64,000 nucleotides of DNA from Oricola sp. GTDB taxonomy: Bacteria > Pseudomonadota > Alphaproteobacteria > Rhizobiales > Rhizobiaceae. A model generated the notes under the pieces. That model did not search any database. It was given only the letters and a program-made list of their open reading frames with translations, and had not been told where the DNA came from. The translations under genes and the position numbers were made by a program. The stretch spans positions 248,001-312,000 of the forward strand of contig NZ_JALEGV010000014.1 in assembly GCF_022763245.1 (NCBI RefSeq). The letters run 5' to 3'. Below are positions 1 through 64,000 of this stretch, piece by piece. Each line of letters starts with the position of its first letter. Position 1 is the first letter of the stretch.

Positions 1-64
1 GTTCCAGATAGGGGGCGGCCATGGCGGCCTTCACCATCGAACGTCTGGCCAGTTGCATACCCAT
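1..64 (-). CDS. RNA polymerase sigma factor, RpoH2-like (N-terminal fragment)
   Basis: Only the first 21 codons are in the window; the gene runs off the left edge. The visible peptide begins MGMQLARRSMVK and contains AMAAPYLE, which resembles the first helix of rhizobial sigma-32 type factors (RpoH2), where a similar segment precedes an acidic ERDEE-like stretch. An ATG at 64 is preceded by a GGGAG-type ribosome site. Its place directly downstream of carD on the same strand fits an order I recall from rhizobia. With so little sequence the identification is an inference; any other protein with this N-terminus cannot be excluded. Confidence 0.5.
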   Translation of the reverse strand, partial: MGMQLARRSMVKAAMAAPYLE

Positions 65-201
65 GTCGTTCTCCCGATCGTTGGACCTTGGAAATTTGAC
101 TCTAGGATACGCCTTTTTTGAGGGATTGGACCACAAGCGGGGGTGAACAGTGCGGCGTCACTGGTCGCACAATGCCGTAACGCCTTGGCATGAAACGAAA
201 A

Positions 202-222
202 ACCCGGCCGCAGGGGCCGGGT
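202..222 (-). terminator. Rho-independent terminator after carD
   Basis: An 8-bp GC-rich stem (ACCCGGCC against GGCCGGGT) with a 5-nt loop lies 48 bp past the carD stop. Read on the minus strand it is followed at once by TTTTTCGTTT, the classic intrinsic terminator pattern. It would separate carD transcription from the sigma-factor gene. Confidence 0.85.
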
Positions 223-270
223 CTCACAATTTCGTTATGGTTGCGCCTTGGTTATGCCGGCGCTGGCAAT

Positions 271-846
271 TCAGGCTGCTTCTTCCTGAGCGTCGCCTTC
301 GTCGTTCTCGGCCTTGGCGCCGCGCTTCGGGCCCTTGTTCAGGTTGGTCTCGATCAGGCGCACCGCTTCGGTGTCGGTGATCTTGTTGACCGCCGCGATC
401 TCGCGCGCCATCCGGTCGAGAGCGGCCTCGTAGAGCTGACGCTCGGAATAGGACTGCTCCGGCTGGTTGTCGGCGCGGTACAGGTCGCGCACGACCTCGG
501 CGATCGAAATCAGGTCGCCGGAGTTGATCTTGGCGTCATACTCCTGCGCGCGGCGCGACCACATGGTCCGCTTGATGCGGGCGCGGCCCTGGAGGATCTT
601 CAGAGCGCGTTCGACGAAGTCGGGCTCGGACAGCTTGCGCATGCCGATCGACACGGCCTTCGCCACCGGGACCTTGAGGCGCATCTTGTCCTTCTGGAAC
701 TCGACCACGAACAGCTCGAGCTTGTGACCCGCAACTTCCTGTTCCTCGATCGCCGCGATCTGGCCGACGCCATGGGCCGGATAGACGATGAACTCGTTGG
801 TCTTGAAGCCCTGTCGCTGAGCACTCTTCTTGGAGGCAGTCGCCAT
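271..846 (-). CDS. carD: CarD family transcriptional regulator
   Basis: The 191-residue product has the CarD/CdnL/TRCF RNA-polymerase-interacting domain at about residues 15-75 (VYPAHGVGQI, then KLELFVVEFQ and RLKVPVAKA), followed by a helical C-terminal domain with the WSRRAQEYDAKI segment typical of CarD. In this family the protein binds RNA polymerase beta subunit and stabilises open promoter complexes, so it acts globally rather than at one operon. The ATG at 846 has GGGAG about 10 nt upstream. The C-terminus is charged and low in complexity. It stands as its own unit, with a candidate promoter upstream and a strong terminator downstream. Confidence 0.93.
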   Translation of the reverse strand: MATASKKSAQRQGFKTNEFIVYPAHGVGQIAAIEEQEVAGHKLELFVVEFQKDKMRLKVPVAKAVSIGMRKLSEPDFVERALKILQGRARIKRTMWSRRAQEYDAKINSGDLISIAEVVRDLYRADNQPEQSYSERQLYEAALDRMAREIAAVNKITDTEAVRLIETNLNKGPKRGAKAENDEGDAQEEAA

Positions 847-994
847 ACTTTTCTTACTCCCTGCGCGTCGCCCTGCGGACTATCCGCAGGGGCGCAATTG
901 GTTTCCACCATCTCTGATCAGGCGCGAACGTCGCAGATCGGGCCCCAGAAGGGTCGCGATGACCTGCCGGTGATGAACCGGTGAGCAGGCGTTC

Positions 995-1023
995 TATCAA
1001 ATTGGGAGTGTCAAACAGCCCAA
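995..1023 (-). promoter_or_regulatory. Candidate sigma-70 promoter for carD
   Basis: On the minus strand TTGGGC (1023-1018) and TTGATA (1000-995) are separated by exactly 17 nt, about 150 bp before the carD start. The match is moderate. The rest of the 348-bp gap between fdxA and carD holds no open frame I can support; near 1125-1145 it has an AT-rich imperfect inverted repeat around TTAACGTAA just past the fdxA stop. Confidence 0.35.
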
Positions 1024-1194
1024 GCGCGTGACGAGAAATGGCATTCTTGTGCTATTACCACAAAAATGCGCGATTTTCAATGCGTTGCACAATTTTCGGG
1101 CTTCAGCCCGCCCGCGATGACGGGTTTACCTTAACGTAAATGGTAATGCCGCCAGGCAAGTTCAAGCTGTCCGCGGGGCCGACGGCCGCTCTCG

Positions 1195-1533
1195 TCAGTC
1201 GCCTTCGCCCGGATTGGCGGAGAAGAACTGCTCGTATTTGTTCTCGACGCCGTCCATCTCCTTGCTCTCGGGCAAGGGCTCGCGCTTGACGGTGATGTTG
1301 GGCCACTTCTCGGCGTATTCGGTGTTGATCTGAAGCCACTTGTCCATCCCCGGCTCGGTGTCGGGGCGGATGGCGTCGGCCGGGCATTCGGGCTCGCACA
1401 CGCCGCAGTCGATGCATTCGTCCGGATGGATGACGAGCATGTTCTCGCCTTCGTAGAAACAGTCTACCGGGCAGACTTCCACGCAGTCGGTGTATTTGCA
1501 GCGAATGCAGTTATCGATGACGACATAGGTCAC
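1195..1533 (-). CDS. fdxA: Ferredoxin FdxA, 7Fe-type with two clusters
   Basis: The 112-residue product carries two cysteine clusters, [14 protein letters not shown] and [12 protein letters not shown], as in the FdxA family of 7Fe ferredoxins (one 3Fe-4S and one 4Fe-4S centre). It is a soluble low-potential electron carrier whose partner is not evident from the neighbours. I place the start at a GTG at 1533, preceded by GGAG 8 nt upstream; this gives the family's usual length and begins [11 protein letters not shown] longer open frame reaching 1614 would add 27 residues with no similarity to ferredoxins. Confidence 0.93.
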
Positions 1534-1680
1534 GGGCGGCTCCAGCATGTGGCGGCCGACCGGAACCGGCCGCGGAATCCGGGGATGGGTACCGGCTTTG
1601 CCGAAAGCGTGCAAGGGGGCAAAAACGCACGTCGGTGAAAGGATTTTCGACGGATTGCGCCCTGATTGGCAAACCTGTTC

Positions 1681-3012
1681 TCAGTTGCCGCCAATCGCAT
1701 GGCGAAAGGCTTCGTAAGAGGCCTTGGGAGTCCGCTTCTGGGTCTCGTAGTCCACATGCACCATCCCGAAGCGTTTGGCATAGCCCTGCGCCCATTCGTA
1801 ATTGTCGAGGAGCGACCAGCCGAAATAGCCCTGCACCGGCGCGCCGTCGGCGATCGCCCGCAGCACGGCCTTCATGTGCGCGTCGAAATAATCGACGCGG
1901 ATGGCGTCGTCGACGCGCCCGTTTTCGACGTGATCGTCCCAGGCCATGCCGTTCTCGGTGACGATAATCGGCGTGTCCTTCGTATAGTCGCGATGCAGGC
2001 GGGTGAGGATCGCGTGGAGGCCGTCGGGATAGATTTCCCACCCCATGTCGGTGGTCGGCAGCGGGCCGGGCACGGCCTTGATCGACGGCCAGACGCTGTC
2101 CGGATCATGGGCGATATTGGAGCGGGTGTAATAATTGACGCCGAGCCAGTCGATCGGGGTGCCGATCGTTTCGAGATCGGCCTCGTAGCCCTGCGGCATA
2201 TGGTCGCCCAGGCCTTCGAGGATGTCTTCCGGATAGCTCTTCTGCGTGATCGCCTGGATGAACCAGCGATTGTAGTGGCCGTCCTGGCGCCTTGCCGCAG
2301 CGACATCCTCCGGCGCGTCGCTGGCCGGATTGGCGTGCTCGAAATTCAGCACGATGCCGAGCTTGTCGCATCCCTCGGCACGCAGCGCCTCGACCGCGCG
2401 GCCATGCGCCAGCAACACGTGATGCATCGCGCGCGCGGCGGCGCGGATGTCGCGCAGGCCCGGCGCGTGAATGCCGAGAAAATGGCTGAGCCAGGCAACG
2501 CACCACGGTTCGTTGATCGTGGCGACCGTCTCCATGCGGTCGCCGATGCGGGCGAAGACGGTGCGGGCATAATCGGCGAACCAGTTCGCGACGTCGCGGT
2601 TGCGCCAGCCGCCGAAATCGGACAGCGCGGCCGGCAGGTCCCAGTGATACAGGGTCAGATAGGGCTTCAGGCCGCGTTCCAGGATGGCGTCGGTCAGCCG
2701 GTCGTAGAAGTCCAGCCCTTCTACATTAACGTTTGTGCCGTCGGGCATGATCCGCGCCCAGGATGTGGAGAAGCGATAGGCGTCGAAGCCGCCGTCGCGG
2801 ATCAGGTCGAGATCTTCCTCGTAGCGGTGATAGTGGTCGCAGGCGATTGCGCCGGTTTCGGCATTGACCACATTTCCGGGTGTTGCGGCGAAAGTGTCCC
2901 AGTGCGACGGGCCTGCGCCGCCGAAGGACGATCCCTCGATCTGGTAGGCGGCGGTGGCCGCGCCGAACTGGAATCCGTCGGGAAAGTCAGAGCGTCGGAA
3001 GGAGAAGGTCAT
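1681..3012 (-). CDS. GH1 family beta-glucosidase
   Basis: A 443-residue glycoside hydrolase family 1 enzyme, normal length for the family. The N-terminal PDGFQFGAATAAYQIEG signature, TINEP with the acid/base glutamate, and TENG with the nucleophile glutamate are all intact. It should hydrolyse beta-glucosides in the cytoplasm; there is no signal peptide. The start is the ATG at 3012 with AAGGG about 10 nt upstream. It sits between an S4-domain protein and fdxA with no sugar transporter near it. An AACGTT-centred imperfect palindrome at about 3036-3047, 24-35 bp before the start, could be a sugar-responsive operator, but this is weak. Confidence 0.93.
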   Translation of the reverse strand: MTFSFRRSDFPDGFQFGAATAAYQIEGSSFGGAGPSHWDTFAATPGNVVNAETGAIACDHYHRYEEDLDLIRDGGFDAYRFSTSWARIMPDGTNVNVEGLDFYDRLTDAILERGLKPYLTLYHWDLPAALSDFGGWRNRDVANWFADYARTVFARIGDRMETVATINEPWCVAWLSHFLGIHAPGLRDIRAAARAMHHVLLAHGRAVEALRAEGCDKLGIVLNFEHANPASDAPEDVAAARRQDGHYNRWFIQAITQKSYPEDILEGLGDHMPQGYEADLETIGTPIDWLGVNYYTRSNIAHDPDSVWPSIKAVPGPLPTTDMGWEIYPDGLHAILTRLHRDYTKDTPIIVTENGMAWDDHVENGRVDDAIRVDYFDAHMKAVLRAIADGAPVQGYFGWSLLDNYEWAQGYAKRFGMVHVDYETQKRTPKASYEAFRHAIGGN

Positions 3013-3077
3013 CAACGGGCCCTTGGGAGGTTCACTTTAACGTTGCAGTTGCCTTAGCACGAAGCGGGTGGCCGACG

Positions 3078-3467
3078 TCAATCTCCCTCGCCGATCAACT
3101 TGTCGACGGCGCGCCGTTCCTTCTTGGTCGGACGGCCCGCTCCCGGATCGCGCGTGCCGCTCATCCGGTCCAGCGCATTGTCCGGGCGCGGCGGGGGCGG
3201 CGGCGAAAGATCCTCATAAAGCAGGCGTGCCTCGGCGGCGGGGCCGCGGCGCGTGCCGCAATCGACGACCTTGTAGACGATGACCCGGCGCTCGAGCGCC
3301 ACGGTCAGCACGTCACCGGGTTTGATTTCCTGGCTTGCCTGGGAAATCTTGTTGCCGTTGACGCGGACATGGCCGCCCTGGGCGAGCTTGGCGGCGAGCG
3401 TTCGAGATTTCGCCACGCGGGCGAAGAAGAGCCATTTGTCGATGCGCTGACTGGCGGCGCCCGTCAT
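3078..3467 (-). CDS. S4 domain RNA-binding protein, HslR/Hsp15-like
   Basis: The 129-residue product has an S4 RNA-binding domain at the N-terminus (RIDKWLFFARVAKSRTLAAKL, then GGHVRVNG), as in Hsp15/HslR, which in Escherichia coli binds stalled 50S subunits carrying nascent chain. After the S4 domain comes a proline-rich stretch and a basic tail GRPTKKERRAVDKL common in alphaproteobacterial members. The start lies 4 nt after the helicase stop (TGACCAGATG), so the two genes are almost certainly co-transcribed and translationally coupled. Confidence 0.88.
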   Translation of the reverse strand: MTGAASQRIDKWLFFARVAKSRTLAAKLAQGGHVRVNGNKISQASQEIKPGDVLTVALERRVIVYKVVDCGTRRGPAAEARLLYEDLSPPPPPRPDNALDRMSGTRDPGAGRPTKKERRAVDKLIGEGD

Positions 3468-3471
3468 CTGG

Positions 3472-6400
3472 TCATTTCTTCATCTGGTCCTTCAAGGCGG
3501 CCAGCTTGGCGAAGGGCGAATCCGGATCGATGGGCGCTTCGCGGCGCGGCGGCCTGGCGGAGCCGGCATTGCCGCCCTTGTTCTTGCCGCCATGATGCTG
3601 TCCGCGCTGGTCGCCGTCGCGCTTGCCGCGCGGTTTGCCCTTGCCGCCTTTCGGACGCTGGCCCTCGCCGCGTTCGCGACCTTCCTGGGCCGGTGCGCCG
3701 TCGCGGCGCTGTCCGCCTTGCGGGCGCTTGCCGCGCCGGCCGCGGTCGCCGCGCACCTGGTACCAGACGAGAACCGGCTTGGGTTCCTCGGCTTCGGCAG
3801 CCGGCTCCGTCGTTTCGCCCTCCGGCTCTACGGCGGCCTGCGGGGCTGTCTCGGATTCGGTGGCAGGCTCGGTCTGCGGTTCCTCGCTCGCGGCTTCTTC
3901 GACGCCCGGGGTCGGCTCGGGCTCGGGCGCAGTCTCCGGTGCCGGTTCGTCGGAGGCGGCCTCGGTTGCGGGTTCAGCCGTCTGTTCGGCAGTCACCTCG
4001 TCCGACGGTTCGCTTGCCGCATCCTCGGTGGCCGGTGCCGCGGGCGTGTCGGCTTCGGCGGGAGCCTCCGGTTCGGCCGGCGCGCTTGCTGCCTTCAACT
4101 CGGCGAGCTTCGCATCGAAATCGGCCGCTTCGACCTTGTCGTGGCGGTAGCCGAGGCTGCCGAGCACGGCTTCCATGTCGTCGGCGGTCGCGCCGAGGAT
4201 CGACATCATCGCCGGCGTGACGAAGAAGCGTCCGCCGCCAGCAGCCCCCTCGGGCAGCGCGTTGCCGCCTTCGCGGAACTGCAGCGCCGGGCGGATCAGG
4301 TCTGCGAGGCGCTCCAGAATGTCCACGCGCACGGCGCGGCTGCCGAGATGGCGATAGCCGGCGAGCTTGTAGAAGGCGGTGTCGAATTCGGGATCCGGCA
4401 CCAGCGAAGTCCGGCCGGTCGACAGCATATGCACGACGTCGCCATAGCCGGGCTTGTCCTTGCCGTCATTGGCGAGCGCCCAGAGCAGGGTCAAAAGGCC
4501 GGCCGGCGCGGGCTTGATCAGGGCCGGGATGAAGATGTGGTAGAAGCCGAAACGCGCACCGTAGCGACGCAGCGCCGCGCGGCCGTCCTGGTCGAGCGAC
4601 CGGATCTCGTCGGAGATCTCGCGGCGCGGGACGATGCCGTAATTCTCGATCAGGCGGAATCCGATGCCGCGGGCGATGCCGGACAATTCGTCGGCGCGCC
4701 CCAGATCGACCAGCGGCTTGAGATGCGTCTCAATGTGATGGGCGACGAAGCGCTCGAGGCGCGCGGCCACCTTGTCGCGGGACGGGCCGGTCAACTGCTC
4801 GTCGGCCAACAGCACGACGCGCGGCTTCAGCCATTCCTCGCCGGCCGTCATCGACGCGACCGGCTGGCCGATCCAGCGCAACACGCCGTCCATCGACACG
4901 GCGAAATCGCCGTTGCCGGCGGCGGCAAGCCGTTCGGCGCGGGTGTCGAACTCGGTCGCCAGCGCCTTGGCGGCAGCCGCCTTCACGGCCTTGGCGTCCT
5001 CGCCTTCCGCGGATTTGTCCGCTGAAAAGCGGAAACCGTCGAGCCGTCCGACATGGTGGCCTTCCACCGTTACATCGCCGTCCGGGCTGATATCTGCTTG
5101 CATTGTCACGTTCTCTCGCAACCGCTTCATGAGCACGGATGTCCTGCGGTCTACAAAGCGTTTCGTCAACCTGTCATGCAACGCGTCGGACAGCTTGTCC
5201 TCGATCGCGCGCGTCTTTTCTTGCCAGTGTAGCGGATCGGCAAGCCATCCGGGCCGGTTGGCCACATAGGTCCAGGTGCGGATCTGGGCGATACGGGCCG
5301 ACAGGGTGTCGATCTCGCCATCCGCGCGATCGGCGCGCAGAACCTGCTCGGCCATGTAGTCCTCGTCGACATGGCCGCGCCGGACCAAGTCGAAGAATAT
5401 CTGCGAAATGATGTCGGCATGCTGGGCCGGGGCGATCTTGCGGTAGTCGGGCAGCATGCAGCCTTCCCACAACAGCGCCACTTCGTCCCGGCCCCGGCAG
5501 ATGTCGGCGACGGTCGCGTCGCGGGCCAGGAATTCCAGCGCGCGCTGGTCGACGGCGGGCAGCGCCTTGGTCAGGCCGGGGAGATTGGGCGGGGTCTCCA
5601 GCGAGGCGCGCAGGTCGGCGATGGAGGAGAAGTCGAGCTGGCGCGAGCGCCATTGCAGCACTTTCACCGGCTCGAATTCATGGCCCTCGATGCGTTCGAC
5701 GGTCTCGTCGTCGAGCGGATGGGCGTAGCCCGAGACGCCGAAGGTGCCGTCGCGCATGTGGCGTCCGGCGCGCCCGGCGATCTGGGCCATCTCGGCGGGC
5801 GACAGTTCACGGAAGGAATAGCCGTCGAACTTCCTGAGCTGGGCGAAGGCGACGTGATCGACGTCGAGATTGAGCCCCATGCCGATGGCGTCGGTTGCGA
5901 CGAGATACTCGACGTCGCCGGACTGGTAGAGTTCGACCTGCGCATTGCGTGTGCGCGGGCTGAGCGCGCCCATGACGACCGCGGCGCCGCCGCGCTGGCG
6001 GCGGATCAGTTCGGCGATCGCGTAGACCTCGTCGGCGGAGAAGGCGACGATAGCGGACCGGCGGGGCAGGCGGGTGATCTTCTTGGAGCCCGCATAGGCC
6101 AGATGCGACATGCGGGGCCGCGAGACGATGTCGATGCCCGGCATCAGCGCGCGCAGGATCGGCGCCATCGTGCCGGCCCCCAGCAGCAATGTCTCTTCGC
6201 GGCCGCGCAGGTTGAGGATGCGGTCGGTGAAGATGTGGCCGCGCTCCAGATCGCCGGCCAGTTGCACCTCGTCGACGGCGACGAAGGCGGCGTCGGTCTG
6301 GGAGGGCATTGCTTCCACCGTGCAGACCGAGAAGCGGGCCTTGGGCGGAACGATCTTTTCCTCGCCGGTGATCAGCGCCACCTGGCCTGCGCCGACCTTC

Positions 6401-6576
6401 TCGGCGACGCGGCCATAGACCTCGCGGGCGAGCAGCCGCAGAGGCAGGCCGATCACGCCGCTGGAATGGGCGACCATGCGCTCGATGGCGTAGTGGGTCT
6501 TGCCGGTGTTGGTGGGCCCGAGAACCGCCTTGACGGTGTGGCCGGTCATGATTTGAGGGGGCATTGACTCTGGCAT
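3472..6576 (-). CDS. SUV3-like DEAD/H-type RNA helicase with long charged tail
   Basis: A helicase of about 1034 residues related to the mitochondrial degradosome helicase SUV3. The P-loop is GPTNTGKT near the N-terminus, with VDEVQLAGD (motif II), VATDAIGMGLNLD (motif V) and QIAGRAGRH (motif VI). The last 205 or so residues are low complexity: first Glu/Ala/Pro rich and acidic, then Arg/Gly/Lys rich and basic, ending in PDSPFAKLAALKDQMKK. The basic arm probably binds RNA. The start is uncertain: I use an ATG at 6576, but a GTG at 6642 or a later ATG just before the P-loop are possible and none has a strong ribosome site. It leads an operon with the S4-domain gene. Confidence 0.88.
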   Translation of the reverse strand: MPESMPPQIMTGHTVKAVLGPTNTGKTHYAIERMVAHSSGVIGLPLRLLAREVYGRVAEKVGAGQVALITGEEKIVPPKARFSVCTVEAMPSQTDAAFVAVDEVQLAGDLERGHIFTDRILNLRGREETLLLGAGTMAPILRALMPGIDIVSRPRMSHLAYAGSKKITRLPRRSAIVAFSADEVYAIAELIRRQRGGAAVVMGALSPRTRNAQVELYQSGDVEYLVATDAIGMGLNLDVDHVAFAQLRKFDGYSFRELSPAEMAQIAGRAGRHMRDGTFGVSGYAHPLDDETVERIEGHEFEPVKVLQWRSRQLDFSSIADLRASLETPPNLPGLTKALPAVDQRALEFLARDATVADICRGRDEVALLWEGCMLPDYRKIAPAQHADIISQIFFDLVRRGHVDEDYMAEQVLRADRADGEIDTLSARIAQIRTWTYVANRPGWLADPLHWQEKTRAIEDKLSDALHDRLTKRFVDRRTSVLMKRLRENVTMQADISPDGDVTVEGHHVGRLDGFRFSADKSAEGEDAKAVKAAAAKALATEFDTRAERLAAAGNGDFAVSMDGVLRWIGQPVASMTAGEEWLKPRVVLLADEQLTGPSRDKVAARLERFVAHHIETHLKPLVDLGRADELSGIARGIGFRLIENYGIVPRREISDEIRSLDQDGRAALRRYGARFGFYHIFIPALIKPAPAGLLTLLWALANDGKDKPGYGDVVHMLSTGRTSLVPDPEFDTAFYKLAGYRHLGSRAVRVDILERLADLIRPALQFREGGNALPEGAAGGGRFFVTPAMMSILGATADDMEAVLGSLGYRHDKVEAADFDAKLAELKAASAPAEPEAPAEADTPAAPATEDAASEPSDEVTAEQTAEPATEAASDEPAPETAPEPEPTPGVEEAASEEPQTEPATESETAPQAAVEPEGETTEPAAEAEEPKPVLVWYQVRGDRGRRGKRPQGGQRRDGAPAQEGRERGEGQRPKGGKGKPRGKRDGDQRGQHHGGKNKGGNAGSARPPRREAPIDPDSPFAKLAALKDQMKK

Positions 6577-7158
6577 GAAATTCGAATCCGGGGGTATCCG
6601 GCGCCGATCGGCATTTTCGGGAGACTTTTCCGCCTTTAGCACGCCGACTCGGCAATTGCAGGGCGAAAAATACGCGAACTTACGGGCGTTTCACCGCTTC
6701 TGGGTTGTGAGGGTTAACAACCGGAACGAGTCTGGAACGAATCGGCGACGAATCGCTGACTCTCATAGGTTGCAGCTTTGTTCTCCACCAGATGTGGTGG
6801 TCCGCGGCCTCATGCACACCAGTTGGTGAATCGCGGCTGCGGCGTTCTCGTCGGTTGTCGGCGAATTCGTTAACGACCGCCCGCCGGGGCTGACAGGCGT
6901 TTCGCGGCCCCGGTTAATGAATTGATATGTATCGACTATTTTCACCATTTGTTAACCATGTGTGTTCGGGTTCCGGCAAGGTCTCGTTAACGAACAGAAC
7001 CGAGGTGGAACGAATCGGCGACGAATCAGAGATAGGACAAGTTTCCTGTTTCGTTCTCACCACATGTGGTGTGTCCGTCGATGCCTCAGGCACAACTTTA
7101 ACGATTCATCGGACGCGAGGCACCGCCATATCGGTGCTCGCGTTAACCTTTGGCCGCC
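6577..7158. promoter_or_regulatory. Long spacer dense in GANTC and GTTAAC sites
   Basis: This 580-bp gap lies upstream of the helicase and downstream of tlpA, both on the minus strand, and has no supported gene. It holds ten GANTC sites (6584, 6646, 6728, 6739, 6750, 6758, 6828, 7012, 7023, 7103), the target of the cell-cycle methyltransferase CcrM, and five copies of GTTAAC (6713, 6869, 6951, 6986, 7142), one of them in the context TTAACCAT that resembles a CtrA half site. It probably carries the helicase promoter; whether it also makes an RNA cannot be told from sequence alone. Confidence 0.55.
6713..7077. repeat. Two copies of a ~92-bp module, 273 bp apart
   Basis: Copy A is 6713-6804 and copy B 6986-7077. 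They align with a constant offset of 273 bp: GTTAAC at the left end, a 22-bp exactly shared core (6733-6754 and 7006-7027) containing two GAATC sites 11 bp apart, GTTCTC (6780 and 7053), then a palindrome around ATGTGG (CACCACATGTGGTG in copy B, CCACC...GGTGG in copy A) and TCCG at the right end. Sequence between these anchors has diverged, so the anchors appear to be under selection. Confidence 0.8.
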
Positions 7159-7845
7159 TCAGTCTTCCTTCTTGATGACCGCGTCGATCAGGCGATAGGC
7201 GTCGTCGCTATCCCATTCCGCCGGGCCGTTCATGTTGGCGACGACGCAGTTCTCCTCGTCGACAAGCACCGTCACGGGCAATCCGAAGGCGAGCGATTCC
7301 TTCTTCATCGTGTTGAAGGCGCCGATCGTCGGGTCGTGATAGAAGCCGAGATTGGCGATGCCGATCTCGTCGAAGAAGGCACGCGGCTTGTCGTCCGAGC
7401 CGCCGTCGACGGAAATCGCGATCACCTCGAAATCCGCTCCGCCCTTGTTGGCCTGCAACCGGTCGAGCGCGGGCATTTCCGCGCGGCAGGGTGCGCACCA
7501 GGTCGCCCACAGATTGACGAGGCGCGGCTTGCCGCCGCTCGCGGCGAGCGTCGTCGGCTGCCCGTCGCCGTCGTTGAAGGCGAGCGTGGAAAGGTCGTTG
7601 GCCTCGGAGCGCGCGGCCATGGCTGCGATTTCGCCCGTCAGCAGCGGTTTGAGCTCCTGGCCCCTGGCGATGGCGGCCTCGCAGGCGCCGGTTTCGGCGC
7701 CATTGCCATGCAGCATGCCCGTGGCGTATATCCCGGCCGCGCCGGCGACGGCAGTCAGGCCGATGGCGACAGCGGCGATCATTGCGACGGGCGGGCGGCG
7801 ACCCGCCGACGTCCCGTTCTTACTTTCCGGGGTTTTTTCACTCAT
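7159..7845 (-). CDS. tlpA: TlpA-type membrane-anchored thioredoxin-like protein
   Basis: The 228-residue product begins with a short cytoplasmic end, a single membrane anchor at about residues 20-45, and a periplasmic TlpA/ResA-like thioredoxin fold with the redox motif WATWCAPC near residues 113-120. Family members keep cysteines of cytochrome c oxidase or cytochromes c reduced in the periplasm. Two extra cysteines (near residue 55 and in DEENCVV) resemble those of TlpA itself. The start ATG at 7845 shares the tetranucleotide CATG with the divergent argH start. An upstream TTG at 7875 would add ten residues that do not look conserved. Confidence 0.85.
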
Positions 7846-9256
7846 GGGCGACGATACCAAGAACAGTGGTTCCAATCAGATGTGGGGCGGGCGCTTCGCA
7901 TCCGGCCCCGCGGCAATCATGGAGGAGATCAACGCCTCCATCGGCTTCGATCGCAAGCTCTATGCCCAGGACATCGAGGGATCGATCGCGCATGCGGACA
8001 TGCTGGCAGAATGTGACATAATTTCGGGCGACGACCGCGACAAGATCGTTCACGGGCTGAACACGATCCGGTCAGAGATCGAGGCGGGGGACTTCGCCTT
8101 CTCGCGCAAGCTCGAAGACATCCACATGAATATCGAGGCGCGCCTGTCTGATCTGATCGGACCGACGGCCGGCCGGCTGCACACGGCGCGTTCGCGCAAC
8201 GACCAGGTGGCGCTCGATTTTCGCATGTGGGTGCGCGGCGAGGCGGACAAGGCCGTCGGGCTCCTCAAGGGGCTGATCGCAACGCTGCTGACCCGCGCCG
8301 AAGAGCACCGCGCCACCGTGATGCCGGGCTTCACCCATCTGCAGACGGCACAGCCGGTCACCTTCGGCCACCACCTGATGGCCTATGTGGAGATGTTCGG
8401 CCGCGACCTGTCGCGGATGAAGGACGCGCTTTCCAGGATGAACGAATGCCCGCTGGGCGCAGCCGCGCTTGCCGGCACGGGCTTTCCGATCGACCGGCAC
8501 CGCACGGCCAGTGCGCTCGGCTTCGCCGAACCGACGCGCAACTCCATCGACACGGTTTCCGACCGGGATTTCGCGCTTGAGTTCATGTCCGCGGCTTCGA
8601 TCTGCGCCACACACCTGTCGCGTTTCGCCGAGGAGATCGTCATCTGGTCGACGCCGCAATTCGGCTTCGTGACCCTGTCGGACGCCTTTTCGACCGGCTC
8701 GTCGATCATGCCGCAGAAGAAGAATCCCGACGCGGCCGAATTGGTTCGCGCCAAGACCGGCCGCATCAATGGCGATCTCGTGTCCCTGCTGACCGTGATG
8801 AAGGGTCTTCCGCTCGCCTATTCGAAGGACATGCAGGAGGACAAGGAGGCCGTGTTCGACGCCGCCGAGGCGCTGGAATTGGCGCTTGCCGCGATGACGG
8901 GCATGGTCGCCGACCTGACCGTCAACGACAAGGCGATGCGCGAAGCGGCGGCTTCCGGCTATTCGACGGCCACGGACCTCGCGGACTGGCTGGTGCGCGA
9001 ACTCGGGATACCGTTCCGCGAGGCTCACCACGTCACCGGCCGCGCCGTCGCGATGGCAGAACAGAAGGGCGTGCGCCTCGACCGGCTGTCGCTGGAGGAT
9101 CTGCAGTCGATCCATGACGGCGTGACCGCGGCCGTCTTTGAGGTCCTGACGGTCCGCAAGTCGGCGGCGAGCCGCAAGAGCTTCGGCGGCACCGCGCCGC
9201 AGGAAGTCGGTCGGCAGATCCGCTACTGGAAGAAGCGGCTGGCCAAGGAAAGCTGA
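7844..9256 (+). CDS. argH: Argininosuccinate lyase
   Basis: The 470-residue enzyme cleaves argininosuccinate to arginine and fumarate, the last step of arginine synthesis. It shows the fumarase/aspartase superfamily signature [12 protein letters not shown] near residue 285, [10 protein letters not shown] near the N-terminus, and [13 protein letters not shown]. Length is normal for the family. The ATG at 7844 has only GGGG about 10 nt upstream and overlaps the tlpA start codon on the other strand; a later ATG in MWGGRF is an alternative. It heads the run of plus-strand genes ending with the DUF4175 protein. Confidence 0.95.
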
Positions 9257-9276
9257 CTTGCAACGCTGATTTAACG

Positions 9277-9298
9277 GGCCGAACCGGAAGGTTCGGTC
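9277..9298 (+). terminator. Hairpin after argH, possible terminator
   Basis: A 9-bp stem (GGCCGAACC against GGTTCGGTC, one G-U pair) closed by a GGAA tetraloop begins 21 bp after the argH stop. The trailing sequence is AGGGGTGTTC with no clear T-run, so it may be a weak terminator, an RNA-stability element, or an attenuator before the lipoprotein-lysA genes. Confidence 0.45.
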
Positions 9299-9391
9299 AG
9301 GGGTGTTCATTTGCGCCCCGGCACGCTAGGAAAACGGGCATCGATCCGGTTTCGGCCCGCGTGGCCGGTGGCAGCGAAAAGGTTGACGACG

Positions 9392-9565
9392 ATGGGTCTC
9401 GCAGTCTCGCGCATTCTTCTCATGGCGGCGCTCGCCGCGAGCCTCGCCGCCTGCGGCCGTGCAGGCAGCCCCGAAGCGCCCAAGGCGGCCACCCAGGCGA
9501 GCCAGCCCGACGTGGATCAGGACGCCGACGACGAGCGGCGATTCATCCTGGATCCGCTGATCTGA
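9392..9565 (+). CDS. Small LptM-like lipoprotein
   Basis: A 57-residue protein with a type II signal peptide: MGLAVSRILLMAALAASLAAC, where the cysteine of LAAC is the lipidation site. The short remainder GRAGSPEAPKAA is followed by an acidic stretch and ends in FILDPLI. Small lipoproteins directly before lysA are recurrent in proteobacteria and belong to the LptM/YifL type, which in Escherichia coli assists LptD maturation at the outer membrane. The ATG at 9392 has AAGG at a good distance. Function here is by position and architecture only. Confidence 0.75.
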   Translation: MGLAVSRILLMAALAASLAACGRAGSPEAPKAATQASQPDVDQDADDERRFILDPLI

Positions 9566-9590
9566 TACCCCATAGCCGCGGAACCGACCG

Positions 9591-10856
9591 GTGAACCATT
9601 TCGAGTATCGTGACGGCGTGCTTCACGCCGAGGATGTGCCGCTGCCGATGATCGCGCAGGCGGTCGGCACGCCCTTCTATTGCTATTCCACCGCCACGCT
9701 GGAGCGCCATTACACCGTGTTCGCGGATGCGTTTGCGGATATCGACGCGCTCGTCTGCTACGCGATGAAGGCCAATTCCAACCAGGCGGTGCTGACGACG
9801 CTGGCGAAGCTCGGTTCCGGCGCCGATGTTGTCTCGGAAGGCGAATTGCGCCGGGCGATGGCTGTCGGCATCCCGCCGGAAAAGATCCTGTTTTCCGGCG
9901 TCGGCAAGACCACACGCGAGATGGATGTTGCGCTTGAGGCGGGTATCCATTGCTTCAACGTGGAATCCGAACCCGAACTGGAACTCTTGTCGGCGCGCGC
10001 CGTCGCCGCCGGCAAGCAGGCCCCGGTCTCGCTGCGCATCAATCCGGATGTGGACGCGCGAACCCATCACAAGATTTCGACCGGCAAGAAGGGCGACAAG
10101 TTCGGCATCTCATGGCTGAGAGCGCGCGAGGTCTATCGTCGCGCGGCATCCCTGCCGGGCCTGAAGGTCTCCGGCATCGACATGCATATCGGCAGCCAGA
10201 TCACCGAGTTGCAGCCTTTCGACGACGCGTTCCGGCTTCTGACCGAACTGGTCGAGCAGTTGCGCGCCGACGGCCACGCCATCGACCATGTCGATCTCGG
10301 CGGCGGGCTCGGCATCCCCTATCGCACCGACAATGCGCCGCCGCCGCTGCCGGCGGCCTATGCGGAGATCGTCAAGAAGCATGTCCGCCCACTTGGCGTG
10401 ACCGCCGTGTTCGAGCCAGGCCGGATGATCGCCGGCAATGCCGGCATCCTGGTCACCGAAGTGGTCTATGTGAAGGAAACGGACGCCAAGTCCTTCGTCA
10501 TCGTCGACGCCGCCATGAACGACCTGATCCGGCCGACATTGTACGAGGCGTGGCACGAAATGACGCCGGTCGTGGAAGCGGATCCCGACGGCCCGCGCAT
10601 GCTGGCGGACATTGTCGGGCCGGTTTGCGAGTCGGGCGATTTTCTGGCGAAGGATCGGGAGATGGCAGCCGTTCAGGCCGGCGACCTGATCACCTTCGGG
10701 TCCGCCGGCGCTTACGGGGCGGTCCAGGCGGGCACCTACAATTCGCGCCTCCTCGTGCCGGAAGTGATCGTCAAGGGTGACAGCTATCACGTCTGCAGGC
10801 CGCGCCCGAGCTACGAGGAACTGATCGGTCTCGACAGCGTGCCGGACTGGTTCTGA
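9591..10856 (+). CDS. lysA: Diaminopimelate decarboxylase
   Basis: A 421-residue PLP enzyme that decarboxylates meso-diaminopimelate to lysine. The Schiff-base lysine is in CYAMKAN, with HIGSQI, a glycine-rich phosphate loop DLGGGLGIPY, and the active-site CESGDFLA. The start is a GTG at 9591. It follows the small lipoprotein by 25 bp and precedes the DUF4175 gene, as in many Hyphomicrobiales. Confidence 0.96.
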   Translation: MNHFEYRDGVLHAEDVPLPMIAQAVGTPFYCYSTATLERHYTVFADAFADIDALVCYAMKANSNQAVLTTLAKLGSGADVVSEGELRRAMAVGIPPEKILFSGVGKTTREMDVALEAGIHCFNVESEPELELLSARAVAAGKQAPVSLRINPDVDARTHHKISTGKKGDKFGISWLRAREVYRRAASLPGLKVSGIDMHIGSQITELQPFDDAFRLLTELVEQLRADGHAIDHVDLGGGLGIPYRTDNAPPPLPAAYAEIVKKHVRPLGVTAVFEPGRMIAGNAGILVTEVVYVKETDAKSFVIVDAAMNDLIRPTLYEAWHEMTPVVEADPDGPRMLADIVGPVCESGDFLAKDREMAAVQAGDLITFGSAGAYGAVQAGTYNSRLLVPEVIVKGDSYHVCRPRPSYEELIGLDSVPDWF

Positions 10857-10952
10857 GCAGGCTGTCGTCGCACATGACGAAGCTGTGAACCGTTTTCTTG
10901 CTTTTGCGCCTCGTCTTTGCCCGTTTCAGTGCTAATTTCGTCTCATTGAGGC

Positions 10953-13490
10953 ATGAGGCGCATGGCAGACGAGACCGAAACCGTCCCATCCACCCTTTCG
11001 CGCCGGCTGCGGCCGGTTCGCTTCGTCACGCGTATCGCAATGGTCGCGGAACGGGTGCTGCCGCGCCTGTTGCCGATCGCCGCGATCGTGGCGCTTTTTG
11101 CCATCCTGTCATGGTTCGGCCTGTTCCGTCAGGTCGGTGACACGACGCGTATCGGCGTTGCCGTGGCGCTCGGCGTCGCCGCAGTGGCGAGCCTTTGGCC
11201 CCTGCGCGGTCTGCGGATGCCGGGATCGTCCGATATCGACCGGCGTCTCGAGCAGGACAACGCGCTTTCCCATGCGCCGATCACCACCCAGGACGACCGG
11301 TTGTCGGCCGGCTCCGACGACGCGTTTTCGGCCGCGCTGTGGCGCGAACACCAGCGGCGGATGGCGACGCGTGTCGACGGCGTACATGGCGCACATGCCA
11401 GGACCGACATTCCGGCGCGCGACCCCTATGCGCTGCGGGCGGCCGTCGTGCTGGTGCTGGTCACGGCGTTTGCATGGTCCTTCGGTTCGTCGGGCGGATC
11501 GATCCGCGACGCGTTTCGCAGCCATCAGTTGGCAGAAGTCGTGCCGCCGCGCATCGACGCCTGGATCACCCCGCCGGCCTATACCGGCATGGCGCCCCTT
11601 TTCCTGACGTCCGGGCAGAATGCCGAGAGAACGGCGTTTACGGTGCCGGAAGGCAGTCTGGCCGTGGTGCGCATCGCAGGCGGAACCGGCGGCGAAACCG
11701 TGACCTGGCCGGAAGCGCAGACCCCGCTTGCCACGACGGCTGAGGAGGGGCAGGCGCAGCCGGCGAGTTCTCGGCGCTTCGAGGTGACGCTGGAAGCATC
11801 CGGCCGGCTGGAAATCTCCGGCGGCGGGCTGGAGACCTTGCGCGACTGGGCATTCACCGTGACGCCGGATCACGCGCCGACCATCGCGTTCGAAGGCGAT
11901 CCCGTGCGCGCCGCCAATGGCGCCATGACGCTGAACTACGTCGCGCAGGACGACTATCGCGTCACCAAGGCGCGCGGCCTGATCGAACTGGCCGAGGATG
12001 GCGCGGAAACCGCCCGCCCGCTTTACGAGGCGCCGGAGTTGCAGTTGGCCGTGCCGCGCCGCTCGTCCAAGGACGGCGCGGCGAAGACGATGCGCGATCT
12101 GAGCGAACATCCCTGGGCGGGCGCGCAGGTGCGCATGATGCTGGAAGCCGAGGACGATCGCGGGCAGACCGGACGCAGCGAAACCAAGACCCTGATCCTG
12201 CCGGGCCGCCCCTTCGCCAATCCGCTGGCGCGCGCCGTCATCGAGCAGCGGCGCAACCTCGCCCTCGACGCCAATGCGGTGAAGGACATCGTCGACGTGA
12301 TCGACGTTTTGACGCTCTACCCCGAGGAGACGATCCGCAACGCCAGCCATTTCCTGGGCCTCGTCACGGCGCGGGCGCGGCTTCTGGAGGCGCGGGGAAA
12401 TGACGAGGCGCTGCGCGGTGTCGTCGATTATCTTTGGGAGTTCGCTCGCACGATCGAGGACGGCAATCTGTCTGACGCGGAGAAACGTCTGCAGGCTGCC
12501 CAGCAGGCGCTGAAGGAGGCGCTGGAAAACGGCGCGTCCGACGAGGAGATCGAGCAACTGATGGCCGAATTGCGCGAGGCCATGCAGGACTATCTGAGCG
12601 AACTCGCCCGCCAGATGGAGAACAATCCCGAGCTTGCCCAGCAGATGCCGCAAGAGAACATGCAGGAACTGGACATGCAGAGCCTGGAGGAGATGCTCAA
12701 CCGGCTCGAGGAACTCGCCAAGTCCGGCGCGCGCGAACAGGCGCAGGAACTGCTCAGCCAGTTGCAGGACATGATGAACAACCTGCAGATGGGCCAGCGG
12801 CAGATGCAGCAGGGGCGCCAGCAGAGCCAGGCCCAGCAGCAGATGAACGAATTGGGCGAGATCCTGCGGCGCCAGCAGGAGCTGATGAACGAGACCTATC
12901 GCCAGAGCCGTCGCGGCCAGCAGGGCCAGCAAGGGCAGCAGCCCGGCCAACAGCCGGGTCAGCAGGGCGAAAAGGGCCAGATGGGCGAGAACGGCATGGG
13001 CGAAAATGGCCTGCAGGGCCTCGCACCCGGCCAGCAGGCGCTGCGAGACCGGCTCGAGCAGTTCATGGACGGCCTGCGCGGCATGGGCATCAATCCGGGC
13101 GAGGAATTCGGCGAGGCCGGGCGCGAAATGGGCGAGGCCGGCCAGTCATTGCAGGACGGGCAGGGCGAACAGGCCTTCTCCGATCAGGGCCAGGCGATGG
13201 ACGCGCTCCGGCGCGGGGCCGACTCCATGATGCAGCAGATGCAGCAGGCGATGGGCCAGGGCGAAGGCCAGGCGCAGCCGGGCGGCAACCGCGCCGGCAT
13301 CGACCGCGACCCGCTCGGTCGGCCGCAGCGTTCGGCCGGACCGGATTTCGGCGAATCGGTGGAAATTCCCGACGAGATCGACATTCGCCGCGCCCGCGAA
13401 ATTCTTGACGCGATCCGCAAGCGTCTCGGCAACGCGCTGTCGCCGCAGCTCGAGAAGGAATATCTCGAGCGCCTGCTGGATCTGAACTGA
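10953..13490 (+). CDS. DUF4175 / TIGR02302 membrane protein with Gln-rich coiled region
   Basis: The 845-residue product has two or three transmembrane segments in its first 180 residues (around 30-50, 60-80 and 163-180), a large extracytoplasmic beta-rich part, and a C-terminal region from about residue 500 to 760 that is extremely rich in Gln, Met, Glu and Gly (many QGQQ and QMQQ runs), predicted coiled-coil and disordered. The C-terminus recovers an ordered helix ending in KEYLERLLDLN. It matches the TIGR02302 family by layout. Function is not established; a cell-envelope role is only suggested by the anchors. It ends the argH-lysA run. Confidence 0.85.
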   Translation: MRRMADETETVPSTLSRRLRPVRFVTRIAMVAERVLPRLLPIAAIVALFAILSWFGLFRQVGDTTRIGVAVALGVAAVASLWPLRGLRMPGSSDIDRRLEQDNALSHAPITTQDDRLSAGSDDAFSAALWREHQRRMATRVDGVHGAHARTDIPARDPYALRAAVVLVLVTAFAWSFGSSGGSIRDAFRSHQLAEVVPPRIDAWITPPAYTGMAPLFLTSGQNAERTAFTVPEGSLAVVRIAGGTGGETVTWPEAQTPLATTAEEGQAQPASSRRFEVTLEASGRLEISGGGLETLRDWAFTVTPDHAPTIAFEGDPVRAANGAMTLNYVAQDDYRVTKARGLIELAEDGAETARPLYEAPELQLAVPRRSSKDGAAKTMRDLSEHPWAGAQVRMMLEAEDDRGQTGRSETKTLILPGRPFANPLARAVIEQRRNLALDANAVKDIVDVIDVLTLYPEETIRNASHFLGLVTARARLLEARGNDEALRGVVDYLWEFARTIEDGNLSDAEKRLQAAQQALKEALENGASDEEIEQLMAELREAMQDYLSELARQMENNPELAQQMPQENMQELDMQSLEEMLNRLEELAKSGAREQAQELLSQLQDMMNNLQMGQRQMQQGRQQSQAQQQMNELGEILRRQQELMNETYRQSRRGQQGQQGQQPGQQPGQQGEKGQMGENGMGENGLQGLAPGQQALRDRLEQFMDGLRGMGINPGEEFGEAGREMGEAGQSLQDGQGEQAFSDQGQAMDALRRGADSMMQQMQQAMGQGEGQAQPGGNRAGIDRDPLGRPQRSAGPDFGESVEIPDEIDIRRAREILDAIRKRLGNALSPQLEKEYLERLLDLN

Positions 13491-13511
13491 GGCTTTTTTG
13501 TTCGGCTCCGC

Positions 13512-13571
13512 GCCGGCCCCTCTCCGTCACGGCTGTGCCGCGACACCTCTCCCCGCTTGCGGGGCGAGGAA
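13512..13571 (+). repeat. Intergenic palindromic repeat, copy 1
   Basis: The element begins GCCGGCCCCTCTCCG, passes a variable small hairpin, then CACCTCTCCCCGC and the reverse GCGGGGCGAGG. Two related copies occur at 30849-30907 (opposite strand) and 31350-31407. A degraded fragment of the same kind (CCTCGCC...TGCGGGGAG) follows at about 13622-13645. It fills the gap between two convergent genes, where it may act as a bidirectional terminator or RNA-stability element. Confidence 0.8.
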
Positions 13572-13677
13572 CCACTTCGTCAGGATCCGGCGCACAAGTT
13601 CCGTGTGATCGCGGGGCCGCTTCCTCGCCGGCTTGCGGGGAGTGGTCGTCGGGCGAAGCGCCGTGGGGTTGTGGAGG

Positions 13678-14043
13678 TTATGCGGCCAGCGCCTTCGCCA
13701 CCGCGGCGCGGATCTGCGCCAAGGTGAAGGGTTTCTGCACCACGTCGACGATGATCTGCGTGACCTCGCGGGCGCGTTCGCGCTGTTCGGCGTAGCCAGT
13801 CATCAGCAGGATCTTCAGGTCGGGGAAATCCTTCGCCATCTCTGTGGCCATAGCGATGCCGTCCATGGCCGGCATGCGGATGTCCGACAGGACGAGATCG
13901 TAGGCGCCAGCGCGTTCCGTCAGCTTGGCGAGGCCGATGTCGCCGTCTTCGGCCAGCTCGACCGTGTGCCCGTCAATGGTGAGCGCCCGGGCGGTGAAGG
14001 TGCGCACGGAATCGTCGTCCTCGACGAGCAGGATCGCTGCCAT
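13678..14043 (-). CDS. cpdR: CpdR-like single-domain response regulator
   Basis: A 121-residue stand-alone receiver domain: ILLVEDDDSVRTF with the acidic pair, phospho-acceptor Asp54 in LVLSDIRMP, switch Thr82 in LMTGYA, and Lys104 in VQKPF. It closely resembles CpdR, which in Caulobacter and Sinorhizobium delivers cell-cycle proteins to ClpXP when unphosphorylated. It ends in Ala-Ala, as expected for a protein that is itself a ClpXP substrate. The start codon overlaps the hpt stop (TGATG), so translation is coupled. An orphan receiver of other function is possible. Confidence 0.75.
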   Translation of the reverse strand: MAAILLVEDDDSVRTFTARALTIDGHTVELAEDGDIGLAKLTERAGAYDLVLSDIRMPAMDGIAMATEMAKDFPDLKILLMTGYAEQRERAREVTQIIVDVVQKPFTLAQIRAAVAKALAA

Positions 14044-14591
14044 CAGGCGTCTCCCGCCACGACGCCGACGAAGGGCAGTTCGCGAAAGGCGTGGCCGACA
14101 TCCATGCCGTAGCCGACGACGAAATGGTCCGGACATTCGAAGCCGACGAAATCGGCCTGAAGCGGCGTGTCGGCCTGGCGGCGCATCGACTTGTCGAGCA
14201 GCACGCAGACGCCGACGCTCTTCGCACCGCGTTCGAGGATCAGCTTGCGGGCGAAGGTGAGCGTGCGCCCGGATTCCAGAATGTCGTCGACCAGCAGCAC
14301 GTCGCGATCGGCGACCTCGCTGTCGATGTCGCGCAGGATCTTCACCTGGCCGGCCTCGGTGCCGGCGCCGTAGGTGGACAGCATGATGAATTCCACGTCC
14401 GGTTCCAGACCCGCGTCGTGCATGGCGCGCACCAGATCGGCGGAGAAGATGAAGGAGCCCTTCAGGACGGAAACCACCAGCAGCTTGCTGTAGTCCCGCT
14501 CGCCGATTTCCTTTGCGAGTTCCAGATTGCGCGCCGCGATGGTGGACGCCGAATAGAGAACGTCGATCCTCTTGCCCCGAACGATCGGCAT
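14043..14591 (-). CDS. hpt: Hypoxanthine phosphoribosyltransferase
   Basis: A 182-residue purine salvage enzyme converting hypoxanthine or guanine plus PRPP to the nucleotide. The PRPP-binding signature DVLLVDDILESGRTL is intact, and VVSVLKGSFIFSADLVR and FVVGYGMDV fit the Hpt fold. I take the ATG at 14591 (MPIVRGKRIDVLYS), 5 nt after the stop of the upstream gene, instead of longer frames reaching 14675 whose extra residues overlap that gene. Confidence 0.93.
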   Translation of the reverse strand: MPIVRGKRIDVLYSASTIAARNLELAKEIGERDYSKLLVVSVLKGSFIFSADLVRAMHDAGLEPDVEFIMLSTYGAGTEAGQVKILRDIDSEVADRDVLLVDDILESGRTLTFARKLILERGAKSVGVCVLLDKSMRRQADTPLQADFVGFECPDHFVVGYGMDVGHAFRELPFVGVVAGDA

Positions 14592-14595
14592 GGTG

Positions 14596-15147
14596 TCAAA
14601 CCCCGTTTGCATCGAATCGCAGGCTCGGCGCCTGCGCATATCCCGGTTTTTTCGGCATTCTGACGGTAAACGCAAGGCTCTTGCCCGGTTCGAGCGTTTC
14701 GCCGCGCGCCACGCGGTAGACCAGGCGGCGCGTGCCGTCGGTGGCCGGGAAGGTCAGCAGCACGTCGGGCACGCGGCGGGCGTCGGGTCCGGAATTGCGC
14801 ACGGTCGCCTGGACCGTCAGCACGTCGCCGCGCTGCGGCAGCGCTTCGTTCGTGCTGGAGACGAGTTGCAGCGCCGGTTCGGCGGGCGCGTGCGGCGCGG
14901 CCCGCAGCAAAACGTGGCCGCCGGCCAGCAGGAAGGCGGCGACGGAGGCGAAGAGAACAGACAGGCCATAGGCGACATGCATGCGCGGACCTGGCAGCGG
15001 TCGCGCCGGCTCCGCCGACTTGAGGATGCCGATCTGGTGGTCATGCGCTTGCGCTGGCACTGGCTTCGGCGCGCCCGGTGCGGCAGTCGCGTCGAAGGCG
15101 TCGCGCCGGACGGTCTCGAATTCCGCGTCGATGATGTCGTGCGCCAA
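14596..15147 (-). CDS. Hypothetical single-pass membrane protein
   Basis: The 183-residue product has a cytoplasmic N-terminal part rich in Pro and Ala, one transmembrane helix near residues 57-80 (VAYGLSVLFASVAAFLLAGG), and a periplasmic domain of about 95 residues whose strands (LTVQATVRNSGPDARRVPDVLL, GETLEPGKSLAFTV) look like a DUF3426/FxLYD-type beta-sandwich. Unlike DUF3426 proteins I recall, it shows no N-terminal zinc-ribbon cysteines. The TTG start at 15147 has GGAG 8 nt upstream. It is divergent from ftsE and leads the hpt-cpdR operon. Confidence 0.7.
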   Translation of the reverse strand: MAHDIIDAEFETVRRDAFDATAAPGAPKPVPAQAHDHQIGILKSAEPARPLPGPRMHVAYGLSVLFASVAAFLLAGGHVLLRAAPHAPAEPALQLVSSTNEALPQRGDVLTVQATVRNSGPDARRVPDVLLTFPATDGTRRLVYRVARGETLEPGKSLAFTVRMPKKPGYAQAPSLRFDANGV

Positions 15148-15319
15148 GTCCGGATCTCCGATGCGGCCGCCGAACGCGGAACCGCCATGATTTCGGTCTA
15201 CGCGGCTTTGGTTAATCGAAGGTTGTGGCTGGCGGGGCCAGGAGAGGTCGGTTCCAATCGCGGGACGGTTGCTCTAATCCTTCGCTGACGCGGTAGTTGA
15301 TGCGATTCGGGCGGAGCGC

Positions 15320-15979
15320 TTGATCAGATTCGAGAATGTCGGACTGCGTTACGGGATGGGGCCGGAAGTCCTTCGCGACGTGTCCTTTCACATCCCCAAA
15401 CAGTCCTTTCAGTTCCTGACCGGGCCGTCCGGCGCCGGCAAGACGTCGCTCCTGCGCCTTTTGTTCATGTCGCTGCGGCCGACCCGCGGCCTGATCACCG
15501 TCTTCGACCAGGACATCGCCACGATCAAGCCGGTGGAGTTGCCGCTCCTGCGCCGGCGCATCGGCGTGGTGTTCCAGGATTTCCGCCTGCTCGACCACAT
15601 GACGATCTACGAGAATGTCGGCCTGCCGCTGCGGGTGCGCGGCAAAGAGGAGGCGACCTATCGCCACGACGTGCTGGAATTGCTCAAATGGGTGGGGCTG
15701 GGCGAACGCATCCACGCGCTGCCGCCGGTCCTGTCGGGCGGCGAGAAGCAGCGCGTCGCCATCGCGCGGGCGCTGATCGACCAGCCGGAGATCCTGCTCG
15801 CCGACGAACCGACGGGCAATGTCGACACGCCGATGGCGCGGCGGCTGCTGCGCCTGTTCCTGGAGATGAACCGGCTCGGCACCGCGGTGGTGATCGCCAC
15901 CCACGATCTCGGCCTGATGGACCAGGTCGACGCGCGCCGCATGATCCTCTCGAACGGGCAGCTCGAAATCTATGAGTGA
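15320..15979 (+). CDS. ftsE: Cell division ATP-binding protein FtsE
   Basis: The 219-residue ABC ATPase shows the Walker A loop GPSGAGKTSLL, Q-loop, ABC signature LSGGEKQRVAIARAL, Walker B ILLADEPTG and the switch His in IATHDL. With FtsX it forms the membrane complex that activates periplasmic murein hydrolases during division. It begins with TTG at 15320 and its stop overlaps the ftsX start by 8 nt. Confidence 0.95.
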   Translation: MIRFENVGLRYGMGPEVLRDVSFHIPKQSFQFLTGPSGAGKTSLLRLLFMSLRPTRGLITVFDQDIATIKPVELPLLRRRIGVVFQDFRLLDHMTIYENVGLPLRVRGKEEATYRHDVLELLKWVGLGERIHALPPVLSGGEKQRVAIARALIDQPEILLADEPTGNVDTPMARRLLRLFLEMNRLGTAVVIATHDLGLMDQVDARRMILSNGQLEIYE

Positions 15980-17015
15980 CCGCGCCGACAAATCCGCGCC
16001 GGCCACGGCGAAGGCCGCGCGTCCCGCCCGACCGAAACTGCCGGTGCAGCGCACCGACGGGCGCGGCGAGCGCGTTCCCGGATTGCGCCCGCTCGCGCCG
16101 ATCGTGCCGAAGGGCAGCATGTCGGGCCAGTCGCTGGTGCTGGTCATCGCGATCATGTCGTTTCTCGCCTGCCTTGCCGTGGGGGCCGTCTCGCTCGTCA
16201 ACAAGAGCGCGCAGACCTGGCAAAGCCAGATCGCCCGCGAGGCGACGATCCAGATCCGGCCCTCCGACGACATCGACATGGAGGCGGCGCTGCGGCAGGC
16301 CCAGGAACTGGCCTCCGGCTTTTCCGGCGTGCGCGGCGCGCGCATCATCGGCCGGGCCGAAACGGTGGCGCTTCTCGAACCGTGGCTCGGTTCGGGGCTC
16401 GGTCTCGACGAATTGCCGGTGCCGCGCCTCGTCGTGGTGACGATCGACGAGGATTCGCCACCGGATTTCGCCCTTTTGCAGGATGCGCTCTACCAGTCGG
16501 TGCCGAACGCCTCTCTCGACGATCACCGCGCCTGGGTGGACCGCCTGGTCGGCATGGCGCGCACGACGACGGTCATCGGGCTTTGCATTCTCATCCTCGT
16601 GCTTGCCGCGCTGGTGCTGACGGTGATCTTCGCCACGCGCGGGGCGATGGCGGGGAACCAGCACATCATCGAGGTGCTGCATTTCATCGGCGCGCGGTCG
16701 GGCTTCGTCGCGCGGCAGTTCCACCGGCGTTTCCTCCTCTCCGGCATCTGGGGCGGGGTGATCGGCGGCGGCTTCGCGACGCTGATCTTCGTGCTCGTCA
16801 GCTTCTGGTCGGCGCGCAACATCATCACGCCGCAGGGCGAGCAGGCGTCGGCCTTTTTCGGCGATTTTTCCATCGGGCTCGGCGCCTATGCGGGTGTCTT
16901 CGCGGTGATCGTGCTGGCGGGCGTGCTGACCGCGCTGACCAGCCATGTCACCGTTCTGCGCACGCTGCACGACATCGACGACCACCATGCCGATCCCGGC
17001 CGTCTCGACTACTGA
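15972..17015 (+). CDS. ftsX: Cell division protein FtsX
   Basis: A 347-residue permease-like protein with a long basic, proline-rich cytoplasmic N-terminus, a first membrane helix near residues 55-75 (VLVIAIMSFLACLAVGAV), a periplasmic loop of about 125 residues, and three more helices in the C-terminal half. The layout is that of FtsX. Overlap with ftsE (ATGAGTGA) indicates coupled translation and a fixed stoichiometry. Confidence 0.93.
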   Translation: MSDRADKSAPATAKAARPARPKLPVQRTDGRGERVPGLRPLAPIVPKGSMSGQSLVLVIAIMSFLACLAVGAVSLVNKSAQTWQSQIAREATIQIRPSDDIDMEAALRQAQELASGFSGVRGARIIGRAETVALLEPWLGSGLGLDELPVPRLVVVTIDEDSPPDFALLQDALYQSVPNASLDDHRAWVDRLVGMARTTTVIGLCILILVLAALVLTVIFATRGAMAGNQHIIEVLHFIGARSGFVARQFHRRFLLSGIWGGVIGGGFATLIFVLVSFWSARNIITPQGEQASAFFGDFSIGLGAYAGVFAVIVLAGVLTALTSHVTVLRTLHDIDDHHADPGRLDY

Positions 17016-17120
17016 CGGGCTGCAACCGGGGCGAAAACTGGTTGAATGCCACATATTTGCGCCGAAATCGTCGCTATTCGGTCTGTACCGCGCCCGAATT
17101 CGGCGCTATCGATTCGGGCC

Positions 17121-17807
17121 ATGACCAAGGCGTTTGGCACCGAGGGGCAGGGCGGAACGGCGGTGTTGACGCGGAAATCGGCGAAGACGATGCGCCGATC
17201 GTCACGCCGAAGGGGCGGTTTTGTGCGCTTTCTGGCGCTCATCGCTGCACTTTGCCTTGTCCTCTACGGTGTCGGCTTCTTCATCTTCCTGAACGACATC
17301 GCGCTCTATCGCGCGCCGGAAGACCGCCGCGCCGACGGCATCGTGGTCTTGACCGGCGGGCGCGATCGTATCGACGAGGCGGTGCGGCTGTTCGAGGCGG
17401 GCATGGGCGCGCGGCTCCTGATCAGCGGCGTGCACGCCTCGACCACGCATGCGACGCTGATGCACACCTACGCCAATGACGAGGCGCTCTTCTCCTGCTG
17501 CGTCGATCTCGACCACAACGCGCTCGACACGATCGGCAACGCGGAGGAGGCGGCCGCCTGGGCCCACCGGCACGGCTATCGTTCGCTCATCATCGTGACC
17601 AACGACTATCACATGCCGCGGAGCTTGCTGGAGATGGAACGCGTCATGCAGGACGTCAGCCTGGTTCCGCATGCGGTCGTCTCCACCGGCAGCGGCGAGG
17701 GCGGCCTGCGCGAGGAGCTCAGCCGCTACCGCGTGCTGCTCGGCGAATATGTCAAATATGGCGCGGCGCGGCTTCGCACGCTTTTCCCGGCGCCGACCGG
17801 CGGCTAG
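17121..17807 (+). CDS. YdcF/ElyC-type DUF218 membrane protein
   Basis: The 228-residue product has a basic N-terminus (RRSSRRRGGF), one membrane helix (FLALIAALCLVLYGVGFFIFL) and a DUF218 domain with ADGIVVLTGGRDRI, LLISGVH and TNDYHMPRSLLEM. Relatives (ElyC, SanA, YdcF) affect envelope integrity in Escherichia coli. The ATG at 17121 gives the shortest frame that keeps the anchor; a longer frame to 17046 has no support. It follows ftsX and precedes plsC, consistent with an envelope gene cluster. Confidence 0.85.
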   Translation: MTKAFGTEGQGGTAVLTRKSAKTMRRSSRRRGGFVRFLALIAALCLVLYGVGFFIFLNDIALYRAPEDRRADGIVVLTGGRDRIDEAVRLFEAGMGARLLISGVHASTTHATLMHTYANDEALFSCCVDLDHNALDTIGNAEEAAAWAHRHGYRSLIIVTNDYHMPRSLLEMERVMQDVSLVPHAVVSTGSGEGGLREELSRYRVLLGEYVKYGAARLRTLFPAPTGG

Positions 17808-17940
17808 TCGATTTGTCTTTGCCTTGTCGGGCCCCGGCGTGTATCGCCGGAGGGGCGCCGGCTTGCTGCCGCAAGGCGCGACCAAGACAGGATCCGGGCG
17901 GGGTTGCCGTTTCAGCGATGAAACCGCCGGATCGCAATTC

Positions 17941-18771
17941 GTGAACGAGACCGGGTGTCCCTTGCTGGTTCTTCGATCCCTTCTTTTCAACGCCATGTTC
18001 TACGCCGTGACCTTCGTCTACATGGTCGTGTTCCTGCCGTTCGCCTTCCTGGCGCCGCACAAGCAGGCCTGGTTCGTGCCGAAGTTCTGGGCGCGGTCGA
18101 TGCTGTGGCTGCACAGGCATGTCGCCGGGACGAAACATGTCGTGACCGGCCTGGAGAAGCTGCCGGAGGGGAGCTACATCCTCGCGCCGAAGCACCAGTC
18201 GGCCTGGGACACCTTCGCCTTCCTGCCGTGGTGGCCGGATCCGGTGATGATCCTGAAGCGCCAGCTGATGTGGGTTCCGCTGTTCGGCTGGTACGTCGCC
18301 AAGATGCAGATGATCCCGATCGACCGGGGAAACCGCTTCAAGGCGATCGACTCGGTCAACAAGGGCGCGAAGCGCGCCATCGCCCAGGGTCGCCAGATCG
18401 TGATCTATCCGGAGGGCACGCGGCGTCCGCCGGGCGCGGAGCCGAACTACAAGAAGGGCATCGTCAATCTCTACGAGACCTTCGACCTGCCGGTCGTGCC
18501 GATCGCCCACAATGCCGGGCTCTACTGGCCGCGCCGTTCCTTCCTGCGCCATCCGGGCACGATCAAGGTGGAGATCCTCGATCCGATCCAGCCGGGCCTC
18601 GACGGCGAGACGTTCCGCCGGACCCTGATCGAGCGCACCGAGGGCGCCTGCGACCGGCAATTGCTGGCGCTCGCCGACGATCCGGACGCGCCGCCCTTTC
18701 CGGAAACCGCAAGGAAGAGGGTGGTGGAGTTGCGTAGCGCGGCGGGTGTCAGCCCGACTGATGCGGGGTGA
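17941..18771 (+). CDS. plsC: 1-acyl-sn-glycerol-3-phosphate acyltransferase (PlsC type)
   Basis: About 276 residues with an N-terminal membrane helix (LVLRSLLFNAMFYAVTFVYM) and the acyltransferase blocks: PKHQSAWDTF (HX4D), MIPIDRGN, and IYPEGTRRPPG. It should acylate lysophosphatidate to phosphatidate at the inner membrane. The start is not certain: GTG at 17941 and TTG at 17962 both fit, while the frame stays open far upstream. The end overlaps the convergent ChaC gene by 23 bp. Confidence 0.88.
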   Translation: MNETGCPLLVLRSLLFNAMFYAVTFVYMVVFLPFAFLAPHKQAWFVPKFWARSMLWLHRHVAGTKHVVTGLEKLPEGSYILAPKHQSAWDTFAFLPWWPDPVMILKRQLMWVPLFGWYVAKMQMIPIDRGNRFKAIDSVNKGAKRAIAQGRQIVIYPEGTRRPPGAEPNYKKGIVNLYETFDLPVVPIAHNAGLYWPRRSFLRHPGTIKVEILDPIQPGLDGETFRRTLIERTEGACDRQLLALADDPDAPPFPETARKRVVELRSAAGVSPTDAG

Positions 18772-19297
18772 CGGCCATCTGTTGCCGGATGCCGGCGACG
18801 ACATGTTCCAGCCAGTGGTCGCGAATGCCGAGCAGGCGGATGTGCTCGGCGGTGTTGATGACATAGTCCTCGTTCGGCCCCATGCCGCCGACCGCGCCGC
18901 AGACCCGCTCGACCGCGTCTTCGACGCTCAGGCGTCCGGCATACTGCCCGTGGCTGCGGTCGGCCACATAGGCGACGGCGGATGTCTTCGGGCCTTTTTC
19001 CAGCGCCATCGTCGCGCTGCGCTCCAGATAGACATTGGTGACGAGTTCGCGCTCGCGCAGATAGGCCATCACCCTCTCGCCCTTTTCGCCTGCCACGCGA
19101 AACGCCACGCCGACGCAGGAGCCGCCGCGGTCCAGCCCCATGACGAGGCCGGGGCGTTCACGGGTGCCGCGATGTTCGTAGGAGGTGATGCACAGGCTGC
19201 GGTGATAGCCGTAAAGGCGCGCGCGCCGCTTCTCGACGTAGTCGAAACCCGGCTTCCACATCAATGATGCGTAGCCGAAGACCCAGAAATCGTCCAT
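18749..19297 (-). CDS. ChaC-type gamma-glutamylcyclotransferase
   Basis: The 182-residue protein starts MDDFWVFGYASLMWKPGF, the phosphate-loop-like signature of gamma-glutamylcyclotransferases, and continues with RRARLYGYHRSLC and RERELVTNVYLER as in ChaC. The family degrades glutathione to 5-oxoproline and Cys-Gly in the cytosol. The ATG at 19297 is only 30 bp from the divergent DUF2125 start, so the two genes share a very short promoter region. Confidence 0.88.
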   Translation of the reverse strand: MDDFWVFGYASLMWKPGFDYVEKRRARLYGYHRSLCITSYEHRGTRERPGLVMGLDRGGSCVGVAFRVAGEKGERVMAYLRERELVTNVYLERSATMALEKGPKTSAVAYVADRSHGQYAGRLSVEDAVERVCGAVGGMGPNEDYVINTAEHIRLLGIRDHWLEHVVAGIRQQMAVTPHQSG

Positions 19298-19327
19298 AAG
19301 CTCACGTTGTTTCCACATTCGCAGGCG

Positions 19328-20341
19328 ATGGCCTCTAGCATGGCAGATCCTAAAGCAAAACCGGCCTACAATGCCGGCCGGCGCATTCGCTGGCTGGGCA
19401 TGGTCATCATCCTTGTCGCCATTGCCTATTCGGCCGGTTGGTTCTGGCTGGCCGAGCGGGTCGAGGCCGAGGCGGCCCGCATGGTCGAGACGCAGCGCGG
19501 CCGGGGCACGTCCATCGAATGCGCCGACCGCGAGGTGCGCGGATATCCCTTCCGGCTGGAAGTTCATTGCACCGCCTTCGATCTGGCGCGGCCCGCGCAG
19601 GGCCTGACGATCGAGGCGGGAGGCTTCCGCAGCGCGGCACAGGTCTACGAACCGCGCCGCATCTATGCCGAACTCGACGCGCCGGTGGCCGTGCAGGGGG
19701 CGCTGGCCGCGCCGATCCGCTTCGACTGGTCGCTTGCCCGCGCCAGCGCGACGCTTTCACGGCCGGTGCCGCAGCGGGGCTCGGTCGCGGTCGAGGACAT
19801 CAAGGTGGCCCTCGGCCCGATGGAACAGGCGCTCTCCGCCAGCCATGCCGAGGCGCATATGCGCATCAACGGCGCCGACCTGGACCTTGCCCTGCGCTAC
19901 GAGGGGCTGGTGATCGACAGTCGCCTGACGGATGGCCGGACCCTGCCGGTGGTCGCCGGGGACGCGGATCTGACGATCGCCGACGGTGTCGCACTTGCCG
20001 CGCGCGGGACGGAAACGCTGCGCGGCGTTTCCGGCGAGATCCGTCGGCTGGCGCTGCTGTTGACGCCCGAACAGGGTGTCGTCGTCAGCGGGCCGTTCGA
20101 TATCGGGCAGGACGGACGCCTGAACGCCAGGTTCGAGGCGATCCTGGTTGACCCCGCCGGGCTTTCGACGGCGCTGAAGCCGGTGTTTCCCGAGTTTTCG
20201 GGTCAGATGCAGATGGTGACGGCCCTGCCGTCTCGGCCGGGGCCAGACGGCACGCCGGAGACGAGCATTCCGGTGACGGTGCGCGACGGGCGGATCGTGT
20301 TGGGCTTCATTCCGGTCGGTTGGGCGCCGACCTTCGACTGA
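19328..20341 (+). CDS. DUF2125 domain protein, membrane-anchored
   Basis: About 337 residues with one N-terminal membrane helix (WLGMVIILVAIAYSAGWFWLA) and a large periplasmic part. The segment SIECADREVRGYPFRLEVHCTAF, with two cysteines flanking RGYPFR, is the hallmark of DUF2125 proteins of alphaproteobacteria. Function is unknown; the fold resembles lipid- or AsmA-like beta proteins only by general appearance. Starts at 19328 or 19340 are equally possible. Confidence 0.8.
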   Translation: MASSMADPKAKPAYNAGRRIRWLGMVIILVAIAYSAGWFWLAERVEAEAARMVETQRGRGTSIECADREVRGYPFRLEVHCTAFDLARPAQGLTIEAGGFRSAAQVYEPRRIYAELDAPVAVQGALAAPIRFDWSLARASATLSRPVPQRGSVAVEDIKVALGPMEQALSASHAEAHMRINGADLDLALRYEGLVIDSRLTDGRTLPVVAGDADLTIADGVALAARGTETLRGVSGEIRRLALLLTPEQGVVVSGPFDIGQDGRLNARFEAILVDPAGLSTALKPVFPEFSGQMQMVTALPSRPGPDGTPETSIPVTVRDGRIVLGFIPVGWAPTFD

Positions 20342-20360
20342 GGATCGGTTTCAGCCGGTT

Positions 20361-20867
20361 TCAGCCGCCGCTGATGAAGTCCGCTTTGCGGACCGGCACG
20401 CCATTATGGCGCAGCAGGGCATAGGCCATCGTGGCGCGGTAGAAGAAGTTCGGCAGGGCGAAGGCCATCACATAGTCGCGTGCGGTGAATGTCAGGTCGC
20501 GTTCCGGCGCCGGCAGAACGATCTGCACGTCCTCGCGGCCCTCCATCGCGCTTTGCGGCACCGCGTCGAGATAGCCGAGCGTGCGCACGATGCGCGCTTC
20601 CAGATCGTCGAAGCTTTTCTCCGTGTCCGCGATGTCGAGCGGTTCGGCCTGTCCGACGCGCACCGCCGTCAAGCGGGCGGCGTCGCAGGCGCGGCGGACC
20701 TGGAAGACGAGCGGCTCCATGTCCGGATAGAGCCGGGCGTTGAGCAGTTCGTCGTGGCTCAGCCCGGTCTCGTCGGCGAAGGCGCGGCCCTTTTCAAGGA
20801 ACCCCGACATGTTCTGCAGTTCCCGGGTGAAGACCGGAATGCTGACATCGTAGAGCGTGAGGGGCAT
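20361..20867 (-). CDS. DUF1993 family protein
   Basis: The 168-residue soluble protein begins MPLTLYDVSIPVFTRELQNMSGFLEKG and ends with NFFYRATMAYALLRHNGVPVRKADF, which fits DUF1993, a DinB-like four-helix family of unknown role. It stands between DUF2125 (convergent) and tyrosine-biosynthesis genes on the same strand, with an 86-bp gap to the latter. Confidence 0.8.
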   Translation of the reverse strand: MPLTLYDVSIPVFTRELQNMSGFLEKGRAFADETGLSHDELLNARLYPDMEPLVFQVRRACDAARLTAVRVGQAEPLDIADTEKSFDDLEARIVRTLGYLDAVPQSAMEGREDVQIVLPAPERDLTFTARDYVMAFALPNFFYRATMAYALLRHNGVPVRKADFISGG

Positions 20868-20953
20868 GGCGTCCTTTCAGAAGATCTGTCCGCGAAAGGG
20901 ACGATAGCGGGGCGCGAACCGCTGTGACAGTCCGCGCCCGACGAAAGAACGCG

Positions 20954-21907
20954 TCAGTCGGCCGCCTGTTCCTTTTTCGGCTGGATTTCGGGATGACGGC
21001 CGAAATCCGGTGCGTCGACTTCCTGGCCCGCCTCGATGATCGAGCGCCGGACGGCGCGGGTGCGGGTGAAGAGGTCGAACAGCTTGTCGCCGTCGCCCCA
21101 GCGGATCGCCCGCTGCAACGAAGCCAGATCCTCCGAGAAGCGCCCCAGCATCTCCAGGATCGCGTCGCGATTGGACAGGCAGACATCGCGCCACATCGTC
21201 GGATCGGAGGCGGCGAGGCGGGTGAAGTCACGGAAGCCCGATGCGGAGTATTTGATCACTTCCGATTTCGACACCGCTTCCAGATCGTCGGCGGTGCCGA
21301 CGATGTTGTAGGCGATGATGTGCGGCAAGTGCGAGACGATGGCGAGCACCCGGTCGTGATGATCCGGGTCCATCGTGTCGACCTTGGAGCCGCAGGCCGT
21401 CCAGAAGCGCGTCAGCTTGTCGACGGCGGCCGGATCGGCGTCGGCGGGCGGCGTCAGGATGGCCCAGCGGCCCTCGAACAGGCTGGCGAAGCCGGCGTCG
21501 GGGCCGGAATGCTCGGTGCCTGCGATCGGGTGGCCGGGAATGAAATGCACGCTGGCCGGCACATGCGGCTCGACGTCGCGCACCACGGTTCCCTTGGTCG
21601 AGCCGACATCGCTCAGGATCGCGCCCTTGGCGAGATACGGGCCGATCGCTTCCGCGACCTTGCCATAGGCGCCGACCGGTATGGACAGGATCACGAGGTC
21701 CGCGCCCTCGACGGCCTTTGCGGCGTCTGCTTCGTATCGGTCGCCGAGACCAAGTTCCTCGGCGCGCTTCAACGTGTCGGCGCTGCGCGTCGAAACAACG
21801 ATTTCGCCGGCGAGATTCCCGCGGCGGGTGGCATGAGCAAGCGACGAACCGATCAAGCCGATGCCGATCAGCGCGACGCGCTCAAAAAGAGGATCCGACT
21901 GTGACAT
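20954..21907 (-). CDS. tyrC: Prephenate/arogenate dehydrogenase
   Basis: A 317-residue NAD(P)-dependent enzyme of tyrosine synthesis. The Rossmann loop is GIGLIGSSLA near residue 15, followed by DVGSTKG, the substrate motif HPIAGTEHSG, and SHLPHIIAY. It lies 3 bp after hisC on the same strand; in many alphaproteobacteria a HisC-like aminotransferase paired with TyrA/TyrC serves tyrosine as well as histidine synthesis. Prephenate versus arogenate specificity cannot be read here. Confidence 0.92.
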   Translation of the reverse strand: MSQSDPLFERVALIGIGLIGSSLAHATRRGNLAGEIVVSTRSADTLKRAEELGLGDRYEADAAKAVEGADLVILSIPVGAYGKVAEAIGPYLAKGAILSDVGSTKGTVVRDVEPHVPASVHFIPGHPIAGTEHSGPDAGFASLFEGRWAILTPPADADPAAVDKLTRFWTACGSKVDTMDPDHHDRVLAIVSHLPHIIAYNIVGTADDLEAVSKSEVIKYSASGFRDFTRLAASDPTMWRDVCLSNRDAILEMLGRFSEDLASLQRAIRWGDGDKLFDLFTRTRAVRRSIIEAGQEVDAPDFGRHPEIQPKKEQAAD

Positions 21908-21910
21908 GGC

Positions 21911-23026
21911 TCAGGCGCGGCCCATGAACTCGGTCAGCGCCTCGACCACGCCCTCATTGGCCTCCGCCGTGCCGATCGACATGCGCAGGGCGTCGGGCAG
22001 CCCGTAGCTGTCCACGGCGCGCAGCACATAACCGCGATCGGTCAGGAATGCGTCCGCCGCGGCGGCGGATCTGGCCGGATCGCCCGCGGGGAAGTGAATG
22101 AGGACGAAATTGCCGACGCTGGGCGTGACGGTCAGGCCGATGCCGGTGAGGGCGCTCGTCAGGGTCGACAGCCACTCTTCGTTGAAATGCGCCGCCTTTT
22201 CGACATGGGCGCGGTCGCGGATCGCCGCCGCACCGGCCGAGATTGCCGCGGAGTTCAGGTTGAAGGGGCCGCGCACGCGGTTGAGCGCGTCGATGACATG
22301 CGCCGGGCCGTACATCCAGCCGATCCGCAGGGCCGCAAGGCCGTGGATCTTGGAGAAGGTGCGCGTCATCACGACGTTTTCGTGGTCGGATACGAGCTCG
22401 ACGCCGGCCGAATAGTCGTTGCGGCGCACATATTCGGCATAGGCCGCGTCGATCACGAGGAGGACATGTTTCGGCAAGCCGGCATGCAGGCGCTTGACCT
22501 CGGCGTCCGACATGTAGGTGCCGGTCGGATTGTTCGGATTGGCGAGGAACACCATTTTGGTGCGCTGGGTGACGCGCTCGAGGATCGCATCGACATCGGC
22601 GCGCAGATCGGTCTCCGGCGCGACGACCGGCGTGGCACCATTGGCGAGGATCTGGATCTTGTAGACGAGGAAGCCGTGCTGGGTGAAGATCGCCTCGTCG
22701 CCCGGCTCCAGATAGACATGGGCGAGCAGGCCGAGCAGTTCGTCCGAACCGTTGCCGCACAGGAGATTGTCCGGGTTGAGCCCGTGCGTCTCGGCGATCG
22801 CCTTGCGCAGGTCGTTTGCCGATCCGTCGGGGTAGAACTCCAGCGTTTCGGCCTCGGCCCTGAACGCCTCGATCGCGGCCGGGCTCGGTCCGAGCGGCGT
22901 CTCGTTGGAGGACAGCTTGTGCAGCTTGACGCCCGGCTTGGCCTTGCTCTTGCCCGGCACATAGGCCGCGATCTCCATCACGCCGGGACCGGGGACGGGA
23001 CGGGACGGGGTTTCGTGCGCGGACAT
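21911..23026 (-). CDS. hisC: Histidinol-phosphate aminotransferase
   Basis: The 371-residue class I/II aminotransferase has [16 protein letters not shown] and the PLP lysine in [15 protein letters not shown]. It interconverts histidinol phosphate and imidazole acetol phosphate, and paralogues next to tyrC also act on aromatic substrates. The ATG at 23026 ([10 protein letters not shown]) gives normal length; an upstream extension to 23110 is not conserved in character. Confidence 0.92.
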
Positions 23027-23143
23027 TGCCTGAGACTTTCCTGCTGGCCTCGGGTCTGATCGCCCTGAGGCTGTTTCTGGGACTGCAGGGCAATAGCGCC
23101 GACCGTTCAAAATGTCGAGAAGCGCGAATGAAGGGGCGTGACG

Positions 23144-23881
23144 TCAGTCGCGCGTGCGGGCGGCGCCCTGCGGGGCGAGCACCGGCACGAAGACACGGCG
23201 CGACTGGCGCTCGGCCACCGGCAGGCCCTGGAACAGGCGCTTCTGCGCCTCGATGATCAGCACGCCGGCAAAGCCCGGCCACAGGCGCATGCCGAGCCGT
23301 TCGCTGCGATAGGCGACGCGCAACAGCGAACCGGAGCGCACCGGCGGGAAGGCCAGCGCCTCCGTCATCGGCCCGGGCGTGAAGTTGGCGTCACGCAACT
23401 GCCGGGTGATCTGGCCCTTGGAGAAGGGTCGGCCGGTGCCGAAGGGTGTGTGTTCGAAGCGCGCCCACAGGCCGCGCCGGTTGGGCACCACGAGAACCAG
23501 CCTTCCGTTCGGCGCCAGCACGCGCCAGGCCTCCATCAGCGTCTCGCGCGGGTTTTCGGCGTGTTCGAGCGCATGAACCATCAGGATCCGATCGACGGCG
23601 GAATCGGGCAGCGGCAGTTCCTCGTCGAAGACAAGGGCAGAGCGGGAGGGTCCGTTGCGCGGCCATTTCACGGCGCCCTGGGCGGCGAGCATGAAGGAGA
23701 GCGTGCGCTCGGTGTCGGGTTCGAACCGGTCGAGCCAGGGGCGCGCGTAGCCGAGGCCGAGCAGCCTCTCGTTCGGCATGGGCTGCCAGATGCGCGCCAG
23801 CCCCATGGCGATCGAGCGGGTCGCCAGCTCGCCGAGCAGGCTGTGGTAGAAGCCGCGAATTTCCACGATATCCATATGCAT
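23144..23881 (-). CDS. SAM-dependent methyltransferase domain protein
   Basis: About 245 residues beginning MHMDIVEIRGFYHSLLGELA. The central part VDRILMVHALEHAENPRETLMEAWRVL followed by PNGRLVLVVPNRRGLWAR is the post-motif region of class I methyltransferases. The usual glycine-rich SAM loop is replaced by RLLGLGYARPWL, so activity is unproven. Divergent from gloB with 95 bp between start codons, an arrangement I recall from related genomes. Confidence 0.8.
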   Translation of the reverse strand: MHMDIVEIRGFYHSLLGELATRSIAMGLARIWQPMPNERLLGLGYARPWLDRFEPDTERTLSFMLAAQGAVKWPRNGPSRSALVFDEELPLPDSAVDRILMVHALEHAENPRETLMEAWRVLAPNGRLVLVVPNRRGLWARFEHTPFGTGRPFSKGQITRQLRDANFTPGPMTEALAFPPVRSGSLLRVAYRSERLGMRLWPGFAGVLIIEAQKRLFQGLPVAERQSRRVFVPVLAPQGAARTRD

Positions 23882-23976
23882 GGGCGTCGTGTCCGTGCCG
23901 GTTGCGTCGTTGATCGACAGGTGCAACAAATCCCGGCGCGGGGCAATGGCGACCACCGCGAAAGGGAGACTGCCTC

Positions 23977-24741
23977 ATGCTTCAGATCGAACAGTTCATA
24001 TGCCGGTCGGACAATTTCTGCGTGCTGGTGCACGATCCCGAGACCGGACGGACCGCCAGTATCGACGCGCCGGACGCCATGGAAATCCACACCGTGCTGC
24101 TCGACAAGGGGTGGACGCTGACGGACATCATGGTGACGCATCACCATGGCGACCACACCGCCGGCATCATGGCGCTGAAGCTGAAATTCGGCTGCCAGGT
24201 CGTCGGGCCGAAGGGCGAGGCGGACAAGATCCCCGGTCTCGACGAGGCGCTTTCCGAGGGGGACGTGTTTTCTTTCGGGGCCTATGATTTCGACGTCTTA
24301 GAAACGCCCGGCCATACCGCCGGTCACATCGTCTACCACAGCGCGAAGGCCGGCCTGCTGTTTGCCGGCGACACGCTGTTCTCGCTCGGCTGCGGGCGCC
24401 TGTTCGAGCGCGGCCCGGCGGAGATGTGGGGCAGCCTGGGCAAGCTGAAGGCGCTGCCGGGCGAGACAATGCTCTATTGCGGGCATGAATACACGCTCTC
24501 CAATGCGCGTTTCGCGGTCACGGTGGATCCGGACAACGACGCGCTGCAGAAGCGCGCTGCAGAGGTGGAGGCGCTGCGGGCCGGCGACGCGTGGACGCTG
24601 CCAGTGCCGCTGTCCGTCGAATTCGCCACCAATCCGTTCCTGCGCGCCGACGATCCCGCGATCCGCGCCCATCTGGGCATGGAGGACGCCAGCGACGAGG
24701 ACGTGTTCGCGGAGATCCGCAAGCGCAAGGACAATTTCTGA
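23977..24741 (+). CDS. gloB: Hydroxyacylglutathione hydrolase (glyoxalase II)
   Basis: The 254-residue metallo-beta-lactamase fold enzyme hydrolyses S-lactoylglutathione to lactate and glutathione in methylglyoxal detoxification. The binuclear metal motif is THHHGDHTAG, with further ligands in TPGHTAGH, FAGDTLFSLGCGR and YCGHEYT, all intact. AAAGGGAG precedes the ATG. Its stop overlaps the next start (TGATG). Confidence 0.94.
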   Translation: MLQIEQFICRSDNFCVLVHDPETGRTASIDAPDAMEIHTVLLDKGWTLTDIMVTHHHGDHTAGIMALKLKFGCQVVGPKGEADKIPGLDEALSEGDVFSFGAYDFDVLETPGHTAGHIVYHSAKAGLLFAGDTLFSLGCGRLFERGPAEMWGSLGKLKALPGETMLYCGHEYTLSNARFAVTVDPDNDALQKRAAEVEALRAGDAWTLPVPLSVEFATNPFLRADDPAIRAHLGMEDASDEDVFAEIRKRKDNF

Positions 24742-25193
24742 TGCACAACCTGGCCGCCGAACGGATCAAGAAGGAACTCGGCCTGCAGCCGCATCCGGAA
24801 GGCGGCTGGTATGCGGAGAGCTTCCGCGACAAGGCCGGCGTGGACGGTCGCGCCCATTCCACGGCGATCTATTTCCTGCTGGAGGCCGGCGACGTCTCGC
24901 ATTGGCACCGGGTGACCGACGCCGTCGAGGTCTGGCATTTCTACGCCGGCGCGCCGCTGGCCCTCACCCTGTCGCCGAACGGCCATGACGCGACCGGCTA
25001 CCGGCTCGGCCCGAACCTGACGACGGGCGAGCATCCGCAGATCGTCGTTCCGGCCAATTGCTGGCAGACGGCGACCTCGCTCGGGCCTTGGACGCTGGTC
25101 GGCTGCACGGTCTCGCCGGGCTTCGACTTCGCCTCCTTCGAGCTCGCTCCGCCGGACTGGAAGCCGACGCCGCGCCCGCCGCGGGGCGGCTGA
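24741..25193 (+). CDS. DUF985 cupin protein
   Basis: The 150-residue cupin shows LGLQPHPEGGWYAESFRD, STAIYFLLEAGDVSHWHRV and EVWHFYAGAPL, the pattern of the DUF985 (YML079-like) family. It may bind a small ligand or act as an isomerase; no substrate is known. The start overlaps the gloB stop by one nucleotide, so it is translated together with glyoxalase II. Confidence 0.88.
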   Translation: MHNLAAERIKKELGLQPHPEGGWYAESFRDKAGVDGRAHSTAIYFLLEAGDVSHWHRVTDAVEVWHFYAGAPLALTLSPNGHDATGYRLGPNLTTGEHPQIVVPANCWQTATSLGPWTLVGCTVSPGFDFASFELAPPDWKPTPRPPRGG

Positions 25194-25199
25194 TCGGCG

Positions 25200-25865
25200 C
25201 TATCGCGTTTCGCGGCGCCCGGCCACCGTCAGGAGCCAGATCATCAGCACCATCTCGCCGATGAAGGTGTAGACGCCCAGCCGAAGGGTGACATCGGGCA
25301 TCGTGAAGGCGATCACGCTGTCGATGAAATAGCCGACGCCCGCGATGACAAGCAGCGCGGCGATCGTCTTGCGCAGCACGCTCTCGGACCAGATGAGCAT
25401 GCCGAGCAGGACGAGATGGACGCTGAACGCGAAGAAGGCGAGGTCCCAGCTCCTTTGGAAGTCCTGCAACGCCGCCAGCACGGCGTCGATGCTTCCCTCG
25501 TCGAGAGCGTCGGCGCGCGTGATCGCCCATGCCGCTGCAATGCGGGTCTGCGCCCAGGCGAAGACGACCACATAGACGATCCGCGCGATCGCCATCCAGA
25601 GTGCAATCCCCGGCGCCTTCGGTTGGAACAGGCAATAGAGCGCCCAGGCCACGACAACGTCCAAGACCGCCACGGCGGCAAGTCCGATGAGCTGCAGGAG
25701 AATGCCGGACGAGATGTCGGTCGGCCATGCCGGCGCTTCACTGCCGCTTTCCAACAGCGCGGAGACGATCTCCGAATCGAACAATGTGCTTATGGCGGTG
25801 ACCGTCATCGCCAGGTAGGCGGTTCCGGCGATGAGTGCGCTCGTTCTGGGGGAAAGGGCGTTCAT
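25200..25865 (-). CDS. DUF4386 family membrane protein
   Basis: The 221-residue product has six likely transmembrane helices and begins with SALIAGTAYLAMTVTAI, as in DUF4386 proteins. The function is unknown. It is convergent with the cupin gene, with a 6-bp gap, and lies downstream of the MarR-GNAT gene on the same strand, 69 bp from it, so it may be co-transcribed and controlled by the same operator. Confidence 0.75.
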   Translation of the reverse strand: MNALSPRTSALIAGTAYLAMTVTAISTLFDSEIVSALLESGSEAPAWPTDISSGILLQLIGLAAVAVLDVVVAWALYCLFQPKAPGIALWMAIARIVYVVVFAWAQTRIAAAWAITRADALDEGSIDAVLAALQDFQRSWDLAFFAFSVHLVLLGMLIWSESVLRKTIAALLVIAGVGYFIDSVIAFTMPDVTLRLGVYTFIGEMVLMIWLLTVAGRRETR

Positions 25866-25934
25866 TCGGCGTGCTCCGCTGATGCGCCCTCACCCCTACC
25901 GGCTAGCGTGCGGGATCTGCAATGCGGGGCAGTG

Positions 25935-26885
25935 TCACAGCGGCTTTTCCCAGTATTGGCCGACAAGGTCCTTGCCGTAGGAATGGTGACGCTCCTCGCT
26001 GACGAGCGTGAAACCCGTGGTCTCGTAGATCCGGCGGGCGGCGACCAGGATGTCGTTCGTCCACAGCACCATCTTCGTGTAGCCGCGCGCCCGGGCGAAG
26101 CGGATCGCCTCCTCGACCAGCCTGCGCCCGAGGCCATGGCCGCGGGCCGAGGGTTCGACATAGAGCATGCGCAGCTTGGCGGTCTGGTCGTCGGCGCGCA
26201 CGACGAAGACGGAACCGGCGACCGCGCCATCCATCTCGGCGATCCAGCAGCGTTCGCGCGCCGGGTCATAGGTCTCGACGAACTGGGCAACGATCCCGCC
26301 GAGAAGCCCCTCGAAGGTCCAGTCCCAGCCATACTCCTTGCCGTAGAGAAATCCCTGTCGATGAACCACGAAGCCAAGGTCGCCGGGCTCCGGATCGCGC
26401 AACACGATGGTGGCGTCGTCCGGCGTCGGGTCGAGCAGGGTCCGGATGCGGGTCATCGCGCCGACCAGCGCCTTCTGCTCGCTTTCGGCGAGCGGGCCGA
26501 GAAGGTCGGTCACCTCGCGCGCGGAGGCCGCGTCGAGGCGGCGAAACAGTGCGTCGCCGGCCTCCGTCAGGCTCAGGAGCAGCCGTTTGGCGTTTTGAGG
26601 GGAGGGCTGGCGGGCGATCAGCCCGTCGCGTTCCAGCCCTGCGAGCAGGCGGCTCAGATAGCCCGGATCCATGTCCAGCTCCCGGCCGAGCTCCGTCGCC
26701 GTAATGCCGGGTTTCGGGCCGGCATGGCCGAGCTCGTAGACAACACGCGCCTGCGACAGCGCATAGCCCGATTCGAGCAGATGCTCGTTCAGGGCGCCGA
26801 CGAGGCGGGTGTGGAAGCGGTTGAACCGGCGGACCGCGGCGATGCGGTCGGCGGGAACGGGATGTACCGATCTGTCTTGATCCAT
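25935..26885 (-). CDS. MarR-type regulator fused to GNAT acetyltransferase
   Basis: A 316-residue two-domain protein. Residues about 15-145 form a winged helix of the MarR family (VYELGHAGPKPGITATELGRELDMDPGYLSRLLAGLE); residues about 165-315 are a GNAT domain with MLYVEPSARGHGLGRRLVEEA, the acetyl-CoA loop. Such fusions are common in proteobacteria and probably modify their own effector or a toxic metabolite. I choose the ATG at 26885 because an upstream ATG at 26903 lies inside the operator palindrome. The gene is likely autoregulated. Confidence 0.88.
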   Translation of the reverse strand: MDQDRSVHPVPADRIAAVRRFNRFHTRLVGALNEHLLESGYALSQARVVYELGHAGPKPGITATELGRELDMDPGYLSRLLAGLERDGLIARQPSPQNAKRLLLSLTEAGDALFRRLDAASAREVTDLLGPLAESEQKALVGAMTRIRTLLDPTPDDATIVLRDPEPGDLGFVVHRQGFLYGKEYGWDWTFEGLLGGIVAQFVETYDPARERCWIAEMDGAVAGSVFVVRADDQTAKLRMLYVEPSARGHGLGRRLVEEAIRFARARGYTKMVLWTNDILVAARRIYETTGFTLVSEERHHSYGKDLVGQYWEKPL

Positions 26886-26887
26886 AA

Positions 26888-26920
26888 TTGACAAAATCAA
26901 CATAATGTTGATTTTGTCAA
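26888..26920. promoter_or_regulatory. Perfect 33-bp palindrome, MarR-type operator
   Basis: Two identical 16-bp inverted arms (TTGACAAAATCAACAT and its complement) are separated by a single base. Each arm starts with TTGACA, a consensus -35 box. The palindrome ends 3 bp before the MarR-GNAT start codon and 6 bp after the stop of the upstream lysoplasmalogenase gene. Binding of a MarR dimer here would block both transcription and the ribosome site. Confidence 0.85.
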
Positions 26921-26925
26921 CATGT

Positions 26926-27615
26926 TCACGCCATGACGGTCGGATAGGCCGCGAGGACGCCGAACAGGATCAGCACCTGTGCCGCGACATAGGTGATCCA
27001 GATCGCCGGTCCCGCGAATTGCCGTCCGGCAGTATCCGGCTTCATCAGGAAGCGGTCGGCGGCGAGGATCGTGTCGGAGATCATGAAGCTGGCCGCGCCC
27101 GCGACGATCAGGCCCGCGCCGTTCCAGATCGCGGCCATGCCCATCGCAAGGATCGCCGCGATATAGACCATGACGGGCCAGCGCAATTCGGCCGCCGCGC
27201 CGAACAGGCGCCGTCCCATGCCAAGCGCGATCGCGACCATGGCGACGCCGACAATGCCGAGTGCCACCTGCGGCAGCGGCGCCTGCGATGCGGGCAGGGC
27301 GGCGAACAGAACGACATACGCGATATGGCCTGCCAAGAACGAGACCAGTCCCGCGAGGAAAAAGCGCTCGTCCTTGTCCTCGATGGCGAGGAAGAAGTCG
27401 CCGGCGGCGCACAACGCCAGCGCCAGCGTCAGCAGCCACGGGCCGCCGGCCTCGACCGACAGGAGAGCGAGCAAGCCCACGGACAGCGTTTTTGCGGCGA
27501 CCTTCAGCGGCGTCGAGCGGCGATGTCCGTAGAACAGATAGGCGATGGCGAGCAGGACGGAGAAAAGCAGCGTGCCGTTCAACGTGCCGGTGACGCCTCC
27601 TTCAAACGGCAGCAT
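26926..27615 (-). CDS. Lysoplasmalogenase (YhhN/TMEM86 family)
   Basis: The 229-residue protein has seven or eight transmembrane helices and the family's ALALCAAGDFFLAI and WPVMVYIAAILAMG segments. YhhN-family members hydrolyse lysoplasmenyl lipids; here that is by similarity only. The start ATG at 27615 has a strong CGGAGG site and overlaps the end of the EamA transporter gene by 14 nt. Confidence 0.85.
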   Translation of the reverse strand: MLPFEGGVTGTLNGTLLFSVLLAIAYLFYGHRRSTPLKVAAKTLSVGLLALLSVEAGGPWLLTLALALCAAGDFFLAIEDKDERFFLAGLVSFLAGHIAYVVLFAALPASQAPLPQVALGIVGVAMVAIALGMGRRLFGAAAELRWPVMVYIAAILAMGMAAIWNGAGLIVAGAASFMISDTILAADRFLMKPDTAGRQFAGPAIWITYVAAQVLILFGVLAAYPTVMA

Positions 27616-28528
27616 CGCGTTTCCTCCGGGCAAACAACAGGTCCTTGGCGGCGATCGCCGCGCCGCCGGTGATCAACAGGCAGGCGATGGCGATCGCCCA
27701 TGTCGCCTGCGACATGCCGACCGCGATCAGGATGACGGTGGAGATCAGCGGTGCGGCATAGCTCGACGCGCCTAGCACCTGGATGTCGCCATGCTTGACG
27801 CCGTGGTCCCAGACATAGAAGGCGGCGCCGACCGGCAATGCGCCGAGACCGGCGACGGCGAGCCATTCGGTCCAGCCTTGCGGCCAGACCGTCGTCTCCA
27901 GCGCCAGATGCGCGACGGCCGAAAGAATCGCGGTCGCCAGACAGTACCAGGCAACGATGTCGGTCGGCACGCTGGCGAAGCGGCGCGACAGCAGCGAATA
28001 GGCCGACCAGGTGAAGGCGGCGGCGATCGCCACGCCGTAGCCATAGGCGTATTCGGCCTTCAGCGAAAAGCCCTCGCCGCCGGTGACGATGAGTGCCGTG
28101 CCGGCAAAGCCGCAGGCCACGCCGACGAGATGGTGCCAGCCGAGCTTCTCGCCCGGCATGAGGGCGCTGCCGGTCACGATCAGCATCGGCCAGAGATAGC
28201 AGATGAGGCTCGCCTCGACGGCCGGGGCATGACGCAGCGCGGTGAAATAGAGGAAGTGGTAGCCGAACAGCCCGCCGATGCCGAGCAGATAGGCTTGCCA
28301 CGGGACGGGCGGGTGCTTCTCCCGCCGGCCGCGCTTGCCGGCGGTTGCGACGAAGCCGATCGCGGCACCGATGGCGAAGCAGATCGCGGACAATTGGAAT
28401 GGCGGCACGTCGCCGGACGCGGCGGTGAACAAGGCCAGCAGCGCCCACATCAAGACCGCGCTGAAGCCCATCAGCGTGGCGATGAAACGCTTGCGTTCCG
28501 CGGTGATTGGCATGATCGTGTCGCTCAT
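27602..28528 (-). CDS. EamA/DMT family transporter
   Basis: A 308-residue permease with ten predicted helices in two EamA repeats, of the type annotated as aromatic amino acid exporter (YddG-like): SAVLMWALLALFTAASGDVPPFQL in the first repeat and ASSYAAPLISTVILIAVG in the second. The ATG at 28528 (MSDTIMPITAERKRF) fits the family; the frame stays open 240 nt further without a conserved sequence. It is first in the operon with the lysoplasmalogenase. Confidence 0.87.
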   Translation of the reverse strand: MSDTIMPITAERKRFIATLMGFSAVLMWALLALFTAASGDVPPFQLSAICFAIGAAIGFVATAGKRGRREKHPPVPWQAYLLGIGGLFGYHFLYFTALRHAPAVEASLICYLWPMLIVTGSALMPGEKLGWHHLVGVACGFAGTALIVTGGEGFSLKAEYAYGYGVAIAAAFTWSAYSLLSRRFASVPTDIVAWYCLATAILSAVAHLALETTVWPQGWTEWLAVAGLGALPVGAAFYVWDHGVKHGDIQVLGASSYAAPLISTVILIAVGMSQATWAIAIACLLITGGAAIAAKDLLFARRKRDAAV

Positions 28529-28618
28529 GGCGATCCCGTCGCCGTCGCGGCCGGATTTGTCAAGCGGCCGACGATCGGGGCGGGTGCGCGCACGGCGACT
28601 CAAAATCGGCCAAAGCGG

Positions 28619-28647
28619 TTGACGCAAAAGTCCTTTGTCACTATAGG
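28619..28647 (+). promoter_or_regulatory. Sigma-70 promoter of rpmB
   Basis: TTGACG (28619-28624) and TATAGG (28642-28647) are separated by exactly 17 nt, a near-consensus vegetative promoter. Transcription would begin at about 28654, giving a leader of about 105 nt before rpmB. Confidence 0.75.
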
Positions 28648-28758
28648 ACGCTGACTTTTCCGCTAGAGCCGCACCCTCCGGCGACGCCGCAAAGCCCGGC
28701 GCGACACGAGATTGCGTTTGCCCGGCGGGGCTAGAAACAAGATTCGAAGGTGAACACC

Positions 28759-29052
28759 ATGTCTCGCGCATGCGATCTGACCGGCAAGTCTGTCCAGTCC
28801 GGCAACAATGTGAGCCACGCCAACAACAAGACCCGGCGCCGGTTCCTGCCCAATCTCTGCCAAGTGACGCTGATGTCTGAAGCGCTTGGCCAGAGCTACC
28901 GTTTCCGCGTTTCGGCCGCGGCCCTGCGCACGGTCGAGCATCGTGGCGGCCTCGACGCTTTCCTCGCCAAGGCGAAGGAAAACGAGCTGTCGCAGCGCGC
29001 CCGTCTGCTGAAGCGCCAGATCGCCAAGAAGACGGCCGAACAGGCCGCCTGA
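28759..29052 (+). CDS. rpmB: 50S ribosomal protein L28
   Basis: The 97-residue basic protein begins [20 protein letters not shown] and has [14 protein letters not shown], diagnostic of L28. The alphaproteobacterial form is longer than in Escherichia coli through a C-terminal helix ([17 protein letters not shown]). AAGGTGA precedes the ATG at 28759. It is monocistronic, with its own promoter and a strong terminator. Confidence 0.97.
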
Positions 29053-29079
29053 TCTCAGGCTTCAGTCAGTTGACCTCCT

Positions 29080-29108
29080 CAGGCCGGGCAACCGGCCTGT
29101 TTTCTTTG
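29080..29108 (+). terminator. Rho-independent terminator of rpmB
   Basis: An 8-bp stem CAGGCCGG / CCGGCCTG with a GCAA tetraloop (29080-29099) is followed by TTTTCTTT. It is a strong intrinsic terminator 27 bp after the rpmB stop. Confidence 0.92.
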
Positions 29109-29116
29109 AACGCTCG

Positions 29117-29146
29117 CTGGTGGCATCACCCAGGATAAAAAAATGC
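29117..29146 (+). promoter_or_regulatory. Possible preQ1-I-like pseudoknot in the transporter leader
   Basis: CTGGTG (29117-29122) can pair with CAC-CAG (29127-29133, one bulged C) around a GCAT loop. An A-rich linker GATAAAAAA follows, then ATGC (29143-29146), which is complementary to the GCAT loop and contains the start codon. Hairpin, A-rich third loop and loop-to-tail pairing are the plan of preQ1 class I riboswitches, and the downstream gene is a queuosine-precursor transporter. The conserved loop bases are only partly matched, so this is a hypothesis. Confidence 0.3.
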
Positions 29147-29784
29147 TCAAGGCACAGTCTTATCTTCCCTTCATCGTTGCGATGTGCGCGGTCGTCGCCG
29201 CATCGAACTATCTCGTCCAGTTTCCGGTCCAAGCCCATTTCGGCGGCGTCAATCTCGCCGATCTCCTGACCTGGGGTGCGTTCACCTATCCGGTCGCCTT
29301 CCTCGTCACCGACCTGACCAACCGTCGCTTCGGCCCTCAGGCCGCGCGGATCATCGTCATCTTCGGTTTCGTCCTCGCCGTAGCGCTGTCGATCTGGCTG
29401 GCGTCGCCGCGCATCGCGATCGCGTCGGGTTCGGCCTTCCTGGTCGCGCAGTTGCTCGACGTCGCCGTTTTCGAGCGTTTGCGCCGCTCGGCGTGGTGGA
29501 AGGCGCCGCTGATCTCATCGGTGCTCGGTTCCGTCATCGACACGGTGCTGTTCTTCGGCGTCGCCTTCTCGGCGCGATTCGCCTTCATCGACGCCGGCTT
29601 CGGCATGGAAGACGGCTCTCTCGCCTTCCCGGTGCCGTTCCTCGGCGTCGGCGGGGAGACGGCGCTCTGGGTCTCGCTAGCCGCGGGCGACTTCATCGTG
29701 AAGATCCTCGTCGCGCTGGTTCTGCTCGCACCCTATCGCGTGCTGCGGAGCCTCATCGCCGACCGCTCCGCTGTTCCCGCCTAG
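29143..29784 (+). CDS. Queuosine precursor transporter (YhhQ/VUT family)
   Basis: The 213-residue membrane protein has six predicted helices and the COG1738 signature FPVQAHFGGVNLADLLTWGAFTYP, with VTDLTNRRFG after the second helix. Relatives import preQ0/preQ1 for queuosine tRNA modification. AGGA lies 7 nt before the ATG, inside the leader hairpin described above. The stop codon (TAG) shares CTAG with the stop of the convergent gene. Confidence 0.88.
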   Translation: MLKAQSYLPFIVAMCAVVAASNYLVQFPVQAHFGGVNLADLLTWGAFTYPVAFLVTDLTNRRFGPQAARIIVIFGFVLAVALSIWLASPRIAIASGSAFLVAQLLDVAVFERLRRSAWWKAPLISSVLGSVIDTVLFFGVAFSARFAFIDAGFGMEDGSLAFPVPFLGVGGETALWVSLAAGDFIVKILVALVLLAPYRVLRSLIADRSAVPA

Positions 29785-30788
29785 CCGTCCTCGCCGACGA
29801 GACGGAATTCCAGGAGCAGATTGCGCTGCAGGAGCGAGTGATTGTCGTCGGAGATGATGGTCAGTCGCGGCGTGCCGTCGGGATCGACGGTGATGGAGAG
29901 GCCCTCCATGTTGTCGATCTGGTAGAACAGGTCGGCCTCCAGCAGCACCTCTCCGTCAACCGTGGCGCCTTCGACGATGTCGCCGCTCCTGATGCGGCGC
30001 AAGCGCATGGCGACGCCGTCGGTGATGTTGAAACGCCGTTCCAGCAGGATCATGTCGCCGTCGGGCAGGAAATCGCCGTCGGTGATGTCGAATTCGTCGG
30101 AGCGCCGCACGGAGAACTGGAAGCTCTTGCCGTCGGGCTTGCGCACGAAAGCCATGATATTGCGGTTGGCGTCGAGGCTCATCTCGGTGATCCCGACAAG
30201 CGCGTCGGCCAGCGGCGAGGCCGCCGGTGCGACCGACACGGTCTCGAAGCCCCGATTGGCCCGCAATTCGCGCATCGGCACCGGCGGCGGGGCCGTGCGC
30301 AGCAGGACAGGGGCGTCGTCACCTGACAGCCTGTAATCGGAGATGCGGTGTTCGCGCTCGAAACTGACATGGGCGATGTCGCCCCTGACCGTCAGCCCTT
30401 CCGCGTCGGTCTTCCATTTTTCATTGGTCGCAGCGCCCATGTGGCGCATCACGACGCTTGAAAGACCGGTCGGGTGATGGTCGTCATCGCGTTCGATGCG
30501 ACCGGTCACGAAGAAGCCCGTATCGGCGACCGCGAGAAAGCGCGACTGGTCGTCGAAGAGCTGCAGGCCGGAAATCGCGCCGAAATGACGCGAAGACCCG
30601 TTCATCTCCAGCCCGCCGGCGAATTCCAAGGGCCCGAAGCGCTCCTGGTTCGTGCCGATGCGGAAATGCGTGATCACCCGGCTCGTCACCGTCATCTCGA
30701 TCGCGTCGGATGCGGCGCGGGCCGGGGCGCAGGCGAGGAGAACGACCATCGCGGATGCGATCAGGCTTGTATGGGCTAGCTGGGTCAA
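29781..30788 (-). CDS. Esterase-like/phytase-like secreted protein (PF13449 type)
   Basis: A protein of about 335 residues with an N-terminal signal peptide ending CAPARA, then a beta-propeller-like domain: FGPLEFAGGLEMNGSSRHFGAISGLQ, FLAVADTGFF, GMGITEMSLD-type repeats and IDNMEGLSI. This is the pattern of the 'esterase-like activity of phytase' family, periplasmic and of uncertain substrate. The start is unresolved: I use a TTG at 30788 that gives a good signal peptide but sits right against GGAGG. The frame is open to 30911, but that part is translated from an intergenic repeat. Confidence 0.75.
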   Translation of the reverse strand: MTQLAHTSLIASAMVVLLACAPARAASDAIEMTVTSRVITHFRIGTNQERFGPLEFAGGLEMNGSSRHFGAISGLQLFDDQSRFLAVADTGFFVTGRIERDDDHHPTGLSSVVMRHMGAATNEKWKTDAEGLTVRGDIAHVSFEREHRISDYRLSGDDAPVLLRTAPPPVPMRELRANRGFETVSVAPAASPLADALVGITEMSLDANRNIMAFVRKPDGKSFQFSVRRSDEFDITDGDFLPDGDMILLERRFNITDGVAMRLRRIRSGDIVEGATVDGEVLLEADLFYQIDNMEGLSITVDPDGTPRLTIISDDNHSLLQRNLLLEFRLVGEDG

Positions 30789-30848
30789 CCTCCGAGTCAG
30801 AATACTCCCGCAGGTGGAAGCGAGGGCGCGGTGACCGACACGGTGCGC

Positions 30849-30907
30849 TTCCTCGCCCCCTTCAGGGGGAGAGGTGCCGAGTGAAGCGAGGCGGAGAGGG
30901 GGCCGGC
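30849..30907 (-). repeat. Intergenic palindromic repeat, copy 2
   Basis: Read on the minus strand it begins GCCGGCCCCCTCTCCGCC, has CGGCACCTCTCCCCCT, and closes GGGGGCGAGGAAGCGC, the same family as the copy at 13512. Its right edge touches the stop codon of the DUF559 gene. Confidence 0.8.
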
Positions 30908-31312
30908 TCAATCGTCGCCTCTTCCTCGTCGGATCGCCACCTTGTATTTCAGGTCGGGCGCATTGGTGTTTTCCGTGAGCCGTCCTTCCAGAACCTCGAC
31001 GATGGTCGCCAGCACGGTAGGTCTGTCGCGGACCATGTCCGCCGACCAGAAGCCGAGCACGGCGTATCCCTGCGCGGTCAGGAACGCATCGCGCCTTTCG
31101 TCATCGGCGCTGCCCGCGTGTTGGCTGCCATCGAGTTCGATCATCAGACGTTTCTCGCGGCAGAGGAAATCGACGATATAGGGGCCGACAGGAGACTGCC
31201 GGACGAATTTGAACCCGTTGAGCCGCCGGGCTTTCACCTCTGTCCAGAGTAGCGCTTCGGCCTGGTTGCCGGCCGACCGCAGGCGCCGCGCCCGACTGGT
31301 CGAGCCGGGCAT
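30908..31312 (-). CDS. DUF559 domain protein, putative endonuclease
   Basis: The 134-residue product shows the DUF559/MTES_1575 pattern: ARRLRSAGNQAEALLW, FKFVRQSPVGPYIVDF, CREKRLMIELDGSQH and RDAFLTAQGYAVLGFW. The acidic residues in IVDF and IELDG and the glutamate in AEALLW correspond to a PD-(D/E)XK nuclease core related to Vsr. Its biological role is not known. The ATG at 31312 starts MPGSTSRAR; longer frames run into a repeat. The gene is bracketed by two inverted copies of the same intergenic repeat. Confidence 0.85.
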   Translation of the reverse strand: MPGSTSRARRLRSAGNQAEALLWTEVKARRLNGFKFVRQSPVGPYIVDFLCREKRLMIELDGSQHAGSADDERRDAFLTAQGYAVLGFWSADMVRDRPTVLATIVEVLEGRLTENTNAPDLKYKVAIRRGRGDD

Positions 31313-31349
31313 TCTGCGACTTGCCGATCGTTTCGGTGCCTGCGCCACA

Positions 31350-31407
31350 AGGCCCCCTCTCCGACCCTTCGGGCCACCTCTCCCCCATCGATGATGGGGG
31401 AGAGGTA
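31350..31407 (+). repeat. Intergenic palindromic repeat, copy 3
   Basis: GGCCCCCTCTCCGACC, a small CCCTTCGGG hairpin, CACCTCTCCCCCATC and the reverse GATGGGGGAGAGG. It is oriented opposite to copy 2, so the two face each other across the DUF559 gene. The rest of the gap 31313-31515 holds nothing else I can support. Confidence 0.8.
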
Positions 31408-31515
31408 GCAGGTGGGCAAGCCCGCGTCCGAAGTTCTGGGCCAGTGGCCTGGATGCTGACGCGTCGATCGAAGCGGGATCGGATGTCTGGGTTACCGTTC
31501 GGGCCAAGGCGGCGA

Positions 31516-33414
31516 TCAGCCTGCCCTGCGCTGGCGGGTGTCGCGCGCCTTTTGTTCCTCGAACAGCCCGGCGAGCTGTTCCGTCATCGCGCCGGCGAGT
31601 TCTTCGGCGTCGACGATGGTCACGGCGCGGCGGTAGTAGCGCGTCACGTCGTGGCCGATGCCGATGGCGAGCAGTTCGACTTCCGAGCGCGTCTCGATCT
31701 CCTCGATCACCGCGCGCAGGTGCCGTTCCAGATAGTTGCCGGGATTGACCGACAGGGTGGAATCGTCGACCGGCGCGCCGTCGGAAATCATCATCAGGAT
31801 GCGGCGCTGTTCGGGACGCGCCGCGAGCCGGCGATAGGCCCAGGTCAGGGCCTCGCCGTCGATGTTCTCCTTCAACAGGCCTTCGCGCATCATCAGGCCG
31901 AGATTGCGCCGTGCGCGCCGCCACGGGGCGTCGGCGCTCTTGTAGATGATGTGGCGCAGATCGTTGAGGCGGCCGGGCTCGGCCGGCTTGCCGCCCTTCA
32001 GCCACGCCTCGCGCGACTGGCCGCCTTTCCAGGCGCGGGTGGTGAAACCGAGGATCTCGACCTTGACGCCGCAGCGTTCCAGAGTGCGCGCAAGGATGTC
32101 GGCGCAGGTGGCGGCCACGGTGATCGGCCGGCCGCGCATGGAGCCGGAATTGTCGAGCAGCAGCGTCACGACCGTGTCGCGGAAATTGGTGTCGCGCTCG
32201 CGCTTGAAGGAGAGCGGTGCGAAGGTGCCGGCCATCTCGTCGATGATGATGCGCGGCAGGCGCGCGGGATCGAGATAGCCTTCCTCGAGATCGAAATCCC
32301 AGGAGCGGTTCTGCTGCGCCATCAGGCGGCGCTGCAGCCGGTTGGCCAGCCGACCGACCACGCCCTGGAGATTGGCGAGCTGCTTGTCGAGAAAGGCGCG
32401 CAGGCGCTCAAGCTCGGCTTCGTCGCACAATTCCTCCGCCGAGACCGTCTCGTCGAACTCGGTGGAGAACACCTTGTAGTCGATGCCGGACAGGATGTCG
32501 TTGAACGGCTGCTCGGGACGGATCGCCTCGCCGGGCTCTTCGGCGTCGGCGTCCATGTCGTCCTGCATGTCGTCGGTCGTGGCGTCGGCGGCGTCCATTT
32601 CCCCGGATTCGGGCTGTTCGCTTTCGGTCTGGCTTTCCTCGGTCTCCGACTGTTCCTCGCCGGTTTCGTCCTGGCTGCCGCCCTCGGATTCCTCTTCGGA
32701 ATCCGGTTCGTCCTCGTTGTCGTCGTCGCTGTCCTCGGGTTCCTCGCCGGACATCTCGTCGGCGAGTTCCATCGAGACGAGCATGTCGCGTACGGCCTTG
32801 GCGAAGCTCGACTGGTCGTCGATCGCGGTCTCCAGCTGGGCGAAATCGTCGCCCGCCTTGTCCTCGATCCAGTCGCGCCACGCATCGGCGACGGCGGCGG
32901 CGCCGGGCGGGGTCGGGCGCCCGGTGAGCTTCTCGCGCACGATCAGCGCCACGGCTTCCGACAGCGGCGCATCGTCCCGGTCGGAGACGGTGGCAAGATT
33001 GGCGCGCGTGAACTTGTCGTCGATCATCGCGGCGATGTTGTCGCCGACGCCCGGCATGCGTCGGGCGCCGATCGCCTCGATGCGGGCCTGCTCCACTGCG
33101 TCGAAGACGGCGCGCGCGTCGGTGCCGTCCGGGGCGGAAGCGGCGTGGATGCGCGGATTGTGGCAGGCGGTACGCAGCGCCATGGAATCGCCGACGCCGC
33201 GCGTCACCATCACGTCATTTCGAGTGATGCGTTTCGGAAGGTCGGGCAGGCGCGCATGCTTGCCGGCGAAGGCCGGCTTGTCGGCCGCGAAGACGACCTC
33301 GAGCTCGGGCTCGCCCGCCATGGCGCGCATGCAGGTCGTCACCGCGCGCTTGAAGGGCTCGGTGTCGACCGGCTTGGCCGGCTTCTTGCGGATATTGTCT
33401 CCGGGGCCTGCCAT
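31516..33414 (-). CDS. cobT: Aerobic cobaltochelatase subunit CobT
   Basis: The 632-residue subunit has an N-terminal helical domain, a strongly acidic Glu/Asp-rich linker at about residues 215-300, and a C-terminal von Willebrand A domain with the metal-ion site [11 protein letters not shown] near residue 416 and the [11 protein letters not shown] loop. Together with CobS and CobN it inserts cobalt into hydrogenobyrinate a,c-diamide in the aerobic B12 route. It follows cobS by 22 bp on the same strand. CobN is not in this window. Confidence 0.95.
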
Positions 33415-33436
33415 GGATTGTCGCGTCGCTTCTCGC

Positions 33437-34423
33437 CTAGCTCAACACCACATTGGCTGCACTTTCGGGCAGCTCCTGGCCGAAGCAGCGCTGGTAGAAT
33501 TCGGCCACCAGCGTGCGCTCCAGATCGTCGCACTTGTTGAGGAAGGTCAGCCGGAAGGCGAAGCCCACATCCTTGAAGATGTCGGCGTTCTCCGCCCAGG
33601 TGATCACCGTACGCGGGCTCATCACGGTCGACAGGTCGCCATTGATGAAGGCCTGCCGCGTCATGTCGGCGAGGCGCACCATGTTGTTGACGATCTCGTG
33701 GCCCTTGGCGTCCTGGTAGTGCTTCGCCTTGGCGAGGATGATCTCGACTTCCTTGTCATGCGGCAGATAGTTGAGCGTGGTTACGATGGACCAGCGGTCC
33801 ATCTGCGCCTGGTTGATCTGCTGGGTGCCGTGATAGAGGCCGGTCGTGTCGCCGAGGCCGACGGTGTTGGCGGTGGCGAACAGTCGGAAGGCCGGGTGCG
33901 GGCGGATGACGCGGCTCTGGTCGAGCAGGGTCAGGCGGCCGGACGATTCCAGCACGCGCTGAATGACGAACATCACGTCCGGGCGGCCGGCGTCGTATTC
34001 GTCGAAGACGAGCGCGACATTGTGCTGATAGGCCCAGGGCAGGATGCCGTCGCGGAACTCGGTGACCTGCTTGCCCTCATGGACGACGATGGCGTCCTTG
34101 CCGACGAGGTCGATACGGCTGACATGGCTGTCCAGGTTGACGCGCACGCAGGGCCAGTTCAGCCTCGCCGCGACCTGCTCGATATGGGTCGATTTGCCGG
34201 TGCCGTGGTAGCCGGACACCATGACGCGGCGATTGTGGGAGAAGCCCGCCAGGATCGCCAGCGTCGTGGCGCGGTCGAAAATGTAGTCCGGGTCGATTTC
34301 GGGCACATAGGCGTCGGCGTCCGAATAGGCCGGCACCTGCATGTCGACATCCACGCCGAACACCGTGCGCGCGTCGACGCTGGTGTCGGGCATGTTGGCG
34401 ATGTCGAGTTCCATCTTGTTCAT
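33437..34423 (-). CDS. cobS: Aerobic cobaltochelatase subunit CobS
   Basis: The 328-residue AAA+ ATPase of the MoxR-like clade has Walker [10 protein letters not shown], Walker [14 protein letters not shown] and sensor region [12 protein letters not shown]. It forms the hexameric ring that works with CobT to power cobalt insertion by CobN. Located between the J-domain protein gene and cobT, an order typical of Hyphomicrobiales. Confidence 0.95.
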
Positions 34424-34496
34424 CCTGCCTCCTTGATGCGGACGGGGGCCGCATGCGGGGGTGTCTTGTGTCGTGTAACGGGTTCTTTCGCCGGGA

Positions 34497-35120
34497 CTAG
34501 CACAGCCCGGCGGTCTTCAACAATTGATAGGCCTGCACCACGTCGCGGAAACGTTCCTCGGAGGTGCGGTCGCCGCCATTTGCATCGGGATGGTGCTTTT
34601 TGACCAGAGCCTTGTACTGCGTCTTGATGTCCTCGGCTGTCGCCGTGGCCTTAAGGCCGAGCGTCGACATCGCCTTGGCTTCCAGCGGCTTCAGCTTGCG
34701 CACGGGCTGGGCGGTGGCGCCGGCGCGCCAATTGGGATCGCGCATGCGCATCGAGCGCGCAGAGCCCGATTTCATGTCGGAAAAGACCGGCGCGGCGGTG
34801 GCGTCCTCGATGCGGGCCGTGCCCATCTTCCAGGTCGGCCGGTTGCCGGTCAGCGCGTCTTTCTGGAACTTCGCGATCTCGTCGTCGCCGAGGCCGGAGA
34901 AGTAGTTGTAGTTCTTGTTGTATTCGCGAACGTGGTCGATGCAGAAATGCAGGTACTGGCCTTCGCGGTCGCGGCCGGCCGGCGCCTTGTGGGTGCCCGG
35001 CTTCTCGCACCCCGCCCACTGGCAGGTCTGCGCGGCCGGCTCTTCCGTCGCGGACTTCTTTTTCTTCTTTCCGCCGGGATTGATCCGGATGGAATCGAAA
35101 TATTTCGAACTGGGTTTCAT
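34497..35120 (-). CDS. J-domain (DnaJ-like) protein
   Basis: The 207-residue protein carries its J domain at the C-terminus: [38 protein letters not shown] with the HPD motif intact. The N-terminal part has four cysteine/histidine residues ([12 protein letters not shown] and FCIDH), a likely zinc-binding knuckle, after a lysine run. It is a candidate Hsp70 co-chaperone. The ATG at 35120 ([13 protein letters not shown]) is preferred over a longer frame. Upstream of cobS, divergent from bolA. Confidence 0.88.
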
Positions 35121-35298
35121 CTGACCGTGATATCGGGCGGCGCTGCGCCGCACACAAGCATTGACAGTGGAAGATTCAAAGCGGCAAGTGCCGCTGCAGC
35201 GCCCTGAAAAGAGGACGCACTGGTTTACCCGTCAATCGTATGGGTGGCAAGGCAAGATAGCAGGCAAGATGGCAGGCAACTGGGAAGGTACGACTCCG

Positions 35299-35586
35299 AT
35301 GGGCCCGATTGAAGAACGCATCGCAACAAAGATCGAGGCGGCCTTTGCGCCGGAGCGTCTCGCGATCATCAATGAAAGCCATCTTCATGCCGGCCATGCC
35401 GGCGGCTCGCCCGACGGCAGCGGCGAGACGCATTTCCGTGTCCGCGTGGTGTCCCCGGCATTCGCCGCGATGAGCCGGATCGAGCGGCATCGGGCGCTGA
35501 ACGACCTCCTGACCGCGGAGATCGCCGACGGCGTTCACGCGCTGGCACTGGAGCCAGCCGCGCCGGGCGAGAAGGTGCGCTGGTAA
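35299..35586 (+). CDS. bolA: BolA family protein
   Basis: The 95-residue protein has the BolA fold signature LAIINESHLHAGHAGGSPDGSGETHFRVRVVSPAFAAMSRIERHR, with the conserved His residues used for Fe-S cluster binding with monothiol glutaredoxins. GGGAAGG lies about 11 nt before the ATG at 35299; the frame is open from 35161 but the extra residues are not BolA-like. Confidence 0.92.
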   Translation: MGPIEERIATKIEAAFAPERLAIINESHLHAGHAGGSPDGSGETHFRVRVVSPAFAAMSRIERHRALNDLLTAEIADGVHALALEPAAPGEKVRW

Positions 35587-35656
35587 GGGCCGAGCGATAG
35601 CCGGCTTTCGCCGGTCATCCAAGGCAAACGGTCATCGTGACGCCGGCTCGCGTTCC

Positions 35657-36079
35657 TCAGTGAATTCCGTTGGCGCGCTGTAGCAGGCGGACATAGGCGA
35701 CGATTTTGTCGATGTCCTCGCCATCGACGCCGTCGACCGGCGGCATGTCGCCGAACGGCCAGTGATGCGCCCGCACGCCGCGCTGGGCGGCCATGTGGAA
35801 GGCGGCGTCGCCATGATGGTTGGGCTCGTAGATGAGATGGACGAGCGGCGGTGCCACGCCGTCCTGTCCGGCGGCGTTCGTGCCGTGGCAGCTCGCGCAG
35901 TTGGCATTGAAGAGGGCCTCGCCGGCCGACGCCTCGGCCGGCAGGTCCGGGACGGTCACCTGCACGAGCGGCGCGCCCGCTGCCGCCATCCCGGTGGGCG
36001 CGGGCTGCAGCGCAAAGCGCCAGACGAGGATGGCCGCAACCGCGATCGCGACCGCTGCGATGATGGATTTTCTTGCCAA
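35657..36079 (-). CDS. Membrane-anchored c-type cytochrome
   Basis: The 140-residue monohaem cytochrome has an uncleaved N-terminal helix (SIIAAVAIAVAAILVWRFAL), the haem site CASCHG, and a likely axial Met in FGDMPPVDG. It would act in the periplasm, partner unknown. I choose a TTG at 36079 because GGAGG lies 9 nt upstream of it; another TTG at 36085 is too close. It follows a 39-residue membrane protein gene by 21 bp. Confidence 0.87.
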   Translation of the reverse strand: MARKSIIAAVAIAVAAILVWRFALQPAPTGMAAAGAPLVQVTVPDLPAEASAGEALFNANCASCHGTNAAGQDGVAPPLVHLIYEPNHHGDAAFHMAAQRGVRAHHWPFGDMPPVDGVDGEDIDKIVAYVRLLQRANGIH

Positions 36080-36100
36080 GACCAAACGCCTCCGTACGCT

Positions 36101-36220
36101 CTAGCGCAAGCGTCCCAAAAGGAAGCCGACTGCCATTCCCGCGAGAAAGATCAGGGCGATGAACAGCAGCGCCATCAATCCCATTCCGAAAAAGCCTCCG
36201 TCGCCGAAACCGTACATCAT
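36101..36220 (-). CDS. 39-residue single-pass membrane protein
   Basis: A short frame begins MMYGFGDGGFFGMG, continues into one hydrophobic helix (LMALLFIALIFLAGMAVGFL) and ends LGRLR. GAGGAGG lies 9 nt before the first ATG, a very strong ribosome site, which makes it a real gene in spite of its size. It is directly upstream of the cytochrome c gene on the same strand and is probably co-transcribed. I do not recognise the family; a small oxidase- or cytochrome-associated subunit is a guess. Confidence 0.75.
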   Translation of the reverse strand: MMYGFGDGGFFGMGLMALLFIALIFLAGMAVGFLLGRLR

Positions 36221-36291
36221 CGCGAAGCCTCCTCTTTGACTTCACGTCATAAGGCTTCCAGCAGGTGGAAGCTCAAGAGCTTCCTCGAAGG

Positions 36292-36888
36292 TCAGCGGCT
36301 CGCCGCCAGCATCGCGCGATAGGATCGCGCCTGGAGGGCATCCTCGTGCAGGCCAAACTCGGCCGCCAGCGTCTCGACCCTGAGGGCCCAGCCGGGCAGG
36401 CTCGCCTCGTCATCGGTCATCACGGCGAGTTCGACGAAATCGCCGAGGCCCGGCACACGGTCCAGCGTGACGTGGAAATCGCCCAGGAACCAGATGTCGC
36501 GCTCTTTGTCCACGCGGTCGATCTCGACGCAGCCGAGCCCGCCCAGGACGGCGAGCGCCTTGTCGAGTTCCGGCATGTCGGTCGCCACGCATTCGTCCGC
36601 GCCGGGGCCCTTGACGAACCAGAGCACCCGACCCGAGGGCTGCATGGAACGGACGACCTGTTGCTTGCCCGCCGCGGCGAGCCGGCCGTCGGGCCAGTCG
36701 AGGAAAACGTCGGTCTCGCGATTGCCGAGCGTGAAGGCGGTCGCGCCGCGGGTCTTCAGCAGCGCGACGACCGGCGCGAGATCGGCGACGGCATATTTGC
36801 GCTCCACCTCGTAGCGGCCCGCAAAGTGGTCGCCGGGATCGGCGAGCATGCCCTTTCGGGCGAGATCGGAGGTCGGGTTCGTCACCAT
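36292..36888 (-). CDS. CYTH domain protein (class IV adenylate cyclase-like)
   Basis: The 198-residue protein shows the CYTH signature ExExK as YEVERKYAV near residue 30, then alternating charged strands (ETDVFLDWPDG, RVLWFVKGPG, IDRVDKERDIWFLGDFHVTLDRVPGLGDFVEL) of a triphosphate tunnel. Members hydrolyse or cyclise triphosphates; the YEVERK and LGDFVEL elements resemble the CyaB branch. Substrate is not known. It is divergent from the dienelactone hydrolase gene. Confidence 0.85.
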   Translation of the reverse strand: MVTNPTSDLARKGMLADPGDHFAGRYEVERKYAVADLAPVVALLKTRGATAFTLGNRETDVFLDWPDGRLAAAGKQQVVRSMQPSGRVLWFVKGPGADECVATDMPELDKALAVLGGLGCVEIDRVDKERDIWFLGDFHVTLDRVPGLGDFVELAVMTDDEASLPGWALRVETLAAEFGLHEDALQARSYRAMLAASR

Positions 36889-37033
36889 CGCGGGGCCGCC
36901 TTGCTCGTGCCGGCGCGCGGTGCCGGGCTTGCCGGCGGGCCGTCCTGCGCCATGTCTTGGCTGTCACTACTGTCGGATCACTGTCGGCCGTGAAAGCACT
37001 GCTACGCTGCCGGCGCAACAGGGAGAACAGGTT

Positions 37034-37768
37034 TTGAAACACATGATTCTTGCTTCGGCCGCGCTTCTGGCGGCGACGCCGGCTCTTGCCGAGAATGTGA
37101 GCTACGAGCTGAACGGCGAGACGCTCAACGGCTATTTCGCCGCCGCCAGCGAACCCAAGGGCCTCGTGCTGATCGTGCACGACTGGGACGGCATGACCGA
37201 CTACGAGCGCCAGCGCGCCGACATGCTGGCCGAGATGGGTTTCAACGCGTTCGCGCTCGACATGTTCGGCGACACGCCGGCCGAGACCGTCGAGCAGCGC
37301 CAGGCGGCGACCGGCGCGCTCTATGGCGACCGCGACCGCATGCGTGCCCTGATCGATGCGGGCGTCGCCAAGGCGCGTGAAATGGCGCCGGATGGCGGCC
37401 TCGTCGTCGCCGGCTATTGCTTCGGCGGGGCCGTGGCGCTGGAGATGGCGCGCAGCGAAAAGACCTCCGAGGCGGCGGGTTACGCGACGTTCCATGGCGG
37501 CCTTGCGACGCCGGAGGGGCAGGGCTGGTCGAGCGAGGTTCCGCCGCTCCTGATCATGCATGGCGGCGCCGACACGGCGATCCCGATGAGCGATGTCGCG
37601 ACGCTGACTGGCGAACTGGAAGAGGCCGGCGCGACCTACACGATCGAGGTCTATTCGAAGGCGCCGCACGCCTTCACCGTCTTCGGCTCCAACCGCTACG
37701 AGGAGCGGGCCGACCGGGAGAGCTGGGAGGCCTTCTCCGAATTCCTCACCGAACGCCTCGAAGGCTGA
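37034..37768 (+). CDS. Dienelactone hydrolase family protein, secreted
   Basis: About 244 residues. A TTG at 37034 gives a signal peptide MKHMILASAALLAATPALA; GGGAG lies 9 nt upstream. The alpha/beta hydrolase core has the cysteine nucleophile in GYCFGG, Asp in HGGADTAIP and His in PHAF, the triad of dienelactone hydrolases. The export signal suggests a periplasmic esterase, not a step of aromatic catabolism; no such pathway genes are near. Confidence 0.88.
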   Translation: MKHMILASAALLAATPALAENVSYELNGETLNGYFAAASEPKGLVLIVHDWDGMTDYERQRADMLAEMGFNAFALDMFGDTPAETVEQRQAATGALYGDRDRMRALIDAGVAKAREMAPDGGLVVAGYCFGGAVALEMARSEKTSEAAGYATFHGGLATPEGQGWSSEVPPLLIMHGGADTAIPMSDVATLTGELEEAGATYTIEVYSKAPHAFTVFGSNRYEERADRESWEAFSEFLTERLEG

Positions 37769-37822
37769 TCCGAGCGCGATCGCCAAGGCGACCGGGCCGC
37801 ACATCGTGGCCCGGTCCCGTGA

Positions 37823-38260
37823 TCACAGCAAGCCGAGCGTCACCGCGGCCACGACCAGGTAGCGGCCGGCCTTGGCGACTGTCACAAGCAGCAGAAAACT
37901 CCACAACGGTTCGCGCAGGACGCCGGCGGCCACGGTCAGCGCGTCGCCGACGATCGGCGCCCAGCTCAACAGCAAGGTCCAGCGGCCCCGGCGCGCATAC
38001 CAGCCCATGGCGCGATCGAGCGCCTTTTCGCTGACCGGAAACCATCGGCGGTGGCGGTAATGCTCTACCCATCGTCCGAGCAGCCAGTTGACCACCGATC
38101 CGAGCACGTTGCCGGCTGTCGCGGCGATCAGCAGTGCCGCGGGCGATCGGTCCCCGAATGCCAAGAGCGCAGCCAAAGCGGCTTCCGAATTGGCCGGAAG
38201 GATCGTGGCGGCGGCGAAGGCGAGGGCGAAAAGCCCGGTCAGCGATGGCAGGTCCTGCAT
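37823..38260 (-). CDS. YqaA/DedA-related small membrane protein
   Basis: The 145-residue protein has four hydrophobic segments and the VTT/SNARE-associated pattern FAAATILPANSEAALAAL, AGNVLGSVVNWLLGRW and LLSWAPIVGDALTVAAGV, which matches the YqaA family. It may move a lipid or small solute across the inner membrane; function unknown. 22 bp separate its start from the stop of the upstream CorC-type gene on the same strand. Confidence 0.85.
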   Translation of the reverse strand: MQDLPSLTGLFALAFAAATILPANSEAALAALLAFGDRSPAALLIAATAGNVLGSVVNWLLGRWVEHYRHRRWFPVSEKALDRAMGWYARRGRWTLLLSWAPIVGDALTVAAGVLREPLWSFLLLVTVAKAGRYLVVAAVTLGLL

Positions 38261-38282
38261 GGCGTCGATCGGGGATCGCGCG

Positions 38283-39539
38283 TCAGACGGGCCTGATCCT
38301 CAGCTTGGTGATGCGGTTCTTCTCGCGCTTCATCACGACGAAGCGCTTGCCGTGGAAGGTGAAGGCCTGTTTCTCGGACGGAATGGTCTGTGCCTCGTGA
38401 ATGACGAGGCCGGCAATGGTCGTCGCCTCCTCGTCGGGCAGGCTCCAGTCGAGCGCGCGGTTGATGTCGCGGATCGGCACCGATCCGTCCACAACCACCG
38501 AGCCGTCGGCCTCCGTGCGCAGGCCCTGCACATCGACGTCGTGCTCGTCGGCAATGTCGCCGACGATCTCCTCGATGATGTCCTCCAGCGTCACCAGGCC
38601 TTCCACCTCGCCATATTCGTCCACGACGATCGCGACATGGGCCTTGCGGCGCAGGAAGGCGTCCAGCTGGTCGCGCAGGGTGGTCGTGTCGGGCACGAAC
38701 CAGGCCTTGTTGGCGACCTTGGCGATGTCGATGCGCGTCGGATCGTTGTCGACGGCGTGCAGCGCGCGCAGCATGTCCTTGGCGTGGACGATGCCGATGA
38801 TGTTGTCGGTCTCGCCGCGCCACACCGGCATGCGCGTATAGGGGCTTTCCAGGATCTCGGCGACGATGGCCGCCGGCTCCTGGTCGGCGTTGACCATCTT
38901 CATGTTGGTCCGGTGGACCATGATGTCGGAGACCTCGAGTTCGGCGAGGTCGAGCAGGCCGCCCAGACGATCGCGCTCCTCCTTGACCACCGAGCCTTCC
39001 TTGTGGAGCACTTCCACCGCGCCGCGGATTTCCTCATGCGCCGTCAGCATGGAGACATTGTCGGCAAGATCGACGCCGAACAGCTTCAGGATGCGGCGCA
39101 CGATGGCGTTGACGAGGCTCGACAGCGGGCCGACCACGACGACGAAACGGCGGATGATCGGCGCGACGGCGAGCGCGAAGCGGTCCGGATTGGAGATTGC
39201 CCAGGATTTCGGCAGCACCTCGGCGAAAATGACGAGCAGCACCGTCATGGCGATGGTCGCATAGGCGACGCCGGTCTGGCCGAACAGCGCCAGGAACAGG
39301 CTGGTCGCCAGCGCCGAGCCGAGAATGTTGACGAGGTTGTTGCCGATCAGCAGCGCGCCGATCAGGCGGTCTTGCCGGGTCAGCAGCAGGTTGACGCTCT
39401 TGGCGCGCAGGTCGCCGGCGCCTTCGAGATGGTGCATGCGGGCCCGCGACGTCGCGGTCAGCGCCGTCTCGGACCCCGAGAAGAAGGCCGACAGCACGAT
39501 CAGGACCAGGACGACACCCGCCGTTATCCAGATTTCCAT
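38283..39539 (-). CDS. CorC/HlyC family (CNNM-CBS) membrane protein
   Basis: The 418-residue product has an N-terminal DUF21/CNNM region (SAFFSGSETALTATSRARMHHLE and three more helices), two CBS domains (about residues 205-330) and a C-terminal CorC_HlyC domain (DGSVVVDGSVPIRDINRALDWSLP). The family includes Mg2+ exporters such as CorC and MpfA-like proteins. It lies 7 bp after aroB on the same strand. Confidence 0.92.
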   Translation of the reverse strand: MEIWITAGVVLVLIVLSAFFSGSETALTATSRARMHHLEGAGDLRAKSVNLLLTRQDRLIGALLIGNNLVNILGSALATSLFLALFGQTGVAYATIAMTVLLVIFAEVLPKSWAISNPDRFALAVAPIIRRFVVVVGPLSSLVNAIVRRILKLFGVDLADNVSMLTAHEEIRGAVEVLHKEGSVVKEERDRLGGLLDLAELEVSDIMVHRTNMKMVNADQEPAAIVAEILESPYTRMPVWRGETDNIIGIVHAKDMLRALHAVDNDPTRIDIAKVANKAWFVPDTTTLRDQLDAFLRRKAHVAIVVDEYGEVEGLVTLEDIIEEIVGDIADEHDVDVQGLRTEADGSVVVDGSVPIRDINRALDWSLPDEEATTIAGLVIHEAQTIPSEKQAFTFHGKRFVVMKREKNRITKLRIRPV

Positions 39540-39546
39540 GACGTCT

Positions 39547-40668
39547 TCAGGCTCCGATCTTGTCGACGAGGAAGGAGCGCACTTCCGATGCCGGAACGTC
39601 CTTGGCGATGAAGGACTGGCCGATGCCGTGCGTCAGGATGAAGTTCAGCGCGCCGCGCGTCACCTTCTTGTCCTGGCGGATGAAGTCCAGCATCGTGTCG
39701 GCATCGTGCAGATGCGCTTTCATGGCATTGAGATTTGTCGGCAGGCCGGCGGTTTCAAGATGGGCGGCGACGCGGCCGGCATCGTCGGGGCTGGCGAGGT
39801 TCATGCGCGCGGAGAACTGGTGCGCCAGCACCATGCCGATCGCCACGCCCTCGCCATGGATCAGGATTGCGGGATCGTATTTCGCCGCCGCTTCCAGCGC
39901 GTGGCCGAATGTGTGTCCGAGATTGAGCAGGGCCCGGTCGCCTGATTCGCGCTCGTCGCGGGCGACGACGGCGGCCTTGGCGCGGCAGGATTCGGCGATC
40001 GCGTGGATGCGCTCGGCGCCGCCGGCCTTGATCTTCGGCCAGTTTTCTTCCAGCCAGCCGAAGAAGTCCGGCCGGTCGATCAGCCCGTATTTCACGACCT
40101 CGGCGTAGCCGGCGCGGAACTCGCGTTCGGGCAGCGTGTCGAGGGCGGCGGTGTCGGCGAGCACGAGGCGTGGCTGGTAGAAGGCGCCGATCAGGTTCTT
40201 GCCGTGCGGCGCGTTGATGCCGGTCTTGCCGCCGACGGAGGAATCGACCTGCGCCAAGAGGCTCGTCGGCATCTGCACGAATTGCATGCCGCGGCGCACG
40301 ACGGCCGCCGCAAAGCCGGCAAGGTCGCCGATCACGCCGCCGCCGAGCGCGACGACGACGTCGCCGCGTTCGAGCTTGGCGTCGAGGATGCGGTAGACGA
40401 CCTCCTGCAGCATCTCGAAGCGCTTGGTCGGCTCGCCGGCCGGCAGCACGATCTCGGTCGTCGCGATGCCGGCGTCCTCAAGGCTCTGCTTGACGGTCGG
40501 CAGGTGATGGCGGGCGACGTTCTCGTCGGTGACGATGGCGGCGCGGGCGCCCGGCAGCAGGGCAGACAGGTGCGCGCCGGCGTCGGCCAAGAGGCCGGGT
40601 CCGATCAGGATGTCGTAGGACCGGTCGTCGAGTTCGACATGCACGGTCTCGGCGGCGCTTGCGGTCAT
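39547..40668 (-). CDS. aroB: 3-dehydroquinate synthase
   Basis: A 373-residue NAD- and zinc-dependent enzyme of the shikimate pathway. [42 protein letters not shown] and [14 protein letters not shown] (zinc ligands) are intact. Its start overlaps the aroK stop by 4 nt (ATGA), so the two consecutive pathway genes are translationally coupled. Confidence 0.96.
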
Positions 40669-41267
40669 GATTGTGCGGTTCCTGTCGTTGGAGCGAGCGC
40701 TTCGGCGGTCAGCCGTTCTGCGACGGCGGACGCGACGCGCAACGCCATCTCTTCCTTGGCGATGTCCTGGGACCGGACCTCGATATCGGCGGTGCCGTAG
40801 ACCGGATAGCGTTCATCCATGAGCCGGCGCATGACGCCGCGCGGGTTGGGGTCGCGCAGAAGCGGGCGGTTCTGGCGGCGCGAGACGCGTTCCATCAACA
40901 GGTCGATATCGGCGGACAGCCACACCGACACGCCATTGTCGCGGACCGCTCGGCGCGTCGCCTCGTTCATGAAGGCGCCGCCGCCCGTCGCCAGCACCTG
41001 CGGGCCGGAGGCCAGCAGACGCGTGATGACGCGCTGTTCAAGCGCGCGGAACTCCGGCTCGCCATATTGGGCGAACAGGTCGGGGATGGTCATCTTGGAG
41101 ACCGTCTCGATCTCGGTGTCGGCATCGACGAAGGGCAGGTTGACGAAGCCGGCCAGCTTGCGCCCGACCGCCGACTTGCCGGCGCCCATCAGTCCGATCA
41201 GCACGATCGAACGCGGGCCGATCAGCTTGGCAACGGTCTCGCAACTGGCTTTTTCTTCCGGTGTCAT
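40665..41267 (-). CDS. aroK: Shikimate kinase
   Basis: The 200-residue kinase has the P-loop [24 protein letters not shown], the shikimate-binding FRALEQRVI and the glycine-rich VLATGGGAF. It phosphorylates shikimate at the 3-hydroxyl. First gene of an aroK-aroB-corC-yqaA run on the minus strand, divergent from a small gene and xerD. Confidence 0.95.
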
Positions 41268-41288
41268 CTGTCATTTCCGCCCGAAACC

Positions 41289-41307
41289 GGCCCCGCGAAA
41301 CGGGGCC
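41289..41307 (-). other. Leader hairpin upstream of aroK
   Basis: A 7-bp perfect stem GGCCCCG / CGGGGCC with a CGAAA loop sits 22 bp before the aroK start. No T-run follows on either strand, so it does not look like a terminator; it might affect mRNA stability or translation. Nothing else stands out in the 176-bp divergent gap. Confidence 0.4.
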
Positions 41308-41443
41308 TGATCCTGGTTCCGCTTAGCGCACGAACCCGCGCGCGCTGTCAAGGATTGCGGGCATCGGGCGTCATGGGGTTTGATTTTGCCTCTATTTGAT
41401 CGCATACCGGTAGAAACGAGAGGCTTTTTCGAATCGCGTCGCC

Positions 41444-41593
41444 ATGCCAAGCCTGATCCGGTTCATCGTCACGCTCGCCGTCCTTGGCGGCCTCGTCTAT
41501 GGCGGCATGTGGGCGCTCGTCCTGTATGTCGATCCGACGCCGCGCGAGATGACCGTGCGCATCCCCGCCCGGACGATCAATCCGGACTTCTGA
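41444..41593 (+). CDS. 49-residue membrane protein upstream of xerD
   Basis: The product MPSLIRFIVTLAVLGGLVYG... has one transmembrane helix and a short C-terminal tail PTPREMTVRIPARTINPDF. Its position between aroK and xerD and the hydrophobic-plus-tail layout suggest a real, conserved small gene; I recall small hypothetical proteins of this kind in the same place in rhizobia. Function unknown. The ribosome site is weak. It precedes xerD by 35 bp and may be co-transcribed. Confidence 0.65.
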   Translation: MPSLIRFIVTLAVLGGLVYGGMWALVLYVDPTPREMTVRIPARTINPDF

Positions 41594-41628
41594 TCCTTTC
41601 CGGGCGAAACCGGCGGTAAACTTTCGCC

Positions 41629-42561
41629 GTGCAGACTGGCGCCATGATTGACGCCTTCCTGGAAATGATGAGCGCCGAGCGCGGCGCCGCCGAAAACACG
41701 CTCGCCTCCTACCGGCTCGACCTGGAGGATGCGGACGCCTTCATGCGCGCGTCGCGCGGCGGCGGATTGCGGGGCGCGAGCGCGGCCGATATCTCGGCCT
41801 ATCTGAAGAGCATGGACGCGTCGGGCTTCGCGGCCTCCTCGCAGGCGCGACGCCTGTCGGCGCTGCGGCAGTATTTCCGCTTCCTGCATGCCGAGAACCT
41901 GCGCGGCGACGATCCGACCGGCGTCATCGCCTCGCCGAAGAAGGCGCGGCCCCTGCCGAAGGTCCTGAGCGAGGAGCAGGTGAGCCGCCTGCTGGACCGG
42001 GCGGCCGAGGAAGCGGCCGATCCGGCGGCCTCGCCGAAGGTGCATGCCACCGCCGTGCGCAACCGGGCTCTACTGGAACTGCTCTACGCCTCCGGCCTGC
42101 GCGTCAGCGAACTGGTGTCGCTGCCGGTCAGCGTCGCCTGGCGCGACGAGCCGTTCTTCACCGTGGTCGGCAAGGGCGCCAAGGAGCGCATGGCGCCGAT
42201 GACGGAGACGGCCCGCGAGGCGGTCGCCGCGCATCTTGCGCTGCGCGACCGCGATCCGCGCGCCGACGACTGCGCCTGGCTGTTCCCGGCTGAGAACCAC
42301 GAGACCCACCTCGCGCGGCAGGTCTTCGCCCGCGAGCTGAAGGCATTGGGCGCGCGCTGCGGGATCACCGCGGTGAAGCTGTCGCCGCATGTGCTGCGTC
42401 ACGCCTTCGCCAGCCACCTGCTGCAAAACGGGGCGGATCTGCGCGTCGTGCAGCAGTTGCTCGGCCATGCCGACATCTCAACGACGCAGATCTACACCCA
42501 TGTCCTGGAGGAGCGTTTGCACCGCCTCGTCACCGAGCGGCATCCCTTGGCGAAAGCCTGA
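41629..42561 (+). CDS. xerD: Tyrosine recombinase XerD
   Basis: The 310-residue phage-integrase family recombinase has an N-terminal SAM-like core-binding domain and the full catalytic set: Arg in [10 protein letters not shown], Lys in GKGAKER, HVLRHAF (His and Arg), LLGHADIS and the nucleophile Tyr in TQIYTHV. Length and neighbourhood (aroK, accA) point to the housekeeping dimer-resolution XerD and not an element-borne integrase. The start is GTG at 41629 or ATG at 41644. Confidence 0.93.
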
Positions 42562-42653
42562 GGCCAAGGCGCGCGCGGTGCGCGGTTCTTGACATCGGGG
42601 GCATTTGCCTCCACCTCACCGCAAAACAAGAAAGCGACGGGCTGCCTTTATTC

Positions 42654-43619
42654 ATGTCGATGTACAGCTATCTGGATTTCGAGAAGCCGATCGCCGATCT
42701 GGACGGCCAGATCATGGAGCTGAAGAAGCTTTCCGAGGGCGAGAACGGCGGCGTCGACGTCGCCGAGGAAGTCGCGCGGCTGGAGAAGCGCTCGGCCGAG
42801 GCGCTGGTCGAGGTCTACAAGAAGCTGACGCCCTGGCAGAAGGCGCAGGTGGCGCGCCATCCCGACCGGCCGCATTGCCAGCATTACGTCGATGCGCTGT
42901 TCACCGAATTCACGGCGCTGGCCGGTGACCGCAATTTTGCGGAAGATCTGGCGATCATCGCCGGTTTTGCCCGTTTCGAGGGCAATCCGGTCGCGGTGAT
43001 CGGCCAGGAAAAGGGGTCCGACACGCAGGCGCGGCTGAAACACAATTTCGGCATGGCGCGGCCTGAGGGCTACCGCAAGGCGGTGCGCGTGATGGAACTG
43101 GCCAACCGCTTCGGCATTCCGGTCGTCACGCTGGTCGACACGGCGGGTGCCTATCCCGGCATCGGCGCCGAGGAACGCGGCCAGGCCGAGGCGATCGCGC
43201 GTTCGACGGAGATGTGCCTCAATCTCGAGGTGCCGATCGTTTCGATCGTCGTCGGCGAGGGCGGCTCCGGCGGTGCGATCGCGATCGCGACGGCCAACCA
43301 CGTCTATATGCTCGAACACGCCATCTACAGCGTCATCTCTCCGGAAGGCTGCGCCTCGATCCTGTGGCGCGACGCCGCGCGCGCCAAGGATGCCGCCACC
43401 GCGATGAAGATCACGGCGCAGGACCTCCTGGCGCTGAAGGTCATCGACGGGATCATCGAGGAACCGCTGGGCGGCGCGCATCGTGATCGCGCGGCGGTGA
43501 TGGCCTCGGCCCGCAAGACGCTCACCGACGCGCTCGGCGACCTGTCGGCGCTCGACGGCCCCGCGCTGAAGCACGCCCGGCGCGAGAAGTTCCTGGCGAT
43601 CGGCCGCGATCTGGGCTGA
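42654..43619 (+). CDS. accA: Acetyl-CoA carboxylase carboxyltransferase alpha subunit
   Basis: A 321-residue crotonase-fold subunit: [15 protein letters not shown] at the N-terminus, [11 protein letters not shown]-like [38 protein letters not shown] and [12 protein letters not shown]. With AccD it transfers CO2 from carboxybiotin to acetyl-CoA, the first step of fatty acid synthesis. Ends with the usual [13 protein letters not shown]. Confidence 0.96.
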
Positions 43620-43745
43620 TTGCGGTCCCGCAAGGGAAATCGCCATATCGACGCCGCATTTGCCATGGAGTCGTCTCCCAGTCGTCGCATCATGCGGCGC
43701 GGGGAAATCTTGCGGCGAATCCTCGCCGGCTGTAATCGGGGGTTG

Positions 43746-44789
43746 ATGATTCTTCCGGCGCTTTCAGGTCTGTCTGTCCGCCGCAGCGCGCTCGTCATGG
43801 CGCTGGCTGCCGCGACGGCGCTTGCCGGATGCGAATCGAGCGACCTGCTGTCCCTGAGCGCCAACGCGCCGCTGCCCGAAGACGTGAAAAATCACATGAA
43901 GGCCAACGGCATGACCCGGTCATCGCCGATCATGGTCCGCATCTTCAAGGAAGAGGCGGTGCTGGAGGTCTGGAAGCAGAAGGACACCGGCCGCTACGGG
44001 CTCGTCAAGAGCTACGAGATCTGCGCCTATTCCGGCAAGCTGGGGCCGAAGATAAAGGAAGGCGACCGGCAGGCGCCGGAGGGCTTCTACTGGATCTCCA
44101 AGGGCCTCCTCAACCCGAAGTCCGACTATCACCTCGCCTTCAACACCGGTTTCCCGAACACCTATGACCGCGCCAACGGGCGCACTGGGTCGCATCTGAT
44201 GGTGCACGGGTCCTGTTCCTCGGCCGGCTGCTACTCGATGACCGACGAGAACATCACCGAGATCTACGCCTTCGCGCGCGAGGCGCTGCAGGGCGGCCGG
44301 CAGCAGGCCTTCCAGGTCCAGGCCTTCCCCTTCCGCATGACGCCGGAAAACATGGCCCGGCATCGCAACGATGCGAGCTTCGCCTTCTGGAAAATGCTCA
44401 AGGAAGGCTACGACCATTTCGAGCTGACCAAGATCCCGCCGAAGGTCGACGTCTGCGGACGGCGCTACGTATTCAACGCCGAGCCGGAGAGCGGTGCTTT
44501 CCGGGCCACGGCGGCCTGTCCTCCGATGAGCCTGCCGACCAAGCTGCAGACGGCCTACCAGACCTTGCAGTCGCAGCAGGCGCTGGCCTTCGACAAGGCG
44601 GTCTCGTCTCTGGAAGCCAAGGCGGCGGTTGCCGAGCAGGAGGCTGCCGCGGCTGCCGAGAAGAAGGCCGCACAAGAGCTGGCCGAGGCCGAGCGCGTCG
44701 CTGCGGCGGCGCAAGCCCCGGAGAAGAAGTCGTCCTCGCCGCTGCGCGGACTGCTCGGCCTGTTGCCCGGTGGCGGCTCCAACCGCTGA
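43746..44789 (+). CDS. YafK-like L,D-transpeptidase lipoprotein
   Basis: About 347 residues. A lipoprotein signal peptide ends in ALAGC, followed by a YkuD-type L,D-transpeptidase domain with the catalytic HGSCSSAGCYSM (second cysteine is the nucleophile), as in YafK/DpaA-like enzymes that act on the murein-lipoprotein link. The C-terminal 80 residues are an Ala/Glu-rich coiled coil ending LLGLLPGGGSNR. It should face the periplasm. The ATG at 43746 is chosen for the signal peptide. Confidence 0.88.
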   Translation: MILPALSGLSVRRSALVMALAAATALAGCESSDLLSLSANAPLPEDVKNHMKANGMTRSSPIMVRIFKEEAVLEVWKQKDTGRYGLVKSYEICAYSGKLGPKIKEGDRQAPEGFYWISKGLLNPKSDYHLAFNTGFPNTYDRANGRTGSHLMVHGSCSSAGCYSMTDENITEIYAFAREALQGGRQQAFQVQAFPFRMTPENMARHRNDASFAFWKMLKEGYDHFELTKIPPKVDVCGRRYVFNAEPESGAFRATAACPPMSLPTKLQTAYQTLQSQQALAFDKAVSSLEAKAAVAEQEAAAAAEKKAAQELAEAERVAAAAQAPEKKSSSPLRGLLGLLPGGGSNR

Positions 44790-44791
44790 CC

Positions 44792-45034
44792 ATGGCCGAC
44801 ATCTACGACCTGCGCGGCCTCTCCTGTCCGATGCCGGTGCTCAAGACCCAGAAGCGCCTGAAGAGCCTGAAGCCCGGCGATCGGCTGTGGGTGCGCACCA
44901 GCGATCCGCTCGCCGTCATCGACATTCCGCACTGGTGCCGCGAGAGCGGCAATCCGCTGATCGAATCGGAGAAGGCCGGGGACGGCCACCGCTTCCTGAT
45001 CGAATGCGGAGCCGGTCCGGCCGCTATTTCTTGA
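44792..45034 (+). CDS. TusA/SirA-like sulfurtransferase
   Basis: The 80-residue protein contains DLRGLSCPMPVLKTQKRL, the CPxP signature with the persulfide-accepting cysteine. TusA-like proteins relay sulfur to tRNA thiolation or molybdenum cofactor; which role applies here is unknown. It starts 2 nt after the transpeptidase stop and overlaps the end of the convergent hydrolase gene by 11 nt. Confidence 0.9.
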   Translation: MADIYDLRGLSCPMPVLKTQKRLKSLKPGDRLWVRTSDPLAVIDIPHWCRESGNPLIESEKAGDGHRFLIECGAGPAAIS

Positions 45035-46703
45035 ACAATGTGAAGCTCGGCGGGCGCCGTTCGAAGATCGCCTTGAGCTGATCGGCGCGGGCCTCCGTCC
45101 AGCCGGGCGGGTCGGCGAGCGCCGCCCAGGCGTCGATATAGTCCTCCGCGACATAGTAGTGGCCGTAGCCCTCGACATTGAGGGCGGCGAGCATGTCGAG
45201 GCCGATCTGGAACGCGGTGACGGCCGGATACCAGCGCATCTGCGGCGCGACATCGGGCGCGCGCGGCTCCGAGAGCCAGTCGGGGGCGCGCCAGATGGTG
45301 GCGAAGTCGAAGACGACGATCGGGTCGCTGCCATAGTGCAGGAAGACGAAGCGCACGGGGCCCCACGGCGCGTCCGCCTCGTCGAGGACGTTGTCCTGAT
45401 TGGTGACGCGCACCAGCGAGCCGTTGCCGTAGCGCGGCCGCCAGGCGGGGCTTTCGGGGTTGCGGTCGTCGCGGATCCGGGCCCAGAGCGGGCTGAGGAA
45501 CGGCGAACCGGCCCACAGTGCGCCGTTCGGCGGGTCGCCCAATGTGTCGAGGAAGGGCAGCGTGGCCTGGCTGTTCAGCGCGCCCTGGCTCAGCCCGTGG
45601 ACGTAGAGCCGCGGACGGTCGTCTTCGGGCAGCGTTGTCCAGTAGGCGTAGAACACGTCGAACAACGCACGCGCCTGGTCGAAGCCGTAATCCACATGGG
45701 TGAGGATCGACAGGTAGGAGATCAGGTAGGAATACTGCACCGCCACCTGGGTCGCGTTCCCGCCGAACATGAAATCGAGCGCGTCGTGGGAGCCGGGGTC
45801 CATCCATCCCGTGCCAACCGGCGTGGTGATGACGAGCACCTCGCGGTCGAACCCGCCGACGCGGATGGTTTCGGCCAGCGCCAGCTTGGCGCGCGCCCGG
45901 GCCGTGCGGGCGGAGCGCCGCCCGACATAGACGCGGATGGGCCGCATGGCCGCGTCGCCGGAAAACTCGGTGATCTCGTTGCGTGACGGCATGCTCGCGA
46001 TGAAGTCGCGGCCATTGGCGCCCAACTGCTCCCATCGCACCAGCGACGCGCTGCTGCCGGTCATCATGGGATCGTCGGGCGCGGAAGTCTCGGCGTCGAT
46101 CAGCAGGTCGGCCGCCTCGAAGGAGGCGTCGGCGGCTTCCATGAAATTGCGGATGAGGACGCCGTCGATCAGCGCCCAGGACAGGGCGACGGCAACCAGG
46201 ATGCCCATGACCGGCCCGGTGCGGCCGGGCAGGATGCGGGCCAGCGCCCGCCCGGCGCGCCGCGTGACGAAGAGAAAGGCGCTGCCGGCAAGCCAGAGGA
46301 AGCCGAAGACGAGGAAGGCCGTCGTCGAAACCGTCAGCGGATGTGCGGTCGGCACCGGCGGCAGGTCCATCACCGCGCGCGTGGCGTTCTGCCAGTCGGC
46401 GGCATACCAGAGCGACAGCATGCAGACCGCGAGGCTGATCGCGAAGAGCGGCCAACGCACATAGGGTGCGAGCCTCTCGCCCGGCTCTGGCAGCAGCATG
46501 ATGCGCCACAGCCACATGGCAAGAGCGCCGATGGCATAGCCGAGGGTTGCCGACAATCCCGCCAGGACACCCTGCATGGCCGCTTCGCGCGGGATCAGCG
46601 ACGGGGTGAGCGAGGCGGCGAACAGGAGCGACGCCATCAACACGCCCGGCGCGGATATCAGCCAGTCATTGTCGTTGATGACGGGTTCAGCCTTCGTCGC
46701 CAC
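45024..46703 (-). CDS. Abhydrolase_9-type alpha/beta hydrolase, membrane-bound
   Basis: About 559 residues: four hydrophobic segments in the first 200 residues (SAPGVLMASLLFAASLTPSL and others) and a C-terminal alpha/beta hydrolase domain with the serine nucleophile in VHGLSQGALNSQ. This layout is that of the Abhydrolase_9 family found in many actinobacteria and alphaproteobacteria; substrate unknown. I place the start at a GTG at 46703 with GGAG upstream; ATG at 46772 is also possible. Confidence 0.8.
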   Translation of the reverse strand: MATKAEPVINDNDWLISAPGVLMASLLFAASLTPSLIPREAAMQGVLAGLSATLGYAIGALAMWLWRIMLLPEPGERLAPYVRWPLFAISLAVCMLSLWYAADWQNATRAVMDLPPVPTAHPLTVSTTAFLVFGFLWLAGSAFLFVTRRAGRALARILPGRTGPVMGILVAVALSWALIDGVLIRNFMEAADASFEAADLLIDAETSAPDDPMMTGSSASLVRWEQLGANGRDFIASMPSRNEITEFSGDAAMRPIRVYVGRRSARTARARAKLALAETIRVGGFDREVLVITTPVGTGWMDPGSHDALDFMFGGNATQVAVQYSYLISYLSILTHVDYGFDQARALFDVFYAYWTTLPEDDRPRLYVHGLSQGALNSQATLPFLDTLGDPPNGALWAGSPFLSPLWARIRDDRNPESPAWRPRYGNGSLVRVTNQDNVLDEADAPWGPVRFVFLHYGSDPIVVFDFATIWRAPDWLSEPRAPDVAPQMRWYPAVTAFQIGLDMLAALNVEGYGHYYVAEDYIDAWAALADPPGWTEARADQLKAIFERRPPSFTLFKK

Positions 46704-46808
46704 CCCAGCGCTCCGTTCGGTTCGGCAGGCGTTACGAATGAAGATGGCACGGGCCTTCCGGCCTGTCGACATGCCGACAATCACATGGCTGCGACCAGTT
46801 GTCCGCGG

Positions 46809-47846
46809 TCACATGCCGGGAATGGCGAGCGGATTGTTGGTCAGGGCCTGGGCGTCAGGGCGGTCGGGCGCGATCTGTCCGGTGAAGGCGGCGAACAGGC
46901 CTTCCACATGGGCGCGATTGCCGTTCTTCGTGATGACGACCAGCCGCGTCTGCGGCGTGCGGCCGCCCCAGCCGTCGAGGCGAACCGGCGGATGGAAGAC
47001 CGACTGGACCCCGTGGACGACAAGTGGCCGCTCCGGATCCTCAACGGTGCGCACGATGCCCTTCATGCGCAGCAACTGGCGCGGCATCGACGAACGCAGC
47101 AGGTCGATGAACATCTCGACCGTCGAGGCGGGGATCGGCCGGTCATGCGTCAGCGTGAAGGCCTCGATCGTCGCATCGTGGCGATTGACGTCGTGGTGAT
47201 GATGGTGATGGCCGTGCGGCTCGTCTTCGGGCAGGTCGGCCGCCGAGACGGCCGCGTCGTCAAGCACCAGCGCGAAGCCGTCGGCCCGGCTGTCGACGGG
47301 CGTCACCATCGGGTTGAGCGCGGCGATGGCCGCCAGCAACTCCTCGGATGGCGGCGTCATGTCGGTCTTGGTCAGCACGATGCGGTCGGCGAGCGCGACC
47401 TGGCTGCGCGCCTCATCGTGCTCGCGCAGGCTTGTCAGCCCCGTTGCCGCGCAGACGACGGTCACGAGGCTCGCGACGCGAAACCGTTCGTTCAGGCCCG
47501 GCGTGGCCATCACCGCCTGCAGCACGGGGGCAGGGTCGGCGAGGCCCGTGGTCTCGATCACCACGCGGTCGAGCGTCGAACCGGCATCGACGCGGGCGGC
47601 GATCTGGAACAGCGTGTCGACGAGGTCGCTGCGCACCGTGCAGCACAGGCACCCGTCGGACAATTCGATCATCGGCTCGCCGCCTTCGGCCGCCTCGACC
47701 AGGAGGTGGTCGATGCCGACATCGCCGAACTCGTTGATGATGACCGCCGTGTTGGCGAAGCCGCCGGCGCCGATCAGCCGGTTGAGGAGCGTGGTCTTGC
47801 CTGCGCCGAGGAAGCCGGTGACCACATGGACGGGAAGGACGGGCAT
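46809..47846 (-). CDS. CobW-family (G3E) GTPase / zinc metallochaperone-like
   Basis: About 345 residues with Walker A GFLGAGKTTLLN, the metal-binding CLCC (GCLCCTV) motif, TTGLADPAPV, LTKTD, and a histidine-rich loop (HGHHHHHHDVNRHD) before the C-terminal CobW_C domain. Family members load zinc or cobalt into client enzymes under limitation. No zinc-uptake gene is adjacent, so the metal cannot be assigned. Overlaps the upstream carboxypeptidase gene end or abuts it depending on the start used. Confidence 0.9.
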   Translation of the reverse strand: MPVLPVHVVTGFLGAGKTTLLNRLIGAGGFANTAVIINEFGDVGIDHLLVEAAEGGEPMIELSDGCLCCTVRSDLVDTLFQIAARVDAGSTLDRVVIETTGLADPAPVLQAVMATPGLNERFRVASLVTVVCAATGLTSLREHDEARSQVALADRIVLTKTDMTPPSEELLAAIAALNPMVTPVDSRADGFALVLDDAAVSAADLPEDEPHGHHHHHHDVNRHDATIEAFTLTHDRPIPASTVEMFIDLLRSSMPRQLLRMKGIVRTVEDPERPLVVHGVQSVFHPPVRLDGWGGRTPQTRLVVITKNGNRAHVEGLFAAFTGQIAPDRPDAQALTNNPLAIPGM

Positions 47847-47853
47847 GGTCGCG

Positions 47854-49065
47854 TCAGGCACCGCTGTCGGCGGGCCGGAATTCGGGCACCGGGATGGCGC
47901 GCTTGGCGTCGAGGTCCAATCCGGCGGCGCGGCGTGCCTCGGCCACCTCGTCGGTCAGGCGCACGGGCCGGTATTCGGGCACCGGCACTTCGCCGATATA
48001 GCGCCCGGCCAGCATGATGGCCGACATGCTCGCGCCCTCCGCGCCGCCCTTGAAGATGGTGTCGGGCACCAGCGGGCGGGTCAGCGGCGCCAGCGCGGTG
48101 GTGGCGAAATGATCGAGCGACCGGTCGGCCCAGCGGGCGTCATTGGCCTCCTGCGAGCAGACGATGTTGCGGACGTTCTCGACCTTGAGCGAGCGGTCTT
48201 CCGGCGGCGTCATCGACGCCAGCACCGGCTGGAAGCCTTCGGAGCCGAGACTGGCGAAGCCGGCTTCGAGCAGGTCGGCGGCCTTTTCGGCGCGGGCCTT
48301 GGAGCTCATTTCCCCGAGAACCACGGCGATCAGCGTCGTGCCTTCGCGCGTCGCAGAGCCGACCAGGTTGAACCCCGCATCGCAGATGTAGCCGGTCTTC
48401 ATGCCGTCGGCGCCGGCAAAGCGGCCGAGCAGCAGGTTGTAGGAATCGTAGACCGTCTCGCCGTCCTTCAGCGCTTCGGTGGAAAAGTAGTGGTCATATT
48501 GCGGGTAGTCGCGGCGGATGGTGCTGGCCAGAACCGCGAGGTCGCGCGCCGAGGAATACTGTTCGGGATCGTGCAGCCCGTGCGGGTTGACGAAATGCGT
48601 GTCCTCCAGACCGAGCCGCCTGGCCTCGGCGTTCATGCGCTCGGCGAAGGCTTCCACCGAGCCGGACACCGAATCCGCGATTGCCACTGCGATGTCGTTG
48701 GCGGATTTGACCAGCAGCATCTTCAGCGCGTTGTCCAGCGTGATGATGGTGCCCACCGGATAGGCCATATGGCTCGGCGGCTTGCGCGCGGCCTCCAGCG
48801 AAATCCGCACCGGAGATTTCAGCGTCAGCGCGCCGCTCTCGATCTCGCGAAAGGCGACATAGGCCGTCATCAGCTTGGTCAGCGAGGCCGGGTGCCAGCG
48901 CGCGAACGGCCGCTCGGCCTCCAGCACCCGCCCCGTCGCCATCTCCACCACCATGGAGGGCGCGTCGGTCTGCACCGCGCCCGCGGTTCCGCCGAAGACG
49001 GTGAAGAAACAAAGCAGAGCGACGAGGGGAAGGCGAAGCATGGCTATCCTTGTCCCGGCAAGCAT
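47854..49065 (-). CDS. D-alanyl-D-alanine carboxypeptidase (DacA/PBP5 type)
   Basis: About 403 residues with a signal peptide (MLRLPLVALLCFFTVFGGTAGA) and the S11 peptidase motifs: SLTKLMTAY (active serine and lysine), SANDIAVAIAD and KTGYICDAG. It trims the terminal D-Ala of peptidoglycan stem peptides in the periplasm. The C-terminal region from about residue 270 is longer than a bare catalytic domain and Pro-rich near the end. Starts at 49065 or 49041 both have ribosome sites. Confidence 0.93.
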   Translation of the reverse strand: MLAGTRIAMLRLPLVALLCFFTVFGGTAGAVQTDAPSMVVEMATGRVLEAERPFARWHPASLTKLMTAYVAFREIESGALTLKSPVRISLEAARKPPSHMAYPVGTIITLDNALKMLLVKSANDIAVAIADSVSGSVEAFAERMNAEARRLGLEDTHFVNPHGLHDPEQYSSARDLAVLASTIRRDYPQYDHYFSTEALKDGETVYDSYNLLLGRFAGADGMKTGYICDAGFNLVGSATREGTTLIAVVLGEMSSKARAEKAADLLEAGFASLGSEGFQPVLASMTPPEDRSLKVENVRNIVCSQEANDARWADRSLDHFATTALAPLTRPLVPDTIFKGGAEGASMSAIMLAGRYIGEVPVPEYRPVRLTDEVAEARRAAGLDLDAKRAIPVPEFRPADSGA

Positions 49066-49231
49066 GGACGTTTCCTGAGTGATGACAGCGGCCCCGCAGT
49101 TGTGTAGGCGATTGCGCGCGGCGAAACAAGGAGAGCGTCGCAGCAGGAGCGAAACGAAATGCGCCGGGGCTTGCCCTGTGGCCTTCACGCCTCCATCTTC
49201 GACAAACGGAATGTTTCGGGAGACGCAATCG

Positions 49232-50398
49232 ATGCCGGTTCTCAATCGAGCGCATGAAATGCAGGGCGATGTCGTTGAATGGCGGCGGCACCTGCATCGC
49301 CATCCCGAATTGCTGTTCGACGTCCACCAGACGGCGGCCTTCGTCGAAGAGAAGCTGCGATCCTTTGGCTGCGACGAGGTGGTGACCGGTCTCGGGCGCA
49401 CCGGCGTCGTCGGCGTCATCCACGGCAATCGCGGGGCGGGCGAGACGCTCGGCTTTCGCGCCGACATGGACGCACTGCCCATCAAGGAGATGACCGGCAA
49501 GGACTACGCGTCCACCACGCCCGGCAAGATGCATGCCTGCGGCCATGACGGCCACACCTCGATGCTGCTCGGCGCGGCGCAATATCTGGCCGAAACCCGC
49601 AATTTCGCCGGCACGGTCGTGGTCATCTTCCAGCCGGCCGAGGAGGGCGGCGGCGGTGGTCGCGAAATGGTCGATGACGGGCTGATGGAGCGCTTCGGCG
49701 TCGATCGGGTCTACGGCATGCACAACATGCCGGGCGTTCCGGTCGGCCAGTTTTCCATCCGCACCGGCGCGCTGTGGGCATCGACGGACGAATTCAAGAT
49801 CACCATCACCGGGCGCGGCGGGCATGCCGCATGGCCGAACCAGACGATCGACCCGATCGTCATCGGCGCGCAGATCGTCCAGGCGCTGCAGACGATCGCC
49901 TCGCGCAATGTCGATCCGGTTTCCGCGATCGTCGTGTCGGTGACCCAGTTTCACGCCGGCACCGCGCACAATGTCATTCCCGAGGACGCCGAGATCGGCG
50001 GCACGATCCGGGCGCTCTCTCCGGAGAATCGCGAACTCGGCGAAGTGCGCCTGCGCGCGCTCGCCCAGAACATCGCCTCCGCGCACGGCGCGACCGCCGA
50101 GGTCGAGTGGCGCAAGGGATATCCGGTGATGATCAACCACAGCGGCGAAGCCGACGTCTGCGCGCAGGTCGCCGGCCGCGTGGTCGGCGACAACGCAGTC
50201 GAAACCGAGGCCGCGCCGATGATGGGCGGCGAGGACTTCGCCTACATGACCGAAGCGCGGCCGGGCGCGATGATCCTGATCGGAAACGGCAACACCGCTG
50301 GCCTGCACCACCCCGCCTACGACTTCAACGACGACATCATACCGCTTGGCATCAGCTACTGGGCCGGGCTTGCGGAGAACAACGCGCAGAGGGGGTAA
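49232..50398 (+). CDS. M20 family amidohydrolase
   Basis: The 388-residue metallopeptidase-like enzyme resembles hippurate/N-acyl-amino-acid hydrolases: RRHLHRHPELLFDVHQTA, metal ligands in ACGHDGHTSML, PAEEGGGGGREMV, GMHNMPG, and the dimerisation-domain GRGGHAAWPNQTIDP. The last ligand His is in GLHHPAYDFND. The ATG at 49232 has GGGAGA 8 nt upstream. Substrate is unclear; candidates include N-acetylated amino acids. Confidence 0.92.
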   Translation: MPVLNRAHEMQGDVVEWRRHLHRHPELLFDVHQTAAFVEEKLRSFGCDEVVTGLGRTGVVGVIHGNRGAGETLGFRADMDALPIKEMTGKDYASTTPGKMHACGHDGHTSMLLGAAQYLAETRNFAGTVVVIFQPAEEGGGGGREMVDDGLMERFGVDRVYGMHNMPGVPVGQFSIRTGALWASTDEFKITITGRGGHAAWPNQTIDPIVIGAQIVQALQTIASRNVDPVSAIVVSVTQFHAGTAHNVIPEDAEIGGTIRALSPENRELGEVRLRALAQNIASAHGATAEVEWRKGYPVMINHSGEADVCAQVAGRVVGDNAVETEAAPMMGGEDFAYMTEARPGAMILIGNGNTAGLHHPAYDFNDDIIPLGISYWAGLAENNAQRG

Positions 50399-50575
50399 GT
50401 TCGCTGATCCAGCGGTTCTGGAGGCGGGTGGTTTCGCGGAATATGGACTTTTGCGACGGACTTCGTCGTCTCCGTTCTACTGGCAATGACGCCTGATCGA
50501 ACGGTTGGGCTTTCCGTGGCGACCGCCGTTTCGCAGAGGTGAGCATGAACGCGTAACGGGATATGTTGAGTTGTG

Positions 50576-51172
50576 ATGTTCAGCGCCCTTGAGAACAGTT
50601 TTGCAAGGGATTCCGACCTCTGCGTAGGCAACCATGGCCATGCCGGGTCTTCAAGTATTGCGGGCCTGACCGAGTTAGTTTGCCGTTTCGGGGGCAGTTC
50701 GTTTGAGCGGGGCGCGTACCGGGTTGTGAGGGCGGTGGATATGGGCCGCTGGAATGCGCGCATCGGCTTCGCCTACCCGGAATTTGCAGGCAAGGTCACA
50801 TGCTTCGGATATGATTGGCTGGGACGTGCATTCGCCGCAGAATCGACCCGGCGCGAGAAGGATGGTGCCGAGGTCCTCATGTTCGACCCCGGTGCGGGAG
50901 AAGCGCTAGAAGTCCCGTGCGATGTCGTAACGTTTCACGATAGGGGGCTTCTCGAGTTCGCTGAAGCTGCTCTTGCTCGGGGTTTTCGGAAAAGATGGGC
51001 CGCAGCCGGCGGCGCTGCGCCGCAGTATCAGCAGTGCATCGGCTACATCAAGCCGTTGTTCCTAGGTGGCGAAGATGAGGTTTCGAACCTGGCTCTCGAC
51101 GATATCGACGTATATTGGCACATTACGGGTCAGCTCATGCGAGGAGCAGGAAGACGTCTGCGGGAACCTTAG
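50576..51172 (+). CDS. DUF1851 (Tdi1-like immunity domain) protein
   Basis: About 198 residues. The C-terminal part CIGYIKPLFLGGEDEVSNLALDDIDVYWHITGQLM matches the pattern of DUF1851 / T6SS_Tdi1_C, the immunity domain first described for the Agrobacterium Tde1-Tdi1 pair and widespread in GAD-like proteins. No partner toxin is adjacent. Codon choice looks less biased (more A/T third positions) than in the housekeeping genes. The start is weakly supported. The 177-bp gap before it holds nothing I can identify. Confidence 0.7.
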   Translation: MFSALENSFARDSDLCVGNHGHAGSSSIAGLTELVCRFGGSSFERGAYRVVRAVDMGRWNARIGFAYPEFAGKVTCFGYDWLGRAFAAESTRREKDGAEVLMFDPGAGEALEVPCDVVTFHDRGLLEFAEAALARGFRKRWAAAGGAAPQYQQCIGYIKPLFLGGEDEVSNLALDDIDVYWHITGQLMRGAGRRLREP

Positions 51173-51316
51173 TCCGTCTGCGCTCAGCGTAACTCTCGGA
51201 ATGGCGTGTGCCCACGCAACTGGTCAGTAGACGGTCTGGAGCCTCGTACGGTGCATGACCCGATCGTTGGCGTCCGGGCGCGATTCGCGCTAGCATCGGG
51301 CCGGGAGGATCGGTCG

Positions 51317-51631
51317 GTGTTCACTTCGCGTGAAGATAGGCTCGTTGCGGCGCTCGTTATCGTGTGGGCGGGGCTGTTCGCGTGGTCCTTCATCGACTTC
51401 ATGACGACCGAGGCGACCGGCGACGGGTTCACCCGTGGCTTCAACCGGATCGCCGGTTTCCTGCTCTGGCAGTTCGCCGCCGGCATCGTGTCGGTTCCGG
51501 CCTATCTCACCGGTCGGGCCCATCCGCGCGGTTCGCTCGTGCGCTGGATCAGCCGCGTGCCGCTGGCGGTCTCCGTCTTGCTGCTCGTGGGGATGGTCGG
51601 GCTGATCCTGATTGCGCGCGCGGGCGGTTGA
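51317..51631 (+). CDS. Hypothetical three-helix membrane protein
   Basis: The 104-residue product has three likely transmembrane helices (LVAALVIVWAGLFAWSFI, FLLWQFAAGIVSVPAYL, VPLAVSVLLLVGMVGLILI). The GTG at 51317 has GGGAGG 10 nt upstream and gives a compact protein. I do not recognise the family. Confidence 0.65.
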   Translation: MFTSREDRLVAALVIVWAGLFAWSFIDFMTTEATGDGFTRGFNRIAGFLLWQFAAGIVSVPAYLTGRAHPRGSLVRWISRVPLAVSVLLLVGMVGLILIARAGG

Positions 51632-51661
51632 AGCGTGGCCTGATCGGGCGCCGCCGACAGC

Positions 51662-52036
51662 CTAGCCTTCCTGGCGCGCCAGCCACCAGACCGTGTTGTT
51701 GCCGTCGTCGATGCCGCCGCGCCGGTCGCCGTCCGGTTTCAGCTCCAGCGGCTGGACCACCGTGCCGCCGGCCTCGAGCGCGCGCTGGAACGCCTCTTCG
51801 ACGTCGGCGCAATAGACATGCACATTCGTCTTCGGCCCGTCCGCCATCTCGCCCATCATCACGACCGTGTCGTCGATGCGGGCCTCGGCATGCATCACCG
51901 AGCCGTCGTCGCGGCGATGCAGCCGCAGGTCCTCGGCCCCGAAGACGGCCTTCAGGAAATCGAGCGTTTTCCGCGCGTCGGGCACGATGAGATAGGGCGC
52001 GGCGCTGGTATAGCCGGTTGGCTTGTAGTCGGACAT
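51662..52036 (-). CDS. VOC family (glyoxalase/bleomycin-resistance fold) protein
   Basis: The 124-residue protein has SAAPYLIVPDARKTLDFLKAVFGAE and NVHVYCADVEEAFQRALEAGG, typical of PhnB-like VOC proteins. It probably binds a metal and a small molecule; no substrate can be named. It is divergent from the VWA gene. Confidence 0.85.
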   Translation of the reverse strand: MSDYKPTGYTSAAPYLIVPDARKTLDFLKAVFGAEDLRLHRRDDGSVMHAEARIDDTVVMMGEMADGPKTNVHVYCADVEEAFQRALEAGGTVVQPLELKPDGDRRGGIDDGNNTVWWLARQEG

Positions 52037-52110
52037 GCTCTCTCCTTCGATGGCGGCGCGGGGCCGGGCGGCCTGATGACACGCCCCGCCAACGGCGCTA
52101 GAAACACGCC

Positions 52111-53295
52111 ATGTTCATTCCGTTCTTCCTCGAACTCAAGGCCGCCAAGGTTCCGGTGTCGCTGCGCGAATATCTTTCGCTGCTGGAGGGGCTGGAGGCG
52201 GGCCTCGTCACCTATGACGTCGAGGGCTTCTATTATCTCGCCCGCTCCGCGCTGGTGAAGGACGAGCGTCACATCGACCGTTTCGACCAGGTCTTCTCCC
52301 ACATCTTCCGTGGCGTCGAGGCCGTGTCGGGGGAAGGCGGCGTCGATGTCGCCAACCTGCCGGAGGAGTGGCTGCGCAAGCTTGCCGAGAAGCATCTGAG
52401 CGAGGAGGAGAAGAAGCTGGTCGAGGCGCTGGGCGGCTTCGACAAGCTTATGGAGACGCTGAAGGAGCGGCTAAAGGAGCAGGAGGGCCGCCACCAGGGC
52501 GGTTCGAAGTGGATCGGCACCGCCGGCACCTCGCCCTTCGGCGCCTATGGCTACAATCCGGAGGGTGTGCGCATCGGCCAGCACGAAAGCCGGCATCGGC
52601 GTGCCGTGAAGGTCTGGGACAAGCGCGAATTCAGGAATTTCGACGATTCCGTCGAGCTTGGAACCCGCAACATCAAGGTCGCGCTGAAGCGCCTGCGCCG
52701 CTGGGCCCGCCAGGGCGCTCATGACGAATTCGACCTCGACAACACCATCCGCTCGACCGCCGAACACGGCTATCTGGACGTGAAGATGCGGCCCGAGCGG
52801 CGCAATGCGGTGAAGCTGGTGATGTTCTTCGACGTCGGCGGCTCCATGGACGACCACATCCGCGTCGTCGAGGAGCTGTTTTCGGCCGCCCGCGCCGAGT
52901 TCAAGCACATGGAATACTACTACTTCCACAACTGCCTCTATGAGAGCGTGTGGAAGGACAATCGCCGCCGTTTCGCCGAGCGCATCCCGACCTTCGACGT
53001 GCTGCACACCTACGGGTCGGACTACCGCGTCGTCTTCGTCGGCGACGCGGCGATGAGCCCCTACGAGATCGCCATGGCCGGCGGCTCGGTGGAGCATTGG
53101 AACGAGGAAGCCGGCGCGGTGTGGATGAGCCGCGTGCTGGAGAAATTCCCGCGCACGCTCTGGCTCAATCCCGAACGCGAGGATCGCTGGCAGTTCACGC
53201 AATCGACCCAGATGCTCAAGGACATCATGGGCGGGCGCATGTATCCGCTGACGCTGAAGGGTCTGGACGAGGCGACGCGGGAACTGTCGCGCTGA
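52111..53295 (+). CDS. VWA domain-containing CoxE-like protein
   Basis: The 394-residue protein begins MFIPFFLELKAAKVPVSLREYLSLLEGLEAG, a highly conserved start in this family, and carries a CoxE-type von Willebrand A domain: VMFFDVGGSMDDHIRVVEELFSAA, where the metal-ion site is DVGGS in place of the usual DxSxS, and VFVGDAAMSPYEI. Partners in this family are MoxR ATPases; none is adjacent here. Function unknown. Confidence 0.88.
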   Translation: MFIPFFLELKAAKVPVSLREYLSLLEGLEAGLVTYDVEGFYYLARSALVKDERHIDRFDQVFSHIFRGVEAVSGEGGVDVANLPEEWLRKLAEKHLSEEEKKLVEALGGFDKLMETLKERLKEQEGRHQGGSKWIGTAGTSPFGAYGYNPEGVRIGQHESRHRRAVKVWDKREFRNFDDSVELGTRNIKVALKRLRRWARQGAHDEFDLDNTIRSTAEHGYLDVKMRPERRNAVKLVMFFDVGGSMDDHIRVVEELFSAARAEFKHMEYYYFHNCLYESVWKDNRRRFAERIPTFDVLHTYGSDYRVVFVGDAAMSPYEIAMAGGSVEHWNEEAGAVWMSRVLEKFPRTLWLNPEREDRWQFTQSTQMLKDIMGGRMYPLTLKGLDEATRELSR

Positions 53296-53384
53296 GGCGA
53301 GCGGCCGAAATTCAGGTCGGATATTCAACCGAAAGTTGACGAATCCCATCCATTTTCGACAGCGAAGGCGAAGATGGGGCGACG

Positions 53385-54131
53385 ATGGCATTCGGACTGA
53401 AAGGCGTGTTCGGCGCGCGCAGGCGGCAGGAGGAGATCGAGGCGGCACAGGCCGAGGTCATTCCGGGCGCCCGGGTCTACGACATCGTCGATTCCTACGC
53501 CAAGCTGTCGGGACAATTGGGCGACCATTTCATGTCCGACAACAGGGAATGGGAACGGCTGCGCCAGTTGCGCGTCAGCGCCTTCGCCGCGCACCATCCG
53601 AACGGATACCGGCCGCATGACGTCTTCGCCGAAATGCCCATCGTGCCCGTCGATCCGGAGCACATGCCGAAAACGGCGCGGCTGAAGAAGAGCGCGCCTG
53701 CGACGCTTCCCGAATTCTCGCTGTTCAACGGGATCAGGATCGTCTCGCAGCGCGTCCACGACGCGGTGCATGCGCTGGAGCCGGGCAGGCACCGCTTCTT
53801 TCCGCTGACCGTGACGCGTCACGACGGCGGCGAGAGCTACCGGTACTACTTCGTCCAGTTCCTCGAACAGACGGATTGCATGTGCCTGCCGCTTTCCGGC
53901 TTCCGGCAGAAGACGAGCCCGAACGGCGTGCCCTACTGGGCTTCGCCCCCGGAGCGGACGCAAACCTATTTCCTCTGGGCCGACTGCCTCGGCGACCGCC
54001 ACATGTTCCGGGATCGTCGCGCCAGGGGCGGCGTGATGGTTTCGCAGAGACTCGTCGACACGCTTGGCGACTTCCTGCCGCGCGGCATCGAACTGGTCGA
54101 AAACGGTCTCCTGAGACGAAGGGACAAGTGA
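53385..54131 (+). CDS. Imm11 (DUF1629)-like protein, copy 1
   Basis: The 248-residue protein shares blocks with the two following genes: VHALEPGRHRFFPLTV (compare EPGVHEFFPI in copy 2) and CLGDRHMFRD followed by VSQRLVDTLGDFLPRGIELV. These are the pattern of the Imm11 / DUF1629 immunity family (MXAN_0049 type). The VCNRI block of the other copies is replaced by VQFLEQTDCMC, so it has diverged most. It starts 90 bp after the VWA gene and is 2 nt from copy 2. Confidence 0.65.
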   Translation: MAFGLKGVFGARRRQEEIEAAQAEVIPGARVYDIVDSYAKLSGQLGDHFMSDNREWERLRQLRVSAFAAHHPNGYRPHDVFAEMPIVPVDPEHMPKTARLKKSAPATLPEFSLFNGIRIVSQRVHDAVHALEPGRHRFFPLTVTRHDGGESYRYYFVQFLEQTDCMCLPLSGFRQKTSPNGVPYWASPPERTQTYFLWADCLGDRHMFRDRRARGGVMVSQRLVDTLGDFLPRGIELVENGLLRRRDK

Positions 54132-54133
54132 CC

Positions 54134-54763
54134 ATGGTCTGGGAAATCGAGGCGGCCTATGACGGACGCTATTCACCGGGTGTGCGGCACCCGGAGGAGA
54201 GCCCGGACCACGATGCCGGGCGCGGCGGGCAGTCCTTCTTCGACGGCGTGGTCCAGCTGCTGAAAGAGGGCCGTCCGCTGCGCCATCCCGAGCGCATGCC
54301 GACGACCGGCCGCATCCCGAAGCCGCGCAAGCGGTTTTACGCGGTCATGCGCATGATGGACCAGCTCGGCGTGACCGAGGAACTGCGCGACTTCATCGAG
54401 AAATGGGAACCCGGCGTGCATGAGTTCTTCCCGATCCGCCTTATTGCCAAATCGACGGGCGAGGAGATGCCGGTCACCTATCACATCCTCAACGTTTGCA
54501 ACCGGATCCCGTCGATCGTGTTGGACGAAGAATTGCTCCGGATCGAACGTATCGGCGAAGGCCCCGACGCCCGACACTTCTGGTTCAGGCGCAGCGGCAA
54601 GGACCCGCTCCCGGTCTTCAGCCGCGACGCGATCGGCGGCAGGCACATCTGGCGCGACGATGGAAGCCCCGCCCGCATTTTCGCTTCAGATGCGTTCGTC
54701 GAAGCGATGGAAGAGGCCGGCTTCAAGGGCTGGGACAAGGTGTGTCACTACGACGAGGTGTAA
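54134..54763 (+). CDS. Imm11 (DUF1629)-like protein, copy 2
   Basis: The 209-residue protein has the family blocks EKWEPGVHEFFPIRL, LNVCNRIPSIVLDE, PVFSRDAIGGRHIWRD and FASDAFVEAMEEAGFKGWDK. Imm11 proteins are predicted to neutralise polymorphic toxins in contact-dependent competition. No signal peptide, so a cytosolic protein. Its ATG is 2 nt after the stop of copy 1, and copy 3 follows 40 bp later, so the three form one transcription unit. Confidence 0.75.
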   Translation: MVWEIEAAYDGRYSPGVRHPEESPDHDAGRGGQSFFDGVVQLLKEGRPLRHPERMPTTGRIPKPRKRFYAVMRMMDQLGVTEELRDFIEKWEPGVHEFFPIRLIAKSTGEEMPVTYHILNVCNRIPSIVLDEELLRIERIGEGPDARHFWFRRSGKDPLPVFSRDAIGGRHIWRDDGSPARIFASDAFVEAMEEAGFKGWDKVCHYDEV

Positions 54764-54803
54764 GGTGGAGGCCCGGCGGCAGCGAAAAATGAGGCGCTTG
54801 TAG

Positions 54804-55412
54804 ATGGCATGTTTTCTCGGCCAGGAGTCGGGCGAAATCCTCGACCATGGCGGCATCGAAGCGCTCGATGGCGACATTGCGCGAATCAGGCCTGCCGACG
54901 TGACGCCGGACGACGGGATCAGGATCAAATCGAGCTGCTCCAATCAGGGCCGCCCACTCGAAACGGCGTTCATGCCGACGCGCATGCGCGTCGCAGGCCC
55001 GAAGCGCCGGTTGACGGATGTGCTGCCCGGTTACATGTCCCTGCTCGTGCCCGCCAGGTTCCGCGCACTGCTGGAAGAGCTGGAACCCGTCTTGCACCAG
55101 TTCTTTCCCATCATACTTGAATGGTCCGACGGCAGCCCGGCCGGCGACCGCTTCTGGTTCAATGTCTGCAACAGGATCGACGGCGTCAGCCCGGAAGGAA
55201 CGACATTCGAGTTTCGGAATATCTGGTTTCTCGACGGTTCGCCCGACAAGACGCTGGTATTCAGCCGCCAGAGGATCGGCGCCCGCCACGCCTGGGCCGA
55301 GAAGCTCATCTCGGGCTTCAACCGTCCCTTCATCAGCGATGTCTTCGCCGAAAGGCTCCAGGAGGCCGGCCTGTCCGGCATGAAGCTCCAACGCTTCGAT
55401 GAGGTCGAATGA
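54804..55412 (+). CDS. Imm11 (DUF1629)-like protein, copy 3
   Basis: The 202-residue protein has LLEELEPVLHQFFPIIL, FWFNVCNRIDGV, LVFSRQRIGARHAWAEKLIS and FISDVFAERLQEAGLSGMKLQ, the clearest match to the Imm11 / DUF1629 consensus of the three. The N-terminal 55 residues differ between copies, while the C-terminal two thirds keep the same block order. It is the last gene of the array; the 138 bp to the next gene hold nothing recognisable, and no toxin C-terminus is present. Confidence 0.78.
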   Translation: MACFLGQESGEILDHGGIEALDGDIARIRPADVTPDDGIRIKSSCSNQGRPLETAFMPTRMRVAGPKRRLTDVLPGYMSLLVPARFRALLEELEPVLHQFFPIILEWSDGSPAGDRFWFNVCNRIDGVSPEGTTFEFRNIWFLDGSPDKTLVFSRQRIGARHAWAEKLISGFNRPFISDVFAERLQEAGLSGMKLQRFDEVE

Positions 55413-55550
55413 CTGTGCCGCGCATCCGCAAGGCGAGAGCCCGGGGCTTGCTTGCTTCCTGCTGTCGGCATGGGCGCATCACGGAGCGCGTGGCGTGCCT
55501 TTCTTTCTGATGCCGCGCGCGACTGTCTGGGGCCAAAGGCTAGTCGCCGC

Positions 55551-56828
55551 TTATCCCAGCAACAGCACCTGGAGATCCGCGACATTGGTGCCGGTCGCGC
55601 CGGTCATCAGCAGCGCGTCGGCTGCCTCGAGCGCGTGATAGGCGTCGTTGTCATCCAGATAGGCCTTCACGGACATGTCCTTGGCGGCAAGCGCCGGGAT
55701 GGTGTCCGGCGTGACGAGGCCGCCGGCCGCGTCTGTCGGCCCGTCGCGGCCGTCGGTGCCGCCGGAGAGGAACGCCCAGGGCCTCGGCAGCGGCGTGCCT
55801 TCGCACAGCGCCGCGAAGCGCAGCGCCATCTCCTGGTTGCGGCCGCCCTTGCCGGTGCCGGTCACATGCACGGTCGTTTCGCCGCCCGCCAGGATCGCAA
55901 CCTTGCCGCTTGGCGCCTTCGCCGCGGCCGCAAGGAAGGCATCGGCCGCGTCCTGCACGTCGCCTTCCAGCCATTCCGACAGGATGACCGTCTCGTAGCC
56001 GCGGTGACTGGCGGCGTTGTCGGTCGCCTGCAGGCTAATGCGGTTGGAGCCGATCAGCAGGTTCTCGGTCGTGTGGACGAAGTCCTGCGACGGTTCGCCG
56101 GCGCGTTTTTCCAGATGCGCCATGACGCTGGCCGGCATTCGGTCCGAAAGGCCGAGGCCGCGCACGATTTCCAGCGCCTTTTCCGGCGGGGCCGGGTCCG
56201 CGACGGTCGGGCCCGACGCGATGATGGCGAGATCGTCGCCCGGCACGTCGGAGAGGATCAGCGCCAGCCCCTGCGCGGGCGAGATGGCCCGCGCCAGCCC
56301 GCCGCCTTTGAGCCGCGACAGCGCCTTGCGCACCGTGTTCATGGCGACGATGTCGGCGCCGGATTTCAACAGCAATTCGCTGGCGGCGATCTTCTCGGCG
56401 AGCGTCACGCCCTCCACCGGGGCCGGCAGCAGCGCGGAGGCGCCGCCGGAAATCAGGCACAGGACCAGATCGCTGGTCGCCGCATCGCGGGCGATCCGTT
56501 CGGCCTCGCGGGCGCTGTGCGCGCCGTTCTCGTCGGGCAGCGGATGCGACGCGCCGATGACCGTCACACCCTTGATGTCGAGCACATTCTCGACATTGGT
56601 GACGACCAGCGCCTCGCCGATCTTGCCGGCCGGCAGCAATTCGAGCGCCGCCTGGATCATCGGCACAGCCGCCTTGCCGGCGGCGATCACATGCACCTTT
56701 CCCGCCTCCGACCATTCGCCGTCATGTACCTCGAGGGCGTTGACGACGGCGTCATGGGGATCGGCCTCGGCCACGCCGGCCATGAAGATCGCGCGTGCGT
56801 CCTGCTTCAGTTCGTCCTGTCCGGCCAT
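55551..56828 (-). CDS. Glycerate 2-kinase (MOFRL family)
   Basis: The 425-residue kinase has VHVIAAGKAAVPM, CLISGGASALLPAPVEGVTL and DVPGDDLAIIASGPT in the DUF4147 domain and ILAGGETTVHVTGTGKGGRNQEMAL in the MOFRL domain. It phosphorylates D-glycerate, as in glyoxylate/serine metabolism or hydroxypyruvate breakdown. The ATG at 56828 (MAGQDELKQDARAIF) fits the family length. Confidence 0.92.
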   Translation of the reverse strand: MAGQDELKQDARAIFMAGVAEADPHDAVVNALEVHDGEWSEAGKVHVIAAGKAAVPMIQAALELLPAGKIGEALVVTNVENVLDIKGVTVIGASHPLPDENGAHSAREAERIARDAATSDLVLCLISGGASALLPAPVEGVTLAEKIAASELLLKSGADIVAMNTVRKALSRLKGGGLARAISPAQGLALILSDVPGDDLAIIASGPTVADPAPPEKALEIVRGLGLSDRMPASVMAHLEKRAGEPSQDFVHTTENLLIGSNRISLQATDNAASHRGYETVILSEWLEGDVQDAADAFLAAAAKAPSGKVAILAGGETTVHVTGTGKGGRNQEMALRFAALCEGTPLPRPWAFLSGGTDGRDGPTDAAGGLVTPDTIPALAAKDMSVKAYLDDNDAYHALEAADALLMTGATGTNVADLQVLLLG

Positions 56829-56937
56829 GTGCCCCTTCCGCGTTGCATGCTTCCCCGCTTTTTGCAGCGGGAAGCCGCCGCTGTCACGTCCGTATTTGTC
56901 AGCAGGGGCGGGGCCGGGGCGCGAAATCACTTCGCTG

Positions 56938-57255
56938 GTGCCGCAAATCCGCTACGATGTTGAAATGGCATCTGCCGACATGGTGAGAGTTGAGCGAGGA
57001 GACCGCCTGGTGATCTGGAATATCGTCGACCACCGGAAGCGCCGGTATCGCTGGGCACGCGTCAACGCGGTCATCGAGGATACGACGGCGGACAATGCAT
57101 GCAACGACGCCGATCAGCTTGACGAGGACAATGCGGAAGCGCCGATGTTCGAAGAGCTCAAAGGCGCGTCCATTCACGAAGCCATCAAATGGGCGGACGC
57201 AGCGCCCGGAAAAGTGACCTTGTATCTGTATGACGAAGGCAAGGGCATTGAATAG
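56938..57255 (+). CDS. Hypothetical protein
   Basis: About 105 residues. The sequence VRVERGDRLVIWNIVDHRKRRYRWARVNAVIEDTTADNACNDADQLDEDNAE looks like a real, charged cytosolic protein and keeps codon bias typical of the window. The start may be GTG at 56938 or ATG at 56965 or 56980; none has a clear ribosome site. No family recognised. Confidence 0.6.
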   Translation: MPQIRYDVEMASADMVRVERGDRLVIWNIVDHRKRRYRWARVNAVIEDTTADNACNDADQLDEDNAEAPMFEELKGASIHEAIKWADAAPGKVTLYLYDEGKGIE

Positions 57256-57285
57256 GCCGGCCTTCGGTCGAGGGGAGGGGGTCCG

Positions 57286-57660
57286 TTGGAAGGATTGAGC
57301 CCGGGCAGCAAGCCCAAACACCGCCATGACGAAGCCCTTGCCGCGCGCATGCGCGAGCTGCTCGACGGCCTGCCGGGTCTCTCGGAAAAGAAGATGATGG
57401 GCGGGATCTGCTTCCTGCTCGACGGCAACATGGTCGGTGCCGCGCGCCGCGAGAAATCCGGCGACGGCCATTTCATGCTCCGTGTCGGCAAGGAGAACGA
57501 GGAAAAGGCGCTGGCGCTTCCCGGCACGCGGCCGATGATCCATGGCGGCCGCAAGATGGGCGGCTTCATCTATCTCGACGAGGACATGGCCGAACCGGAG
57601 ACGCTGCGCGCTCTGACTTCGCTGGCGTTGTCCTTCGTCACCGCTCTGCCACCGAAATAG
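57286..57660 (+). CDS. TfoX N-terminal domain protein
   Basis: The 124-residue protein carries the TfoX_N pattern LSEKKMMGGICFLLDGNMVG, MLRVGKENEEKAL and MGGFIYLDEDM. Stand-alone TfoX_N proteins are common in bacteria that lack competence; function unknown. It begins with TTG at 57286 and is 11 bp from the next gene on the same strand. Confidence 0.85.
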   Translation: MEGLSPGSKPKHRHDEALAARMRELLDGLPGLSEKKMMGGICFLLDGNMVGAARREKSGDGHFMLRVGKENEEKALALPGTRPMIHGGRKMGGFIYLDEDMAEPETLRALTSLALSFVTALPPK

Positions 57661-57671
57661 GACCCGATGCC

Positions 57672-58343
57672 ATGGCCGCCACCGATTTCACCGGCTTCAC
57701 CGACGAGACGCTCGCCTTTCTTCGCGGCTTGAAGACCGACAACACGAAGGAGTGGTTCGCCGCCAACAAGGCGAGTTACGAGGCGGCGGTCAAGAAGCCG
57801 GCCCAGGCCTTCGCGCAGGTGATGGCGGGCGAACTCGAGCGGCTGACCGGCGTTGCGCAGAAGCCGAAGATCTTCCGCATCAATCGCGACCTGCGCTTCT
57901 CCAAGGACAAGACGCCCTACAACACCCACATCCACATCTCGTGGACGCCCATGGGCGGCACGGCCGACAGCCCTGCCTTCATGTTCGGCCTGTCGACCGA
58001 ATACTGCACGCTTGGCTGCGGCGTGTTCGAATTCTCAAAGCCGGGACTTGCCGCCTATCGCAGCGCCATCGCCGGCGCGGACGGTGACGATCTCGTCCGG
58101 ATGATCGACGGGATGGTGGCGCAGGGCTGCCGGGTTCAGGAGCCGGCGCTGAAACGGGTTCCGGCGGGCTTTCCCGACGATCATCCGCACCTGAACCTCT
58201 CGCTCCACAAGGGTATCGCGGTCTGGCGAGACCTGGAAAATCCGCAGGCCGCCACCAGCCCCGACATCATGACGCGATGCCTCGATCATTTCACAATACT
58301 GCTGCCGTTGTGGCGCTTTGTCGCCATATTAAGTGACCATTAA
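57672..58343 (+). CDS. DUF2461 (TIGR02453) family protein
   Basis: The 223-residue protein shows FTDETLAFLRGLKTDNTKEWFAANKASYE and KIFRINRDLRFSKDKTPYNTHI, the defining segments of DUF2461. No function is known for the family. It follows the TfoX_N gene by 11 bp. Confidence 0.87.
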   Translation: MAATDFTGFTDETLAFLRGLKTDNTKEWFAANKASYEAAVKKPAQAFAQVMAGELERLTGVAQKPKIFRINRDLRFSKDKTPYNTHIHISWTPMGGTADSPAFMFGLSTEYCTLGCGVFEFSKPGLAAYRSAIAGADGDDLVRMIDGMVAQGCRVQEPALKRVPAGFPDDHPHLNLSLHKGIAVWRDLENPQAATSPDIMTRCLDHFTILLPLWRFVAILSDH

Positions 58344-58459
58344 TCAAGCCGGGAATGCGACTGTGACCAAACGCACAGGCGCAAGGGTTTGGAAGGACTA
58401 TTCTCCGAGCATGCAACAAACGGCGCAAAGACGCCGGCAGGGAAACAGGAGAGGCAGCC

Positions 58460-58600
58460 ATGGTACAGTATTTACCCCGTCTGATGCTCGCGGCGATGTT
58501 CTTCTCGATCATCGCGCTCGGTTTCGCCGTCAAGTCCACCCGCGCGGCCGTCGAGTTCTCTGCCGAGGCCTTCACCGAGACGACGTTCGAGCGCAGCTGA
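58460..58600 (+). CDS. 46-residue secreted or membrane peptide
   Basis: The frame encodes MVQYLPRLMLAAMFFSIIAL..., one hydrophobic stretch followed by STRAAVEFSAEAFTETTFERS. AGGAGAGG is well placed before the ATG at 58460, so translation is likely. It reads either as a signal peptide cleaved near TRA|A, releasing a 17-residue acidic peptide, or as a small membrane protein. Not recognised. It is convergent with the nucleotidyltransferase gene. Confidence 0.6.
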   Translation: MVQYLPRLMLAAMFFSIIALGFAVKSTRAAVEFSAEAFTETTFERS

Positions 58601-58685
58601 CACTTCGCTGCGAAAGACCTTCTCGATCGGACCTCATGGCACATGGACCGATCCAGACACCTTCCGACAGAAATCCACACGCCCT

Positions 58686-59882
58686 TCAAATGCGGCCGCC
58701 GCGGCCGACGAAATCGAACGCCATCCGGCTGAATTTGGCGATCTGAAACAGCCGCACGCCCCATCCGTCGAAACGCCCGCCTGCCCAGTCGGCAGCGCTG
58801 ACCGGATCCGGCCACCGCGCGGCGATATCGCTTAACAACCACCCCGGCCGGCGCGTGATCGACTTCCGGAACGCCAATCGCGACCGGTGGAGGCCTGCCG
58901 GCCGTCCCCATTGTTTGAGGACCGATCGGCGCATCCACTCGGGAGCCGGGTCGCGTGCGAAGATTTGCGCCGCGCTTCGGGGCCGCGCGCCGAGAATGTC
59001 GACCGCCAGGCTGCACACGACCTCGATCTTGCGCCTCGTGAGAGGGTTACCCTCGTGGCAAAGCGACGGCAGGAAATCGTCACGGACGGTTTCCAGCATC
59101 GCTGCGACATCGCACAGCCAGACCGGTTTCCAGCCACCATGCTTCAGGAAGTGCAGGCAGAGCAGGCGCAGGTGATCCTCGTCGCCCAACGTTCGTGCCG
59201 GTGATCCGTCCTCGGTCGCGACCGCGATCGACCGCTCGACCAGTTCGGCGAAGGGCGCAGAGCCGTAGCAATCGATTCCACGATGCAGGTCGATCTGTCC
59301 CAGAAGCGCCGGCAGCGGGCTGTCGAGGGACAGAAGGGCCTGGTCCTTGCCGGGCGCATCGAGCCCGTTTGGCGTGCCATGGCAGATCTTGCCCAGCACA
59401 TGCGCCGCGTCGGCGTAATCGTTCTCGTCCACTGCGATGTCGATGTCCCCGGCCGGGCGGAGACCGGGCGAAGCGTAGCCGCGGGAGGCCATTGCAAACC
59501 CCTTGAACAGCAGCGCATCGATGCCGGCATCAGCCAGGCAGGCGGCAACATGCCGGATCGCCATGGATTGCATATGCGCCTGGAGTTCGCTGTAGCGGTA
59601 GGCCGCTTGCAGAGACGCGGCCATGCTGTCGGGCAACGAACCCGGCGATTCGGACAGTCGCTTCCATGTCAACGGCGCAACGTCCGGCGCAGCCAGCCTG
59701 GTCTGCGCATCGAGTGAGACGGTGGCGTCCGAGGTCAGGGGCGGGGCAGTGTCCCGCCAGGCGCCGCGCAAGACGAGGGAGACGGATTGGCCGAGCCTTT
59801 CGTTAGTGCTGGATTTTCCGCTCCTCAAGACGAGCCGTTTAGCTCCCGAGCCGGCTTCGATTGCCGTTACCCCAATGCGCAC
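58686..59882 (-). CDS. NTP_transf_5 nucleotidyltransferase family protein
   Basis: The 398-residue product has the minimal nucleotidyltransferase pattern: DALLFKGFAMA near residue 122 and LRPAGDIDIAVDE with the GDxD metal site near residues 145-148, then IDLHRGIDC and HFLKHGGWKPVWLCDVAAML. This is the NTP_transf_5 family often found with PqqD-like and HprK-like genes. The GTG start at 59882 lies inside the end of the PqqD gene (16-nt overlap), so translation is coupled. It is the last gene of the operon. Confidence 0.82.
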   Translation of the reverse strand: MRIGVTAIEAGSGAKRLVLRSGKSSTNERLGQSVSLVLRGAWRDTAPPLTSDATVSLDAQTRLAAPDVAPLTWKRLSESPGSLPDSMAASLQAAYRYSELQAHMQSMAIRHVAACLADAGIDALLFKGFAMASRGYASPGLRPAGDIDIAVDENDYADAAHVLGKICHGTPNGLDAPGKDQALLSLDSPLPALLGQIDLHRGIDCYGSAPFAELVERSIAVATEDGSPARTLGDEDHLRLLCLHFLKHGGWKPVWLCDVAAMLETVRDDFLPSLCHEGNPLTRRKIEVVCSLAVDILGARPRSAAQIFARDPAPEWMRRSVLKQWGRPAGLHRSRLAFRKSITRRPGWLLSDIAARWPDPVSAADWAGGRFDGWGVRLFQIAKFSRMAFDFVGRGGRI

Positions 59883-60397
59883 ACTCCGAGCATCGTGATC
59901 GGGTCGATGTTGATGCAGATGTTCAAGACGCCCTCGCAGTCGCCGTCACCCGCGCAGACATTTCCAGATGCGGCCATGGCCGGAGTCGGTACGGAAAGTG
60001 TCATCACGGAAGAGGCCGTGGCCGCCAGCGCAGTGCCCAGGCTCGCCAGCGCGCGACGCCGATCGATCGTTTCCGGCTCCGGCTTCACCGACGGCTCGAC
60101 ACCCTCTATCAACCCGCTTTCGGCGAGGCTCCGCAGAATCCCGTCAATATCGTTTCCCGATGCCCCGATGCCGCTTCGCATCGATCTGATCTGATCGGGG
60201 GATTTCGTTCCGTCGCACTCGTCCCAGACGGCCGTCGCGCGTGCGTCGAGGCAGGTCGCGCGATGCGTTTTCAGGTCGTAGATCAGGGTTTCCGATGGAA
60301 GTCGCCTGACGATCAGATCCGCCGTGCGCGCAACAGGGTGATCGCCCGCATCCGCGGGGCGGCCGGCTTGGTGCGTCGGTTTTGACTGTTCAGGCAT
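59867..60397 (-). CDS. PqqD-like protein with signal-like helix and four-Cys tail
   Basis: The 176-residue product has three parts. Residues about 24-102 are a PqqD/RRE-type winged helix (LIVRRLPSETLIYDLKTHRATCL, ATAVWDECDGTKS, ILRSLAESGLI). Residues 113-142 look like a Tat-type export signal: RRRALASLG, a hydrophobic stretch and an AMA|A cleavage pattern. Residues 143-176 form a short tail with Cys148, 154, 161 and 173. PqqD domains bind leader peptides of modified peptides. Having a carrier domain and an exported Cys-rich tail in one chain is unusual. GGGAGG precedes the ATG, which overlaps the kinase gene by 8 nt. Confidence 0.8.
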   Translation of the reverse strand: MPEQSKPTHQAGRPADAGDHPVARTADLIVRRLPSETLIYDLKTHRATCLDARATAVWDECDGTKSPDQIRSMRSGIGASGNDIDGILRSLAESGLIEGVEPSVKPEPETIDRRRALASLGTALAATASSVMTLSVPTPAMAASGNVCAGDGDCEGVLNICINIDPITMLGVCALG

Positions 60398-61283
60398 GGG
60401 AACCTCCCTGGGTGTCTGTCATCTGCAGGATCTGGCCGGCAACCGCGTCGGCTTCCGCGCGCGCCGAACTGAAGAGGGTCGCTCGCGTCACGGCCGAACT
60501 CAGAACCGGAACGACATCATGTGGCGAAATGCGTGATGACGGCGTGTTGGCCAGGAGGGCGAGCAGCCCTTGGCCGGGGGTCAGCGCCATTGGCCGCCAG
60601 ACCGCCTCGCTGTCGAAATGGCACATCAGCACCAGCCCGAGCGGCACGGGACGATCGCGACATCGTCCGCCAAAGGCCTCGATCGGGTGATCGGTCTGTG
60701 CGGTGCCGCCACCGTGTCGCAGCGAGATCGGCTTCGCGTAGGGATGGACCAGGCCATCCGCGTCGATGATGGCGAACTCGTCGGAGAGATAGTCCGCGCC
60801 GGCAGCGACAAGCGTGCTCTTGCCGGCCATCGAAGGTCCCGGAAGGATGATCGCCCAGCCGTTCCAGGCGACTGCCCCGGCATGAACGAACACCCGTCGC
60901 TTCGCGAGGCTCGCGACGACTAGCGCCAACGCGCTCGAGAAAGGCTGGAACAGATCGTCGAAGGTCTCGGACCGAAACAGGCGCGTGTGATTGCAGTAGA
61001 GCAGATGGTGATTGCGGATCCGGCGATCGGATGATGGCTGGCCGCGGATGATGGAGAAGACGCAATCGAATTCGGCCGCGGATGTCGGTTTGGCCATGGC
61101 GGGCAGGCGGTTGCGGAATTCGTCGCAGATGTTCGGGTCGTTCACCCGCACGCCGATCCGCACCCCCTCCACTTCAAACGCAAACCCGTCTTTCCAGTCG
61201 AGCCGGCTCAGCTTGTCGAAACAGGGGGTCGCCCATTCGTCAACGAGGCGGAAGGAGCGGGCGTCGATCGAGGACTCGAGCAC
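60390..61283 (-). CDS. HprK-related kinase (HPr-rel-A type)
   Basis: The 297-residue protein has a P-loop GPSMAGKSTL near residue 150, FVHAGAVAW before it, and LSDEFAIID after it, the arrangement of HPr kinase/phosphatase C-terminal domains and the related 'HprK-related kinase A' family. The N-terminal 110 residues are specific to the latter. There is no HPr or PTS gene near. The GTG at 61283 has AAGGAG 6 nt upstream; an in-frame GTG two codons earlier abuts that site. First gene of the three-gene operon. Confidence 0.82.
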   Translation of the reverse strand: MLESSIDARSFRLVDEWATPCFDKLSRLDWKDGFAFEVEGVRIGVRVNDPNICDEFRNRLPAMAKPTSAAEFDCVFSIIRGQPSSDRRIRNHHLLYCNHTRLFRSETFDDLFQPFSSALALVVASLAKRRVFVHAGAVAWNGWAIILPGPSMAGKSTLVAAGADYLSDEFAIIDADGLVHPYAKPISLRHGGGTAQTDHPIEAFGGRCRDRPVPLGLVLMCHFDSEAVWRPMALTPGQGLLALLANTPSSRISPHDVVPVLSSAVTRATLFSSARAEADAVAGQILQMTDTQGGSHA

Positions 61284-61673
61284 TGACACTCCTTTGCGTA
61301 ATGTTGCTCATGGATGAAGTATAGAGCACAGCGTCCGCTTGGCAATAAACTTCCCTTAGGAGAGAAATAGCCTGCGAATAATGGGATGCGTTGGTGATTT
61401 TTCACTCGGGAAATGCGAGGGCAGAACGACAATTTTCCCTAAAAATCATTTATTTAATGGAGTTTCGGGTCGAGCGCTTTGCGTCGAGGGGCCGTCCGTT
61501 CTGATTCGAAATACTAGTCAAATTGTTAGTCTATATATACTGCTGGAACAAAGGCGTCGCGAAAACTCTACTTTGCGTGCGCGCTGACAAACCGCCCCGG
61601 CGGGCGGGCGCGGCGAATCACAAGTCGTCCGGCGGTGATGTTCGGCTATGTGTCCGGCGGTCTCGCCGCGGCT
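61284..61673. other. AT-rich spacer upstream of the HprK-PqqD operon
   Basis: This 390-bp gap is visibly richer in A and T than the rest of the window, with TATATATA at about 61531, runs such as AATTTTCCCTAAAAATC, and no long open frame. It should contain the operon promoter, but no box pair at correct spacing stands out. Very short frames on both strands lack ribosome sites. Its composition suggests acquired DNA or a large regulatory region. Confidence 0.6.
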
Positions 61674-61985
61674 TCAGCCGCAGTCGAGATCGGCGACGAA
61701 GATGCCCTCATGGCCGCCACGGCAGGCGGCGACGAGGAGGGTGCCGGCCTTGAGGTGGTCCTCGTGGCGCTCATAGGCGAGATGGGCTTCGCGGTTCGTG
61801 AAATCCACGACGAACCCGAAGGGATAGTCCGACGACTTGTTCTCGAAATCCCGGTTCGGCCCGCAGGCGAAGCCGGTCATGCCGTCGATCTTCTCCACCA
61901 GCCCCTGCAGGAGGTCCATGGCCTCGTCGATGGCCGCCATGTCGGCCGGTGAGCGCAGGGACAGGAAAACGCAGTGCTTGAGCAT
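61674..61985 (-). CDS. Dabb family protein
   Basis: The 103-residue protein has LKHCVFLSLR at the start and FGFVVDFTNREAHLAYERHEDH near the middle, the stress-responsive A/B barrel (Dabb) pattern of a dimeric alpha+beta barrel. Dabb genes next to LacI regulators and sugar genes are common in rhizobia; no reaction can be assigned. It is 18 bp after the LacI gene on the same strand. Confidence 0.87.
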   Translation of the reverse strand: MLKHCVFLSLRSPADMAAIDEAMDLLQGLVEKIDGMTGFACGPNRDFENKSSDYPFGFVVDFTNREAHLAYERHEDHLKAGTLLVAACRGGHEGIFVADLDCG

Positions 61986-62003
61986 GTCGGGCCTCCGAAG
62001 GGG

Positions 62004-63014
62004 TCAGGCGGGGTGTCCGCTGGAATCGCGGATGACGAGTTCGACGGGCGTGCGCAGTTCCGGCGCAGGCACGGTGCCTTCCTCCAGCCAGTCGAGGACG
62101 GTGCCCGCGATCCGCACGCCGAAGCCGGCGATGTCGCAGCGCACGGTGGAGAGCCGCGGATAGGCCTGGGCGCATTCCTCGATGTCGTCAAAGCCGACGA
62201 TCCGGAAATCCGAGCCCACCTTGCGGCCGATCTGGGCGCAGCCCGACAGCATGCCGAGCGCGACGAGATCGTTGAAGCAGATCGCCGCGCCGACGTCGGG
62301 ATGTTCCTCGGCCAGCCGGATCGCGGTCTCGCGCCCGAAGGCCCGGCTGGCGCGGCCGGTCACAACCAGCGGCTCCACGCCTGCCGCCTTGAGCGTGGCG
62401 CAGTAACCCGACATGCGCTCGCGCGTGACGTCCCGGCCTTCCAGCCCGCCGACGAAGGCGACGCGGCCCGGTCCCGTCTCCAGAAGATGCTCGGTCGCGC
62501 AGCGGCTGCCGCCGACATAGTCGGGCGCGGCAAAGGGGAACAGATCGACGCGCGGGTCGACATTGCGCAACACCTGCATCGCCGGAATCGCCGCCCGGGC
62601 GATGGCGTCGAAACTGGCCGCTTCCCCGCCATAGGTGGGCGAGATGATCAGTGCCGAAACGCCGTGTTCGATCATCGCGCCGACGACCTGCGCCTGAAGC
62701 GCGGGGTCTTCGTCGGTGTTGGCGACGACCGCCGCGTAGCCGCGCGCCGACAGGGCCATCTGCAGCGAGGTCGCGAACTCGGTGAAGAAGGGGTTGCGCA
62801 GGTCGTTGATGACGAGGCCGATCAACCCGGCATTGGCGGTGCGCAGATTGGCGGCCGAGCGATTGTAGAAATAGCCGATCTCGGCCATCGCCTCGCGCAC
62901 CAGCTTGCGCGTTTCCTCGCGCACTTGCGGGCTGTTCTGCAGGACGAGGCTGACGGTGGATTTCGACACGCCCGCCTTGCGCGCCACGTCGATGATCGTC
63001 GGCCTGCGCTCCAT
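62004..63014 (-). CDS. LacI family transcriptional regulator
   Basis: The 336-residue regulator begins with the helix-turn-helix and hinge TIIDVARKAGVSKSTVSLVL and NSPQVREETRKLVREAMAEIGY, followed by a periplasmic-binding-protein-like ligand domain (GLIGLVINDLRNPFF and VGFDDIEECAQAYPRLSTV). It is likely a repressor responding to a sugar and controlling the adjacent DUF993 and Dabb genes. It starts 9 nt after the DUF993 stop, so it belongs to the same transcript. Confidence 0.93.
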   Translation of the reverse strand: MERRPTIIDVARKAGVSKSTVSLVLQNSPQVREETRKLVREAMAEIGYFYNRSAANLRTANAGLIGLVINDLRNPFFTEFATSLQMALSARGYAAVVANTDEDPALQAQVVGAMIEHGVSALIISPTYGGEAASFDAIARAAIPAMQVLRNVDPRVDLFPFAAPDYVGGSRCATEHLLETGPGRVAFVGGLEGRDVTRERMSGYCATLKAAGVEPLVVTGRASRAFGRETAIRLAEEHPDVGAAICFNDLVALGMLSGCAQIGRKVGSDFRIVGFDDIEECAQAYPRLSTVRCDIAGFGVRIAGTVLDWLEEGTVPAPELRTPVELVIRDSSGHPA

Positions 63015-63023
63015 GGCTTTGCC

Positions 63024-64000
63024 TTATTCGATCCCATGCAGGGCCAGCAGGATGCGCATGCGTTCTTCCGCCAGCTCCGGCTTCGACAACAGTCCGGCAC
63101 GATCGGCGAGCCGGAACACCTCGGCATAATGGACGATGTCGCGGCTCGATTGGAAGCCCGCCGGCATGATGAAATGCGACTGCGTGCCGTTCAGCCACGA
63201 CAGAAACGCGATGCCCGCCTTGTAGAAGCGGGTGGGCGCGCGGAAGATCTCGCGGCTGAGCGGCACGGTCGGCGCGAACAGCCGGTGATAGGTGTCCATG
63301 TCACCCATGGCGAGCGCTTCCAGCGCCTGTGCGGCCGCCGGCGCGATGGCGGCGAAGATGCCCAATAGCGCATGGGAATAATGCGTGCCGTCGCCCGCGA
63401 TCAGGTCGGCATAGTTGAAATCGTCGCCGGTATAGAGCCGCACCCCGTCGGGCAGGCGCGCCCGGAACGCCTCCTCATGCGCCTGGTCGAGCAGCGAGAT
63501 CTTGATGCCGTCGACCTTGGCCGGATTGGCCTCGATGATGCGCAGCACCGCATCGGAGGCCTCGGCCACGTCGGTCGAACCCCAATAGCCGGTCAGCGCC
63601 GGGTCGAACATGTCGCCGAGCCAGTGCAGGATCACCGGTTCGGCCGCCTGGTCGAGCAATCGGCCATAGACGCGCGCATAGGTCTCCGCGCCGGCGCCGA
63701 TCGCCGGAAAGGCGCGTGACGCCATCAGGATCAGCTGTCCGCCGGCCGCCTCGATGGCCGCCATCTGCGTCTCGTAGGCCGCGATGATCGCGTCGGCATC
63801 CCTCAACGCGTCGAGCGCGACATGGTCCGTGCCGGCCCCGCAGGCGACGCGCGGCTTCATCGGATGCGTCTTTGCCGCGGCCATCGTGCGTTCGATGAGT
63901 TCCCTTGCGGTCAGCCAGTCGACGCCCATGCCGCGCTGGGCGGTGTCCATGGCTTCGGCCAAGCCGAGGCCTTGGTCCCACAGCCCCTGCCGGAAGGCGA
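63024..64000 (-). CDS. DUF993 family protein (cut by the right edge)
   Basis: The 3' part of the gene, about 325 codons, is present; the frame stays open to the window end. GLGLAEAMDTAQRGMGVDWLTA, ACGAGTDHVALDAL, ILHWLGDMFDPALTGYWGS and LYTGDDFNYADLIAGDG match DUF993, a TIM-barrel family related to dihydrodipicolinate synthase. In rhizobia it occurs in sugar or polyol catabolic operons with LacI regulators, as here. Confidence 0.9.
   Translation of the reverse strand, partial: AFRQGLWDQGLGLAEAMDTAQRGMGVDWLTARELIERTMAAAKTHPMKPRVACGAGTDHVALDALRDADAIIAAYETQMAAIEAAGGQLILMASRAFPAIGAGAETYARVYGRLLDQAAEPVILHWLGDMFDPALTGYWGSTDVAEASDAVLRIIEANPAKVDGIKISLLDQAHEEAFRARLPDGVRLYTGDDFNYADLIAGDGTHYSHALLGIFAAIAPAAAQALEALAMGDMDTYHRLFAPTVPLSREIFRAPTRFYKAGIAFLSWLNGTQSHFIMPAGFQSSRDIVHYAEVFRLADRAGLLSKPELAEERMRILLALHGIE

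Follow-up and report, generated by a model that had tools for sequence, protein, structure and literature searches.

Introduction

The recognition (RRE) domain of RiPP pathways is, as described in the accessible part of PMC7470986, either a discrete protein or a section of a larger biosynthetic protein. Phosphorylated and phosphoglycosylated lasso peptides such as paeninodin and pseudomycoidin involve an HprK homologue, a nucleotidyltransferase and a PqqD-type B1 protein, and according to the available part of PMC8498205 the HprK homologue phosphorylates the C-terminal Ser and the nucleotidyltransferase adds one or two hexoses. Bufferins and other exported RiPPs modified by an MNIO enzyme are described, in the available parts of PMC12452194 and PMC12710340, as precursors that contain Cys and a signal peptide and have an RRE-type partner. 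For bufferins, export is stated to have to wait for modification, and the RRE-bearing partner has been suggested, in the same part of PMC12452194, to mask the signal. RRE-Finder and a 2025 successor report numerous RREs that are fused to enzymes, and the available portions of the two papers hold no mention of an RRE fused to a Tat-signal Cys tail (PMC7470986, PMC12710340). For the HPr-rel-A system (TIGR04352, TIGR04353) we found no paper in the open-access literature, and titles and abstracts of that literature (subscription papers lie outside this scope) yielded none on the three-part build described below.

Results

A fused PqqD gene between a kinase and a nucleotidyltransferase

The window, by which we mean the whole 64,000-nucleotide stretch of Oricola DNA that was analysed, carries on its minus strand three genes that overlap head to tail in the order kinase, fused gene, nucleotidyltransferase:

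60390..61289, minus strand: HprK-like kinase gene (GTG start, 299 aa; P-loop GPSMAGKST, SDE motif)
59867..60397, minus strand: fused gene (ATG start, 176 aa; PqqD/RRE domain, Tat-like signal and four-Cys tail)
60095..60337, minus strand: PqqD/RRE domain of the fused gene, residues 21-101 (PF05402 E 0.01; AlphaFold2; Foldseek match to TbiB1 5v1v, E 2.1e-4)
59972..60061, minus strand: twin-arginine-like signal of the fused gene, residues 113-142 (RRRALASLG ... VPTPAMA; RR in 89/89 family members; TatC gene in the genome)
59870..59971, minus strand: predicted mature tail of the fused gene, residues 143-176, with Cys148, Cys154, Cys161 and Cys173 (pLDDT <50)
58686..59882, minus strand: NTP_transf_5 nucleotidyltransferase gene (GTG start, 398 aa; PF14907 E 7.2e-30, 104.8 bits)

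Eight bases are shared by the kinase gene and the start of the fused gene, 16 by the fused gene and the start of the nucleotidyltransferase gene, and the base composition of the trio resembles its surroundings. By Pfam scan the eight neighbouring ORFs between 53.4 kb and the end of the window at 64 kb are ordinary or unrelated, and neither a macrolactam cyclase nor a leader protease was found by Pfam in the trio and these eight ORFs. Two of the neighbouring proteins (window 53385-54128 and 54804-55409) belong to the Imm11 immunity family by Pfam, and the ORF between them (53876-54763) resembles both by eye.

A sequence-only reading had described the fused ORF as a PqqD-like domain followed by RRRALASLG, a hydrophobic stretch, an AMA/A cleavage pattern and a 34-residue tail with four Cys, and the re-read translation agrees exactly: RRR begins at residue 113, AMA occupies residues 140-142, and 34 residues remain as the tail. 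The twin-arginine motif, hydrophobic stretch and AxA site of a Tat substrate are all present, and a TatC gene was found in the window's own genome. The RR at residue 113 lies far from the N-terminus, and a domain of ~110 residues ahead of a Tat motif is unusual; the NCBIfam model TAT_signal_seq has no match in the window protein and matches 11 of 88 family members at E<=0.1. A GTG at codon 104 stands nine residues ahead of RRR. The tail, which ends in Gly, holds its four Cys without CxxC, CC or His, and its only hydroxyl side chains of the kind such kinases use are Ser144 and Thr168. A chance or mis-called ORF was ruled out by the 89 full-length family members; with RR in all 89 and even Cys numbers in 79 of 81 untruncated Cys-bearing tails, the fused gene is, judged from sequence, a real architecture and more than chance. 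Within the PqqD domain, Cys61 (CDG; codon 61, window 60215-60217) is almost invariant across the fused family.

The Pfam scan of the window protein gave PF05402 at E 0.01 and 16.6 bits, against a cut-off of 23.4. At E<=0.01 this model matches 87 of the 88 aligned members, and the single exception, which falls just outside, is the window protein itself. From Pfam alone the PqqD assignment is weak, and the predicted fold supports it. In the AlphaFold2 model (7-sequence alignment, mean pLDDT 62) residues ~21-100 are folded, a helix spans 113-127, and 123-176 have pLDDT <50. Foldseek returned three PDB matches at E<=0.001, all of them the lasso RRE TbiB1 (best 2.1e-4), and other RRE domains rank next. 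The window domain therefore combines a PF05402-type sequence, scoring below the Pfam cut-off, with a winged-helix RRE fold, and it may bind a leader peptide. The sequence-only reading had also named a check by structure prediction, namely whether the C-terminal segment is part of the globular domain; the low confidence over 123-176 rules this out and leaves the tail outside.

The window kinase matches TIGR04352 (HprK_rel_A) at E 3.9e-17 with 62.3 bits and does not reach the cut-off of 200. Searched against the PDB by phmmer it has no match at E<=1, with a kinase profile HPr kinase 1ko7 comes up at no better than E 0.05, and a structure model built from two sequences has a pLDDT of 34. Aligned with 20 kinases encoded beside other fusions, it lacks four residues after the P-loop (LVA----AGADYLSDE) and, despite this gap, keeps the P-loop and SDE motifs. 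As read from this alignment, the gap may make the window copy work less well.

Distribution of the fusion

A contig scan found three relatives, two in Pyrinomonadaceae (Acidobacteriota) and one in a Nostoc, and each of them shows this three-part build. Counting whole and partial matches, a profile of these relatives has 40 matches in one Pyrinomonadaceae genome (G812) and 15 in another (G811); the full-length rule was passed by 35 copies in G812 and 11 in G811, the other G812 matches including partial ones. Across Acidobacteriota the family profile matches 29 of 297 genomes at E<=1e-10, query genomes included, and in 26 of the 29 the match extends into the signal, while G884, G1044 and G1068 match in the PqqD part only. 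Across Cyanobacteriota it matches 2 of 244 genomes, the query Nostoc being one of them. For copy numbers these phylum scans give lower bounds (at least 14 in G812 by phylum scan versus 40 by genome scan).

Closer to the window the fusion is scarce. Only two of 385 genomes of its class match the profile at E<=1e-5, its own and G650, the latter in the PqqD part only, and no fusion was found in 60 related genomes (1 of 61, the genome itself). Plasmids yielded no relative at E<=0.01. At E<=0.01 an order-wide search with the single protein matched 14 of 397 genomes, the own genome included; these matches are weak, seven run across stop codons, and L009, L012 and L022 were rejected as relatives of the fusion, being PqqD without a tail. 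With the fusion nearly absent from relatives, the window copy could be weakened.

When fused (88) and stand-alone (40) PqqD domains are placed on one tree, 3 changes account for the fused/stand-alone label, versus 34 when it is shuffled. The tree covers only 86 columns and leaves 63 of its 125 inner branches open; on these sequences the fusion may have arisen once or a few times. By the features of its sequence, the window gene is a member of a multi-phylum, one-piece family in which a PqqD/RRE domain is followed by a twin-arginine signal and then by a variable tail with a usually even number of Cys.

Conserved signals and variable tails

Family counts refer to 89 full-length members, window included, with 12 partial matches left out and L007 and L008 omitted as duplicates of L096 and L152; the alignment and its Pfam and NCBIfam counts cover 88 members, leaving out the truncated L109. 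RR is present in 89/89 members (SRR in 64), the distance from RR to the signal end is 30 residues in 60/89, Pro stands at -5 in 86/89, Ala precedes the presumed cut in 72/89 and Ser/Thr follows at +2 after the signal in 75/89, counts that lean towards conservation because the selecting profile itself spans the signal. With GTG and TTG codons excluded from the count, a Met lies no more than 20 residues upstream of RR in only 21/89 members.

The tails range from 2 to 144 residues and from 0 to 34 Cys. Among the 87 untruncated ones the Cys number is even and non-zero in 79, odd in 2 and zero in 6, so that 79 of the 81 Cys-bearing tails have an even count, which fits disulfides formed after export. 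Five of the six Cys-less tails are T-rich or G/D/T-rich and one has two residues. Whether signal and Cys are conserved together had been put forward as a check by the sequence-only reading, which took Cys-less homologues as a ground for refutation: the signal (RR in 89/89) and the even Cys count (79/81) are kept, and the 6/87 members without Cys count against the Cys being essential. The C-terminal residues of the tails are mixed among relatives. A C..C..CC..C..C spacing occurs in 24/89 tails (mean 4.1 and maximum 13 in 1000 shuffles), and the Pfam Omega-toxin model matches two of 88 members, with a best E of 4.9e-5. In 545/595 pairs from G812, the leaders resemble each other more closely than the tails do (medians 0.42 versus 0.31), where the tail value is identity times coverage and the leader value identity alone. 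At the extremes, L113 (4003-4857) has a tail with 34 Cys in repeated CC-containing units, and L132 (2655-3062) has a two-residue tail (YD), its fused gene being flanked by kinase and nucleotidyltransferase genes.

Gene neighbours

Kinase and nucleotidyltransferase neighbours were identified within 2.5 kb by profiles trained on the same loci. Outside G811 and G812 there are 43 members, window included, and these comprise 22 with both enzymes, 8 with the kinase only, 6 with the nucleotidyltransferase only and 7 with neither. In 18 of the 22 two-enzyme members the genes run kinase-fusion-nucleotidyltransferase on one strand, as in the window, which is thus one case of this cassette. Over 20 loci, the distance matrix of the fusion correlates with that of the nucleotidyltransferase at r 0.82 (0/2000 permutations) and with that of the kinase at r 0.37 (3/2000 permutations). 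All 21 of the 21 cassette kinases scanned match TIGR04352 at E<=0.001.

Neither enzyme lies within 2.5 kb of 53/89 copies, namely all 46 in G811 and G812 and the 7 others; for 14 of the 46 the available sequence on one side is shorter than 2.5 kb, and both genomes carry NTP_transf_5 genes elsewhere. The Ser/Thr at +2 is found in 43/46 of the G811/G812 copies, where the enzymes are not nearby, versus 32/43 of the other members, and it was rejected as the kinase's site, not being enriched where the kinase is present. Neighbour clustering of copies without nearby enzymes gave a winged-helix regulator type in 9 loci, plus smaller groups. Within one syntenic group of acidobacterial loci, certain neighbour genes recur in 9 to 12 loci; by eye we take these genes to be glycosyltransferase or UDP-GlcNAc epimerase genes. 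At L007 the fused gene (4971-5513) lies between ORFs that are presumably msrP-like and msrQ-like, with presumed thioredoxin-like and CcdA-like ORFs near.

Another kind of enzyme gene adjoins some copies. A 2OG-Fe(II) oxygenase gene directly follows 6 of the 11 six-Cys copies in G812, the other 5 being without one, and in Nostoc a fused pair with Cys-less T-rich tails has nearby both a 2OG-Fe(II) oxygenase gene and a gene fusing GlcNAc-transferase and NTP_transf_5:

L101 3833-4375 and 5073-5606; L105 3927-4448 and 5184-5699: six-Cys CC-type fusions (G812), each followed by its own oxygenase gene
L103 3881-4417; L089 3944-4501: six-Cys CC-type fusions (G812), each followed by its own oxygenase gene
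L008 7010-8959: Nostoc GlcNAc-transferase (PF11397)/NTP_transf_5 fusion gene, adjoining two fused genes and the 2OG-Fe(II) oxygenase gene

Separate counterparts in HPr-rel-A loci

At E<=1e-6, TIGR04353 (PqqD_rel_X) matches 8/190 genomes of the class and 51/299 of the phylum, and 38 loci out of 61 distinct matches were read. Beside the PqqD gene, and usually before it, 33 of the 38 encode a separate Tat-signal protein with 2, 4, 6 or 8 Cys, as recognised by eye from a shared RR, a hydrophobic stretch with a VP..TL-like core and an A.A end; the five loci where none was seen are L163 (a short stretch), L169, L170, L196 and L199. By a loose Tat-Cys rule, proteins of this kind are found on the kinase strand in 32/38 loci, off that strand in 10/38 and on control strands in 8/28, where four loci without a recognised kinase scored none and one positive control strand is the Tat cluster of the window's own genome (L158). 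Six of the separate proteins searched against NCBIfam gave no match except one of E 0.04, and four searched against Pfam gave none. Many of those in L171-L198 end in SCW(S/T)SF or similar, a candidate modification or recognition motif.

With a separate Tat-Cys protein beside PqqD in these loci, the window gene seems to unite two genes that are separate elsewhere, an exported client and its recognition domain. The own genome also has separate short Tat-signal peptides beside other PqqD genes (L158 6495-7743 and L160 6478-6666). The tail is T/P-rich in three of them, and another one ends in APNGTTS; L158 further encodes a fusion of a kinase-like domain with a family 2 glycosyltransferase. Another type of C-terminal tail (DMKDLLAFDPPLP / DMQELLLLDP) is present on PqqD proteins beside kinase genes at L001 1342-1791 and L092 3857-4357, and no export signal was seen in these two proteins.

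Discussion

The HPr-rel-A system is close to the window cassette in its gene set: an HprK-like kinase, a PqqD protein and, where the stretch reaches, NTP_transf_5 occur together, and most of the loci read encode a Tat-signal protein with an even number of Cys. The window differs in that the Tat-Cys part and the PqqD domain are one polypeptide, its kinase scores 62.3 of the 200 bits set for TIGR04352, and its fused protein has no NCBIfam match up to E 1, TIGR04353 included. This latter model matches 28 of 88 family members at E<=0.1 and nothing in the own genome at E<=1e-6. Because the kinase misses its cut-off and the fused protein is without an NCBIfam match, we describe the window cassette as working like HPr-rel-A rather than as belonging to that named system. 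Phosphoglycosylated lasso peptides share the HprK homologue, the nucleotidyltransferase (which we assume to be of the PF14907 type in the lasso pathway) and the PqqD-type B1, and the window RRE fold is closest to the lasso B1 protein TbiB1. In contrast to lasso loci, the window has no cyclase or leader protease among the eight neighbours scanned, its RRE is fused to the putative substrate, and this substrate has a Tat signal and ends in Gly instead of Ser. Bufferins share the Cys-containing precursor, the signal peptide and the RRE-type partner, whereas theirs are a Sec signal, a separate RRE-DUF2063 partner and an MNIO enzyme, none of which is found in the window cassette or the scanned neighbours. 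The likeness to knottin (inhibitor cystine knot) miniproteins is one of spacing only, and concerns the 24/89 family tails with C..C..CC..C..C; the window tail, with four Cys and no CC, lacks the six-Cys CC pattern.

Taken together, we consider it somewhat better than an even bet (a probability of roughly 0.55) that the tail is a client of the cassette, modified in the cytosol, exported by Tat and closed by disulfides, with the RRE in cis as its delivery device. The RRE domain would dock the precursor on the cytosolic tailoring enzymes, the HprK-like kinase and the nucleotidyltransferase, in analogy to phosphoglycosylated lasso peptides. Placed right before the signal, it could also mask it, as suggested for the bufferin partner, and may cover it until these enzymes have acted. 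The protein would then pass to Tat, signal peptidase would cut after AMA and leave the RRE-signal part behind, and the freed tail would form two disulfides outside the cytosol. One of two proposals of the sequence-only reading had been that the tail is itself a modified substrate, joined to its own recognition domain. It is now the best-supported one, since leaders are kept while tails vary, tailoring-type genes adjoin many copies and HPr-rel-A has the same parts unfused; that the tail is modified we infer. Several observations go against it: 53/89 copies are without either enzyme within 2.5 kb, the lasso rule of a C-terminal Ser does not hold here and the window kinase has its four-residue gap, and the commonest kept Ser/Thr, at +2, is more frequent where the enzymes are not nearby.

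The absence of both enzymes from the surroundings of those 53 copies would be expected if the protein chaperoned its own export without covalent modification, the PqqD domain covering or proofreading the Tat signal, the tail being a disulfide miniprotein and the enzymes serving, for example, a surface glycan; the neighbours shared by 9 to 12 acidobacterial loci, by eye glycosyltransferase- or UDP-GlcNAc epimerase-like, point the same way. Such independence of the enzymes sits poorly with the 18 fused genes that follow a kinase gene and precede a nucleotidyltransferase gene on one strand, the correlated distances of fusion and nucleotidyltransferase, the overlap of the window genes and the oxygenase genes that adjoin some copies lacking a nearby kinase or nucleotidyltransferase, and we regard this explanation as unlikely, though worth keeping in view. 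One gene might instead give two products, the full-length protein and a short Tat peptide that begins at the internal GTG 104, with PqqD acting in trans. The separate-gene arrangement common in HPr-rel-A loci and the GTG itself are in line with this, but a Met within 20 residues upstream of RR in only 21/89 members (GTG and TTG excluded) makes it improbable.

The other proposal of the sequence-only reading, a membrane-anchored redox or metal site with an uncleaved signal and the four Cys as ligands or redox pair, found little support. It could draw on the hydrophobic segment and on the L007 copy between ORFs that we take to be msrP-like and msrQ-like; however, the Cys vary widely in spacing and in number (0 to 34), with mainly evenness persisting, the window tail has neither CxxC nor His, and Ala precedes the presumed cut in 72/89 members, so we hold it to be distinctly improbable. 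A decaying, non-functional acquisition in this genome would account for the lack of a relative in 60 related genomes and for the kinase gap. We give it very little credence against three intact overlapping ORFs, a preserved P-loop and SDE motif, and a base composition like the surroundings.

If the tail is indeed a client of the cassette, the window gene has its recognition domain as part of the apparent substrate and adjoining the export signal, unlike the RiPP arrangements described in the available parts of the literature cited above. A built-in RRE is a possible answer to how a signal-bearing precursor avoids leaving unmodified, the question raised for bufferins in the accessible part of PMC12452194. 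More tentatively, and at odds somewhat short of even, the RRE domain plus Tat signal may serve in general as the leader of secreted ribosomal miniproteins, phosphoglycosylated or hydroxylated, with the RRE delaying export; some Acidobacteriota would then hold dozens of precursors, many knottin-like, with few enzymes acting in trans. The family suggests that bacteria hold large sets of such exported tails, part of them knottin-like in spacing. This reading also names candidate clients for the HPr-rel-A system, and the same logic, if true, would explain in its unfused form what that system modifies.
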